Shown here one piece after another: positions 1-64,000 of a stretch of DNA of 64,000 bases. Each line of letters starts with the position of its first letter. Position 1 is the first letter of the stretch. The notes beneath the pieces are model-generated. The model did not search any database. It saw only the letters and a program-made list of their open reading frames with translations, and was not told the origin of the DNA. Position numbers and translations under genes: made by a program. Source of the stretch: Erpobdella octoculata (taxonomy: Eukaryota; Annelida; Clitellata; Hirudinida; Erpobdellidae); contig OZ022245.1 in the NCBI GenBank assembly GCA_963978895.1, positions 17,602,414 through 17,666,413 of the forward strand, written 5' to 3'.

Positions 1-48
1 CATACATACATACATACATACATACATACATACATACATACATACATG
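1..48. repeat. (ACAT)n microsatellite
   Basis: A pure tetranucleotide tract runs from the window edge to the 5' junction of retrotransposon copy A1. It is the same repeat that flanks the other R2/Hero-like copies in the first 20 kb. Confidence 0.97.
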
Positions 49-3000
49 TTTTGATTCATTTGGTGTGGTCCAGAAAAACCCGGTTCACACGCATGCAGCA
101 GTATCCAGACGGCAGAGAGAGATTGAAAAATTAAAGAAGGAGCGAAAGAAACTCAGGCGACAATGGAGAATCGCAGAGGGGGTCGAAAAAGTTGGTATGT
201 CTGAACTGTGGCGGGATGTAAAAAATCGGCTCCGGGCTCTCAGGGCTGCAGAAAGACTCCGGAAAAAGAAAAGTGAGCAAAAGAAAGCCAGATGCAAATT
301 CATGGAAAATCCATTTTGCTTCGGAAAAAGTTTGCTGGATCCACCAAAATCTGGCACTCTTCGAGCGACAAAACAAGAATTAGATGAGCACTTCCGTTTG
401 GCGTTCAAAGATCCTCTTGGCGATTCAGAGCTGCCGGAAAGAACCGATTTTCCCGAAGTACAGTTGCCGAAAGTGGCTTTCGACGGTGGAGAGATAAAGA
501 TGAATGAAGTATCTCAGTTTCTAAAAAAAACGAGGAACAAATCTGCCCCAGGTCCCAACGGCATTCCATATTTGTTATACAAGAGATGTCCAGGCGTGCA
601 AAAGCTGCTCTACAACCGTTTAAAGATTGCATGGCGATCTAGTTGCGTAGATAGGGAATGGCAAAAGGCGGAGGGAGTTTTTATCGCCAAAGAAAAAGAT
701 TCGGTCAATATCAACCAATTCCGACCAATCTCACTTTTGAACGTGGAGGGAAAAATATTTTTCGCTGTTCTGGCCAAGAGGCTCACGGATTTTGCAATTC
801 GTAATGAGTACATTGACAGATCCGTGCAAAAAGGAGGAGTCCCCGGAGTACCGGGATGTATCGAGCACTCATCCATGATTTGGGAGGCCATCAAAAGAGC
901 AAAACAAAACCAACTCAGCCTGCATGTGGTCTGGCTTGATTTAGCAAACGCGTACGGGACTGTTCGCCATCAATTGCTCTGGAAGACACTCAAAAGGCAC
1001 AATGTTCCAGAATTCCTCATCGATGTTCTGCAACAGTATTTTCGCCGTTTTAGGCTACGTCTGTCAACATCGACGTGCTCCACAGAGTGGTTCAACTTGC
1101 GGGTCGGAATCGCTATGGGGTGTTCAATTTCTCCCATCCTATTTGTTCTGGCTATGCAATTATTGCTCGGTTCGATTGCATCTCGGGTTCAGGATGTTTA
1201 CCTGGGAAAAGGAATTTTCATGCCATCAATAAAAGCCTTCATGGACGACACTACTCTTATCTTGAATCACTGCGGCGAAATGCGCCGTATTCTTCAAAAT
1301 TTCAACGACTTGTTGTCCTGGTGTGGAATGAAGTTCAAGCCAACCAAATCGAGAAGCCTTTCTTTGCGACATGGAGAGATTGATGGATTTGTCTCATTCT
1401 TGGTGGCTGGTTGCGAAATCCCAACAATCCAGCAAGAGCCTGTGAAAAGCTTGGGAAGATGGTACAACGTCTCCATGAATGATGTGAATCGGAGCAGCAC
1501 CGTTCTGCAGGGCTTGGTTGAGGACCTGAGGAAAATCAATTCAACCGAGCTGCAGGGAAAGTTCAAGGTATGGCTGGTACAGTTTGTTTTGATACCGAGG
1601 TTGCTATGGCCATTAACAATCTATGAGATATGTTTATCTCACGTGGAGCGAATGGAGAAAAAAATGAACTGCTGCATTCGGAAATGGCTAGGACTTCCAC
1701 CGGCGTTAACAACTTTAGCTCTATACAGTAAGTCAGCTAAGTTAGCTCTTCCATTCAAGTCCCTAGTAGAAGAGTACAAGATTAGCAAGATACGGACACA
1801 GTTGATGCTGGACAACTCTTCAGACCCATGTATCGTGAATGTGGGCCCATCAGTTGGATCGGGAAAAGGCTGGACTGCATGGAGGGACATCCGTGAAGCC
1901 GAGGGATCTTTGCAATGGTCTGAAAAGCTCGGAGCAGTGCAACCGGGACGGCTCGGTCTGGGTTGGTTCCATCATGTGTGGTGGTCTAAGGCCTCGTCGC
2001 AGGAAAGGACAAACCTGATTATTCAAGACAGAAGGCAAGCAATGGAGTTGGAAAGAGTGCAGTTAGGTGCTCAGATGTCGCAACAGGGCGATTGGACTAG
2101 ATGGGAGGCGGCAGTTCAACATTCGATGACATGGAATGATTTGTGGCGTTACTCGCCCATCCGCCTATCTTTTGTGATTAGAGCGATGTATGATCAACTG
2201 CCGACAGCTTCGAACTTAGTGAAGTGGGGAAAGCTTGAAAATGAAGCCTGCAAGCTGTGTGAAAAAACAGAAACTCTGATTCATATTCTCTCATGTTGTC
2301 CGTATGCTTTGGCAAAGGGAAGATACACGTGGCGCCACAATGAGGTTCTAAGAGAGATACTGGGCATTATCAAGGAGAACTGCAGACTAGCCAATTCGAT
2401 GCAGTTGTGCCCCAGAAGAAAAGTTTATTTCTTGAGAGAAGGCTTGCAGCACTTGGGCCGCAGAAAGGCAAGTACGAGAAGAGAATCGTTGCTTGATGCG
2501 GCAAATGACTGGAGGATATCAGCAGACTTAAAAGATGAAGACTGCTTTCCGGAATTGGTTCGCAGCAGCGGATTGAGACCGGACATTGTCATTTTTTCCA
2601 GTTTGGCCAAGACGTTGCTGTTCATCGAATTGACAGTGCCATGGGAAAGCAACATGGAAGCCTCAAATATCTTGAAAGAAGAGCGTTACAGAATCCTTGC
2701 CCAAGATTTGGAGCGTGCGGGATATAGAGTCGAGATTTTTCCAGTTGAAGTAGGCGCCAGGGGTTTAGCCGGTCGCTCACTTGTCAAATTGCTTGTGGCT
2801 CTTGAAATGTCGGGTCGGAAAAAAACTCAAGCTATCAAGAAAATAGCTGAAAGAGCAGAAACAGCTTCTTTTTGGATATGGATGCAAAGGAATGAAAAAG
2901 GAGATAATAAATTTAAACAGCCACTTCTGGCTTCCGTACAACAGTGTTAGCTCCTCCTTTGTTTACAAGTTCAGGGACGAAGTCGCGTTATGGCTGCCGG

Positions 3001-3462
3001 CGAAAGTTTCGGTTGTTTGCAATAGAAGGAAAGTTGCTGGCGTTTAGAAAATAACCGAAACAATGTTTCCTGCCATTATGGTTTGTGGTGTTTCTCGTTT
3101 GGTGAAAGTGATGGCATGGCCTGAAGTTCCGGAGGTGAATGTTTCTTTCGGTATCGGAATCTGGCGGTTTGGTGGATGCTACAGTTAACATGCTCAAGTT
3201 CCGGCGTTTGAAAGACAGTTTCTCATCTTGTTACAGTTGCTTGACGGTTTCAAAATGACTTCTTGGTTCTGGTACTTTGAAGATTTGCCGGTTATCTGGT
3301 TCTGGTCGGAAACGGCATGTGATACACAAACTTCGTCAGGGGGCGGCCGTCTGATCAACGGTCGTGGCCCGCCCTCCCGTGGTAGCGTCAGGAAAAGGGC
3401 CGAAACGCTGAGAGGGTCTTCCTCTGAAGACCTCTGACGAACTTGCTCGAAGAAGAGTTTTC
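49..3462 (+). mobile_element. R2/Hero-like RLE retrotransposon, family A, copy A1 (5'-truncated)
   Basis: The copy lacks its 5' UTR and roughly the first 210 codons. It begins abruptly in (ACAT)n at the point matching position 5287 of the full copy A3. The coding part is followed by a 3' UTR (2951-3462) ending in GAGTTTTC, directly joined to ACAT repeats with no poly(A). The 3' UTR contains the three hairpins described for A4. Near-identity to A3 across thousands of bases indicates recent insertion. The 5' truncation is the usual product of incomplete target-primed reverse transcription. Confidence 0.9.
65..2950 (+). CDS. RT plus restriction-like endonuclease ORF, family A copy A1 (5'-partial)
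   Basis: The frame is open from the truncation at about 47 to the stop at 2950 and has no real start codon. It lacks the N-terminal zinc fingers. It keeps the basic coiled region (SRRQREIEKLKKERKKL), the RT (APGPNGIPYLLY, FRPISLLNVEGKIFF, LDLANAYGTV, GIAMGCSISPILF, FMDDTTL), the CCHC-like knuckle CKLCEKTETLIHILSCC, and the endonuclease block with RPDIVIF followed by ELTVPWE. The RT would copy element RNA at a nick made by the PD-(D/E)XK-like nuclease. It differs from A3 by scattered substitutions (for example IAKEKDS instead of IPKEKDS). No internal stop was found, so the copy is young, but without a 5' end it is unlikely to be mobile. Confidence 0.88.
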   Translation: MVQKNPVHTHAAVSRRQREIEKLKKERKKLRRQWRIAEGVEKVGMSELWRDVKNRLRALRAAERLRKKKSEQKKARCKFMENPFCFGKSLLDPPKSGTLRATKQELDEHFRLAFKDPLGDSELPERTDFPEVQLPKVAFDGGEIKMNEVSQFLKKTRNKSAPGPNGIPYLLYKRCPGVQKLLYNRLKIAWRSSCVDREWQKAEGVFIAKEKDSVNINQFRPISLLNVEGKIFFAVLAKRLTDFAIRNEYIDRSVQKGGVPGVPGCIEHSSMIWEAIKRAKQNQLSLHVVWLDLANAYGTVRHQLLWKTLKRHNVPEFLIDVLQQYFRRFRLRLSTSTCSTEWFNLRVGIAMGCSISPILFVLAMQLLLGSIASRVQDVYLGKGIFMPSIKAFMDDTTLILNHCGEMRRILQNFNDLLSWCGMKFKPTKSRSLSLRHGEIDGFVSFLVAGCEIPTIQQEPVKSLGRWYNVSMNDVNRSSTVLQGLVEDLRKINSTELQGKFKVWLVQFVLIPRLLWPLTIYEICLSHVERMEKKMNCCIRKWLGLPPALTTLALYSKSAKLALPFKSLVEEYKISKIRTQLMLDNSSDPCIVNVGPSVGSGKGWTAWRDIREAEGSLQWSEKLGAVQPGRLGLGWFHHVWWSKASSQERTNLIIQDRRQAMELERVQLGAQMSQQGDWTRWEAAVQHSMTWNDLWRYSPIRLSFVIRAMYDQLPTASNLVKWGKLENEACKLCEKTETLIHILSCCPYALAKGRYTWRHNEVLREILGIIKENCRLANSMQLCPRRKVYFLREGLQHLGRRKASTRRESLLDAANDWRISADLKDEDCFPELVRSSGLRPDIVIFSSLAKTLLFIELTVPWESNMEASNILKEERYRILAQDLERAGYRVEIFPVEVGARGLAGRSLVKLLVALEMSGRKKTQAIKKIAERAETASFWIWMQRNEKGDNKFKQPLLASVQQC

Positions 3463-3606
3463 ACATACATACATAAACACACACACATACATACATTCAT
3501 ACATACATCCATCCATACATACATACATACATACATACATACATACATACATACATACATACATACATACATACATACATACATACATACATACATACAT
3601 ACATAC
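3463..3606. repeat. (ACAT)n microsatellite between copies A1 and A2
   Basis: This tetranucleotide tract, with a few CAC and TCC variants near its left end, separates the 3' end of A1 from the truncated 5' end of A2. Both junctions are abrupt. Confidence 0.95.
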
Positions 3607-4471
3607 AGTTTGGCCAAGACGTTGCTGTTCATCGAATTGACAGTGCCATGGGAAAGCAACATGGAAGCCTCAAATATCTTGAAAGAAGAGCGTTACAGAA
3701 TCCTTGCCCAAGATTTGGAGCGTGCGGGGTATAGAGTCGAGATTTTTCCAGTTGAAGTAGGCGCCAGGGGTTTAGCCGGTCGCTCACTCGTCAAATTGCT
3801 TGTGGCTCTCGGAATGTCGGGTCGGAAAAAAACTCAAGCTATCAAGAAAATAGCTGAAAGAGCAGAAACAGCTTCTTTTTGGATATGGATGCAAAGGAAT
3901 GAAAAAGGAGATAATAAATTTAAACAGCCACTTCTGGTTTCCGTACAACAGTGTTAGCTCCTCCTTTGTTTACAAGTTCAGGGACGAAGTCGCGTTATGG
4001 CTGCCGGCGAAAGTTTCGGTTGTTTGCAGTGGAAGGAAAGTTGCTGGCGTTTGGAGAATGGTCGAAACAATGTTTCCTGCCATTGTGGTTTGTGGTGTTT
4101 CTCGTTTGGTGAAGGTGATGGCATGGCTCAAGGTTCCGGAGGTGAATGTTTCTTTCGGTATCGGGGTCTGGCGGTTTGGTGGATGCTGCAGTTACTACGT
4201 GCTCGAGTTCCGGCGTTTGAAAGACGGTTTCTCATCTTGTTACAGTTGCTTGACGGTTTCAAAATGACTTCTTGGTTCTGGTACTTTGAAGATTTGCCGG
4301 TTGTCTGGTTCTGGTCGGAAACGGCATGTGATACACAAATTTCGTCAGGGGGCGGCCGTCTGATCAACGGTCGTGGCCCGCCCTCCCGTGGTAGCGTCAG
4401 GAAAAGGGCCGAAACGCTGGGAGGGTCTTCCTCTGAAGACCTCTGACGAACTTGCTCGAAGAAGAGTTTTC
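3607..4471 (+). mobile_element. R2/Hero-like retrotransposon, family A, copy A2 (strongly 5'-truncated)
   Basis: Only the last ~115 codons and the complete 3' UTR remain. The 5' junction is (ACAT)n joined to the segment matching A3 position ~7840. The 3' end GAGTTTTC is followed by just two ACAT units (4472-4479) and then the 5' region of A3, so the two copies are almost head-to-tail. The 3' UTR carries a few GC-raising differences from A1 and A4, so it is a separate insertion rather than a local duplicate. Confidence 0.9.
3610..3957 (+). pseudogene. C-terminal RLE fragment of copy A2
   Basis: The frame covers the end of the restriction-like endonuclease domain: LLFIELTVPWE, then EEVRY-type helices and the PVEVGARGLAGRS motif typical of this endonuclease family. 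It ends at the same stop as the other family A copies. The RPD half of the active site, the RT and the zinc fingers are missing because of 5' truncation, so no functional product is expected. Confidence 0.85.
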
Positions 4472-4503
4472 ACATACATTTCATGGGCATTAGCCATCGG
4501 ACA

Positions 4504-4580
4504 CTCAGGAAAGACTGAGGGGCGCTCGGGGAAGACCGAGTGGCACCGGGAAAGACCGGAGACATCTTGGAGAGACAAGA
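4504..4580 (+). promoter_or_regulatory. 5' UTR array of four short hairpins, GAAAGA-type loops (copy A3)
   Basis: Four hairpins follow one another every 20-21 nt. They are CTCAG-GAAAGA-CTGAG (4504-4519), CTCGG-GGAAGA-CCGAG (4525-4540), CCGG-GAAAGA-CCGG (4546-4559) and TCTTG-GAGAGA-CAAGA (4565-4580). The stems differ in sequence but stay complementary, while the six-base purine loop is nearly constant. The same architecture recurs in family B. It probably acts as RNA in the 5' UTR, for example as a protein-binding or translation element; that role is inference. Confidence 0.75.
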
Positions 4581-4653
4581 ACTACGGGTGTCTTGGCCTG
4601 GCTAGCCGGGGCACATTTCCGTCTTCGCATGCTACATCTACAACAAAAGAATT

Positions 4654-7600
4654 ATGCCCCCAGAGCTCTTACCGAAAGGGGGGGGGGAGAATGATGAGCT
4701 CATCAATGGACTACAGGATGATGAACCGGCTTTTCCAAGGAACCCTGATGGGGGTTTGCCCGTGTTGTGTGTGTGTGGAAAAAGCTTTAAGACAGTCCGA
4801 GGAATGAAAGTTCACAGAACAAAAATGGGATGTCTTCCCGCTTCTGTTCGCCGCCCATCATCTCTCAGTGCGGGCTCAGTTTCGTCGGCTCAAGAAGTTC
4901 CAGAACCCATCCATGTTCCACAGATTGCTTTCGACGGAGGAACTGAATGTGTTTGTGGAAGAAGATTTAAGTCAATTCGCGGAATGAATGTTCATAAAAC
5001 TAAAATGGGTTGTCAAACTGCTATCAATCAACGCTCTGCATCAACCAAGGAGGCAGGTAACACGTCTGACTACGCCGGGCCGGAAGCTAACCACAGCCCC
5101 GACAAAGTCTCCGATTCAGAAGCAGATGTAAATTCAGAACCCAAGACAAGAATTAAATTTCCGAAAGCAATTGACACTTCAGCTTGGTCAACATTAGACT
5201 TGGAGTTGACGAGATTACTCAAAGCCCAGTTGAGGGAGAATCCACAACTCGATATGAAAACCTTCTCAGAAATTATCTACAAAAAATGTTTTGATTCATT
5301 TGGTGTGGTCCAGAAAAACCCGGTTCACACGCATGCAGCAGTATCCAGACGGCAGAGAGAAATTGAAAAATTAAAGAAGGAGCGAAAGAAACTCAGGCGA
5401 CAATGGAGAATCGCAGAGGGGGTTGAAAAAGTTGGTCTGTCTGAACTGTGGCGGGATGTAAAAAGTCGGCTCCGGGCTCTCAGGGCTGCAGAAAGACTCC
5501 GGAAAAAGAAAAGTGAGCAAAAGAAAGCCAGATGCAAATTCATGGAAAATCCATTTTGCTTCGGAAAAAGTTTGCTGGATCCACCAAAATCTGGCACTCT
5601 TCGAGCGACAAAACAAGAATTAGATGAGCACTTCCGTTTGGCGTTCAAAGATCCTCTTAGCGATTCAGAGCTGCCGGAAAGAACCGATTTTCCCGAAGTA
5701 CAGTTGCCGAAAGTGGCTTTCGACGGTGGAGAGATAAAGATGAATGAAGTATCTCAGTTTCTAAAAAAAACGAGGAACAAATCTGCCCCAGGTCCCAACG
5801 GCATTCCATATTTGTTATACAAGAGATGTCCAGGCGTGCAAAAGCTGCTCTACAACCGTTTAAAGATTGCATGGCGATCTAGATGCGTAGATAGGGAATG
5901 GCAGAAGGCGGAGGGAGTTTTTATCCCCAAAGAAAAAGATTCGGTCAATATCAACCAATTCCGACCAATCTCACTTTTGAACGTGGAGGGAAAAATATTT
6001 TTCGCTGTTCTGGCCAAGAGGCTCACGGATTTTGCAATTCGTAATGAGTACATTGACAGATCCGTGCAAAAAGGAGGAGTCCCCGGAGTACCGGGATGTA
6101 TCGAGCACTCATCCATGATTTGGGAGGCCATCAAAAGAGCAAGACAAAACCAACTCAGCCTGCATGTGGTCCGGCTTGATTTAGCAAACGCGTACGGGAC
6201 TGTTCGCCATCAATTGCTCTGGAAGACACTCAAAAGGCACAATGTTCCAGAATTCCTCATCGATGTTCTGCAACAGTATTTTCGCCGTTTTAGGCTACGT
6301 CTGTCAACATCGACGTGCTCCACAGAGTGGTTCAACTTGCGGGTCGGAATTGCTATTGGGTGTTCAATTTCTCCCATCCTATTTGTTCTGGCTATGCAAT
6401 TATTGCTCGGTTCGATTGCATCTCGGGTTCAGGATGTTTACCTGGGAAAAGGAATTTTCATGCCATCAATAAAAGCCTTCATGGACGACACTACTCTTAT
6501 CTTGAATCACTGCGGCGAAATGCGCCGTATTCTTCAAAATTTCAACGACTTGTTGTCCTGGTGTGGAATGAAGTTCAAGCCAACCAAATCGAGAAGCCTT
6601 TCTTTGCGACATGGAGAGATTGATGGTTTTGTCTCATTCTCGGTGGCTGGTTGCGAAATCCCAACAATCCAGCAAGAGCCTGTGAAAAGCTTGGGAAGAT
6701 GGTACAACGTCTCCATGAATGATGTGAATCGGAGCAGCACCGTTCTGCAGGGCTTGGTTGAGGACCTGAGGAAAATCAATTCAACCGAGCTGCAGGGAAA
6801 GTTCAAGGTATGGCTGGTACAGTTTGTTTTGATACCGAGGTTGCTATGGCCATTAACAATCTATGAGATATGTTTATCTCACGTGGAGCGAATAGAGAAG
6901 AAAATGAACTGCTGCATTCGGAAATGGCTAGGACTTCCACCGGCGTTAACAACTTTAGCTCTATATAGTAAGTCAGCTAAGTTAGCTCTTCCATTCAAGT
7001 CCCTAGTAGAAGAGTACAAGATTAGCAAAATACTGACACAGTTGATGCTGGACAACTCTTCAGACCAATGTATCGTGAATGTGGGCCCATCAGTTGGATC
7101 GGGAAAAGGCTGGACTGCAGGGAGGGACATCCGTGAAGCCGAGGGATCTTTGCAATGGTCTGAAAAGCTCGGAGCAGTGCAACCGGGACGGCTCGGTCTG
7201 GGTTGGTTCCATCATGTGTGGTGGTCTAAGGCCTCGTCGCAGGAAAGGACAAACCTGATTATTCAAGACAGAAGGCAAGCAATGGAGTTGGAAAGAGTGC
7301 AGTTAGGTGCTCAGATGTCGCAACAGGGCGATTGGACTAGATGGGAGGCGGCAGTTCAACATTCGATGACATGGAATGATTTGTGGCGTTACTCGCCCAT
7401 CCGCCTATCTTTTGTGATTAGAGCGATGTATGATCAACTGCCGACAGCTTCGAACTTAGTGAAGTGGGGAAAGCTTGAAAATGAAGCCTGCAAGCTGTGT
7501 GAAAAAACAGAAACTCTGATTCATATTCTCTCATGTTGTCCGTATGCTTTGGCAAAGGGAAGATACACGTGGCGCCACAATGAGGTTCTAAGAGAGATAC

Positions 7601-8190
7601 TGGGCATTATCAAGGAGAACTGCAGACTAGCCAATTCGATGCAGTTGTGCCCCAGAAGAAAAGTTTATTTCTTGAGAGAAGGCTTGCAGCACTTGGGCCG
7701 CAGAAAGGCAAGTACGAGAAGAGAATCGTTGCTTGATGCGGCAAATGACTGGAGGATATCAGCAGACTTAAAAGATGAAGACTGCTTTCCGGAATTGGTT
7801 CGCAGCAGCGGATTGAGACCGGACATTGTCATTTTTTCCAGTTTGGCCAAGACGTTGCTGTTCATCGAATTGACAGTGCCATGGGAAAGCAACATGGAAG
7901 CCTCAAATATCTTGAAAGAAGAGCGTTACAGAATCCTTGCCCAAGATTTGGAGCGTGCGGGGTATAGAGTCGAGATTTTTCCAGTTGAAGTAGGCGCCAG
8001 GGGTTTAGCCGGTCGCTCACTCGTCAAATTGCTTGTGGCTCTCGGAATGTCGGGTCGGAAAAAAACTCAAGCTATCAAGAAAATAGCTGAAAGAGCAGAA
8101 ACAGCTTCTTTTTGGATATGGATGCAAAGGAATGAAAAAGGAGATAATAAATTTAAACAGCCACTTCTGGCTTCCGTACAACAGTGTTAG
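4654..8190 (+). CDS. Zinc-finger / reverse transcriptase / restriction-like endonuclease polyprotein (copy A3)
   Basis: The protein has 1178 residues and no internal stop. The start is set at the ATG of MPPELLPKGGG because the same MPPE context opens family B. Two N-terminal C2HC fingers (about residues 39-60 and 99-120, each C-x-C...H-x5-C around RGMxVHxTKMGC) probably bind DNA. A basic helical stretch lies near residues 230-295. The RT spans about 370-640, with LDLANAYG (catalytic Asp 509) and FMDDTTL (609-615). The CCHC-like knuckle CKLCEKTETLIHILSCC is at 946-962. The endonuclease has RPDIVIF (from 1055) and IELTVPWE (from 1071), followed by the PVEVGARGLAGRS region. The layout fits the R2/NeSL/Hero group of RLE LINEs; the fingers look most like the Hero type. 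It presumably nicks (ACAT)n and primes reverse transcription there. Confidence 0.9.
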   Translation: MPPELLPKGGGENDELINGLQDDEPAFPRNPDGGLPVLCVCGKSFKTVRGMKVHRTKMGCLPASVRRPSSLSAGSVSSAQEVPEPIHVPQIAFDGGTECVCGRRFKSIRGMNVHKTKMGCQTAINQRSASTKEAGNTSDYAGPEANHSPDKVSDSEADVNSEPKTRIKFPKAIDTSAWSTLDLELTRLLKAQLRENPQLDMKTFSEIIYKKCFDSFGVVQKNPVHTHAAVSRRQREIEKLKKERKKLRRQWRIAEGVEKVGLSELWRDVKSRLRALRAAERLRKKKSEQKKARCKFMENPFCFGKSLLDPPKSGTLRATKQELDEHFRLAFKDPLSDSELPERTDFPEVQLPKVAFDGGEIKMNEVSQFLKKTRNKSAPGPNGIPYLLYKRCPGVQKLLYNRLKIAWRSRCVDREWQKAEGVFIPKEKDSVNINQFRPISLLNVEGKIFFAVLAKRLTDFAIRNEYIDRSVQKGGVPGVPGCIEHSSMIWEAIKRARQNQLSLHVVRLDLANAYGTVRHQLLWKTLKRHNVPEFLIDVLQQYFRRFRLRLSTSTCSTEWFNLRVGIAIGCSISPILFVLAMQLLLGSIASRVQDVYLGKGIFMPSIKAFMDDTTLILNHCGEMRRILQNFNDLLSWCGMKFKPTKSRSLSLRHGEIDGFVSFSVAGCEIPTIQQEPVKSLGRWYNVSMNDVNRSSTVLQGLVEDLRKINSTELQGKFKVWLVQFVLIPRLLWPLTIYEICLSHVERIEKKMNCCIRKWLGLPPALTTLALYSKSAKLALPFKSLVEEYKISKILTQLMLDNSSDQCIVNVGPSVGSGKGWTAGRDIREAEGSLQWSEKLGAVQPGRLGLGWFHHVWWSKASSQERTNLIIQDRRQAMELERVQLGAQMSQQGDWTRWEAAVQHSMTWNDLWRYSPIRLSFVIRAMYDQLPTASNLVKWGKLENEACKLCEKTETLIHILSCCPYALAKGRYTWRHNEVLREILGIIKENCRLANSMQLCPRRKVYFLREGLQHLGRRKASTRRESLLDAANDWRISADLKDEDCFPELVRSSGLRPDIVIFSSLAKTLLFIELTVPWESNMEASNILKEERYRILAQDLERAGYRVEIFPVEVGARGLAGRSLVKLLVALGMSGRKKTQAIKKIAERAETASFWIWMQRNEKGDNKFKQPLLASVQQC

Positions 8191-8394
8191 CTCCTCCTTT
8201 GTTTACAAGTTCAGGGACGAAGTCGCGTTATGGCTGCCGGCGAAAGTTTCGGTTGTTTGCAATAGAAGGAAAGTTGCTGGCGTTTAGAAAATAATCGAAA
8301 CAATGTTTCCTGCCATTATGGTTTGTGGTGTTTCTCGTTTGGTGAAAGTGATGGCATGGCTCGATGTCGGAAAAGAACAAAAACATTTTCTGCC

Positions 8395-8495
8395 GGAGGA
8401 CGTTCGTCCGTCGAACGTGGCTCGCCCCCCTTAGAACGTCAAGAAATTAAAGAGCCGAAACGTTTGCTCGAGGGGGGGTTTTCTTCTGATGACCT
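8395..8495 (+). promoter_or_regulatory. Conserved three-hairpin 3' UTR fold, lineage C version
   Basis: Hairpin I is ACGTTCG-TCCGT-CGAACGT (8400-8418). Hairpin II pairs AACGT (8435-8439) with ACGTT (8460-8464) around a loop containing CAAGAA and GCCGAA. Hairpin III pairs GGTTTTC (8477-8483) with GATGACC (8488-8494) around TTCT, with one mismatch. Order and spacing match families A and B although the stem sequences differ. By analogy with R2, this is probably the RNA structure recognised by the RT for target-primed reverse transcription. Confidence 0.65.
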
Positions 8496-8519
8496 CCACA
8501 GAAAAGCTCTTCAGGAGTG

Positions 8520-8748
8520 CACACACACACACATACATACATACATACATACATACATACATACATACATACATACATACATTCATACATACATACATAC
8601 ATACATACATACATACATACATACATACATACATACATACATACATACATACATACATACATACATACATACATACATACATACATACATACATACATAC
8701 ATACATACATACATACATACATACATACATACATACATACATACATAC

Positions 8749-8779
<31 letters not shown>

Positions 8780-8857
8780 CATACATACATACATACATAC
8801 ATACATACATACATACATACATACATACATACATACATACATACATACATACATACA
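8520..8857. repeat. (ACAT)n microsatellite, left of an inserted Helitron
   Basis: An almost uninterrupted ACAT tract, starting with a few AC units, runs from the 3' end of A3 to the 5' terminus of a Helitron at 8858. The tract resumes at 9941. Confidence 0.96.
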
Positions 8858-9940
8858 TCTATATATATAAAAGAACATGTCCTGACTGACTGACTGACTG
8901 ACTGACTGATGACTGACTGATAATCAACGCCGAGCTCAAACGCCTCATCCTAGGAACGTGAAATTTGGAACTTATATTACTTTTATAGCGTAAACATCCG
9001 CTAAGAAAGGATTTTTGAAAATTTTGCTCCTGAGGGGAAAAAACTAAAAAACAAAATTTTTTCTAAAACAATGTATATCTCGAAAACCAAAAATGAGGAG
9101 ATTTTGAAATATGGTATATAGATTCTTTTTGAAAAATAAAAAAATACGTGTTTCACCATTTTTTGAAAATTCGGTTTCCCGGACCTCAAATGTGGGTTGG
9201 AAAATTGGGTTATTTGGTTTTTAAAATAGCTGCTACTCAAAAACTGTGAATGCTACAGGAGTAAAAATTAGTTTTTAGTTTCTACTCCAAAAATAATGAA
9301 ATACGTGTTTTAGCATTTTTTGAAAATTTGGTTTCCAGGACTTTAAATGTGGGGTGGAAAATAGGTTATTTATTTTTTAAAGTAACTGCTAATCAAAAAC
9401 TGTAAATACCACAGATAAAAAAAATAGTATTTAGCTTCTATTCTAAAAATAAAGATATACCTGTTTTACCATTTTTTAAAATTTGGTTTCCAGGACCTCA
9501 AATGTGGGGTGGACAATAGAATTACTTGGTTTTTAATGTAACTGCTCCTCGAAAACAATAGATGCTACAGGAGTAAAAATTAGTATTTGGTTTCTACTCC
9601 AGAAATAATGATATACGTGTTTTACCATTTTTTGAAAATTTGGTTTCCAGGACTTCAAATATAGGGTAGAAAATAGGGTTACTTGGTTTTTAAAGTAACT
9701 GCTACTCAAAAACTGTAAATGCTACAAAAATAAAATTAGTATTTAGTTTCTACTCTAAAAATAATGATATATTAGACGGGCCGTGCCGGGCCAGAAATTT
9801 CGGTTTTTGAAACGGGTTGGGCCAAGTTGTCGACGGGCCGAGCCGAGACCTAAAAAATTGATCCGTGCAGTACTCTACTATGTATGCATGGTTAAAATTC
9901 TCAAATTTCATGCGAGCGAAGCCGCTACGGGCACTGCTAG
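8858..9940 (+). mobile_element. Non-autonomous Helitron inserted in (ACAT)n
   Basis: The element starts with TCTATATATATAAAAG followed by a run of TGAC repeats. It ends with a short GC-rich imperfect hairpin region and CACTGCTAG. The left flank ends in A and the right flank starts with T, both belonging to the interrupted microsatellite (ACA|TACAT). That is the A|T insertion without target duplication expected of Helitrons. There is no Rep/helicase coding sequence. The interior is AT-rich and largely made of ~156-bp tandem repeats. Confidence 0.85.
9110..9770 (+). repeat. ~156-bp tandem repeat, four units, inside the Helitron
   Basis: The landmark CCATTTTTTGAAAAT and its variants occur at about 9156, 9313, 9469 and 9625, giving spacings of 157, 156 and 156 bp. 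Each unit also contains a GGTTTCCAGGAC motif, an ACTGCTACTCAAAAACTG motif and a TTAGTTTCTACTC motif. The units are diverged but collinear. Confidence 0.85.
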
Positions 9941-9960
9941 TACATACATACATATATACA

Positions 9961-9990
<30 letters not shown>
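9941..9990. repeat. (ACAT)n remainder right of the Helitron
   Basis: This is the continuation of the microsatellite interrupted by the Helitron, with one TATATA variant. It leads into the 5' fold-back junction of copy A4. Confidence 0.93.
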
Positions 9991-9991
<1 letters not shown>

Positions 9992-10017
9992 GTATCTTCC
10001 ACGTGTATCTTCCCTTT

Positions 10018-10662
10018 GCTTTGGCAAAGGGAAGATACACGTGGCGCCACAATGAAGTTCTAAGAGAGATACTGGGCATTATCAAGGAGAACTGCAGACT
10101 AGCCAATTCGATGCAGTTGTGCCCCAGAAGAAAAGTTTATTTCTTGAGAGAAGGCTTGCAGCACTTGGGCCGCAGAAAGGCAAGTACGAGAAGAGAATCG
10201 TTGCTTGATGCGGCAAATGACTGGAGGATATCAGCAGACTTAAAAGATGAAGACTGCTTTCCGGAATTGGTTCGCAGCAGCGGATTGAGACCGGACATTG
10301 TCATTTTTTCCAGTTTGGCCAAGACGTTGCTGTTCATCGAATTGACAGTGCCATGGGAAAGCAACATGGAAGCCTCAAATATCTTGAAAGAAGAGCGTTA
10401 CAGAATCCTTGCCCAAGATTTGGAGCGTGCGGGATATAGAGTCGAGATTTTTCCAGTTGAAGTAGGAGCCAGGGGTTTAGCCGGTCGCTCACTCGTTAAA
10501 TTGCTTGTGGCTCTCGGAATGTCGGGTCGGAAAAAAACTCAAGCTATCAAGAAAATAGCTGAAAGAGCAGAAACAGCTTCTTTTTGGATATGGATGCAAA
10601 GGAATGAAAAAGGAGATAATAAATTTAAACAGCCACTTCTGGCTTCCGTACAACAGTGTTAG
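10018..10662 (+). pseudogene. C-terminal RLE domain fragment of copy A4
   Basis: 215 codons remain, from ALAKGRYTWRHN to the common stop. The fragment includes RPDIVIF and ELTVPWE, so the whole endonuclease fold is present, but the RT and zinc fingers are absent. The frame is open across the entire fragment. It also reads back through the fold-back and microsatellite, but that upstream part is not element protein. No product is expected. Confidence 0.85.
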
Positions 10663-11049
10663 CTCCTCCTTTGTTTACAAGTTCAGGGACGAAGTCGCGT
10701 TATGGCTGCCGGCGAAAGTTTCGGTTGTTTGCAATAGAAGGAAAGTTGCTGGCGTTTAGAAAATAATCGAAACAATGTTTCCTGCCATTATGGTTTGTGG
10801 TGTTTCTCGTTTGGTGAAAGTGATGGCATGGCTCGAAGTTCCGGAGGTGAATGTTTCTTTCGGTATCGGAATCTGGCGGTTTGGTGGATGCTACAGTTAC
10901 TACATGCTCAAGTTCCGGCGTTTGAAAGACAGTTTCTCATCTTGTTACAGTTGCTTGACGGTTTCAAAATGACTTCTTGGTTCTGGTACTTTGAAGATTT
11001 GCCGGTTATCTGGTTCTGGTCGGAAACGGCATGTGATACACAAATTTCG

Positions 11050-11150
11050 TCAGGGGGCGGCCGTCTGATCAACGGTCGTGGCCCGCCCTCCCGTGGTAGC
11101 GTCAGGAAAAGGGCCGAAACGCTGGGAGGGTCTTCCTCTGAAGACCTCTG
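11050..11150 (+). promoter_or_regulatory. Conserved three-hairpin 3' UTR fold, family A version (copy A4)
   Basis: Hairpin I is a GC-rich stem (GGGCGG...CCGCCC) enclosing CCGT-CTGATCA-ACGG. Hairpin II pairs AGCGT (11098-11102) with ACGCT (11119-11123) around a loop with GGGCCGAA. Hairpin III is GGTCTTC-CTCT-GAAGACC (11129-11146), 7 bp with no mismatch. The same block is seen in A1 and A2. A5 loses hairpin III at its rearranged end. Confidence 0.65.
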
Positions 11151-11176
11151 ACGAACTTGCTCGAAGAAGAGTTTTC

Positions 11177-11643
11177 ACATACATACATACATACATACAT
11201 ACATACATACATACATACATACATACATACATACATACATACATACATACATACATACATACATACATACATACATACATACATACATACATACATACAT
11301 ACATACATACATACATACATACATACATACATACATACATACATACATACATACATACATACATACATACATACATACATACATACATACATACATACAT
11401 ACATACATACATACATACATACATACATACATACATACATACATACATACATACATACATACATACATACATACATACATACATACATACATACATACAT
11501 ACATACATACATACATACATACATACATACATACATACATACATACATACACACATAGATACATACACACACACATACATACTTACATACATACACACAT
11601 ACATATATACATACATACATAGATACATACACACTCCCGCTGC
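11177..11643. repeat. (ACAT)n with degenerate end; left copy of a long target duplication around B1
   Basis: After a long pure ACAT tract, positions 11551-11643 have a recognisable irregular sequence (ACACATAGAT..., ending ACTCCCGCTGC). This 93-bp irregular part recurs with one mismatch at 15621-15713, on the other side of element B1. The pair is therefore best read as the target-site duplication made when B1 inserted. Confidence 0.85.
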
Positions 11644-11659
11644 ATTAAGCCATTTAGCA

Positions 11660-11752
11660 ACCGGGAAAGACCGGTGACAACTGGGAAAGACCGTTGGCAA
11701 CTGGGAAAGACCGTTGACACTTGGAAAGACAAGTGACCTCTCGGAAAGACGA
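11660..11752 (+). promoter_or_regulatory. 5' UTR array of five short hairpins, GAAAGA loops (copy B1)
   Basis: GAAAGA loops start at 11665, 11685, 11705, 11724 and 11744, about 20 nt apart. The stems are ACCGG/CCGGT, CAAC(T)GG/CCGTTG twice with a bulged T, CACTTG/CAAGTG (perfect 6 bp), and a weak TCG/CGA. The loop is the same as in family A while the stems differ, which is the covariation expected of selected RNA hairpins. Confidence 0.75.
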
Positions 11753-11826
11753 AAACTTCACGGGTATCAGGCCTGGCTTAGCCGAAGTACAATCCGTTCA
11801 AATGCCGCTTCATGTTATACTACGAA

Positions 11827-14800
11827 ATGCCCCCAGAGTTCCAACCGAAAGGAGGGGGGAATGATGAACTCACATTCGGACCTTTGGACAACGACCCTGC
11901 TTCTTCAACGGACCCTAATGGGGGTATGCTTCACGAGTGTGTTTGCGGTAGGAGTTTCAAGACAATCCGTGGAATGAAAGTCCACAGAACGAAAATGGGC
12001 TCCTTAACCGAATTCCGTCAACGTACTGCATCAGATATTAATGCAGGTAAAACGTCGAACATTGCCGGGCCGGAGGCCAACCACAGCCCCGACGCAGTTC
12101 AAGATGTGAATCCGGAAGTAGAAATCAGTCAACCCAGGCCAAGAATTGATTTCCCTGCTGCAGGAGATACAACTGCATGAAAAAAGTTGGACGAAACACT
12201 CTCAAAACTTCTCAAAACACGTTCAAGAAATTCATCAAATTTCAGTATGAAAGATTTCACTGATGTTATTTACGAAAAAAGCACTGAATTGTTTGGTGTG
12301 AAACAAAAACGTCAGGTTCGAAACAATGAAGGCATGATTTCTAGACGACAAAGAGAAATCATTCAGCTGAAGAGAGAAAAGAAATTGTTACGAAAGCGGT
12401 GGAAAAGAGCCCAGGAAAATGAAAAAGCTGGTCTCGCAGAGCTGCGGCAGAGTTTGGGGCGTCGTTTGTCTGCCCTAATGAAGGCCGAGCGTTTTCGGAT
12501 AAAAAAAAGAGATCAGAGAAATGCCAGGTTTCAGTTCATCAAAGACCCATTCAAATATAGAAGAAATTTACTGGACCCACCCAAGTCAGGAACGCTTCAA
12601 GCAGACAAAGCAACGCTCGATGAATATTTTCGGTCCGCATTCGGTGACCCGCGTGGAGATCAGCAGTTAGAAGAAAGAACCGATCTTCCAGAAATCCCAC
12701 TTCCAAACGTTTCTTTCAGAGAAGGCATGATTTCGTTATTTGAAGTTACTCAATTTCTCTACAGAACAAGAAACAGATCTGCTCCTGGACCAAATGGGGT
12801 GCCATATCTCGTCTACAAAAAATGCCCAGAAGTATTGAGATTATTGCATTCTCTACTCGTGGGCTCTTGGGAAAGAAGAAGAATTGAAAGCGAATGGCAA
12901 AGAGCAGAGGGTATCTTTATTCCGAAAGAAAAAGACTCGAAGGCAATACATCAGTTTCGCCCAATATCATTGTTAAACGTCGATGGAAAGATATTTTTTG
13001 CTGTCCTTGCTCGGAGACTGACAAGCTATGTAATTCAAAACAATTACATCGACAGGTCTGTTCAAAAGGGAGGAGTGCCAGGAGTACCAGGATGCATCGA
13101 ATTTTGGTCAGTGATCTGGGAAGCATTGAAAAGAGCTAAAGACAGTCGTCTCAGCTTGCACATTGTCTGGTTAGACTTTGCCAATGCTTATGGAGATTTC
13201 GTCACCAAATGTTGTGGAAAACTCTCAGATCGCACCATGTTCCAAATTTTGTGATAGAAATGTTGCAACAGTATTTCGGACATTTCAAATTGAGGTTGTC
13301 AACGTCTTCATGTTCAACAAAATGGTTCCAGTTAGAAGTTGGTATAGCAATGGGTTGCTCAATTTCACCCATCCTCTTCGTATTAGCGATGCAGCTGCTT
13401 CTGAATGCAGTGGGTTCTCGCGTGGAGGAAGCTTACGTTGGCAAGGGTATCTTGATGCCATCGGTGAAGGCCTTCATGGATGATACAACTTTGGTTCTAA
13501 ACAAATGTATCTCAATGCGACGAGCTCTTGATGCATTCAGCGGGCTGCTATCATGGTGCGGCATGAGTTTCAAGGCAACCAAGTCAAGAAGCTTATTTCT
13601 GCGACGAGGCAAGATCGACGACAACGTGACGTTTTCAGTTGCTGGCAACAGGATCCCAACATTGAGAAAAGAACCGGTTAAGAGCCTGGGAAGGTGGTAT
13701 GACGATTCGGTTAACGACACTGGACGGTGTTCCGAGGTTCTCCGATCGGCATTTGAAGATATGAAAAAAATTGATGCGGCCCCACTCCAGAGCAGGTTCA
13801 AACTATGGCTGCTTCAGTTTGTTCTGTTGCCGAGATTGCTGTGGCCTCTATCAATGTATGAGATGAGCTTACCATTGGTGGAAAAGCTAGAAAGGAGGAT
13901 GAATAAATTTACAATGAAATGGTTGGGTCTGCCTCCGGGATTTACTTCGGTAGCTTTGTACAGCAAGACTGCCAAACTGAGGTTGTCACTGAAGTCTTTG
14001 GTTGAGGAGTTTATGATAAACAAGATCCGTACGCAACTAATGCTGGATAACTCTTCGGATCAAAGAATTGTGGAGATGGGACCTCTTGTAAAGTCCGGAA
14101 AGAAATGGGTAGCCAGAAAGGAGAGCGCAGAAGCTGAAGCCTCTTTACGTTGGACAGAAAGAGTTGGGGCAGTTCAACAGGACAAACGGGGTCTCGGGTC
14201 AACCCATCGAATTTGGTGGTCAAAATCCAGCACCAGTGAACAAACAAGTCTGGTCATTCAGGAAAGAAAGATAGGCTATTGAGTCCCAGAGAATGATTAA
14301 ATTTGTTCAGTTATCTCAACAAGGAGATTGGACGGCATGGGAAAATGCTGTTCAGCGTTCGCCTTCTTGGAAAGACATTTGGCAATACACACCACTACGT
14401 TTCTTTTTTTTTTTTTGATTAGATCTGTTTATGATCAACTGCCGTCATCCAGCAATCTTCGAAGATGGAAGTTGAGAAACGATGATTCGTGCATGTTATG
14501 TGGGCAATCGGAGACTCTCATTCACGTTCTTTCCTGTTGTTCGTTTTCACTTTCACACGGGAGGTACACATGGCGCCATAACCAAGTACTCCGAAAATTG
14601 CTTGACTTCGTCAAAAAAGCGTGTAAGAAAGCAAAAACAAGAGGAATACAGCAGAAAAGGAAAATCTACTTTTTGAGAGAAGGCAATCTGAAGTTCCACA
14701 GGTTCAGATCGAGACTTTGAATGTGTGATGGGTGCTGCCGACGATTGGTCGGTTTCGGCTGATTTGGCTGGCGAAATAAAATTTCCAAAAGCTGTGAGAT

Positions 14801-15165
14801 CTAGCGGTTTAAAGCCGGATATAATTATATATTCTGACTTGGCCAAGACAATGCTCCTGATTGAACTATCTGTGCCATGGGAAATTAACATGGAATCTAG
14901 CAATATTTTCAAAGAGGAGAGATATAGGGATTTAGCATGTGATTTGAATGCCAAAGGGTTCAGGACTGAAATTTTTGCAGTCGAGGTTGGCGTTCGAGGG
15001 TTGGTTAGCAGCTCAATGTTAAAACTGCTGAAAGCTCTTGGTTTTTCAAACCGAGAGAAAACTCGAGCCATCAAGGAGATCTCCCAGACAGCTGAAGCTG
15101 CATCTTTTTGGATTTTCGCTAATAGAAAAAAGAAAGCGCTACAAGATGCACACGAAATGGTTTAG
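11827..15165 (+). pseudogene. Broken zinc-finger/RT/RLE ORF of copy B1
   Basis: The ATG at 11827 opens MPPEFQPKGGG. One zinc finger (CVCGRSFKTIRGMKVHRTKMG) is recognisable, but its last Cys is Ser, and the second finger of family A is absent. The frame is broken by a stop at 12178 (probably Trp to TGA), a frameshift near 13195-13205 just after LDFANAYG, disruption around 14280-14420 including a long T run, and a short deletion near 14706 compared with B2. The RT motifs (APGPNGVPYLVY, FRPISLLNVDGKIFF, GIAMGCSISPILF, FMDDTTL), the CCHC motif CMLCGQSETLIHVLSCC and the endonuclease motifs KPDIIIY and ELSVPWE are all still visible. Confidence 0.88.
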
Positions 15166-15284
15166 CCTTGTTTACATTGAGCGATAATCGTTCCGGCGAT
15201 TTCAAGTTTTGTTTCGAACAGTTTTCTGCTGAACTTTGAATTTTCGTGTTTCAAGTTAGGAATTTGGAAACTTTTCTCGCCGAA

Positions 15285-15390
15285 GGGCGTCCGCCTGATC
15301 AACGGACGTGGGCCAACTTCTCTTAAAAGCGTCAAGAAGTTTAAGGGCCGAAACGCTAAAAATGAGAGGTTCTTCTTCTGAAGACCTTCG
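15285..15390 (+). promoter_or_regulatory. Conserved three-hairpin 3' UTR fold, family B version
   Basis: Hairpin I is CGTCCG (15288-15293) paired with CGGACG (15303-15308) around CCTGATCAA. Hairpin II is AGCGT (15328-15332) paired with ACGCT (15353-15357). Hairpin III is GGTTCTTC-TTCT-GAAGACC (about 15368-15386) with one bulge. The unpaired motifs TGATCAA and GGCCGAA are shared with family A, and the stems co-vary. Confidence 0.65.
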
Positions 15391-15418
15391 GCGACGAAAG
15401 CTCGCAAAGAGTTATAAC

Positions 15419-15713
15419 ACATACATAAATACATACATACATACATACATACATACATACATACATACATACATACATACATACATACATACATACATAC
15501 ATACATACATACATACATACATACATACATACATACATACATACATACATACATACATACATACATACATACATACATACATACATACATACATACATAC
15601 ATACATACATACATACATACACACATAGATACATACACACACACATACATACTTACATACATACACACATACATATATACATACATACATAGATACATAC
15701 TCACTCCCGCTGC
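15419..15713. repeat. (ACAT)n with degenerate end; right copy of the B1 target duplication
   Basis: The tract begins as ACATACATAAAT, continues as pure ACAT, and ends with the 93-bp irregular block 15621-15713 that matches 11551-11643 with one mismatch. Confidence 0.87.
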
Positions 15714-15856
15714 CGGTCGTTATCCGTTCCTTGTCGTTTTCCCGCTCATTCTTTCGCTCTCAGTTGCCCCCCCCCCATGGATCCGATTCTACATACATAC
15801 ATACATACATACATACATACATACATACATACATACATACATACATACATACATAC
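15714..15856. repeat. Short unique spacer and (ACAT)n before copy A5
   Basis: 15714-15790 is non-repetitive pyrimidine-rich sequence with a run of C residues; I recognise nothing in it. From 15791 an ACAT tract leads into the truncated 5' end of A5. Any in-frame ATG here only makes an artificial fusion with A5. Confidence 0.85.
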
Positions 15857-18431
15857 AAAACAAGAATTAGATGATCACTTCCGTTTGGCGTTCAAAGATC
15901 CTCTTAGCGATTCAGAGCTGCCGGAAAGAACCGATTTTCCCGAAGTACAGTTGCCGAAAGTGGCTTTCGACGGTGGAGAGATAAAGATGAATGAAGTATC
16001 TCAATTTCTAAAAAAAACGAGGAACAAATCTGCCCCAGGTCCCAACGGCATTCCATATTTGTTATACAAGAGATGTCCAGGCGTGCAAAAGCTGCTCTAC
16101 AACCGTTTAAAGATTGCATGGCGATCTAGATGCGTAGATAGGGAATGGCAGAAGGCGGAGGGAGTTTTCATCCCCAAAGAAAAAGATTCGGTCAATAACA
16201 GCCAATTCCGACCAATCTCACTTTTGAACGTGGAGGGAAAAATATTTTTCGCTGTTCTGGCCAAGAGGCTCACGGATTTTGCAATTCGTAATGAGTACAT
16301 TGACAGATCCGTGCAAAAAGGAGGAGTCCCCGGAGTACCGGGATGTATCGAGCACTCATCCATGATTTGGGAGGCCATCAAAAGAGCAAAACAAAACCAA
16401 CTCAGCCTGCATGTGGTCTGGCTTGATTTAGCAAACGCTTACGGGACTGTTCGCCATCAATTGCTCTGGAAGACACTCAAAAGGCACAATGTTCCAGAAT
16501 TCCTCATCGATGTTCTGCAACAGTACTTTCCCCGTTTTAGGCTACGTCTGTCAACATCGACGTGCTCCACAGAGTGGTTCAACTTGCGGGTCGGAATTGC
16601 TATGGGGTGTTCAATTTCTCCCATCTTATTTGTTCTGGCTATGCAATTATTGCTCGGTTCGATTGCATCTCGGGTTCAGGATGTTTACCTGGGAAAAGGA
16701 ATTTTCATGCCATCAATAAAAGCCTTCATGGACGACACTACTCTTATCTTGAATCACTGCGGCGAAATGCGCCGTATTTGTCAAAATTTTAACGACTTGT
16801 TGTCCTGGTGTGGAATGAAGTTCAAGCCAACCAAATCGAGAAGCCTTTCTTTGCGACATGGAGAGATTGATGGTTTTGTCTCATTCTCGGTGGCTGGTTG
16901 CGAAATCCCAACAATCCAGCAAGAGCCTGTGAAAAGCTTGGGAAGATGGTATAACGTCTCCATGAATGATGTGAATCGGAGCAGCATCGTTCTGCAGGGC
17001 TTGGTTGAGGACCTGAGGAAAATCAATTCAACCGAGCTGCAGGGAAAGTTCAAGGTATGGCTGGTACAGTTTGTTTTGATACCGAGGTTGCTATGGCCAT
17101 TAACAATCTATGAGATATGTTTATCTCACGTGGAGCGAATAGAGAAGAAAATGAACTGCTGCATTCGGAAATGGCTAGGACTTCCACCGGCGTTAACAAC
17201 TTTAGCTCTATATAGTAAGTCAGCTAAGTTAGCTCTTCCATTCAAGTCCCTAGTAGAAGAGTACAAGATTAGCAAAATACTGACACAGTTGATGCTGGAC
17301 AACTCTTCAGACCAATGTATCGTGAATGTGGGCCCATCAGTTGGATCGGGAAAAGGCTGGACTGCAGGGAGGGACATCCGTGAAGCCGAGGGATCTTTGC
17401 AATGGTCTGAAAAGCTCGGAGCAGTGCAACCGGGACGGCTCGGTCTGGGTTGGTTCCATCATGTGTGGTGGTCTAAGGCCTCGTCGCAGGAAAGGACAAA
17501 CCTGATTATTCAAGACAGAAGGCGAGCAATGGAGTTGGAAAGAGTGCAGTTAGGTGCTCAGATGTCGCAACAGGGCGATTGGACTAGATGGGAGGCGGCA
17601 GTTCAACATTCGATGACATGGAATGATCTGTGGCGTTACTCGCCCATCTGCCTACCTTTCGTGATTAGAGCGATGTATGATCAACTGCCGTCAGCTTCGA
17701 ACTTAGTGAAGTGGGGAAAGCTTGAAAATGAAGCTTGCAAGCTGTGTGAGAAAACAGAAACTCTGATTCATATTCTCTCATGTTGTCCGTATGCTTTGGC
17801 AAAGGGAAGATACACGTGGCGCCACAATGAGGTTCTAAGAGAGATACTGGGCATTATCAAGGAGAACTGCAGACTAGCCAATTCGATGCAGTTGTGCCCC
17901 AGAAGAAAAGTTTATTTCTTGAGAGAAGGCTTGCAGCATTTGGGCCGCAGAAAGGCAAGTACGAGAAGAGAATCGTTGTTTGATGCGGCAAATGACTGGA
18001 GGATATCAGCAGACTTAAAAGATGAAGACTGCTTTCCGGAATTGGTTCGCAGAAGCGGATTGAGACCGGACATTGTCATTTTTTCCGGTTTGGCCAAGAC
18101 TTTGCTGTTCATCGAACTAACAGTGCCATGGGAAAGCAAAGCCTCAAATATCTTGAAAGAAGAACGTTACAGAATCCTTGCCCAAGATTTGGAGCGTGCT
18201 GGGTATAGAGTCGAGATTTTTCCAGTTGAAGTAGGCGCCAGGGGTTTAGCCGGTCGCTCACTCGTCAAATTGCTTGTGGCTCTCGGAATGTCGGGTCGAA
18301 AAAAAACTCAAGCTATCAAGAAAATAGCTGAACGAGCAGAAACAGCTTCTTTTTGGATATGGATGCAAAGGAATGAAAAAGGAGATAATAAATTTAAACA
18401 GCCACTTCTGGCTTCCGTACAACAGTGTTAG
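15855..18431 (+). CDS. RT plus RLE ORF of copy A5 (5'-partial)
   Basis: 859 codons are open, from TKQELDDHF to the common stop, covering the RT (LDLANAYGTV, GIAMGCSISPILF, FMDDTTL), the CCHC knuckle and the endonuclease (RPDIVIF, ELTVPWE). A short in-frame deletion removes three residues after ELTVPWESK compared with A3. The N-terminal fingers and basic region are missing. The copy is an open but non-autonomous remnant. Confidence 0.85.
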   Translation, partial: TKQELDDHFRLAFKDPLSDSELPERTDFPEVQLPKVAFDGGEIKMNEVSQFLKKTRNKSAPGPNGIPYLLYKRCPGVQKLLYNRLKIAWRSRCVDREWQKAEGVFIPKEKDSVNNSQFRPISLLNVEGKIFFAVLAKRLTDFAIRNEYIDRSVQKGGVPGVPGCIEHSSMIWEAIKRAKQNQLSLHVVWLDLANAYGTVRHQLLWKTLKRHNVPEFLIDVLQQYFPRFRLRLSTSTCSTEWFNLRVGIAMGCSISPILFVLAMQLLLGSIASRVQDVYLGKGIFMPSIKAFMDDTTLILNHCGEMRRICQNFNDLLSWCGMKFKPTKSRSLSLRHGEIDGFVSFSVAGCEIPTIQQEPVKSLGRWYNVSMNDVNRSSIVLQGLVEDLRKINSTELQGKFKVWLVQFVLIPRLLWPLTIYEICLSHVERIEKKMNCCIRKWLGLPPALTTLALYSKSAKLALPFKSLVEEYKISKILTQLMLDNSSDQCIVNVGPSVGSGKGWTAGRDIREAEGSLQWSEKLGAVQPGRLGLGWFHHVWWSKASSQERTNLIIQDRRRAMELERVQLGAQMSQQGDWTRWEAAVQHSMTWNDLWRYSPICLPFVIRAMYDQLPSASNLVKWGKLENEACKLCEKTETLIHILSCCPYALAKGRYTWRHNEVLREILGIIKENCRLANSMQLCPRRKVYFLREGLQHLGRRKASTRRESLFDAANDWRISADLKDEDCFPELVRRSGLRPDIVIFSGLAKTLLFIELTVPWESKASNILKEERYRILAQDLERAGYRVEIFPVEVGARGLAGRSLVKLLVALGMSGRKKTQAIKKIAERAETASFWIWMQRNEKGDNKFKQPLLASVQQC

Positions 18432-18910
18432 CTCCTCCTTTGTTTACAAGTTCAGGGACGAAGTCGCGCTCTGGCTGCCGGCGAAAGTTTCGGTTGTTTG
18501 CAATAGAAGGAAAGTTGCTGGCGTTTAGAAAATAATCGAAACAATGTTTCCTGACATTATGGTTTGTGGTGTTTCTCGTTTGGTGAAAGTGGTGGCATGG
18601 CTCGAAGTTCCGGAGGTGAATGTTTCTTTCGGTCTCGGGATCTGGCGGTTTGGTGGATGCTACAGTTACTACATGCTCAAGTTCCGGCGTTTGAAAGACA
18701 GTTTCTCATCTTGTTACAGTTGCTTGACGGTTTCATAATGACTTCTTGGTTCTGGTACTTTGAAGATTTGCCGGTTATCTGGTTCTGGTCGGAAACGGCA
18801 TGTGATACACAAATTTCGTCAGGGGGCGGCCGTCTGATCAACGGTCGTGGCCCGCCCTCCCGTGGTAGCGTCAGGAAAAGGGCCGAAACGCTGGGAGGGT
18901 CTTCCTCTGC
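15855..18910 (+). mobile_element. R2/Hero-like retrotransposon, family A, copy A5 (5'-truncated, 3' end lost to rearrangement)
   Basis: It starts in (ACAT)n at the position equal to A3 ~5609 and keeps a long open frame to 18431. The 3' UTR follows family A until CCTCTG at 18910, in the middle of hairpin III. There it joins copy A6, which lies in the opposite orientation. Three bases (CTG) are shared at the join. The last ~65 bp of the element and its microsatellite flank are missing. Confidence 0.88.
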
Positions 18911-20077
18911 CGCCTCCCATCTAGTCCAATCGCCCTGTTGCGACATCTGAGCACCTAACTGCACTCTTTCCAACTCCATTGCTCGCCTTCTGTCTTGAAT
19001 AATCAGGTTTGTCCTTTCCTGCGACGAGGCCTTAGACCACCACACATGATGGAACCATCCCAGACCGAGCCGTCCTGGTTGCACTGCTCCGGGCTTTTCA
19101 GACCATTGCAAAAATTCCTCGGCTTCACGGATGTCCCTCCCTGCAGTCCAGCCTTTTCCCGATCCAACTGATGGGCCCACATTCACGATACATCGGTCTG
19201 AAGAGTTGTCCAGCATCAACTGTGTCCGTATCTTGCTAATCTTGTACTCTTCTACTAGGGACATGAATGGAAGAGCTAACTTAGCTGTCTTACTATATAG
19301 AGCTAAAGTTGTCAACGCCGGTGGAAGTCCTAACCATTTCCGAATACAGCAGTTCATTTTCTTTTCAATTTGCTCCACGTGAGATAAACAAATTTCATAG
19401 ATGGTTAATGGCCATAGCAACCTCGGTATCAAAACAAACTGTACCAGCCATACCTTGAACTTTCCCTGCAGCTCGGTTAAATTGATTTTCCTCAGGTCCT
19501 TAATCAAGCCCTGCAGAACGATGTTGCTCTGATTCACATAATTCATGGAGACGTTGTACCATCTTCCCAAGCTTTTCACAGGCTCTTGCTGGATTGTTGG
19601 GATCTCGCAACCAGCCACCGAGAATGAGACAAAACCATCAATTTCTCCATGTCGCAAAGAAAGGCTTCTCGATTTGGTTGGCTTGAACTTCATTCCACAC
19701 CAGGACAACAAGTCGTTGAAATTTTGAATAATACGGCGCATTTGGCCGCAGTGATTCAAGATAAGAGTAGTGTCATCCATGAAGGCTTTTATAGACGGCA
19801 TGAACATTCCTTTTACCAAGTAAACATCCGAAATGCAATCGAACCGAGCAATACTAGCACAGCCAGAACAAATAGGATGGGAGAAATTGAGCACCCCATA
19901 GCAATTCTGACCGCAAGTTGAACAACTCTGTGGAGCACGTCGATGTTGACAGACGTAGCCTAAAACGGCGAAAATACTGTTGCAGAACATCGATGAGGAA
20001 TTCTGGAACGTTGTGCGTTTTGAGTGTCCTCCAGAGCAATTGATGGCGAACAGTCCCGTACGCGTTTGCTAAATCAA
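18911..20077 (-). mobile_element. Family A internal fragment, copy A6 (inverted, both ends missing)
   Basis: On the minus strand, 20077 down to 18911 encodes the family A segment from LDLANAYG (motif A of the RT) through FMDDTTL to QGDWTRWEA. It has more differences than the other copies (for example RTLKTHN, and a frame break near GIAMG). Its 5' edge at 20077 meets a short (TGTA)n tract, as expected for a truncated insertion. Its 3' edge is cut and fused to A5. Confidence 0.85.
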
Positions 20078-20106
20078 TGTATATGTATGTATGTATGTAT
20101 GTGTGT
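20078..20106. repeat. (TGTA)n microsatellite, the ACAT repeat read on the other strand
   Basis: This short tract separates the 5' edge of A6 from the 3' end of B2; both elements are on the minus strand. In their orientation B2 is followed by ACACACATACAT, the same polarity as for the plus-strand copies. Confidence 0.9.
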
Positions 20107-22320
20107 GTTATAACTCTATGCGAGCTTTCGTCGCCGAAGGTCTTCAGAAGAAGAACCTCTCATTTTTAGCGTTTCGGCTCTTAAACTTCTTGACGCTTTT
20201 AAGAGAGGTGGGCCCACGTCCGTTGATCAGGCGGACGCCCTTCGGCGAGAAAAATTTCCAAATTCCTAACTTGAAACACGAAAATTCAAAGTTCAGCAGA
20301 AAACTGTTCGAAAAAAAATTTGAAATCGCCGGAACGATTATCGCTCAATGTAAACAAGGCTAAACCATTTCGTGTGCATCTTGTAGCGCTTTCTTTTTTC
20401 TTTTAGCGAAAATCCATAAAGACGCAGCTTCAGCTGTCTGGGAGATCTCCTTGATGGCTCGAGTTTTTTCTCGGTTTGAAAAACCAAGAGCTTTCAGCAG
20501 TTTTAACATTGAGCTGCTAACCAACCCTCGAACGCCAACCTCGACTGCAAAATTTCAGTCCTGAACCCTTTGGCATTCAAATCACATGCTAAATACCTAT
20601 ATCTCTCCTCTTTGAAAATATTGCTAGATTCCATGTTACTTTCCCATGGCACAGAAAGTTCAATCAGGAGCATTGTCTTGGCCAAGTCAAAATATATAAT
20701 TATATCCGGCTTTAAACCGCTAGATCTCACAATTTCTGGAAATTTTCTTTTGCCATCCAAATCAGCCGAAACCGACCAATCGTCGGCAGCACCCATCACA
20801 CATTCAAAGTCTCTTGTAGATCTGAACCTGTGGAACTTCAGATTGCCTTCTCTCAAAAAGTAGATTTTCCTTTTCTGCTGCATTCCTCTTGTTTTTGCTT
20901 TCTTACACGCTTCTTTGACGAAGTCAAGCAATTTTCGGAGTACTTGGTTATGGCGCCAAGTGTACCTCCCATGTAAAAGTGAAAACAAACAACAGGAAAG
21001 AACGTGAATGAGAGTCTCCGATTGCCCACATAACATGCACGAATCATCGTCTCTCAACTTCCATCTTCGAAGATTGCTGGATGACGGCAGTTGATCATAA
21101 ACAGATCTAATCAAAAAAAAAAAAAGAAACGTAGTGGTGTGTATTGCCAAATGTCTTTCCAAGAAGGCGAACGCTGAACAGCATTTTCCCATGCCGTCCA
21201 ATCTCCTTGTTGAGATAACTGAACAAATTTAATCATTCTCTGGGACTCAATAGCCTATCTTTCTTTCCTGAATGACCAGACTTGTTTGTTCACTGGTGCT
21301 GGCTTTTGACCACCAAATTCGATGGGTTGACCCGAGACCCCGTTTGTCCTGTTGAACTGCCCCAACTCTTTCTGTCCAACGTAAAGAGGCTTCAGCTTCT
21401 GCGCTCTCCTTTCTGGCTACCCATTTCTTTCCGGACTTTACAAGAGGTCCCATCTCCACAATTCTTTGATCCGAAGAGTTATCCAGCATTAGTTGCGTAC
21501 GGATCTTGTTTATCATAAACTCCTCAACCAAAGACTTCAGTGACAACCTCAGTTTGGCAGTCTTGCTGTACAAAGCTACCGAAGTAAATCCCGGAGGCAG
21601 ACCCAACCATTTCCTTGTAAATTTATTCATCCTCCTTTCTAGCTTTTCCACCAATGGTAAGCTCATCTCATACATTGATAGAGGCTACAGCAATCTCGGT
21701 AATAGAACAAACTGAAGCAACCACAATTTAAACCTGCTCTGGAGTGGGGCCGCATCAATTTTCTTCATATCTTCAAATGCCGATCGGAGAACTTCAGAAC
21801 ACCTTCCAGTGTTGTTAAGCGAATCGTCATACCATCTTCCCAGGCTCTTAACTGGTTCTTCTCTCAATGTTGGGATCCTGTTGCCAGCAACTGAAAACGT
21901 CACGTTATCGTCGATCTTGCCTCGTCGCAGAGATAAGTTTCTTGACTTGGTTGCCTTGAAACTCATGCCGCACCATAATAGCAGCCCGCTGAATGCATCA
22001 AGAGCTCGTCGCATTGAGATACATTTGTTTAGAACCAAAGTTGTATCATCCATGAAGGCCTTCACCGATGGCATCAAGATACCCTTTGCCAACGTAAGCT
22101 TCCTCCACGCGAGAACCCACTGCATTCAGAAGCAGCTGCTTCGCTAATACGAAGAGAATGGGTGAAATTGAGCAACCCATTGCTATACCAACTTCTAACT
22201 GGAACCATTCTGTTGAACATGAAGACGTTGACAACCTCAATTTGAAATGTCCGAAATACTGTTGCAACATTTCTATCACAAAATTTGGAACATGATGCGA
22301 TCTGAGAGTTTTCCACAACA
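20107..22320 (-). mobile_element. R2/Hero-like retrotransposon, family B, copy B2 (5'-truncated, inverted)
   Basis: On the minus strand the copy runs from the codons just after RT motif A to the 3' end GTTATAAC. Its 3' UTR has the same three hairpins as B1. It is broken by frameshifts near 22050-22085, 21680 and 21240 and has the same T run near 21110. The 5' edge at 22320 meets AT-rich DNA rather than ACAT repeats, unlike most other copies. Confidence 0.87.
20503..22320 (-). pseudogene. Broken RT/RLE ORF of copy B2
   Basis: In several frames the minus strand reads MLWKTLRSHHVPNF, GIAMGCSISPILF, AFMDDTTLVLN, the CCHC motif CMLCGQSETLIHVLSCC, KPDIIIY and ELSVPWE. At 14706 of B1 there is a small deletion that B2 lacks (FRSTRDFECVMG is intact here). 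The zinc-finger region and RT motif A are missing. Not functional. Confidence 0.85.
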
Positions 22321-22745
22321 AGCAGGAATTACCGTAAATGATATTTAAAAGAAAACTAAAACCAATTAAAACATGAATAATTTAAAAAAACCAGAAATTA
22401 TATCACTTTAGAACATTTAAAAATTGCTGCCGAAGCTTATGTAGTTCCCGGTGAAGAACTATTTGTCAATAGCGATAGAAGTGAACAGTGGGAATAAAGA
22501 AAATAAAAATTAAACACATTTAAAATAAAAATAGACAGTTTAGGAAAAGAAATTAAACATTTAAATTATGAAAATTAAAACTTAAAAAATAGTTTGTTTT
22601 AGAAGTACGCGTTGCGTAACCCGCTCCATATCTAAAACAGTTTTTTTTAATGCGACGGTTTTGTCAATATGCCTTAAGAGAAATAAAAAACATTAAGAAC
22701 AATAAATAACCAGCCGAAAACCAAGAAAAAATAAAATAATATCAA
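22321..22745. other. AT-rich DNA, nothing recognised
   Basis: This AT-rich stretch lies between the truncated 5' edge of B2 and a Helitron-related segment. I see no gene, RNA or clear repeat in it. Confidence 0.6.
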
Positions 22746-22839
22746 AGTATAAATACTTGTTTGTCTTTATTACGGTTTCCACCATATTTCTTGGAGTAGA
22801 AATTCTGAGTTTTAGAGATCATGATTGGCACCAGAATCG

Positions 22840-23044
22840 TGTGGAGAACGAGAAAGTGACCAGGAAGAGGAGAGCAAGCGTGAGCGAGAAAGCGATCGAG
22901 AGCGGAAAAGTGAGCAGGAGCGAGAAAGCGACCGGAAGCGGGAAAGGAAGCAGGAAAGCGACCGGGAGCGTAAGAGTAAGCGGGAAGGGAAACGGGAGAA
23001 AAAAACGATAGAAAAACCCCGGGCAAGGCCGGGTACCCCGCTCG
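22840..23044 (+). mobile_element. Helitron 3' end (purine-rich subterminal region)
   Basis: A run of imperfect GAGAAAGCGACCGGGAGC-like purine units precedes GATAGAAAAACCCCGGGCAA, the hairpin-forming GGCCGGGTACCCCG, and CTCG followed by T. The same 3' module recurs at about 32240-32334, 34805-34942 and 44760-44891, where it ends in CTAG or CCAG. The left boundary is not determined. Short ORFs here are artefacts of the purine repeats. Confidence 0.7.
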
Positions 23045-23820
23045 TCACGGATAAATTTCTGCTCAGCGCTTTGATTTTTTAAAATTTAAGATGCATATTA
23101 AATAATTAAACAATTATTTTGAACCCTTTAACATTTATTTTTTTATTTTAATATTTTATTTTTATATTAACTCTTTCTTACTTTTCATTTCTTGAATTGT
23201 ATTATTCCGCGTATCAACATTGCCTTTGGATATTTTTGCTTAAATGTCGGTTTTTAGTAAGTTTTTCTGTAAAAAAACTTGTTCGTAGTATGTTCTGATA
23301 ATGTTCTGAGTTTATTCTATTAAACAGTTTTTTAAACCGTGTTTTTATAGAAATCGGCCGATGACGCTATACTAGAACTTTACCCATGAACTGACCTGCA
23401 GGTTTAGGTTTTATTAGCCATCATCAGAATTACATAAAAATAATTTAAAATTACAGCTACCACGAAAATATATAAAGTGGTGTGGCAAGACATATCAGAT
23501 ATGTTTACACATCAATCGAGGTCAAAGTACAAAGAAGAGTAAAAGCAAAATATGAAAACCGCTAAAAAACAACCAAAATTTTTTTTTGCCTCAGAGTAAA
23601 TAAATAAACAAAAAATAAAAAAAAACAAAAAATTACGTGTGCTAAATTATACAACCAAATTAAGTAGTAAAATATAACTATTAAAAGAGAATTACTAATA
23701 AAAGCAAAGAGGTAAAATAATAAAACAAGAATTTAAAGCTACAATTCAAAGATAATAGGATATCGATAAAATTGAGAGTTTAATTAAAAGTTGAAAATGA
23801 TCAACGTCTACGTATAGTAA
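23045..23820. other. AT-rich DNA, nothing recognised
   Basis: I found no gene or clear element between the Helitron 3' end and the duplicated ORF that follows. Confidence 0.6.
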
Positions 23821-23896
23821 TATTGCAGTTATCGATCAAATGCAGACACATCGCACCGGTCCCATCACCATCACGCAGGTCAGCAGTCTCGAGGCC

Positions 23897-24610
23897 TCAA
23901 GGAGGTCGGCACATGGCTGACAAACCGGTGGAGCATTGTTCGACCGCGTCCAACGCTTCAATATGGTTGGAAGATGGAGGAAAGGAAACAGGACCACAAA
24001 CTGAGCCGTTGTCGTATTGGTCGCAATGATGATCATAACTGTGATAAGATACATTTGTAGTCTTGGTTGGCGAACTCCTAGTACGGAGTTCAGATAAATC
24101 AGAAAAGGAGAGGCGAGGTGTGGCAAAAGGAGAATGCGGGAGAACAGTGAATAGCGGGGTCCTTGGCATGTCGGCAGGGCACAGTTCGGTTGCGTTTGAA
24201 ACTTCGATACAGTTGGTAGGGTCTATTGCGTTGGCAGCGTCTATAGCGTTGGCAGACAAAGGAGAGAAAACTCGACGAAAAATGGAGCCGTTGTCGTACT
24301 GGTCACAAGGATGGTCATAACTGTTATGGGAAACACCTGTAGTTTTGGTTGCCGAACTTCTAGTACGGAGTACAGATAAATCTGAGAGCGAGAGACGAGG
24401 TGTGACAAAGGGAGAAAGCGGGAGAACATTTAGTGCCGAAATTGGCCGAAATATTGTAAAAAATACACACATACATAAACACACACACATACATGCACAT
24501 ACATACATACATACATAATCCCGTTCACGCTCACGCTCATTTTCTCCTTTCCACTCTTTCCTAACTTCTTTTAGTCCATAAAAAGTTCTCCTTGCAACTA
24601 TGGCTACCAA
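23897..24610 (-). CDS. Hypothetical 237-residue ORF with a duplicated segment of about 95 residues
   Basis: I do not recognise this protein. Its N-terminal part runs through a GERE-rich stretch and a microsatellite (the CMCVCLC-like region) and is probably not real coding sequence. After it, two collinear repeats each contain LSPFVTPRLSLSDLSVLRTR or a close variant, then SSATKTT and SYDHPCDQYDNGS. The two copies differ mainly by substitutions that keep the frame. At the DNA level this is a tandem duplication with units near 23930-24160 and 24200-24430. No signal peptide, membrane segment or known domain is visible. It could be one exon of a host gene or part of a transposon. Confidence 0.4.
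   Translation of the reverse strand: MVAIVARRTFYGLKEVRKEWKGENERERERDYVCMYVCACMCVCLCMCVFFTIFRPISALNVLPLSPFVTPRLSLSDLSVLRTRSSATKTTGVSHNSYDHPCDQYDNGSIFRRVFSPLSANAIDAANAIDPTNCIEVSNATELCPADMPRTPLFTVLPHSPFATPRLSFSDLSELRTRSSPTKTTNVSYHSYDHHCDQYDNGSVCGPVSFPPSSNHIEALDAVEQCSTGLSAMCRPP
24466..24518. repeat. (ACAT)n/(ACAC)n microsatellite
   Basis: This short irregular ACAT tract lies inside the duplicated ORF. It is the same microsatellite type used as target by the R2/Hero-like elements, but no element sits in it. Confidence 0.9.
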
Positions 24611-24619
24611 TATGTAAAC

Positions 24620-26125
24620 GGTGGTAAAAAGTGACGCTTAATTTACAAATTATCTCCACGAAATTTAAACTTCTTACGCTCAAATGCACATAAAACAGTT
24701 TAGTTATTTATTTCTATATTTTTTTTAGCGAAACTATTATTTTCCGTTTGCTTATGGAGCTGTCCAAAGAATGTTGATTATCAAATGCTTAGCTTAAACT
24801 AGTTTAACTCCTCTGTATAAACGATTATGTACACTCAACTAGTCTAAGTTTTCGAAATTCTCCAGTATTTAAAATGCAATGCAACCTGAAAACACAACCT
24901 TATTTGAAAATAGCTGAAGGGGGTGCCGGTTATGGGAATCGTACCACTTTTTAAAGGAAGACCATGCTCAAACATCTTAAAGACAAGAAATTTATCAAAC
25001 ACTGGTTTTAGAATAACATACATTTTAATTCTAAACACAAAGTATAAGTTTCAACTTATTAAATAATTATAATAATAACTGTTATCTAGCTTCAAAAATT
25101 ATTATATTGAGCACAATTCAGTTGAGCAGAAGAGTCAGATCTTCATCCACGACTTTACTTCTTGTGTCCACCACACATATCAAGAGTGCTGTAAACAGAA
25201 GGTTCGGGGTTGCTAGACTGAGAATGGTTTGCCAGCTGCTGTTACATTGGCTGTGACACTTCAGTGCTTCCGAAGAGACATTCTAAACACTAAACACTGG
25301 CTAACACCACTTTAAACATTGTCAAATTTTAATTCAATTCAGAGACACTGCTAGCAACTTTTGTCGTGCTGGCTGAAGTAAACTGGGAAGTGTAGATTAT
25401 GAGGATTTTGTAGATAAATAATGCACATCATATCATAGTCAAATTGTTTGCTGTTTATTATAACACACAAGCAAACAGTTTTGACATTGAGACAATGCTT
25501 AGCAATATCCTCAGGTGCATAAGAACGTCTTACAACAATAATAGACGTGCAACTGGAGGAAAGATACAAGAGCTATTTTAACAAGCATCAAAACCCTGCA
25601 GAACAAAGAAGACATTTTCTCAAGAACTTGATAAGTTTCTATATATCACTTTAAATAAAAAATGTAATAACTGCTCACATTGGCCAACTCTGACATGTAC
25701 ACATATTTCACTATTATAGATATTATTTACAAGACCACTAATATAAAGTGAGTTATTTTAAATTTTGTCACAGCAACATTTACAAGCATATACAAGTACC
25801 TTCAAAAATGTTTTAAGAGCATCAACTTTTTTGCCAATTTAAGAATAAATACGTCCAACAACAAAGACTGATTTTGGGCAAGCCTAATTAAAATAGTATA
25901 TCATCGATTTTAACAGTTTCTTCATACAGGCCTCCATATATATTGTCTTAAAACATATCTACTTCAAGATTATCAGTATGAAGAAATTTATTACAAACTT
26001 TACCATAGCAATAGGTTTTTTATCCACAATTCTCCGAACTCAATCATCCGGGTCATCTTCTTCTTTAATTCCCACTTTTCTTACGCGATAAGACCTATTG
26101 GATGGTTTTTCAGAGGCTTCATAAT
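24620..26125. other. AT-rich DNA, nothing recognised
   Basis: I can support no gene, RNA or complete repeat in this 1.5-kb stretch. Confidence 0.55.
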
Positions 26126-26129
26126 TTAG

Positions 26130-26629
26130 TTGAGAAGCAACGATCTCGTCATTCACGGAATCCCTGAATCGTCCTACGCTGAGGTGGCTTCGGGTGTGAC
26201 TGCTGGGGAAGGTGATTCCTCTAAACATATGTCTTGGCAGGATACAATGAGTGCTGTCGTGGAGTGTTGCAGGACGAAGTTAGATCTCGACTTATCTATG
26301 AAGGATATTACTGCCGGGTACAGAATACCTAGCATTAAAAATGCACCACGACCGATAGTTATAACTCTCGCTTCAAAAACAGCCAGAGACCGAATTTACT
26401 CTTCAAGACGCCTACTTCACAAACAAGAAGATAAACATAAAATTTATATCAACGAACATTAAACTAAGAGGTGCTCAGAAATCTTTTCGAGAGGCAGGAG
26501 ACTACTCAAAGAAAAGAAAATCTCCTCCATCTGGACATGGAATGGCGTTGTTTTTGCAAAAAGAGTTGAATCTGACAGGCCAATTAAAATCCTAAGTCTC
26601 GAGGAGGTTGAAAAGTTACAGACTTGTTA
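26130..26629 (+). pseudogene. LINE ORF1 protein remnant
   Basis: The frame reads RSNDLVIHGIPESS, then WQDTMSAVVECCRTKLDLDL, ITAGYRIPSIKNAPRPIVI, SSRRLL and INEH. After a single stop at 26461 it continues as TKRCSEIFSRGRRLLKEKKI, WTWNGVVFAKR and ILSLEEVEKL. This pattern (RNLVIHGIPE..., YRLGK..RPIVV, a C-terminal INE.LT...) is typical of the RNA-binding ORF1 of L1/CR1-type LINEs. The stop is probably a TTA-to-TAA change. The N-terminus is missing or unclear upstream of 26126. Confidence 0.7.
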
Positions 26630-26968
26630 AAATGGCTTATGATACGACGAACACTGAAGAAGAACGTTTAAGTTTACTGAAGTTTATAAGAAGCTCCTCT
26701 TCGTTTGATTATAACATTGATCCTGATGAAAATATCTTCCCCCCAATCTATGATAATAGAAATGTTTATGTTACTTCTGATGAGTTAAACGAGCTAACCG
26801 GTCAATTAGCTTCTGATCATTTTTCATTTCTTCACGTCAATTGCAGAAGCTTAAAAAATAAATTGCATGACTTAGCAATGTTACTTCACTGGAGTAGATC
26901 TAGGATTTTGGCGGTTACAGAGACCTGGCTGGATGACAATTAATCTTTGAGCGTGGAAATACCGGGCT

Positions 26969-27792
26969 GCATATTTCTAAATGGTAGTATGCGGCAATAC
27001 AGAGAGGTCGACTAGCAGGCTAAGAGAGGCGTGGTTTAAGGCTAGACGTAAATCGCACTCAATTCCACATTTTCAATGATATGTTATTGATATTAATAAA
27101 AAGTGTCGCAAATAATATGAATTGTTGATTTAGTTAGTTCAAAGTTAGTTTGAGTAAATTAGAATAAAACTTACTTATAATTCGTAAAATGCCTTGACTT
27201 CACATTCATGTTATTATTACTATTAACATGATTACCCACTAGTAAAAATGTTCTTTTAAAGCCCTTTTCATTAATTGAAATGACGAGAATTTTAATCAAA
27301 GAAATTATGTTAAAAAATAGATAAATAATAAAACAATCAGGATTAACTATGGCCATTTCCAGCTATATAAAACCATCTACAGAACCCTATGTTAAAACAA
27401 TAAATTAAATATTATAAAAGTTGAAACAGTTGAGTTAAAAATCAGAAATAATTATAAGTTTTGTTTAGACAGAGACATTGAATAGGAGATAAGCTGAATC
27501 GACTTCACTTAACAAATTAATACGGCTATTGACTGATGAAACACATTGAAACTTAAGTTGAAACCACATAAAGAAAAAGCGACCATCTTATATGTAGCTG
27601 ATTTAATATTGCTGGTTTTATATGTTATATATAATAACATATATAAAACCAGTTGGTCTCTCTGTTCTATAGCTTTTTAGTGCCACATTGAGAATAGCAA
27701 TCATAAATATTTAAAGAAAGCGTTCAGCCACGCCCTCTCAGGCTGCTAATCGACCTCTCTGTATTGCCGCATACTACCATTTAGAAATATGC
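26969..27792. mobile_element. 824-bp TIR element (Mutator-like MITE) with 9-bp target duplication
   Basis: Both ends share an inverted repeat of about 66 bp beginning GCATATTTCTAAATGGTAGT, with only a few mismatches at the inner part. TACCGGGCT flanks the element on both sides (26960-26968 and 27793-27801). Removing the element plus one flank copy restores VEIPGFVFVF in the LINE endonuclease. The interior has no coding capacity and contains a further short palindrome near 27612-27653. A 9-bp duplication with long TIRs is most like Mutator-type elements; the assignment is inference. Confidence 0.87.
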
Positions 27793-29799
27793 TACCGGGC
27801 TTTGTTTTCGTATTTAGACATAGAGTTATGAAAAAAGGGGGCGGAGTTGGTTTTTTTATTGACTCTGACTTAAAATATTCTGTTCTTGATGTTATTACCT
27901 GGAGTGTTGATATTACTACATTTGAAATTTTCTTGGTATCTGTGGAGTGTCGAAGAATTGGAAGTTTTACTGTTGGAGTAATCTATCGCCCACCGGATAC
28001 CAATATGAGTGTTTTTAATGCAGAGCTGAGTAACATCTTGGATTACGTTGATAGAAAAAAGATGAAGATATTTCTACTGGGCGACTTCAACATTGATTTT
28101 CTTGACAAAGAATGGAACTCACTTACAGCTGAATTTTTCAATTTACTAGCTTCCCACTGCCTTCTTCTTGCCTTTACTAGAAAATGCCCTTCAACCGCCA
28201 CCGCAATTGATAATATATTTACTAATTATCCACTACAGAAGACTCTCGCCAGGATTGTACTCGATGATGTCTCGGACCACTTCCCTATTTTTCTCTCTGC
28301 CACATTATCGACACCTGATTGCGTCGGAAAAAATCATGTCTCTTCCTTAAGAAGGAGTTTCGTTAATAAAGACATTTTTGAGCAAACGCTGCATGGAGCC
28401 GATTGGTCTAGGGTAATAGAGGTGGCCGAGTGTGGCGACGCGTCATCCGCCTATTCAATGTTTATCAATAGATACCTTGAGATATATAATAATTCTTTTC
28501 CTCTGGTGAGCTGCAGCGGCAAATCTAACGGACCTAACAAGTTTGATAAAGAATGGATGACACCTGAACTTATGAAAAGCTGCACGAAAAAAATGCGCTT
28601 TACCGAGCATACACCAGGAATCCATCTCCGTCTAACAAACAAAAATTTATTACATTTAGAAACCTCTTCAAATCAACTAAGGTAAAAACCATCAAACAAT
28701 TCTACTCCGAAGTTTAAATTAAACAACAACAACATGAAAGGAACATGGAAGTTAATTTGGAGCATTTTAAATTAAAAGACAAACATGGAACAATGCAAGA
28801 CTTTCTGTACGGATGACGGTAGTCTATTAACATCTTCTTCTGTTACTGCTGAGTCATTTAATAATTACTTTTTTAATATTGGCTCCAACCTCGCAAGAAA
28901 GATATCCTCACCGGATACAACGTTTGAAAAATATCTTGGCAATCCTGTGACTCACTTTTTTTATGTCGCACCCACTACGCCCGATGAGATTATCAAAATA
29001 GCTTCAAACTTAAAAATCTCTCACAGCTGCGGATCCGATGGAGTCGACCAATGCATCGCACGAAATTCAATTACGGCGATTGCTTGTCCTCTGTCTGCCA
29101 TAATAAATTGCTCAATATCTTCAGGGGTATTCCCCGCTCAATTAAAAACAGCCAAAGTCATTCCAATTTACAAATCTGGGAAAAAAGAAAACTTTTCTAA
29201 TTACCGGCCAATATCTGTCTTGTGCTATTTCTCAAAGTTTTTTGAAAGAGTGATGCACTCCAGACTTTATAATTATCTTTAAAAATTTTCCATTATTACA
29301 CCAAATCAGTTTGGATTTAGAAAAAATCACTTAACTTATATGCCACTGGTCATGCTACACTCAAAGATTGCGAGGCCATGGATCGTGGGAAATATGTAGT
29401 TGGCATCTTCCTGGACCTAGCTAAAGCCTTCGATACGGTTGATCACGGCATTCCTGTGGAAAAATTGAGGTACTATGGAATCCGGGGAACTCCACTATCA
29501 TGGTTCAGTGACTATCTTAGCTGTAGATCACAATGCGTCCAGTACAGCAATTCTATCTCTTCGATGAAGCAGGTAACTTGCGGGGTGCCTCAAGGTTCGG
29601 TGCTGGGACCGCCTCTATTCCTCATCTATATTAACGACCTATGCTCAGTTTCAGATCGCCTTGAATTTGTTTTGTTTGCGGACGATACTAACCTCTTTGC
29701 GACTGGCGATAACTTAGAAAATTTATATTACGATACCAACCGTGAATTACTTTCTGTTTCTAAATGGTTCTCTGCTAGTAGACTTTCCTTAAATGTAAG

Positions 29800-30250
29800 T
29801 GTCACAGTCTTCCCTGCTGGAGTGCCGTGAACACCAGGAAGAAAAAAGCAACACAACAACACGACAACAACAACTTTAATAAAGCGCAAATCAAATATAA
29901 AAACGAGCAGGACTTCGCCTGATACTAAATAGCTAAACTGTACTGGCGGGGTTCAAAGCGCTATATATATAGCCTCAGGAAACGCGTAAACAAACAACAA
30001 GAATTTTTTTTTTTTTATGATAGTTTATAGTCCTTTACACCAAGTGTTTTAAGACTGAAATAGCTGTATGTAGGAAGCACCTAAGTGCTTCCTGTCGTGG
30101 ATCAAAGTTTGATCTTTTTAGCTGTCCCTCCTCCTTTATCCAAAACAACAAGAAAACAACGTCTGCCAATTAATGTCTAGGTTCCTGTCTAGACAGGTCG
30201 ACGGGTGCAAGATACACTTGTCAGGAGGTCTGGTATAGCGACCCCTGACA
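29800..30250. mobile_element. Solo LTR (451 bp) with 5-bp target duplication
   Basis: It starts TGTCACAG and ends CCCCTGACA, giving the TG...CA termini of retroviral-type LTRs. GTAAG flanks it on both sides (29795-29799 and 30251-30255). A CTATATATATAG box and AATAAAG signals lie inside. It interrupts the LINE RT right after LSLNVS, and the frame continues as KTNYILF once it is removed. No internal region or second LTR is present, so it is a recombination product. Strand is undetermined. Confidence 0.85.
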
Positions 30251-31280
30251 GTAAGCAAAACGAATTATATTTTATTTTACCATATAAACAAAAATACTTT
30301 CTGTAATTGTCAGCTGAAGATTGAAGATATACCAATTTTGCGGGTTCCTTATTGCAAGTTCTTGGGCGTGTTGCTTGATGAACCGTTTACATTAAAAACT
30401 CACATTGAACATGTTACATCTAAGGTTGCAAAAAATTGTGGAGTACTATCTCGTATACATCAGTTTGTTGATGCCAATATTTCCATGATGTTATACTATG
30501 CACTTATCTTTCCGTACTTATCATACTGCAATATTGTCTGGGCCTCAAATTATTTAACTCGTTTAAAGCCTCTTCATATTTTGCAAAAGCGAATTATTCG
30601 AATTATTTTTCACATGTCTCCCACATCGTCTTGTAAAATTCAAATGGCAAACAACAACATTCTTAATATTTATCAGATTAATTTCTTCCAAACTGGCATT
30701 TTCATGTATAAATATGATAATTTTATATTACCCTCATCATTCGATAACATGTTTGTAAAATTATCTGATGTTCATTCCTATGATCTGCGCCCCGGTGGCT
30801 GTTTTCGAACGGATTTTGCTCGGACAACTCTTAAAACATTCTCTATTAAATGCTCTGGTCCTCGTATTTATTCAAACATTCCAATATCTGTCTCCTCCTT
30901 GAAACGTATTTTGTTATTTAAGCAAGCTCTGAAATCTTACTTATTATTGTCTCACTCATAACTGCTCAATACCTATTACCTTAGCATACCAATTTCAGTC
31001 TCTTCCTTGATAAGTTTATTGAACTACTATTTGAAATGTCTTAACTCAACCCACTCATTTTGGTTTTTTTTGTAAAGGTTGTCCATTAAGCGGGAAGGAA
31101 TTCCCTTCGGACGAAGCTTTTGGGCACCTTATTCCTTTCTCAACTAATCGATTTTTTTTTCTCTTTTCGAAATTTTGGTACTATATTTTTCTTGTCGTTT
31201 TGGTTATTTTCTTTTGTTTAAGTTTAATACTTATGTTGGTGCTCAATAAATGAATATATATATAAGTTCAATAAACCTCT

Positions 31281-32027
31281 CATAGTCGTAGTCTAATGTT
31301 AAGTAGCTCCGAAAGACTGAGACTTCTAGCCATCCTTTTTTGGGGATGGTCGGTGGCTCAGTTGGTAAGAGCGCTTGCATTTAGGCGAGGCGGTGTTGCC
31401 GTAGACACGTGGGTTCGATTCCTAGTAGAGTCTTATAAATATTTGCGTTTCTTGTGGTGACAGTTAGTCATCCTATTTGTAGGCTCTTGAAACATTTCAA
31501 CGCAATGTTTCACTTCATAAATTATCTATCTGGCAGCAGAATAAGCTGTCGAGCTGAAGTAAGGAGTTCTGAACCTATCATAGTCGTAGTCTAATGTTAA
31601 GTAGCTCCGAAAGACTGAGACTTCTAGCCATCCTTTTTTGGGGATGGTCGGTGGCTCAGTTGGTAAGAGCGCTTGCATTTAGGCGAGGCGGTGTTGCCGT
31701 AGACACGTGGGTTCGATTCCTAGTAGAGTCTTATAAATATTTGCGTTTCTTGTGGTGACAGTTAGTCATCCTATTTGTAGGCTCTTGAAACATTTCAACG
31801 CAATGTTTCACTTCATAAATTATCTATCTGGCAGCAGAATAAGCTGTCGAGCTGAAGTAAGGAGTTCTGAACCTATCATAGTCGTAGTCTAATGTTAAGT
31901 AGCTCCGAAAGACTGAGACTTCTAGCCATCCTTTTTTGGGGATGGTCGGTGGCTCAGTTGGTAAGAGCGCTTGCATTTAGGCGAGGCGGTGTTGCCGTAG
32001 ACACGTGGGTTCGATTCCTAGTAGAGT

Positions 32028-32033
<6 letters not shown>
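31281..32033 (+). repeat. 298-bp unit in three tandem copies, each with a tRNA-like core
   Basis: Unit starts at 31281, 31579 and 31877 give an exact 298-bp period; the copies look identical by eye. Each contains an 85-nt tRNA-like segment (31348-31432, 31646-31730, 31944-32028) with an A-box-like TGGCTCAGTTGG, a B-box GGTTCGATTCC, and a possible variable arm GGCGGTGTTGCC. The T-arm stem and acceptor stem pair poorly, so it is unlikely to be a working tRNA. The third unit stops soon after its tRNA-like part and runs into (AT)n. It is probably a tRNA-derived SINE or satellite with internal Pol III promoter boxes. Confidence 0.8.
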
Positions 32034-32084
<51 letters not shown>

Positions 32085-32100
32085 ATGTGTGTGTGTGTGT
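32033..32100. repeat. (AT)n followed by (GT)n microsatellite
   Basis: A simple repeat tract directly follows the truncated third 298-bp unit. Confidence 0.95.
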
Positions 32101-32159
32101 GTTTCCTATAAAAGAGTTTCTTGAACTGTCTGATTAATTTTAATTGATTTAAGGCCTAA

Positions 32160-32334
32160 TTTATGTCTGAAACATTAAATTCATGTATTTTCATCCAGAA
32201 TAAAGCTTTCCTGAAAGTTTTAGAGCTCTAGGTGGTTGAAAAGTGGGAAAACGACCGGGAACGTGAGAGCAAGCGGGAAAAGCAACGGGAGCGTGAGAGA
32301 AAAACGATAGAAAAACCTCTAAAAATCCCGCTAG
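32160..32334 (+). mobile_element. Helitron 3' end with purine-rich module, ending CTAG|T
   Basis: The segment 32160-32245 (ending AGGTGGTTGAAAAGTGG) is also found at 46505-46590. It is followed by GAAAACGACCGGGAACGTGA-type purine units, CGATAGAAAAACCTC, and CCCGCTAG followed by T. It lacks the extended GCCGGG hairpin seen in related copies, so it may be internally deleted. The 5' end is not identified. Confidence 0.65.
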
Positions 32335-32339
32335 TACAT

Positions 32340-33062
32340 AATATATACTATACCGCGGTAATGGGAAAATTTTTTAATAATTTCACCATTACCGCGCGGT
32401 AACGGGGAAAAAATGGGGGGGAAATTTGCGGTAATGGGTAAAATGTTGACGGTAATTCCGCGGGAACGGTAATGAAGTTTTAAACTAATTTTTAAAAAAT
32501 CAAAAAAAAATTCCAATTTTTTTTTTACTTTGTTTTATTGTCTTTGTACTTTGTTTTATCGTCTTTGTACTTTGTTCAGCTAATTCTACCGGACTATCTT
32601 TCTTTTTGTATTTCATTTCGGTTGAATGTCTTGGTCTTGAATCGATTTAATTTCAATAGTACATTTTCGCTTGTAGTTTTAAATAACATGGAAATGGGAA
32701 AATGCGACATAGAAAAATTAATTTCAATTAAAAGTGAACGCTTGCGATTCGACAAATGTCAAAGCACTCATGGATTAAAGATATAATATTTTTTACTTTC
32801 TTATTTCATTTAAAACATAACTATCTTTTTGCAAACTTTTTTAATAATTAACTTCAAAATAAACTTGCATAAAAATTTAAAATGCGGGGACAATGAGGGT
32901 TTGGGAATGATAGCTGCGGGGATAGGTAGGGGATGGGGACAGATATTGAGGGGATGGGGTGGGAATGGGTACATGGGGCGAGGGGACAGTGAGGGGACGG
33001 GAAGAGAGTTTTCTTTGCGGGGTGGGGATGGGGAAGAAATGTTGTCCCCGTGTCACTCTCTA
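32340..33062. other. Repeat-like region with palindromic CCGCGG motifs and a G-rich block
   Basis: 32345-32475 is built from variants of CGGTAATGGGAAAA and its inverse around CCGCGG. 32885-33050 is a dense run of GGGG blocks (GGGGATGGGGACAG-like) on the plus strand, ending TTGTCCCCGTGTCACTCTCTAGT before (AT)n. The end resembles a CTAG-T Helitron terminus. No coding sequence is visible. Confidence 0.5.
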
Positions 33063-34500
<1,438 letters not shown>

Positions 34501-34539
34501 CGCCTATGCCCACACGTGTGTGTGTGCGTGTGTGCGTTT

Positions 34540-34942
34540 GTCCCGTGATTAATGATTCCGGGATATAGCTGGGTATCCCGTGCTTAATGATGCGGGATTT
34601 AGCTGGGTATCTCTTGTTGATCCCGTGCTTAATGATGCGGGATTTAGCTGGGTATCTCTTGTTGATCCCGTGCTAATGATCTAGGGATCCTGTGCGGGTC
34701 CCGTGTAAATCCCGCGGACAAAACCCGGCGGGCTCCCCGTGCTGAACCCGCTGGGTTCCCCGACTCTATCCCGCACGGGTCCCATGCGGGTGTGTTTGCT
34801 GGGGGTACGGGAGAGCAAGCGGGAAAGCGACCAGGAACGGAAAAGCGACCGGGGCGGGAGATCAAGCAGGGAAGGAAACGGGAGCGAGAAAAACAATGGA
34901 AAAACCTCTAAAAATTCCGGACAACGCCGGGTACCCCGCCAG
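34540..34942 (+). mobile_element. Helitron 3' region with 45-bp tandem repeats
   Basis: CCCGTGCTTAATGATGCGGG repeats with a 45-bp period near 34577 and 34622, after a shorter related unit at 34542. After GC-rich CCCGCGGGT-like sequence comes the purine module (GGGAAAGCGACCAGGAAC), then AAACCTCTAAAAATTCCGG, the GCCGGGTACCCCG hairpin and CCAG|T. It matches the 3' ends at 22840, 32240 and 44760. Confidence 0.65.
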
Positions 34943-35515
34943 TTAACAATAAATTTATCATCCCGTACCAGAAATCCTGGGACCGCGCCTGTTGTTACAG
35001 AAACTATTCCCTAATCAAAACAACATTTTTATGCTTGTTTCGAATTTTTTACGGGTTATATCTGCTTCTGTCCGTCTATTTGGCCGATGCGGTATTCATT
35101 CATGGGCCGATGCAGTATTTAGCTACTTTTTTTTAACCTCCGCCAGCGTTAGCTACTTGTCTATCGTAGCGTCGTCCTTATTTATTTTTGGAGGACCACG
35201 ACCATATATATCACGACTAAGGCGACTAAGCGGTTTTATCGAGACTCGCAATTTGGTTCGTATTTCTTAAAATGCCGGAACGTTGTTGTCGGGCTTACTT
35301 GTTATATATACAATACAAAAATTTTTTTATAATCAAATTTTTATGAAGATCATCTGGGCATTTAATGACATTTTGTTAACGAACGTCTTGACCTGGTCCT
35401 GGTGTTTGACAGGAATGGAGTATCGCTGATATAGAACTGTAGTTATTTTGTGTTAATAGTAAATAGTTGGATAGACTTGTCTATAGTTGTATCTATGTTG
35501 GATTCAGTTTTTGTA

Positions 35516-36460
35516 ATGGGTCAAAAAATTTCCGGGGGTACATCAATTAAAAATTTGACGTCTTATGCCCGGGAGCCCACACAGACTGCTTCACGTTGTC
35601 GTCAGTTTGACGGATGTCATGCTTACCACCCTGATTACCAGCAACCCAGTCGACTTGATATTCTTTTATCGTCTATTCCTTCAAGTGATGAGGTTCGAAG
35701 AAATCACACCTGGAATCCTGATGACAGGTCTCTCAACATTTTTGTTAAAGAGGATGATCCATTTACATTTCATAGACATCCAGTTGCTCAAAGTACAGAC
35801 TGTATTCGTGCTCGAGTAGGTTATGTGAGAGGTTTGCATGTGTGGGAGATAACTTGGAGTATTCGCCAAAGGGGAACTCATGCCGTAGTTGGTGTTGCAA
35901 CAAAAAATGCCCCTCTTCATTGTGCTGGATATCATTCTTTGATTGGGAGTAACAGTGAATCGTGGGGCTGGGACTTAGTTAGGAATAAATTGTATCATAA
36001 TTTAAAAATTACTTCACAATCAGGATATTCTTCAGCTCCTACGTACCCTACCATTATTGATGATCCAGGGGATTCTTTTATAGTTCCTGACTCTTTTCTT
36101 GCAATTTTGGACATGGATGAAGGAACATTGAGTTTTGCTGCGGGTGGTAAATACTTGGGAGTTGCTTTTAGGAATTTGAAAGGACTAAAGCTTTATCCTG
36201 CCATTAGTGCAGTTTGGGGGCACTGTGAGGTTTCTCTCAAATACATTGGAGGCCTTGATCGTAAGTGGTGTTATTATTATTCAGAATTAGATTATACTAT
36301 TTAAAATGACTAGATTTCATGCAAATTTTTAGCTGAGCCATTGCCACTGCTTGAGCTCAGTCGTCGAATCATTAGAGAACAATTAGGTAAAAACAAGCTG
36401 CAAGAAGTACACAAACTACCTTTGCCTATTTGCCTGCAAATGTATCTTTTGTACCAGTGA
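35516..36460 (+). CDS. SPRY domain-containing SOCS box protein, SPSB1/SPSB4 (gustavus) type
   Basis: Two coding exons are joined by a 72-bp intron: 35516-36260 and 36333-36460. The intron starts GTAAGT, ends TTTTTAG, and splits the codon of the Pro after GGLD. The spliced protein has 290 residues (SPSB1 is about 273). The start is the ATG of MGQKISGG, the conserved N-terminus of this family, not an earlier in-frame ATG at 35450. The SPRY domain contains [82 protein letters not shown] and AVWGHCEVS. Exon 2 gives the SOCS box, [18 protein letters not shown] then [16 protein letters not shown], which recruits Elongin B/C and Cullin-5 for ubiquitin ligation of SPRY-bound targets. The usual BC-box Cys is Ser here. 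It is the best-supported host gene in the window and appears intact. Confidence 0.95.
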
Positions 36461-37472
36461 CAGCCAGTTTTTATATGCATTTTCATATTTTTGATTCTTT
36501 AGATGGTTATTTTTCTAGTTTGATAAATTTACATTTTTTCTGCCGATTCTGTGCTGCTCTTTAATTTTTTTGCTTTAAAAATCATTGACCAAGGTAATGG
36601 CATGGTCACACATATATGCTGCTTTGCTATAAAAAATAATATCACATAAATCTCATATTTTAAATTGTTATCATTGCAGTCCGATATTTTTATATACTAG
36701 ACATTGTAATTTTGCAGCATCTAGTCTAGTCATTACAACATTTCAGTTCTTTTATTTAAGTGAAACAGACATTTGAAATTATTCTTGCATTTTGTTTGAT
36801 AATTGGGCTGTAATTTTGAATGAACATATCATCTGCCAAATTCAGTTAAATTTATTTATGATCTCATTATTTTTTTATGAGATTTTCTAGTCAATATTTT
36901 GTAAATAGGCTAAAAAATTAAAAATTTAATTTATATAATTTAGTAATTCTTGAATTTATGAAAAGAGACATTTTCAAATCAATGGTTTTGCAGTGTTCTG
37001 CTGTTACATGGCAGAGTCCATTAAATGGTGAGATTCTATATTAGACCACTTAATGATTTTTTAGTTTGCTCATATTTCTTATGAAACATTATAGATTTGA
37101 GTTTCTTAAAAGAAGTCCCTAAAAACAGCATGAAAAGTAGCATTGACTTCAAATGTGTGCCTATGTGATAAATTGTTGTATTTTTATTTTTTGCTATGTT
37201 CGAGCAGAATGTCGTTTTTATAACATGTTTAATTTTGGATTGTGTTGTCATTGTTCCATTTTGCATATATTATTTATACATGCTTTTCTGCATGTGGAAG
37301 AGCTTTCCATTAAATTTTTTGTTTTGGGTTGTTGATGTTTCTTTAAAAAAAGGCTCAATTACTGTGAAGTCTCCTAGAAGTTAGCAAAGGAGAAAAAGAA
37401 ATGACTAGAATATGGATAGATTGATAAAATTGTGCAGTATTTAAGAGTTTTGGTAGTAATATAATGAAATAA
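36461..37472. other. Downstream of SPSB: AT-rich, probably 3' UTR and intergenic
   Basis: No further coding exon or clear element is seen. I could not place a polyadenylation site with confidence. Confidence 0.5.
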
Positions 37473-37900
37473 TCTTTATATATAAAAAAACTAACCCATA
37501 AAAACAAAGTTTTTATTATAAATCCTTTTTATACGATCCTAGATTTTTATTTTTAAGCCCAGAGCCAAATTCAAAAATTAAATTCAAATTCAAAAATATG
37601 GACCCTTTTGACGGGGCCGTTTTGACGGGGGCCGTTTTGACGGGGACCGTTTTGACTGAAATTTTGATAGATTCAATTGTCTCGCAGCCCAAGTCGATGT
37701 GCCAAATTTCAGCTCGATCGGATAACGGGAAGTGAGTTAATTTTGAGACTCAAAGTTTGTGACCGACAGGAAGACAGACAGACAATCGAAAATAATATAA
37801 AGGATTTAAAAATGACTGTCTGTTCATTACACAATTCCAAATTGCCGGACCAATTTGAAGGAAATTTAGCATTGAGGTAGCTCTTATAGAGAAGACAAAA
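37473..37900 (+). repeat. Helitron-like or other dispersed repeat with TTTTGACGGGG tandem motif
   Basis: It begins near CTTTATATATAAAAAAAC, similar to a Helitron 5' end. It contains four TTTTGACGGGGCCG-like units (about 37602-37665), then CCAAATTTCAGCTCGATCGG and GACAGGAAGACAGACAGACA, sequences common in non-autonomous repeats. The 3' boundary is unknown. Confidence 0.45.
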
Positions 37901-38486
37901 AATAGGGTAGGTTAAAAAATATTTTTGCTAATTTTTTTTATAACATTATTAGGTCACTTTCTTTCAAAAAACAAACGGTTACATACACAACAACAAAACC
38001 CCTGTAAAACAAACATTTATAAAAAAAATAATGCACCCAACGTTTTTTGTTGTATATGAATTAGAAACTGTTATAAAGTATGTTACCATATTGTGACCAA
38101 GTTATTCAGAAATTGTGCCAGGCTCATAGTAATATTATTTTATACTTTTTAGGGCACAAGAAAATCGTTATTTTTTTAAATGTATTTTTTAATATGTAAA
38201 ATTGATTACATTTAATGGTAAAAAAAACTTGTTTGATTGTTTGGTTGAAAAACATAATTCTTCATTCACTTGATTCCCACTATTGCTCAAATTAGCTAGC
38301 AAACAAGCAGTAAACAACTGAATTTTTTTTCTAATATATGGAACTCGTCTTATATCTTTGGTTATTTGTTATTATGTTGCCTAAAAAGTCTATTTCTATT
38401 TAATTTGTGTGGTTGTATTGTTTAAAGTATAACTATTCCTTCTCCTCACAACAATTATCAAATTTATTTATGCATTTTATGATGTA
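37901..38486. other. AT-rich DNA, nothing recognised
   Basis: I see no gene or element between the repeat at 37473 and the Helitron 3' terminus at 38487. Confidence 0.5.
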
Positions 38487-38949
38487 CTAGCATAACAGGT
38501 TTTTAGAGGTTTTTTCTTGTTGTTTCTCTCTCTCGTTTTTTATCTCTCTTTCTCTGTCTGTTTTTCTCTCTTCCTCTCTCTTTCCCTCCTTCTTCTCCTT
38601 CCCCTCCCCTCCTTCCTTTTCTTTCATTTTCTTTTCTTTTTCTCTTTCTTTCTTTTCTTCTCTAGCTTTCCTTTTAATCCCTTCCCCCGTTAATTTTTTT
38701 GGAGAGGAAGGGCGTTGTTTTTCCTGTCGCCCGGGCATCTGCAACCACGCTATGCCACTGAAAACCCTCTATAAACTTTTTTATGGGAGTTAAATTTGAT
38801 TTTTGATACACAATGACTCTTTATGTTCGAACATAATTTAATTTGTTTATTATACATATTTTTTATTTAATCTTAACAGTTAGTTGTACATCTTCTGCTA
38901 GCAGCCTCCAAGGTAAGTGCAGGGTACCGAAGGTGATGTATATTTTTTC

Positions 38950-40060
38950 TTAAGTGCTGAGTACCTCTTTGTAAACAACAATTTTAGTTTTTTTTTCTGG
39001 CTGAAGGATGACCAGGCCGTCAGATGAGCTTACTCTGGAACATGCTATGTACAACTGGCCATGGGAGAAACAGTCACTTCTTAGATATACACCAGCCTTC
39101 TTCAAACTCTGTCCTTGTGCTTTGTTGATAGTCATGGCATAGCATAACTTTACAGGGAACTGCAGACGTTTGAATTCAAAATGATAGTCTGACAGAGTTA
39201 GAGGAATACGGGGAATTAAGACAGTTTCTCCTTGACCTACGCCTGTAAATATTGTCGCTTCAATAACATATTTATGCAGAGTTTTCACCTGCAGCCTGGT
39301 ACCGTTACAGAGTTTGGGAGGGTTCAGGCCCGTAGGCAGGATTTAGTGAGTGGGGGGCTATGAAAATTAGTAGGGGGGCTACTGACGAACGAAGGCACCG
39401 AAGAAGCAACTTGAAAACAGGATGAGCCATTTTCCCACCATCAAGCAGTGTTCCAGCAATGCCAGAGGACACAAGTGTGATGGCAATATTTTTCTCACTT
39501 CTTATTTTGGCTAATATCAAATTTATCAAAAATGTTTTTCCCGTACCACCAGGAGCGTCTAGAAAAAAGATTTGTCCAGATTCTGAAATAATGCTGCTTG
39601 TGATTTCTTCATAAACACGTTCACGTTTCAGAGAGCTGGGCTACATCAAAATAAATTTCGCTGAGATGTTCCAGATTGTTTGTTATGGACTCCCGCTTGC
39701 GATGTGGTGTAGGAAGACCGTAGTGTTTTAGACAGTTCCCAGACATTGAACACACCAAATCTTCAAGTAAGGCCAAACATTTGTTGTATGCAATGTCCAT
39801 AACCTGCTCCCCATCCCCAAACTATCTCCATCGATCTTTTTATATCGTCCGCCAAACTGTCGCGGTGTTTCTACCATATCGTGAAAGGGCCGCTCAGTTG
39901 GCAAAACACCAACATGATGGCATGGATGGATCTTGAGTGGGGAGTCTGAGAGTGAAGCTTCTTCTAATGTTCGATCCCAGTGAGCGTCGTCCTCGAGCAA
40001 ACCATGAGCTTTACATGCAGACTGAAATGTTTGGTGAGCAACTCTATTTACATTCTTAAG
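38950..40060 (-). pseudogene. Helitron Pif1-like helicase, internally deleted
   Basis: Motif I is clear: QIFFLDAPGGTGKTFLINL (minus strand, about 39590-39530), after the linker GLLEDDAHWDRTLEEASLSD (about 40010-39960). The C-terminal end has LCNGTRL (about 39320), FPVKLCYAMTINKAQGQSLK and LYIACSRVSS. The middle motifs are missing. At the deletion point (about 39325-39385) there is a foreign GTAGGCAGGATTTAGTGAG-type fragment. The helicase would have unwound DNA for rolling-circle transposition; this copy is dead. Confidence 0.85.
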
Positions 40061-41087
40061 CTAGTCAAATGATGTAGGCCCTTTAACTTCATGTAGGAGA
40101 AGGCGTAGAAAATAACACTCATAGTTATTAGGGTGAACAGTGTATACCCTATCCAAAACCTGATCTTTTTTCACCCCTGGATAGCCTGGTACTGATTGAT
40201 TTCCCTTGCTTCCTTCTACAAAATGTATTGTTTTTCCATAAAAAATATGACGGAACTTCAGAGTAAAGGAGAGTTTTTGCAAACTCATCAGCTTTACAGA
40301 GATCGAAAAGCTCAAAAGTGTAGTTATTGGCAGGTTGTTTAGCCTTTCAATAACATTTTCTTGGTTAAAATACACTCTCTGGCCATTTTCAAGATGAACT
40401 GCAAGATGCCTGACTGAAGGAGAGCGATCGTGTATGGGAAAACAAAGTATTCGCCAGACAGCTTCGGAAGTACTTCTGTAGTGCCCTGTCTCGTATCTTG
40501 TCACTTCGTCAAGTTTATTTTCAACTGTGAAGGCTGCTTGATCGGACCCTTTGTTGACGTACTTGCAAATATATTTGATGGACTTGGCAGAGTTGCAATA
40601 CTCGACGTTGATGTGCTGAGAAGGTGCGAGACAGGACAGGATTATAAGGTACCCCATTGATGTCAACAACGAATCCGCCATCTGTAGGAGAACGCCTGCG
40701 GTATTTAGGATAACCGTCATCCCCAGTCTGTTTCTCTCAGAAGAGGACAGGGATACTTCTTGCTGCAGGATCCGTTAACCATACAGGGAGAGTTTTTGTT
40801 GAGAGCACTACATGGGCCTTGGATTATGGTTGACTTGACAATCTCTTGGAGGGCAGAGTCTAGCTCTGGGTCAGATATCTATGCACAAATAACTTTGTCA
40901 ATCATGTCTGGTTTCATCTTTTCTTCCAGCCAAAGGAGAATGTGTACATGGGGAAGGCCTCTTTTTTGCCATTCTATGGAGAACATGTGACATCTACATG
41001 ACCCATATATTGACCCTTTGGTAAGGAGCTTCATTAACTGCTTCACCTTTAAGTAGAAAACCCGCGCTACCAAGTCATGTCTGGTTA

Positions 41088-42678
41088 GGGGTCATCTATA
41101 AAAGACGTCCACACAAAACGGTTGGAGGGGGGGTTCAGCAAAAAGTGGACTGAAGGGGGACAGTGGATGTCCACATCGTAGTTTTTTTTTAGTGCAGCAG
41201 TTTTGCATAAATTTACTGCAAAAAACTTCTAGTTTAATGACAAAAGAGTCCTAATTTTTCGTTGATTGAAGAATGGTGGATTATTTGTTTATTACATTTT
41301 TTAATACAGTGATTTAATAAAATGTTTTTGAACAGTTATTATTTCATTTAGAATTTTTTCTGCAAATAAGGGGACATCCTTTAATTATGTCAACAATTTT
41401 TAGGCAATTTGATACCCCCTCCCCATTGTCAACAACTGTCAAACTTTCAGTCACCCCCCTAACAAAATTATGTTGAACAAATTTTACCCTCCCCCCAAAA
41501 ATAAAACAGAAAATTAACTAAAGATATTTTATACAGCTGGCTTTTAGCTAAAAATAGAATTGTATGTAGATATTAAAAGTTCTACAAATAGATTTTTAAT
41601 ACAGTTTTTTAGTCTTGCGTAACAGATTTCAATTTGACTATAACAACACTTGAACTTCATGAACAAATTGAGAATTTATATTCTAGCTTCTAACATCTTC
41701 CTATGGAGAATTCAAATGTTCTGTTCCTCAATTGTTATAATGGGCATAGTGGTTGATTGATCAATTTCTTGTGGAATCGATACACAGGAAAAGTCAACAT
41801 CATCTTCATCTTACCATTCTGCGCTTAACATCTCTCCATGCGCAATAATTGCCATCAGTTTGGCAGCCACTCGCTTTGGTCGAATTCTTTGCAGTTGAGG
41901 AGCATGTGGTAATTGCCTAGCCCCAAGATCGGATTGTCGGTGCTATTGAACATGCTTCTTCAACATGACTTGTGAAGTAACATAGAGGTGACAAATTTTG
42001 CAGATTCGTTCAAACAACTACAACTGAATGGAAGGACAGTACAGATCATATGGAAGAATTTTTGAATGCCTTTGCTTATCGAGGTAGCATATGTTGTCAA
42101 ACTTCAAAGACTGAATACAATAGTTTTAAAGTGTGGGATCTTACGGTTTCACCTTACAATTTTAGGTCAATCAGTTTTATTTATTTAATTTATAGTTAGG
42201 TTTTAATTAGAATCAAAATTTTCACACAGTTTACGATTATCGTAAACTGTGTCGTATTTTGAAAGGTTTTTGGGGGTAGGTAGATTCTAATTGACTGACT
42301 GGCATACAATGCATTTATTACTTTCCTATTTTTTGATTTATTAACTCTTGTAAAAAATACATTGCTGATGTCAATTTATCTTGAACACCCCCCCTCCCCC
42401 ATGTCAACAATTGTCAAACTTCTTAAAACTCTCTCCTCCCCCTATTTTGTTGACATAATTAAAGGATGTCCCATAATTGGAATTTCTAAAAAAAATCTTT
42501 GTAAATGCATACTATTTATATTGTTGTACATTTTCCCAAAATATTCATTATTTTCAGTAAATTTTATTTTTTGGATGTCCACAACTGGGAGGGGGACGAG
42601 GGGTCAAGTCAAAAGTGGACAAAGGGGGAGGAGGGTAAAAATAGCAAAAAATTGGTGGACATCTTTTATGGATGACCC
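41088..42678. mobile_element. TIR element E (about 1.59 kb including a nested element)
   Basis: The left terminus GGGGTCATCTATAAAAGACG and the right terminus (reverse complement GGGTCATCCATAAAAGATG) form TIRs of about 25 bp, each followed by GTCCAC. G-rich segments lie just inside both ends. It interrupts the Helitron Rep between EGQI and TRHDLVARVF. Removing TIR-2 (41370-42473) leaves about 490 bp of element E with no coding sequence. The target duplication is unclear; left TTA and right AAT do not match well. Confidence 0.75.
41370..42473 (-). mobile_element. TIR-2: PIF/Harbinger-like element nested in element E (TAA target duplication)
   Basis: The left end GGGGACATCCTTTAATTATG and the right end TTGACATAATTAAAGGATGT are inverted repeats. 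TAA flanks both sides (41367-41369 and 42474-42476). It is reversed compared with TIR-1. The interior holds a minus-strand peptide remnant ending with VSIPQEIDQ and ITIEEQNI, plus the palindrome ACAGTTTACGATAATCGTAA shared with TIR-1 and TIR-3. A 3-bp TWA duplication fits PIF/Harbinger. Confidence 0.8.
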
Positions 42679-43031
42679 AATCTGACCTTCCTTGAGCAAT
42701 TCACATATTTCTCGCCATTTTGTGTTGCACGTAAAAGTTATAAAGAGAACTGGCGGATAGGTCATGGCATCCTGAGTACGTTCATGCAAGTAGCGAGGTT
42801 CTCCTGTGAAGCTTGATGGCAGCACTATCATCTTACCCAGCTCCGATATCTGACTATCCGCTTTTCTCAGGTTATCCTTCAAGTGAATATAGTCTTCACT
42901 TCTCAACTTTTTTTGGTTGTTTCGAATAAAATTTAGTATTTCTGTTTCTATTTTTGCATACATATCAGACAAAAATTGGTTGAGGTGATTAAGAGACAAA
43001 AGTAAATTAGGCTCTTTGCCTACTCGCTCCT

Positions 43032-44200
43032 TCAACATATAACCGTAGAAATCAGCTGCAGACACAGTTTTCTTAAGTGGTATCTTGGTCTTTGGGTCAC
43101 GCTGAGGGATGTTGATACATCTTCTCCATGGCAGAACGGGAGAGGATACTGAAGGAAATCAAAGGCTTGATGTAGTTCACTGATTCTTATCAGTTTGTTG
43201 TCCCTGCTGTGAAGAACGATGTCTCGCTTTTCAAACACCTGGCCAACAATCAAGACAGCAACTTCGTTAGTTGTAGGAGTATTGTAACGTCCCCTGTGAG
43301 CATTTGAAGGCTTTTTGTCAGCACTGATAACTACCTGGAAATCTTTTAGATCTTTAGGAACAGACTCAACAGCAACTTTGAAGTCCTTGATATACTTGTT
43401 ATGTTCATGAAGAATTTTCTGGAGCTAGCCTACCAATGCTGGTTTGACATTTTTAAAGTAACCACATCGATTGTCTCTTTCATGATTTTATCACCAACAA
43501 AATATATCTGAAGGAAAGATGGCTGCTGTTGTGTTCCAGGCATCAAATTTACTATTCTGTGATAGACCTGTCCTTGCACCTTAAATGTTGACATAAAATG
43601 TCCCTCTTATCTCTTTTGCTCCAAACGACGTCATTTGGAAACAATCGTTATATTTCCGAATATTATTTAGAAAATGCTCAGCCTCAGGATGTTCGTGAGT
43701 AAGGAGGTTGTGCAAGGGTTCAGGGTATTCTTGAAAGAGAGGAAGTTGGACTTTTCCGTTACTGCAGCACATGCCAGGGCACTCGTCTTTCCATTTTACA
43801 GCATTACACCAATTGCAAGTTAACCTTTGTCCAATATCGACTGTTTTGTCTTTTGCATATTCAGTTTTTGGGTCATACTTGTAACCTGAATGTTTCTTCA
43901 CTGTCCATGGCTATAACCTTTCCCTTAAACGTCTTTCATTGTGTTTTGTTACAGCTACGCGATTAACCTCAGGATTATTTTCTGAGTACTTTGTTGCAGC
44001 CTTTTTATTGATTTCAGGATGGATTTTGTTATACGTCTCTGCAGCCCCTCTATGAACATCAGTGTGATTCTCAGTATCTGTGAACAGCTTTTCTGTTAAC
44101 TTCAGGATGTGTTTGTCTATATTTTTCAGTGGATTCCCTTAGTTGTTTTTTGCAAACTGAATCTGTGAATCGTTTTCTACATTTATTACTTTTAGATTGA
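43032..44200 (-). pseudogene. Helitron N-terminal region: repeat segment and Cys-rich domain
   Basis: Short repeats of the type KYSENNPEVNRVAV and KYRQTHPEVNRKAV (44100-43930) precede a Cys-rich block with CNWCNAVKWKDECPGMCC, GKVQLPLFQEYPEPL and NNIRKYNDCFQMTS. Then come YHRIVNLMPG and, after frameshifts, FEKRDIVLHSRDNKLIRISE and LHQAFDFLQYPLPFCHGED. These match the region just upstream of Rep in animal Helitrons. There are stops at about 43910 and 43578, and a frame change near 43080. Confidence 0.8.
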
Positions 44201-45512
44201 TGAGGAGGGAGGGGGTTTGAAGAAGTTTGGTGATTGTTGACATGGGGGAGGTGGAGTTCGAGATAAATTGACGTCAACAATGTATTTTTTACAAGAGTTA
44301 ATAATTCAAAAAATAGGAAAGTAATAAGCATTGTATGCCAGTCAGTCAATTAGAATCTACCTACCCTCAAAAAACATTCAAAATACGACAGTTTACGATA
44401 ATCGTATACTGTCGAATTTTGATTTCTACTTAAAACTTTACTATATATATATAAATGAATGTCTGTGGGTCTGTCTGTTTCTTATAGAAATCTAAACCGC
44501 TGGAGCGATCTTGATGAAATTTAGCAAGGAGGTAGTTATCATACAGGGGAAGAACGTGAGGAAGGTTTGGACTTCCTACTCCAATCCCCGGCTCAAGGGG
44601 CCAAAAGTGCCTATGTACGACCATCAAAGGTAATTGCGTAATAAAATTCAAATTTAGTTTACGTAACAACGTCTGAAAACTTCAAGAAACTTTTAGCCAG
44701 TTTTAGCAAATCTATGTTACGTTCTATGGGCTAAAAAAAAGTTAGGAAAGAATGGAAAAGAGAAAATGAGCGGGAACGGGAAAGCGACCAGGAACGGAAA
44801 AGCGGCAAGCGAGGAAAAAAACGGGAGCAAGAGAAAAAAAACGATAACAAAACCTCTGAAAACCCCGAGCAACGCCTGGTAAACCCGCTAGTAAATTAAA
44901 TAAATAAAACTGATTGACCTAAAATTGTAAGGTAAAACCGTAAGATCCCACACTTTAAAACTATCGTATTCAGTTTTTGAAGTTTGACAACATGCTACCT
45001 CGATCGGCAAAGGCATTCAAAATTCTTCCAAATGATCTGTACTGTCCTTACTTTCAGGTATCGCTGTTTTAACGGATCTGCAAAATTTGTTACCTCTATG
45101 TTGCTTCACAAGTCATGTTGAAGAAGCATGTTCAACAGCACCGACAATGCGATCTTGCGGCTAGGCAATCACCACATGCTCCTCAACCGCTAAGAATTCG
45201 ACCAAAGCGAGTGGCTGCCAAAAGACAGAGAACTGATGGCAATTATTGCGCATGGAGAGATGTTAAGCGCAGAATGGTTAGATGAAGATGATGTTGACTT
45301 GTCCCATGTATCGATTCCACAAGAAATTGATCAATCAAGCACTATGCCCATTATAACAATTGAGGAACAAAACATTTGAATTCCCCATAGGAAGATGTTA
45401 GAAGCTAGAATATAAATTCTCAATTTGTTCATGAAGTTCAAGTGTTGTTATAGTCAATTTGAAGAGGGAGGCAGGGGGTAACAAATTGTTGACATGATTA
45501 AAGGACGTTCCC
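44195..45512 (+). mobile_element. TIR-3: PIF/Harbinger-like element, interrupted by a Helitron
   Basis: It has the same interior as TIR-2 but in the opposite orientation. The right TIR TTGTTGACATGATTAAAGGA ends at 45512; the left end near 44195-44205 is decayed. The plus strand encodes MLKKHVQQHRQC, RIRPKRVAAKRQR and, in another frame, SIPQEIDQSSTMPIITIEEQ with a stop soon after. This may be the C-terminus of a transposase-related protein. Bases 44444-44891 are a later Helitron. Confidence 0.75.
44444..44891 (+). mobile_element. 448-bp non-autonomous Helitron nested in TIR-3
   Basis: It starts TATATATATAAATGAATGTC, then GGTCTGTCTG and AAATCTAAACCGCTGGAGCG, and ends with the purine module, CCCCGAGCAACGCCTGGTAA and CCCGCTAG. 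The site is ...ACTA|TAAATTAAATAAA. The unoccupied version of the same site is present in TIR-1 at 58454-58470. Insertion between A and T without duplication and the CTAG end are Helitron hallmarks. Confidence 0.85.
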
Positions 45513-46060
45513 AAATTCTAGGTTAAAGGGATTAAATCCAGAAAGTCTAGGTTCAACTTTCCTCAGAATCGGGAAAAACAACTTGAGATGCGCTTGGTTT
45601 ATAAAAGCCGAGTTGAGAAGGGTCAGGTTCAGAACAAGTAACGTGACCTGAAAGCTGAAGGAAGAGTAGTTGGGGATGAAGCTACTGGTGAAGCAAAGTT
45701 GGTACATCGAAGTGGCCTTCCATGTCATCACGGAGAACTTGAGTCTTTTAATCTCCTTAATTTCCTCTCCATAGCAGATTAATTGTTTCCCGTCACGAAA
45801 CAGCTCACACTTGTAAGGGAACACCTCTGCCGCCACCAGGAGTTCACAGATAGTACCATAGAAGTGAGGTTTCAACATGTCAGTAACGTAATTTTGTTTA
45901 CTGCTATAAGGAACTTGATTTGTTTTCAAAGTGTACGGCTTAAGCCTGTGCCCGTTGTTAGAGACATGGCGCACAATTTCTGTGCGCACTCAAAACGTCA
46001 ATGAAGCTGTACCGAAGATCAAGTATGATAGAGAGGAGAAAAGGCAAGAACCGTCCCCCG
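45498..46060 (-). pseudogene. OTU-type cysteine protease domain remnant of the Helitron
   Basis: The minus strand reads GDGSCLFSSLSYLIFGTA from about 46058, the Asp-Gly-x-Cys nucleophile motif of OTU proteases. After one TGA it continues VRTEIVRHVSNNGHRLKPY, YVTDMLKPHFYGTICELLVAAEVF (in place of the common WGG.xEL.AAA) and LICYGEEI. The expected C-terminal catalytic His is not visible. OTU domains are known in several animal Helitrons. About 1.3 kb of TIR-3 separates it from the rest. Confidence 0.7.
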
Positions 46061-46934
46061 GGATTTTTATGACTTGGTGAGGAACTTCCACTCCATCAAT
46101 TTCTAGAGCCATTACGCACAATTTGAAATTCAATTATATAATTCCGGTGGTCTGTATGTAGGAAACGCGTAGGTGGTGGGTTAAATGCAGACCGCAGGCT
46201 CATAATTAAATGTTGAAAAAATGTAGGTGTGAACAATCTATCTAAAATAAATAATAAATAAAGTAACAAGTGAACCGTAAAAACTTCGTTTATTAAAAAT
46301 CATTTATGTATTTGAGATGGAAATAAGATACAAATTTAATGCAAATATTTTTCATGAAGATAAAAACTACTTAAATGAAAACAAGTGAAGATAAAAAAAT
46401 AAATTTAAAAAATTCTTTTATTTGCATTTTTAGCTGAGTCAACGAACTAAAGATTTTGAATCTAAAACAACCGTTACGCACAATCTTATACAAAAATCTT
46501 TAAAAAAAATTCAATTCATGTATTGTCATCCAGAATGAAGCTTTCCAGAAAGTTTCAGAGCTCTTCTAGGTGGTCGAAAAGTGGTTGAATTTTTGTTTTT
46601 AAGATTTGATCACCACAGACAAACAAACAGAGAGACGAGTGAAGTTAAATAAAAGCATTAAAAAAGTTATTTAGTGTAAAATTGATATCTGCAATCATGA
46701 AAACATCGATAGTAATACGTGAAATGATTAAAAGTGGAATTCAAAATTTGTTGTCTTTCAATGAAATAAACAATGACGCAATATCGCGTTGATCTTTTAT
46801 CATAGTGTTCAACTAAAGAATTTAAAATAAAATATTTAAAAAAACTTTAAAAAATACCACGTTTTTGTGAAATAAAAAAAAAGAAAATAATTTTTCTCTA
46901 GGCTGTGTGAGAAATGTCTTAATGGAGGCATGCG

Positions 46935-46937
<3 letters not shown>
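46061..46937. other. AT-rich DNA with one dispersed repeat fragment
   Basis: 46505-46590 matches 32160-32245 (TTCATGTATT...CATCCAGAAT...AAGCTTTCC). It is followed by ACCACAGACAAACAAACAGA, typical of repeat ends. Otherwise nothing is recognised. Confidence 0.5.
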
Positions 46938-46972
<35 letters not shown>

Positions 46973-47459
46973 TATTATTTTTATTATGCTATTAACGTGC
47001 TCTCTAAAAATAAATTTTCTCAGAGCACGGGGCAAACAGCACCAAAACGAAAAACAAATGAATCTAATGTCAAAATTTAAAAGGTCAAATTCTATTTAAC
47101 ATTTGAGAGAACAAAAAGTTCTTGAGCTTCTTCTTAAAAACGGAAAGGCTATATGCATTAACAGGGTCGGTAAGTTCCTTCGGCAGGTTGTTCCACGTAG
47201 CTGGGCAGGCGACTGCAAATGCCCTCGGTCCGAACGTCTTGTTTCTGCATGATGGAACAAGAAGCTCACCGGAAGAGGCTGAACGAAGATGAGATTGTCC
47301 CGGAAGCTGAGACACCGGGATGTACAGACTGGAGAGGTACGCTGGTGCCAGGCCATGCAGACAGCGGATTGCAGTTAGAGAGAGCATCAGCACGGGATGT
47401 AAACGACCCCGCCTTCCACAAGTTTCCTGCTGCCTTGCAGGCTGGTCTTGGATGGTCAA
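46938..47459 (-). mobile_element. LINE 3' fragment, CR1/L2-like, minus strand
   Basis: The minus strand encodes RCLHGLAPAYLSSLYIPVS, then LRSASSGELLVPSCRNKTFG, RAFAVACPATWNNLPKEL and LSVFKKKLKNFLFS, the conserved C-terminal tail after the RT of CR1/L2-like LINEs. The element ends with a (TAA)n-type tail, seen as (ATT)n at 46938-46990 on the plus strand. It is 5'-truncated near 47460. Confidence 0.8.
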
Positions 47460-47943
47460 AGGCTATGGGATTAAACTCAGACTACAAATCAGGTTTGGAG
47501 CACCTAAGGCAGTTGGTCGAGCATTGCGACGCCTTCTGGCACCTGCTGTAGCTGAACTGGCACCGGCCGTATCGGCTTGCCTTTCCGCCGGACTCTGCTA
47601 TCAAAGCCGAGAGGGGGACCCTGGTTCCCAGGATCTCCATAAAACATGCCCAGGCTTGCACCTGGAGAAGTCACTCCAGCCACGCTGTCTCAGCGCGGGA
47701 CCAACACGGAGAGCAGCAGTTACCTTTTTAAGCCCAGGCTCAATTGGCGTAGAGTTGGGCGCTAGGGGTTGTGCTCGACGGTGGGAGGAGTTTTTCTAAC
47801 TCCATTGGGAAGTTACCGCCCGCCCAACCTAGGCAGCCCCCGGGCAATAAGGTACTGCCCCGCCACAACTTTCTTGCTTCATCGGGTGTGTGAAGCTTAG
47901 ACAAAATCGACAGGCTTGTTGTTAAACTGAGGACCAGGCAAAT

Positions 47944-48900
47944 ATGAACAAACTAATAAAAGCCCAGTCATACGACTGGCAACCTGGAACATCAGAACAA
48001 TGTGTACTGGCTTCTCTGACGACATCCAAAACATTGGCGACGTCAGGAAAACCGCCATCATTGATCGCGAGCTGGCCAAGAGAAACATTGACATCGCCGC
48101 CTTTCAGGAAACGCGGCTTGTATCTATTGGTAGCCTTAAGGAAGAGAATTTCACTTTTTTTGGCATAGTCTGGGTTCAGATGAGCACCGACTGCATGGGG
48201 TTGGTTTCGCAAATCTGTAACTCTCTTTTGTCGTCAGTTGAGCCTCCTTCTCAGGAAACCGTGCGTATCCTCTCACTCCGCCTTACTACCTCCTGCGGAC
48301 CTACGCACATCTTCAGCGTGTATGCTCCTACACTTTCCTCCACAGCTGAGACTAAGGATGTGTTTTATGAAGAGCTTGAGGCAAAGATCAGGGAGATCCT
48401 GGTGAGTGAGAACCTTTTCCTACTTAGAGACTTTAATGCCCGAGTAGGTGCAGATCACGCGTCTTGGCCACGTTGCATTGGACACTTCGGTGTCGGAACG
48501 CTCAACAAAAATGAACAGCGACTGCTTGAGCTTTGTTCTTTTCACGGACTTGCCATCACTATCACTTTTTTTTTTACCAAACCCTTCCACAGAGTGTCTT
48601 GGCAACATCCCAGGTCGAGGCACTGGCATCAGCTAGACTTCTTAATCACTAGGAGATCATTGCTGAATTACGTGCTCCTCACGCGCAGCTACCACAGTGC
48701 CGACTGCGACACTGACCACTCAATGGTTAGCAGGTGCGTCTTCGACCCAAACAAAGCATTGTTCAAGACAGAAAGGCCGGCCTCGCATTGACACGGCCTT
48801 TCTAATGTCATACACAAGGCATTGGAAGACTGTCCCGTGGACACTGCCACAACGCGCTGGGACTTCATTTGTAATGTTGTGCACACTGCCGCCTCAGAAA
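47944..48900 (+). pseudogene. AP-like endonuclease domain of the RTE-like LINE
   Basis: RLATWNIRTMCTGFSDD opens the domain, then IDIAAFQETRL, IFSVYAPTLSS, LLRDFNARVGAD (normally GDFNA, so one catalytic-loop Gly is changed), NEQRLLELCSFHGLAITITFF, HQLDFLITRRS and DCDTDHSMV (normally SDHRLV-like). A region of HGVGFAV-type sequence is missing around 48180. The frame is closed at 48789 by a stop. It would nick target DNA; this copy is inactive. Confidence 0.78.
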
Positions 48901-48999
48901 TTTTCGGAAAAAACCAGAAAGAGTGAATACTGGTTCGAGGCTGGGATCGGAAAGCTGGAGCCTGCCATAAATGCTAAGGGCGCTGCTCTCCTTGAGTAC

Positions 49000-50860
49000 A
49001 AAAAAAGCTTTGCGAAAAAACACTGGATGCCTACAGAGAAGCCCGAGATAACGTCAAAAGGGTTGCCCGCATATGCGCCAACGACTACTGGCTGGAGCTT
49101 TGCCGAGAGATCCAGACCTCCACAAGCTGCGGAAACATTTGGGCAATGTACCAGGGAATAAAGAAGGCCTTTGAACCAAACGTTATCAAAGTTGCATTCC
49201 TCAGGTCTCTCTCAGGCGAGATCATCAAGGACCGTGGCATGCAGATGAAGAGATGGGTCGAGCATTACGAGGAGCTGTACTCGAAAGAAAATGCCATCAC
49301 CGACGCAGGTTTGAGGGGCACTACACCACTTCCTATAATGGAGCAGCTTGACTCGCCAATCACCATCGAGGAGCTGAGCAAGGCGATAGATTCGATCTGC
49401 TCTTGCTTCAGTGCTGGGAAGAGGGAACAATACCTCAGGACATGCGCGATGCGAGGATTGTCACGCTGTATAAAAATAAAGGCGACCGTAGCGACTGTAA
49501 GAACTACCGCGGGATTTCCCTTCTTAGCACTGTGGGTGAAGCACTTACTAGAGTAGTCCTCAATCGCCTGCAGGTACTTGCTGACCGTGTATACCCCGAG
49601 TCACAGTGTGGGTTTCGGGCTGGGCGTTCGACCATCGACATGGTGTTCTCCCTCAAACAGCTGCAGGAAAAATGTCGTGAGCAGCGACGTCCTTTATTTC
49701 TTGCCTTGATTGACCTGACAAAAGCTTTCGACGTGGTCAGCCGGTCTGGTTTGTATGCTCTTTTTGAGAGAATAAGATGCCCTCCCAAGTTATTGAGGAT
49801 GGTCGAGTCGTTTCATGAAGGCATTGCTGGAACAGTCCAGTACGATAGGGTATCATCAGACCCCTTTCCCATCAAAAGCGGCGTTAATGTGTTTTAGCCC
49901 CAACACTCTTGGGCATTTTCTTCTCCTTCTTGCTGGGCTACGCATTCAACGGATGCGAAGACGGCATCAACCTACATTCACGAAGTGACGGGAACCTCTT
50001 CAACCTCTTTCGTCTCAGAGCAAAGACCAAGGTGCGCAGTATTCTTATCAGAAAATTGCTCTTTGCCGATGACGCTGCCCTCACGGCCAATTCTGAGGCC
50101 GCTTTACAGCGACTCATCACTCGTTTCGCGAAGAGATGCACTGAGTTCGGGCTCACCATCAGCCTGAAGAAAACCCAGGTCACGAGTCAGGAGTCAGCTC
50201 TGTTCCCAAAATCACCATCGGTGACTACACCCTGGACATGGTGGACAAATTTACCTACCTTGGCTCCAGTATCACGAGCAGCCTGTCTATGGATGCCGAG
50301 CTCAACGTGAGGATAGGCAGGACAGCAACTGCCATGGCCCGCCTCGCGAAACGTGTGTGGGACAATCCCATGCTGACCATCGGGACGAGGATGGAGGTGT
50401 ACCGGGCATGTGTGCTAGGCACTCTTCTGTATGGCAGCGAGACCTGGACCCTGTAAGCCTGTCAAGAGAGGAGACTGAACGTCTTTCATTTGCGCAACCT
50501 CAGACGACTTCTTGGCATCACCTGGCAGGACCATGTCTCTAACGCGGACTTTCTCACCATGGCTGGGATTTTAAGCATGTTTTTCATCCTCTCTCAGAGA
50601 CGTCTGCGTTGGCTAGGACACATCTGCAGAATGGATGATGGTCGCATCCCAAAGGATATCCTTTATAGTCAGCTAGCCACAGGAACGCGTTCAACCGGAA
50701 GACCCTTCCTGCACTACAAAGATGTCTGCAAGAGGGATCTGAGGTTATGCAACATCAGCCCAGCTAACCTTGAGGTCGCAACTTCTGACCGCTCTGGCTG
50801 GCGTGCAGCTGTCAAAACCGGCGTTAAACCGGCCGATGAGGAGAGAGGTGTTTGACATGG
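49000..50860 (+). pseudogene. Reverse transcriptase of the RTE-like LINE, several frames
   Basis: In order: YWLELCREIQ, MYQGIKKAFEP, RWVEHYEELYSKENAI, DARIVTLYKNKGDRSDCKNY, RGISLLSTVGEALTRVVLNR, SQCGFRAGRSTIDMVF, ALIDLTKAFDVVSRSGLY, LLFADDAALTANS (catalytic Asp pair intact), FTYLGSSITSSLSMD, YGSETWTL, NLRRLLGITWQDHVSNADFL and RRLRWLGHICRMDDGRIPKD. Frame changes occur near 49430, 49900, 50200 and 50455. All domain landmarks remain, so decay is recent to moderate. Confidence 0.8.
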
Positions 50861-51010
50861 GATCCGGCGTGAAGAGAGGAAGGTTCGCGAGCAGCAGAGG
50901 GCAAGGGCTGCCGCCGTTTCATTTGTAGTCCCTGCCGTTGAGTACCCGTGCGGAAAATGTGGAAGAAGCTGCGGCTCCCGTATCGGGTTATTCAGCCACA
51001 GTCAACGCTG

Positions 51011-52100
51011 CAGTGTCACAGGGTAGACACAGGTGTAAACTCCATTGTCTCTAGAGACAGAAGGATGCCATTCAGTACCAGTTATAATAGTTCCTCAGCC
51101 TAATCATGATGCGAGTCTTCGATCGAGTGATGGCGCGTCCATGCCCGTATCGACGCTTGCGATCTCTCTGTCGGCGTTGATCGGGCGGCTCCGCTACATG
51201 ATAACGTTGGACCTGCGCACGCGGACGACACGCTTACCTTTTTGCATCTGACAAATTGCGATAATATTACTTTTCGTAGACGAAGGTGATTCGTCGTTAT
51301 TTGTCATTTCAATATTTTACGTTAATTTATTTACTATCTTTCCCTTCAGCTATTCATTCATGCGCCTCGCTGGCCATGACTTTACATTTAACTTCGCGTT
51401 TTGGTTTTCGTTGAAAGTCTAGCTGGTCAAATTTCTCGTCGGTTTCACGATATGTTCGAGTGAGTTCATCCCATCTGTATTTTATACCCGTTTCTTTTAT
51501 ACATACTCTATCACAATGCATTTTTAACTTTATTTTAGTAAATTTAATTTTATCTTTACCTGTACTCTCAATAACATTATGTCTTAATAAATATTTTATT
51601 GTATTTCATATGCAATACAGTTTCATTTTAATCAAACTTACTTTAACTTCTATACTTCTTGCTTTCAGTGTTCATTTTCTTATTATATATTAATTTTGTT
51701 CGCTATATACATTCGGTTTTCAATTTCGATGTTTAGTCTTTAATGGTTCTTTTTCTTTATTTGTAACATTATTTTCAAAATAGTGCTCTGGCTTTCAAGC
51801 CGAAACTGCGCAGTAAGCACAGTGGTTTTACACTTAATAAAGAGTTTTATAGTGAAGACAAGTCTCTAATTTAGGCAGTCGCATAAAATAAACGCGCCCT
51901 AGCGCACAGGACCAGAACCTTGCGCGCTCGAAACCGTGCATGGAATTGGATGGGGTTAACAGGGTGTTACGGGAATGCGTATATCTCGCGAACTAATAAA
52001 CTCCCAATAAGAATGATTACATAAAAATGCTTGTAAAAGATACCTTTACCCAAACGTCTAAAAAGAAAGAGTTTAGCGTAGTATATTTTCTTTGAACTTT
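51011..52100. other. LINE 3' region and AT-rich DNA
   Basis: 51011-51240 is probably 3' UTR of the preceding LINE. 51241-52100 is AT-rich. GGCTTTCAAGCCGAAACTGC near 51790-51815 followed by an AATAAAG resembles tails of some retroelements, but I could not support an assignment. Confidence 0.4.
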
Positions 52101-52109
52101 AATCCAAAG

Positions 52110-53787
52110 TCACTCGGTTATGCTTTTGTGTCTCGCTCTTTACGTAATTGTCAGCAGATTTATCATCTTAAATGATGATGCTAACTACATCATCCGGCTC
52201 ATCAGGGCTTCACCTAACAATAATTGTTCCTTGGACCCAGTGCCAACATGGATAATAAAACAATATTCCAATGAACTAGCACCATTCGTGTCATTTCTGG
52301 CCAACTCATCGCTAAGACAAGGTTTTTTCCCTTCAACTCAGAAAAATGCCATCATCACGCCCGTCCTCAAGAAGCCAAACTTGGATCCGAACAACCCTGC
52401 CAACTATCGTCCGATCTCCAATTTGTCGTATTTGTCTAAGCTGTTGGAGTGATGTGTCGGCGACCAGATGAACATATACCTCAATGAAAATAACCTCCTG
52501 CCACGATGCCAGTCAGCCTACAAAAAGCATCATTCTACTGAGACTGCTGTCTTGAGGGTACTCTCGGATGTCTACTTAGCAGCCAATCTGGGACGGATCA
52601 CACTTCTGTACCTTAGTGCTGCGTTTGACACCGTCGATCATCAGATCTTGTGTGATAGGCTTCATAACTCGTTTAGTCTTGGGGTTGCGGTCCTGAAATG
52701 GTTCGGCTCCTACCTCACAAACCGGTCCCACTGCATCCGCTGCAACAATGTCACATCTGAATCGGCTTCTCTCTTCTACGGTGTACCGCAGGGGTCGTCC
52801 TTGGTCCGGTGCTGTTTTTCTTTACCCTGCTGATGTCATCGGTGTCGCCACCATACATGGGTTCTCGGCTCACTCCTATGCTGAAGATCTGCAAATTTAC
52901 AGTGACTCTCCTCAGATGTTATGCTATGATCTTGTGCCAAAAATGTCTGCTTGTATTGGCGAAATCAGCTCATGGATGGCCCGTAATCGCTTGAAACTCA
53001 ATCCATCAAAGACTGAGCTGATATGGCTGGGTTCATCTCGGCGGCTGAGGCATTGTCTGATGGGGGAAGTGGACATTGCTGGGGTTTTGGTCAGGCCTTC
53101 TGCGTCTGTTCGGGATCTTGGGGTGCTGGTTGACCGTGATCTGTCCATGGAGACACATTTTCCATCTAACCCGTACCGGTTTCTACCATCTTTGTCAGCT
53201 ACGTTTCATCCGCAGGGGCCTCGCTACAGACACTGCTCACTCCCTTGTTAGAGCGCTGGTGCATAGTCGGGTTGACTATTGCAACGGGGTCCTGGCCGGT
53301 CTACCGCTGTTCCAGATCAACAGGCTTCAATCTGTTCTTCGGGCAGCTGCCAATCTCGTGCTGCGATTGCCTGACTGGTCAGCGTTTTGAGCCTGATGCG
53401 GACGCGGCTTCATTGGCTTTCCTTTCCGCAGAGAATCCGTTTAAAACTTTGCTCTATGGTTTATACATGCCTCCACGGCATGGCTCCTGTCTATCTTCAG
53501 GCGTTATGTGTTCCGGTCTCTCAACTCTTTGGTCGGTCTCATCTTTGATCGGTGGCGGCCGGCGATCTACTTGTCCCTCAGACGGAGACTGTGAGGATTG
53601 CGTGGATTTTCTGTGGCTGGACCTGTGGTCTGGAATTGCCTTCCCACCGCTCTGAAGGATCCAACGATGCCTTTTAGTGTCTTTCGTGAACGGCTCAAGA
53701 CAGATTTGTTCTCATACGTTTAATTGTGCAGTGCGCTTTCGCGACTTTTATTTTGTAAAAAAGCGCTATATAAAAAACCTGTATAAT

Positions 53788-53790
<3 letters not shown>
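52110..53790 (+). mobile_element. CR1/L2-like LINE, RT part only (5'-truncated)
   Basis: The element starts inside the segment upstream of the RT and ends in the 3' tail GCGCTATATAAAAAACCTGT followed by (AAT)n repeats. It contains no endonuclease. The sequence is GC-richer than the flanking DNA. Confidence 0.83.
52120..53655 (+). pseudogene. Broken CR1/L2-like reverse transcriptase
   Basis: In order: IIRLIRASPNNNCSLDPVPT, ITPVLKKPNLDPNNPANYRP, ISNLSYLSKLLE, LLPRCQSAYKKHHSTETAVL, YLSAAFDTVDHQIL, FYGVPQGSSL, HSYAEDLQIYSD, WMARNRLKLNPSKTELIWLG, VRDLGVLVDRDLSME, HSLVRALVHSRVDYCNGVLA and INRLQSVLRAAANLVLRLP. There are a stop at 52450 and frameshifts near 52790, 53160 and 53385. The YADD box reads YAED, so one catalytic Asp is replaced. 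Inactive. Confidence 0.82.
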
Positions 53791-53969
<179 letters not shown>

Positions 53970-53989
53970 ACTTAGATAAAGTTACAAAA

Positions 53990-55230
53990 TGGCATTCGGC
54001 GAAAGACGTAGTTCTGAACGCGTAAAGTAATATGAAAAGCGGTTTTTGATCTAAAACTGTTAAAAATTAATATTGAAAGAGATTTACAAAAAAAGAAAAT
54101 TTAAACGCCAATAAAATTTGAATTTAAAGACTTTTACGATTTTGGCGCGATTTCACATTTTTCGAATAATAAGAAGAAATAAATACTTTTAAAAGCTGGA
54201 ACTTCTAGTAACTCCTTAAAAATACTTATTATTAACTATTATTCATAATTCGTTTCTTATTACTCTATTAATTTTTGAGCTTCGAAAAAAAAATCACTTA
54301 GATCGTCTAACTAATGCACTCGACCTGAAGCTCGAAGTCAATTTCACTTCAGACTTAACATGCCTTAAGTTTTGTTGCTTCGTATTTTGTTAATATCTTT
54401 TAAACCGATTAAGATTTTTCAACGAAATTTTGTAGGCAATAAATATTGCTATGTTTCTACATAATTCCAAATTTTCAGTTTTGTAGCTCAACGTTTAATG
54501 TCAAAATAACAATAGTTCATAGATGTTAGGTCCACAATAGCTTCATTTTATTGGTTTTTCCCAAATAACTTATCAACTGCTTTAAATAATTTACCAAAAT
54601 TTTACATGTGAAATGTTTAACGGAGTCTTAAAAATTGTTTCAAAACTGAAGTTTGTAGCTGTACGTTTACAACCAATTTAGTAGTATTTAGTTAGTGGTT
54701 GAAATTTAAGGAATTTCGTGGCTCGGTTTTTTGCAGATAACCGAGTCAAATTTTTTAACCAAATTTTAGAAGCTTTTGTAAAAGATAAATTTCAATGATA
54801 ATCTGCATTTTTAGTTTTCTAGCTCAACGTTTAGCTGTTTCATTCATAAAAACGTTTAATTATTAATTCGCTAATAACTTTTTAACCAATTGATATTTTA
54901 GAACCAAACTCATTATTTGCAAAATATTTACATTTTTATTAATTATCAAAAATTTAAATTTTGTAGTTAAAGGTTTAATTTCAAATTTAAGCTACAGTAT
55001 TTTGTAAATTTTCTTGCTAAAGCTATTTTTTTTATTTAACGTTTAACGATTTTCATCAAACTTGATATTTTGAAAATTTTAAAAATGTTAAATAGTTATC
55101 TTAGTTTTATGTTTTAGTTAAACGTCAAAGTTAAATTTAAACTTTAGTATTTTAAACTACAGTATTACACTGGCTAAACTTTAAATGGTGAAAATATAAG
55201 TATTTTTACAAATATTTGAAATTATAGGTA
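53990..55230. repeat. Degenerate AT-rich tandem repeat, units of roughly 150-170 bp
   Basis: The motif TTTGTAGCTCAACGTTTAA and variants (TAGCTGTACGTTTA, TAGCTCAACGTTTAGC, TAGTTAAAGGTTTAAT, TAGTTAAACGTCAA) recur near 54483, 54655, 54820, 54962 and 55112. Phrases such as AACTTTTTAACCAATTGATATTTT lie between them. Strongly diverged, no coding sequence. Confidence 0.6.
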
Positions 55231-55324
55231 GTTCCGTCACTCAGTGTTTAGCAAATTTTTAAATTGACATGGTAATTAATTTTTGGCGATTTCTGTTACA
55301 TCGTAGAACTAGCGTGCATGCCAG

Positions 55325-55420
55325 CACGCAAGTATTTTTATCGCACTTCAGTTCTGCGTACCTCATTAATTATTCATTTTAGTCGCACGCGATTGATTGA
55401 AGGCTCTGGAATTTCCACAG
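55325..55420 (+). repeat. Left arm of a ~95-bp inverted repeat (partner 57588-57685)
   Basis: The segment from GCAAGTATTTTTATCGCACT to GGCTCTGGAATTTCC matches the reverse complement of 57588-57685 with few differences. The small predicted gene and the 66-bp palindrome lie between the two arms. Confidence 0.85.
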
Positions 55421-55577
55421 CCTCTGGCTGTTCTAATTATTCAAACAAAATGTTTATTTTCGATAACATTTTATCCGGTGGTTAATGGGAGCTCGAAATG
55501 TTGTGTGTATCGAATTTAATTTAATAAAAATTTTATCAACAGCATTTATCAATATTTGTAAACTGCTCAACTTTTTG

Positions 55578-55710
55578 AAAAAAGCTCAATGCTAATAAAT
55601 TTAAAGTTAAAGATTTTGGCCCAGCAACTTCAGCGTGTCTAAATTTTAGACACGCTGAAGTTGCTGGGCCAAAATCTTTAACTTTAAATTTATTAGCATT
55701 GAGCTTTTTT
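55578..55710. repeat. Perfect palindrome, two 66-bp arms with 1-nt centre
   Basis: Arms 55578-55643 and 55645-55710 are exact reverse complements around a single T at 55644 (…GTGTCTAAA-T-TTTAGACAC…). No mismatch was found by eye. An RNA or single strand from here would form a very stable hairpin. Confidence 0.92.
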
Positions 55711-56526
55711 TGTTTTAGACTCTAAAACAAAAATTTTCACTCCCATGCAGCTTCAATTAATGACTTTTTTATTACAATATGTATATTTTGTTGGAATACA
55801 TCTTTTACAGAACTAATTTAGCTTTTCTCGTCAGTTTAGAGAGCACAAAGTAATCGAGCAACATTTCAGCCATATTTACATTGCAAATTGCTGTATGAAA
55901 ACATTGGAACAAACTTTATCATTGATTTTTTTTATTTATCCTCTATCCATCAACCAAACTAGGTTTTAAAACATGTATAAACTGAGAAACTAGAGCAAGA
56001 AAAAACAAATTATACACACAACAATACAGTAATACTCCAAAATGAGAAAAAAAGGTAAAATTATTGCAATTTGAAACATATTAATTTATAAAACACACAA
56101 AAACTATACAGCAATTAAAAAAAATAAACAGCAATACAAAAATTCTTGAAAAATTTAAAGCAGATAAATTTATAAAACAAATAAAAATATACACACAAAA
56201 ACTTAAAAACAGCGATACTACCATGTGAAAAACAATAAAGTGAAATTATTGCACATTGACAATTCAAAGCATATAAGTGAATTAAATTATACACACAACA
56301 AACAATACAGTAATACTCCAAAATGAGAACAAATAAGGAACAATTATTGCAATTTGAAACATATGAATTTATAAAACAAATAACAATCGATACACACACA
56401 AACTATACAGCAGTTAAAAAAATAAACAGGAATACAATAATGTCTGTAAGAATGTTGAAAGTTTATGAAGTGGCGTGCTTCACTTTTGAGTTGGTTAAAG
56501 AGATGTCTGTTTTGAAGGTGTTGTGT

Positions 56527-57485
56527 TTACATGATAATAGAATAACTGGCAACTTCTTTGGAATATGAGGATCCTTCGACCTAAAAATTCAAAATCAGCA
56601 CAAGTTAAAGTTTAAAAAAAGTCAGTAGTTTACTTTAAGTCTAATTTAACTGATGTATTGCAAAATTCAGCTGCATTTTTGATTCACTTTGCTGCCATTT
56701 GCCTTTATTCTAATGAATTGTGAACGTCTTAGTGTTAGCATTACTTCTGCTTTACAGTTTTTATTTTTTTACCTCCATATCTGCTTTTATGATGACAGTA
56801 ATTGACTTTCTGCAACATTTCAGTAAATTGATTTTTTTAAATGCAGAAACTAGTTTAAGGTATAATGTAATTATGAATAAAAATCAGTCTTAACTAAGAG
56901 ATCAACCCTAAATCATCGTATTTGCCAAAGCAACTTATTTACCTTGAAAAGAATTTTCTGTCCAACATCAGGAAAAGTTCTCGATACTCGCAAGGTGATC
57001 AAGGACAAATTTTCATATTCTTCGAGCCATTCTACTGTTTGCTGCTCTGTGATGATATCTGCATGCATTACCACCTCCAACCCATTACCAGTGTCAATAC
57101 ATGAGTCAAAGAGGTATTTCACACCACCTGGTAAAATGTCCTATCAAAAGCAAAGTATACAACATTGTTGATTTAGTCAACTATTTAAATACAAATACCA
57201 TTGAAAGAAAAAACTATAAACTATAATTGAAAAAACATAACTTCAATGTACATCAAAACAGATACTAATAATTATGTAATTGACAATTGTTTTACTAATT
57301 AATACTACTAATTGGACTGAAGCACTAATTAGTGACTAATAAACTAAAACTAAAAACAAGGATATATAAATTAGATTTAAAATTATCACCTGCAACTTTA
57401 AAATGCATGCTTCGTCAATTGAACTGTTACAAAAACAACAAGCTTTCACATTCGCGTCAAACTCATCTCCATTCATTGCGGCCAT
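56527..57485 (-). CDS. Small predicted three-exon gene, 115 residues, function unknown
   Basis: I do not recognise the protein. Exon 1 (57485-57390) encodes MAAMNGDEFDANVKACCFCN... to ILKLQ and ends at a GTGATA donor. Exon 2 (57140-56943) follows a TTTTGATAG acceptor, encodes DILPGGVKYLFDSCIDTGNG... to GQKILFK and ends at GTAAAT. A possible exon 3 (56580-56527) after TTTTTAG gives VEGSSYSKEVASYSIIM and a stop. Both introns are phase 0 and the frames join, which supports the first two exons most. A CxxC pair (CCFC) and MHAD further on recall N-terminal zinc-binding modules with C-x2-C...H-x3-C, but the last Cys would be Ile. It lies between inverted arms, so it could be part of a mobile element. 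Confidence 0.5.
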
Positions 57486-57587
57486 TTCAAATTACTATTG
57501 TTTAGCTAGGACAGCGACTTTCTATTGTGTTCTTGCTAGGACAGCGACTTTTGTTAAAAATAGATCTCTCGCAGCATGATTCAACTA

Positions 57588-57685
57588 GATGGAAATTCCA
57601 GAGCCGCCAACCAATCGCACGCGACAAAAAATGAATAATTAATGTAGTACGCAGAACTGAAGTGCGATAAAAATACTTGCTGCCA
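57588..57685 (-). repeat. Right arm of the ~95-bp inverted repeat
   Basis: It begins GGAAATTCCAGAGCC, contains AATCGCACGCGAC, ATGAATAATTAATG and GTACGCAGAACTGAAGTGCG, and ends with ATACTTGC. It lies about 100 bp upstream of the predicted start of the small minus-strand gene. Confidence 0.85.
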
Positions 57686-57949
57686 GCACGCCCAGTGCTG
57701 ATAAAGTTACACAGTGAGGTCGCACTTGCACACGCTCACATACGAATGTGTTAAAACACTGTGATACGAGAGCGAACACCAGCGCACGATCACATACAAA
57801 GTTCTGAAGGATGGATGGTAGAGGGAAAATCCAAAGCTAAACGATGCACGCATACAGGGTGAAACGCGCGAAAACTTTTAAATCAATGCCACAAACATTA
57901 TTGGGCCATTATATCGTGCTATGGGCTTTAAATACAACGTCTCATAGTT

Positions 57950-58895
57950 TCCCGCACCTCCTACTTCTCTCACATCTCTCCATCTCTTGTTCTTCTCCAT
58001 TGGCTTCCTCTTTGATCTAGGGTGATTATTAAAATCTGTTTATTAATGTATAAAAAAATTGACCTTCTCCTCTCTACTTAACTAATTTAATACATATCCC
58101 TCCTAAGTCTGGTCTTCGTTCTTCTTCTCTTAGTCACTTTCGCGTCTTCACTATTAAGCATTCTTTGCTAAGGGGACATCCATTAATTATGTCAACAAAA
58201 TAGGGGGGAGGGGATTTGAAAAAGTTTGACAATTGTTGACATGGGGGAGGGGGGAGTTCAAGATAAATTGACGTCAACAATATATTTTTTACAAGAGTTA
58301 ATAAATCAAAAAATAGAAAAGTAATAAATGCATTGTATGCCAGTCAGTCAATTAGAATCTACCTACCCCCAAAAAAACATTCAAAATACGACACAGTTTA
58401 CGATAATCGTAAACTGTGTCGTATTTTGATTTCTACTTAAAACTTAACTCTTAACTATAAATTAAATAAATAAAACTTATTGACATAAAATTGTAATGTA
58501 AAACCATAAGATCCTACACTTTTCTATTTTTAGCATAAAAAGCAACCCGTATAAAATATTGTTAGCTATTTTGTTAGTTTTTTTGGGGGGAGGGGTAAAA
58601 TTTGTTTGACATAATTTTGTTGGGGGGTGACTGGAAGTTTGACAGTTGTTGACAATGTGGAGGGGGTCACAAATTGCCTAAAAATTGTTGACATAATTAA
58701 TGGACGTCCCCTAAACGCTCTTTCTCCTACTCTGGTCCCTATCTCTGGAACTCTCTTCCTTCTTCTCTTACTAACTCTACTTCTCTCACAGCTTTCCGGC
58801 GTGGACTTAAAACACATCTGTTTAATAAGTTCACGACCGAGCGCTATTGAACGCCACGGAAATAACGCTATATAAATGCAATTTGATTGATTGAT
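57950..58895 (+). mobile_element. CR1/L2-like LINE 3' fragment, split by TIR-1
   Basis: Before TIR-1: HISPSLVLLHWLPL-like and LRSSSLSHFRVFTIKHSLL. After it: RSFSYSGPYLWNSLPSSLTN, then LTAFRRGLKTHLFN. These are the conserved C-terminal tail of CR1/L2 LINEs. It ends GCTATATAAATGCAA followed by TTGA repeats. Stops occur in the first part. Confidence 0.75.
58172..58711 (+). mobile_element. TIR-1: 540-bp PIF/Harbinger-like MITE with TAA target duplication
   Basis: The ends GGGGACATCCATTAATTATG and TTGACATAATTAATGGACGT are inverted repeats of about 27 bp. TAA flanks both sides (58169-58171, 58712-58714). The interior has the palindrome ACAGTTTACGATAATCGTAA (completed by ACTGT) and lacks the ~570-bp coding-like segment of TIR-2 and TIR-3, so it is an internal-deletion derivative. 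It contains the empty site of the Helitron that interrupts TIR-3. Confidence 0.87.
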
Positions 58896-61498
58896 TGAAT
58901 ACTGTATGTCGCATGTTGACGACGACTATATCCGAAATTCAGACGGAGCGAAGATATGTGGTAGCCCGTCATATGGGGTATTCAGGCGCGGTCCCACCAT
59001 TGGGGATGCTGTCTCCCCCACCAGCCTAAGAGCTCAATTTTTTTCAATGAATAAATAAAGTTAAACGTATTACTAAACAACCCCCCACCAAACACCAACT
59101 GTCTATCTAACCTAGATAATTATAAAATACGAAGACATCTGTGGGCATCAGAATAGCGCAATTAATATCTCATTACTATACCTAAGTAAGATATGCTTGA
59201 CCAACCGAAAGCGATTATGTCCTGCCAACCAACAGCTTATAAATTTGGTTTTTATTCTTCGTTGTTTGCTGGGGCTAAACGTTAAAAATTTTAATGCAAA
59301 ATTGAGTTTTTGCGAGTTTAGAACACTAGTTTTTTCATATACCTATATTAATCAAAAAGGGAAAATACCCACTGTTTTCTGTGAAGTCTAGAGGTGGTAA
59401 ATACTTAATTTTATAATTCTTAAATCAATTTTGTTTTACTAATTTAACTGCACAAACTCTAATTATTGTGTAGATGTCAAGCAAAAATCAGCAACTCATT
59501 AAGATTACGTCATTCTTTAAATCGGCACCCACTGAGCATTGAGAATGCGGAAGTTCTAGCCAAACCTCTAAACCTGAACAACAAGTTTGTCATTTATCTA
59601 CTCGTTCTTTCAAATTTTCGACGAACAAATATACATTTGAGTCAAACTTGACCAACAAAACTCTCAAATTTTCGTTTCAAACCATTCAAACCTAACACTA
59701 TTTGAATATTGCATTTGCGTTTACTGAGGTTGAAGGAAAGTGCATGTTCGTCATTCTATAGACATTAAACAAGTTAAAATTAGACTACAGACATCTTTTT
59801 AATAAGTTTTTTGATTAGGAGATGCTGATGAACTGCGCGCTTTTGCGAAAGAATTGTTTTTTTCATAAGGGCACGATATAAATGTTATTTTGTATTGTAT
59901 TTTTAGGGAGATTGAATAGGAACATACACATTTCTTATGTTCAAAAACGCCATTTTCTTACAACACATTCATTACTTGATGATAACGTTAAAATCTATAA
60001 AAGAGAAATATATTTCCGGGGGGAAATGTCGGGGGGAAATGTCCAAGGGGGAAATGTCCGGGGGGATTGAATATCCGTTCCCCCTTCTACTTCTTATTGC
60101 ATTTGATTTGTATATATAAATACTTTGTTTAGCTTTTTAATCATTGAAATTGATGAACTTTGCTTTTTCTGTATGAATTTGCTCTTTTATCACATTTGAT
60201 GTCTATTTATGGTATTTTAGCTGTATATATTGCTTAAATCATTTAAATTCATCTACACAATAACTTTACTCTATCTTGCTTTGTTGACTTAAACTTTTTT
60301 ATTCATTCAGAACTTTTCATTTTTTAAGTATATTAGAAATAGATAGGAAGCACAAAAGCCCCTAATTTTATGTTAATTTTTTTTCTTAGTTCTGTTATTT
60401 TATATAACATGATTTTTTATACTGAAATAAACTGTTCTTTTTAACTTACTAGACTTACTTTTTCACATATTAATTATTATCCTTTAGTTAAATTTGAGCT
60501 GTTTTACTATTAATTCGTAATTGAAATAATGATATTCTTAAATAATAAATGACAAAAAGATTAGATTGGAACATGGAACCTCAAACTCAAAAGCACCTCT
60601 ATCAACTATACTAACCAGTTTGCTTTTGTGAACCACAGATGTGTAATTTAAGAAATGCATTAAAAAATATAACTACTGATAGCACTAGAAAACAGTGAAG
60701 AAAAACATTTTGGAAATTTATTTTATTTGGTTAGATAAAAATCTTAAAGCTGGAGAAGACTAGTAAAACAATAGGAAAAAAACAGAACTACACAAAGCAA
60801 GACAACCTGCAAACGAAACAGACAAATCAAAATGAATCAAATTTGTATTTATTTCAACTCCTAAAAGCAAAATACAACAAAGAATTCATCTTAAAAAAAA
60901 ATAAAAAAAAATACAAAAGATCAATCTTTTTGAATACTAAGAATGTATAAATTTTTTATCTATTGCTGCTAACTTACTAAAAAATGAGCTATATCATGAG
61001 CTACTATTCATTTTTTTGGAAGAAATGACATAAATAGCAAGAACAATGAGCAAAAGTGTTAAAATATTAATATAGTATCCATAGAAACCTGTTGACAAAT
61101 TTTGACAACAAATACAAGACCAAAACATAGAATCAATTGAAATGCAAACACTTCAGTGGCATGTAATTTTATTTAAACAGTACAATCCAAATAAAAAATG
61201 TTTAGAAATTCATTGAAGTTGCAATTTTGTGTTGTTCCAGATAAATAAGAGACACTTGATTTCAAGTTGAACAGTTCATACTTCTGATGGCAAAACTTCA
61301 AAGATATATTCAATTAAGAGTTTGACAACACTGCTTAGCTCCTCTGTTATTTTTTCCATACTGTATAAAGTACCTGGAAATAAGTTTTTTAAAGGAAATA
61401 AAATAAAATTCATTATTATAATTATTAATATCTACCTAGTATGAATGTTTTCATATGTTTATTATATCTGGTTTTCTAAATTACTTGTTTCAAATATA
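58896..61498. other. AT-rich intergenic DNA, nothing recognised except a small minisatellite
   Basis: I see no supported gene. A short GC-richer block at 58960-59040 (GGTCCCACCATTGGGGATGC) has no match to any RNA I know. At 59830-59890 there is a LINE-like tail (GGGCACGATATAAATG). Confidence 0.45.
60015..60068 (+). repeat. GGGGGAAATGTCC minisatellite, four units
   Basis: Variants of GGGGGGAAATGTC(CG) follow one another four times, with one AAGGGGG variant. Confidence 0.85.
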
Positions 61499-63325
<1,827 letters not shown>

Positions 63326-64000
63326 GTGTTATTTTAGTTCAGTAAATAATTTTAGTTCTTATTTTTATTTTATTCTTAAATTTTATTTATTATTATTATT
63401 TTATTTTAGTTCAAGTAATTTTAGTTTTTATTATTATTCAGCTCTACAAAATTAAATTTAGTTTTTATTTTATTACAGTTCTTGAAATAATTTTTGTTTT
63501 TATTTTTATTTTATTCAGATAAAAAAAAATTTGTTTTTATTTGATTTTTGTTCAATTTTAGTTCATGCTCTAAATATTTTTCTTATTATGCCACTTTCAT
63601 ACAGTGTATATATGGAAAAATAGTAATTGTGTAACACAGGAAGATTCTTTATTTTGAGAATCCATTGCCTTACATTCAGAAGTTATAACATTACCCAGGC
63701 AGTATTCGCCGGTAGCCGGGGCAATAAACGGTAAAAGTGCTGTTGTCTAGGCGGTTTTGCCAAACCAATTGATCTTTCGATTAATTAATAAAGATGTACA
63801 TATTTTCTAAAGGGTTAGGGTTTAATTTTAGGTAGAATTACGGCGTGACTGTCGATACACTAGCAATTTTACCTATTGCAACCACGGCGAACCGCCGGGG
63901 CAATAGCAGCGACCCCCCCCCCCATTTAGATTTGTTGGTTCCGGGATCGTAAACAAAAAAGTCCTGCACGGAACTTTTTTTCGTTAATGCTATTGCCACG
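63326..64000. other. AT-rich DNA with two CCGGGGCAATA motifs near the end
   Basis: GGTAGCCGGGGCAATA (about 63711) and GAACCGCCGGGGCAATA (about 63889) may belong to an unclassified repeat that runs out of the window. Nothing else is recognised. Confidence 0.4.

Follow-up and report, generated by a model that had tools for sequence, protein, structure and literature searches.

In the genome of the annelid Erpobdella octoculata, three families (A, B and C) of an element that, judged by its protein sequence, is an RLE-type non-LTR retrotransposon carry a tandem array of short RNA hairpins between the 3′ untranslated region (UTR) of an upstream unit and the open reading frame (ORF). The loops are nearly constant, whereas the stems change, and pairing has been kept through changes on both sides across the three families, which is well supported as selection on RNA structure. 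The array is not confined to the element: the same motif is also present inside tmRNA, 5′ of some tRNAs and in phage leaders. Collectively, these observations point to an undescribed RNA building block common to tmRNA, phage leaders and the retrotransposon leader. Its newness would concern the RNA motif as a kind, and a sceptic may call it a variant of the structured leader.

The window, that is, the whole stretch of DNA that was analysed, spans 64 kb, and the genome scans covered 386 Mb in 94 contigs. Copy A3 of the element in the window has an ORF of 1,178 amino acids (4654–8190; like all array features below, on the + strand), which contains RVT_1 (E = 7.2e-26) and zf-RVT (E = 1.7e-6) domains, two N-terminal Cys/His finger-like repeats and a CCHC motif near the C terminus (residue 946). 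The protein matches R2 structures by sequence, with a best E value of 2.5e-23, and its named relatives, among the best 120 of 361 matches, point to an animal host. The endonuclease pattern PD-X10–16-D has no match in it, and a PD followed by E after 14 residues was noted by eye. Several copies of the element in the window sit in (ACAT)n microsatellites, and a search of viral contigs found no relatives of the protein.

Each unit of the array comprises a stem of about 5–6 bp and a GAAAGA loop enclosed by G and C, and is joined to the next by a TG-A-CA or short purine-rich linker, with a period of 19–21 nt. The A3 array consists of four hairpins, as had been described: hairpin 1 (4504–4519, stem CTCAG/CTGAG, loop GAAAGA from 4509), hairpin 2 (4523–4542, CGCTCGG/CCGAGTG, GGAAGA from 4530), hairpin 3 (4546–4559, CCGG/CCGG with four straight pairs, GAAAGA from 4550) and hairpin 4 (4565–4580, TCTTG/CAAGA, GAGAGA from 4570), with loop spacings of 21, 20 and 20 nt. 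The B1 array (11657–11757) has five GAAAGA loops, starting at 11665, 11685, 11705, 11724 and 11744 (spacings 20, 20, 19 and 20 nt). The regular series of five loops described for B1 is thus present, but its fifth stem has decayed in the window copy (TCTCG/CGAAA); the intact form, TCTCG/CGAGA, occurs in 29 of the 30 B copies extracted from the genome. Units 2 and 3 of family B have one stem in common, in which a T must bulge out after the second pair for the stem to pair along its whole length (CAAC-T-GG/CCGTTG). Family C (L263), a third family found in the host genome, has five hairpins, one of them weak.

The loop is GAAAGA in seven of the nine window units, with GGAAGA and GAGAGA as the variants already noted, and GGAAAGAC is the loop word of most units (4508–4515 in the window, and others). 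The innermost stem pair is G-C in all nine, and the adjacent pair takes all four Watson–Crick forms. By sequence, each of the three loop variants seen in the 14 units of the three families fits a GNRA-type loop (positions 1–4, or 1–3 and 6). A longer terminal hairpin follows the array on its 3′ side (4588–4614 in A3) and is part of the RNAalifold consensus. It has 10 bp in A and C and is interrupted in B (11764–11790 in B1, GTAT/GTAC and GGC/GCC), with folding energies of −14.0 (A), −4.9 (B) and −16.0 (C) kcal/mol. In one family C copy (L266), a tRNA-like sequence with an A-rich tail, seen by eye, is inserted directly after the last hairpin and is probably a tRNA-derived SINE.

The complementarity of the differing stems exceeds what arm swapping yields. 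Within the window, the nine units form 41 of their 45 nearest pairs, whereas swapped arms form 29.3 on average (P = 5e-5). The preliminary claim that each differing stem stays paired fails for B1 unit 5, and B units 2 and 3 need the bulge. Across 14 units from A, intact B (L268) and C, taken without filtering for pairing, 63 of 70 nearest pairs form against a swap mean of 46.4, and 63 was reached in none of 20,000 swaps; with one bulge allowed, the figures are 67 and 53.2, again with none in 20,000. An alignment of these 14 units (A4) gave a covariation score of 0.573 against 0.211 in shuffles (reached in 0 of 500) and at most 0.159 with slid partners. Two of the five measures in this test were not distinct from shuffles: pairs with change on both sides (5 against 3.7; 72 of 500 shuffles) and the number of additional pair types (9 against 8.9; 299 of 500). 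C unit 2 pairs poorly (three of five), and the outermost, sixth pair fails in 11 of the 14 units, partly because bulges shift the register. The earlier reading of a constant loop on changing but paired stems as selection on structure is supported by the third family and by the arm-swap, slide and shuffle controls.

Folding of the array alone gave z scores of −6.35 (A) and −4.46 (intact B), values as low being found in none of 1,000 shuffles. With flanks included, folding was weaker (A, −3.31, or −2.32 on a longer stretch; intact B, −3.03), and the decayed B1 leader reached only −0.53. RNAalifold on A, B and C predicted 39 pairs, eight of them with change on both sides, with a small covariation term (−0.33). 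The consensus also holds a possible stem that would enclose the entire leader at long range; in it, GGCAU (4486–4490 in A3) faces AUGCC (4654–4658), the strand that holds the start codon. This GGCRU/AUGCC pairing can form in A3, L268 (B) and L263 (C), the family C strand being GGCGU with a G-U pair; four of the five pairs never vary, so the stem is weak evidence, without covariation support. Another stem around the array, TAGCCA/TGGCTA, fits A and B but not C and was dropped.

Genomic copies do not show stems unpaired at the rate of random sequence: 39 of 40 scored A copies are identical over 121 nt, and all five hairpins are intact in 29 of the 30 B copies that were read. Since these copies are recent, the weight of the argument rests on the differences between the three families. 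A loose pattern of three GGRRAGAC words matches the genome 363 times on one strand and 419 times on the other, whereas its reversed form does so 6 and 9 times; the matches overlap, and arrays are fewer than matches. Among the matches listed, all of which lie on contig C1, we found A, B, C or close variants, and a stricter pattern for further families (beginning MGGAAAGACK) had no match in the genome.

The sequence upstream of the array is also recurrent. Directly before the A3 leader lies A2, which comprises the 3′ end and 3′ UTR of the element (3606–4480), and the same junction is found in the other A copies read. This observation draws on the window (3606–8364) and on loci L189–L218, L222–L250 and L258–L262. 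Among A copies, the element's own 3′ UTR precedes the array with one identical junction in all 28 read (of 40 listed); some of them switch to (ACAT)n at varying points inside this upstream 3′ UTR, and an older copy (L267) retains only about 30 bases of it. In family B, 28 of the 30 copies read have the upstream 3′ UTR, L247 has about 14 bases, and B1 has none. Furthermore, complete units stand head to tail at three loci: contig C1 carries three 4,231-bp units without a mismatch, and contigs C4 (3,792 bp) and C7 (3,788 bp) carry two units each, with one mismatch at each locus. C4 and C7 units differ from one another at 49 of 3,792 positions and by two gaps. These junctions and concatemers fit either RNA templates that are read-through, rolling-circle, concatemeric or circular, or amplification of the units once inserted. 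HeT-A and TART telomeric elements and Penelope-like pseudo-LTR elements likewise join a partial upstream unit head to tail to a full one. The present case differs in that an RLE-type element sits in (ACAT)n and no ribozyme was found, and the likeness concerns the concatemers, not the array.

The motif recurs in phage and bacterial DNA. Three GGAAAGAC words in succession occur at 21 loci in viral contigs, six of which have at least three pairs in all three stems and linkers that resemble those of the element; another, L018, has one strong stem and lies inside a tmRNA. A pattern of two loops and a linker found 55 viral loci (11 near-duplicates), and 50 of them have at least two hairpins of at least 3 bp (exceptions: L018, L031, L034, L044 and L051). 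Three control scans measured the chance baseline for these 55: a permuted loop gave two loci, one changed loop base three, and a permuted linker two. In bacterial genomes, the triple-loop scan yielded at least 116 loci, and among the matches listed 25 of 116 have at least two hairpins of at least three pairs. Loose triple-loop scans of this kind pull in many stemless repeats, and four of the 25 (L109, L114, L159 and L162) resemble repeats of simple or coding sequence. In Pseudophaeobacter sp. EL27, similar arrays of at least four hairpins lie on three contigs (L075, L107 and L184), perhaps in a mobile element.

A covariance model built from prokaryotic arrays only (R1) ranks the window arrays first (E = 3e-11, 5.2e-10, 1.7e-8 and 0.0015; next match, 0.45). 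The model was made from 20 pairs of hairpins selected for pairing, and the prokaryotic alignments (A2 and A3, with 36 and 20 rows from 55 pairs) required at least three pairs in both stems and seven together, so that both R1 and the 84.6% pairing of the prokaryotic stems are favoured by this selection. Pairs with change on both sides were not above shuffles in the prokaryotic alignment (156 of 500). The prokaryotic sets were also collected with the window's loop as seed, and the two-loop viral pattern fixed the linker as well; these features are therefore common by construction. Features outside the seed are the pairing of the stems and a bulge that recurs after the second pair; the TGAC linkers of bacterial tmRNA arrays were found without a linker seed.

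The settings to which these arrays could be assigned are structured or leader RNAs. Rfam placed arrays inside tmRNA, on the same strand, at four viral loci (L018, L025, L029 and L048) and five genome loci (L078, L125, L133, L161 and L164) among the 41 array loci searched; prokaryotic arrays have the same strand as the tmRNA or tRNA to which they belong. A script run on 45 non-redundant arrays (186 loci) put 17 before an ORF, seven in tmRNA and one (L066) directly before a tRNA. Among the 20 left unplaced by the script, L025 and L029 are tmRNA by Rfam, L136 adjoins an Rfam tRNA, and L038, L040, L041 and L060 lie 5′ of unusual tRNA-like genes, as judged by eye only. The phage tRNA genes at these last four loci and at L058 are 114–126 nt long, with about 40 nt of inserted sequence in which words resembling ACAGCAA occur. 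The 17 ORF-leader arrays end 5–54 nt before their ORFs. Three phage ORFs checked after arrays (L001, L011 and L022) belong to PHROG 13908, of unknown function; that of L011 additionally matches a head scaffold weakly, and the gene after it encodes a major head protein. Two distant homologues of the array-bearing phage gene have no array, which indicates that the array is dispensable there. With one array as query, BLAST found matches in 13 phage records, in which the matching region has no annotated feature (nine), is a hypothetical protein (three) or belongs to an unannotated record (one). Phages mEp390, ESP2949-1, Medea1, P7641 and Pokken have the motif in an unannotated gap, which in Pokken is upstream of a tRNA cluster; R1 matches each of the five (E = 2.6e-7 to 5.7e-6), and they carry mostly single units rather than arrays.

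None of the 4,227 Rfam families matched the window at gathering score, and none matched the array in the A, B and C copies L216, L268 and L263. Among the 41 array loci, Rfam matched tmRNA and tRNA and not the array itself, and in the five named phages it gave tRNA matches together with weak tRNA-Sec and tmRNA-type matches below family cut-offs. The same searches of the window and of L216, L268 and L263 had no hammerhead or HDV-like ribozyme match in the leader, in agreement with the earlier contrast to R2. Like the R2 5′ UTR, the array is a structured leader upstream of an RLE-element ORF, but R2 has an HDV-like double pseudoknot there in place of tandem hairpins. The lambda boxB hairpin has a GNRA-like loop, as the array does, but a five-base one and no array, and CsrB and RsmZ have repeated hairpins with GGA in the loop. 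GGA begins most array loops too, but loop conservation extends beyond it, and CsrA sites do not fix AAAGAC as is the case here. To our knowledge, no boxB-like or CsrB/RsmZ-like array system exists in animals, and we know of no ANTAR proteins in the host. ANTAR target RNAs are similar in that a leader carries at least two small hairpins, each with a loop of six bases; A1 and G4 are required in that hexaloop (PMC8934654), whereas all 14 units have G1 and A4, and we ruled this class out. GGAAAGAC also forms part of a conserved stretch of 23S rRNA, 2054–2068 (PMC12887398), perhaps by coincidence. Among the papers listed by searches of open-access literature, we found no description of the array; most subscription journals lie outside that scope, and a description could exist.

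As to function, we tentatively favour, at somewhat less than an even chance, a GNRA-like hairpin module that folds by itself and gives RNA leaders both structure and protection. Each unit would be a fast-folding structural module, largely independent of protein, and the three loop variants would all suit a GNRA-type loop with extra bases. Arrays would grow by duplication of units, of which B units 2 and 3 with their one stem may be an example, and diverge by compensatory change. The RNA of the element ORF, if copied from concatemeric or read-through transcripts, would lack a nearby cap for that reason, and the array as a structured leader could resist 5′–3′ exonucleases and insulate the ORF from upstream sequence. 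Such shielding would be analogous to that argued for the R2 5′ folds, as a barrier to 5′–3′ exonucleases and a stand-in for the cap (PMC11331408, PMC12222951). We counted in favour of the leader module the covariation, the folding of the array alone, the recurrence of the motif elsewhere, the settings of the arrays in structured or leader RNAs (17 ORF leaders, seven tmRNA and one tRNA by script, with L025 and L029 in tmRNA by Rfam) and the upstream 3′ UTR in element copies. Against it we counted the weaker folding of whole leaders, the poor pairing of C unit 2, the two covariation measures that do not stand out, the 20 of 45 arrays left unplaced by the script and the two phage homologues without an array. 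The internal position of the array in tmRNA fits a structural role but not 5′ shielding, and a purely structural role would leave the constancy of the loop unexplained. If the reading is right, a modular motif without an Rfam family occurs in unrelated RNAs (tmRNA, the leaders of some tRNAs, phage head-operon leaders and a retrotransposon leader), and how RLE-element RNA is stabilized and translated without a nearby cap becomes a testable question.

The R2 protein is proposed to use the 5′ RNA of its element, and the element's own protein could likewise bind the array as its 5′ site. The closeness of the array to the ORF in all three families, and the way in which hairpin number and stems vary by family around a constant loop, would suit such a site; we hold it to be quite unlikely, as the motif also occurs where no reverse transcriptase is involved (tmRNA and phage leaders) and R2Tg is reported to cleave and insert without need of its 5′ UTR (PMC12222951). 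A doubtful proposal of similar standing is that translation starts internally on concatemeric or circular RNA with the help of the array and its flanking stem, the GGCRU/AUGCC stem regulating the start codon. The upstream 3′ UTR (present in all 28 A copies and in 28 of the 30 B copies that were read), the start-codon stem in the consensus fold and the distance of 5–54 nt between array and ORF in the 17 leader cases count in its favour, but that stem hardly varies and has no covariation support, and the tmRNA and tRNA contexts do not fit.

The many unrelated contexts could instead reflect pure convergence on a stable hairpin that often arises by duplication, with no function common to them. The window loop was the search seed, which makes part of the likeness a matter of construction, and the named phages carry single units; nevertheless, control motifs of equal length yield two or three loci against 55, and the TGAC linkers of the tmRNA arrays came without a linker seed, so that we regard convergence as improbable. 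The loop could also be what a protein or ribosomal component common to bacteria and animals recognizes, with tandem units giving multivalent binding. In line with this, loop and linker are far more constant than the stems, altering either drops the viral loci from 55 to two or three, and the loop word is identical to part of 23S rRNA 2054–2068 (PMC12887398). No binder is known, however, family A tolerates loop changes, and G1 and A4 depart from the ANTAR requirement (PMC8934654); we consider recognition of this kind unlikely. A broader proposal, to which we likewise assign a small chance, takes the GGAAAGAC array as a general module that has arisen many times in bacteria, phages and an animal retrotransposon because its loop is read by a factor or fold common to both domains (for example, on the ribosome or in RNA processing); in this element, the array would let uncapped concatemeric or circular RNA be translated and reverse transcribed.

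Elsewhere in the window, a tandem repeat of about 156 bp in four copies occupies 9160–9735, and ORFs at 27789–28685 and 35450–36304 bear Exo_endo_phos_2 and SPRY domains.
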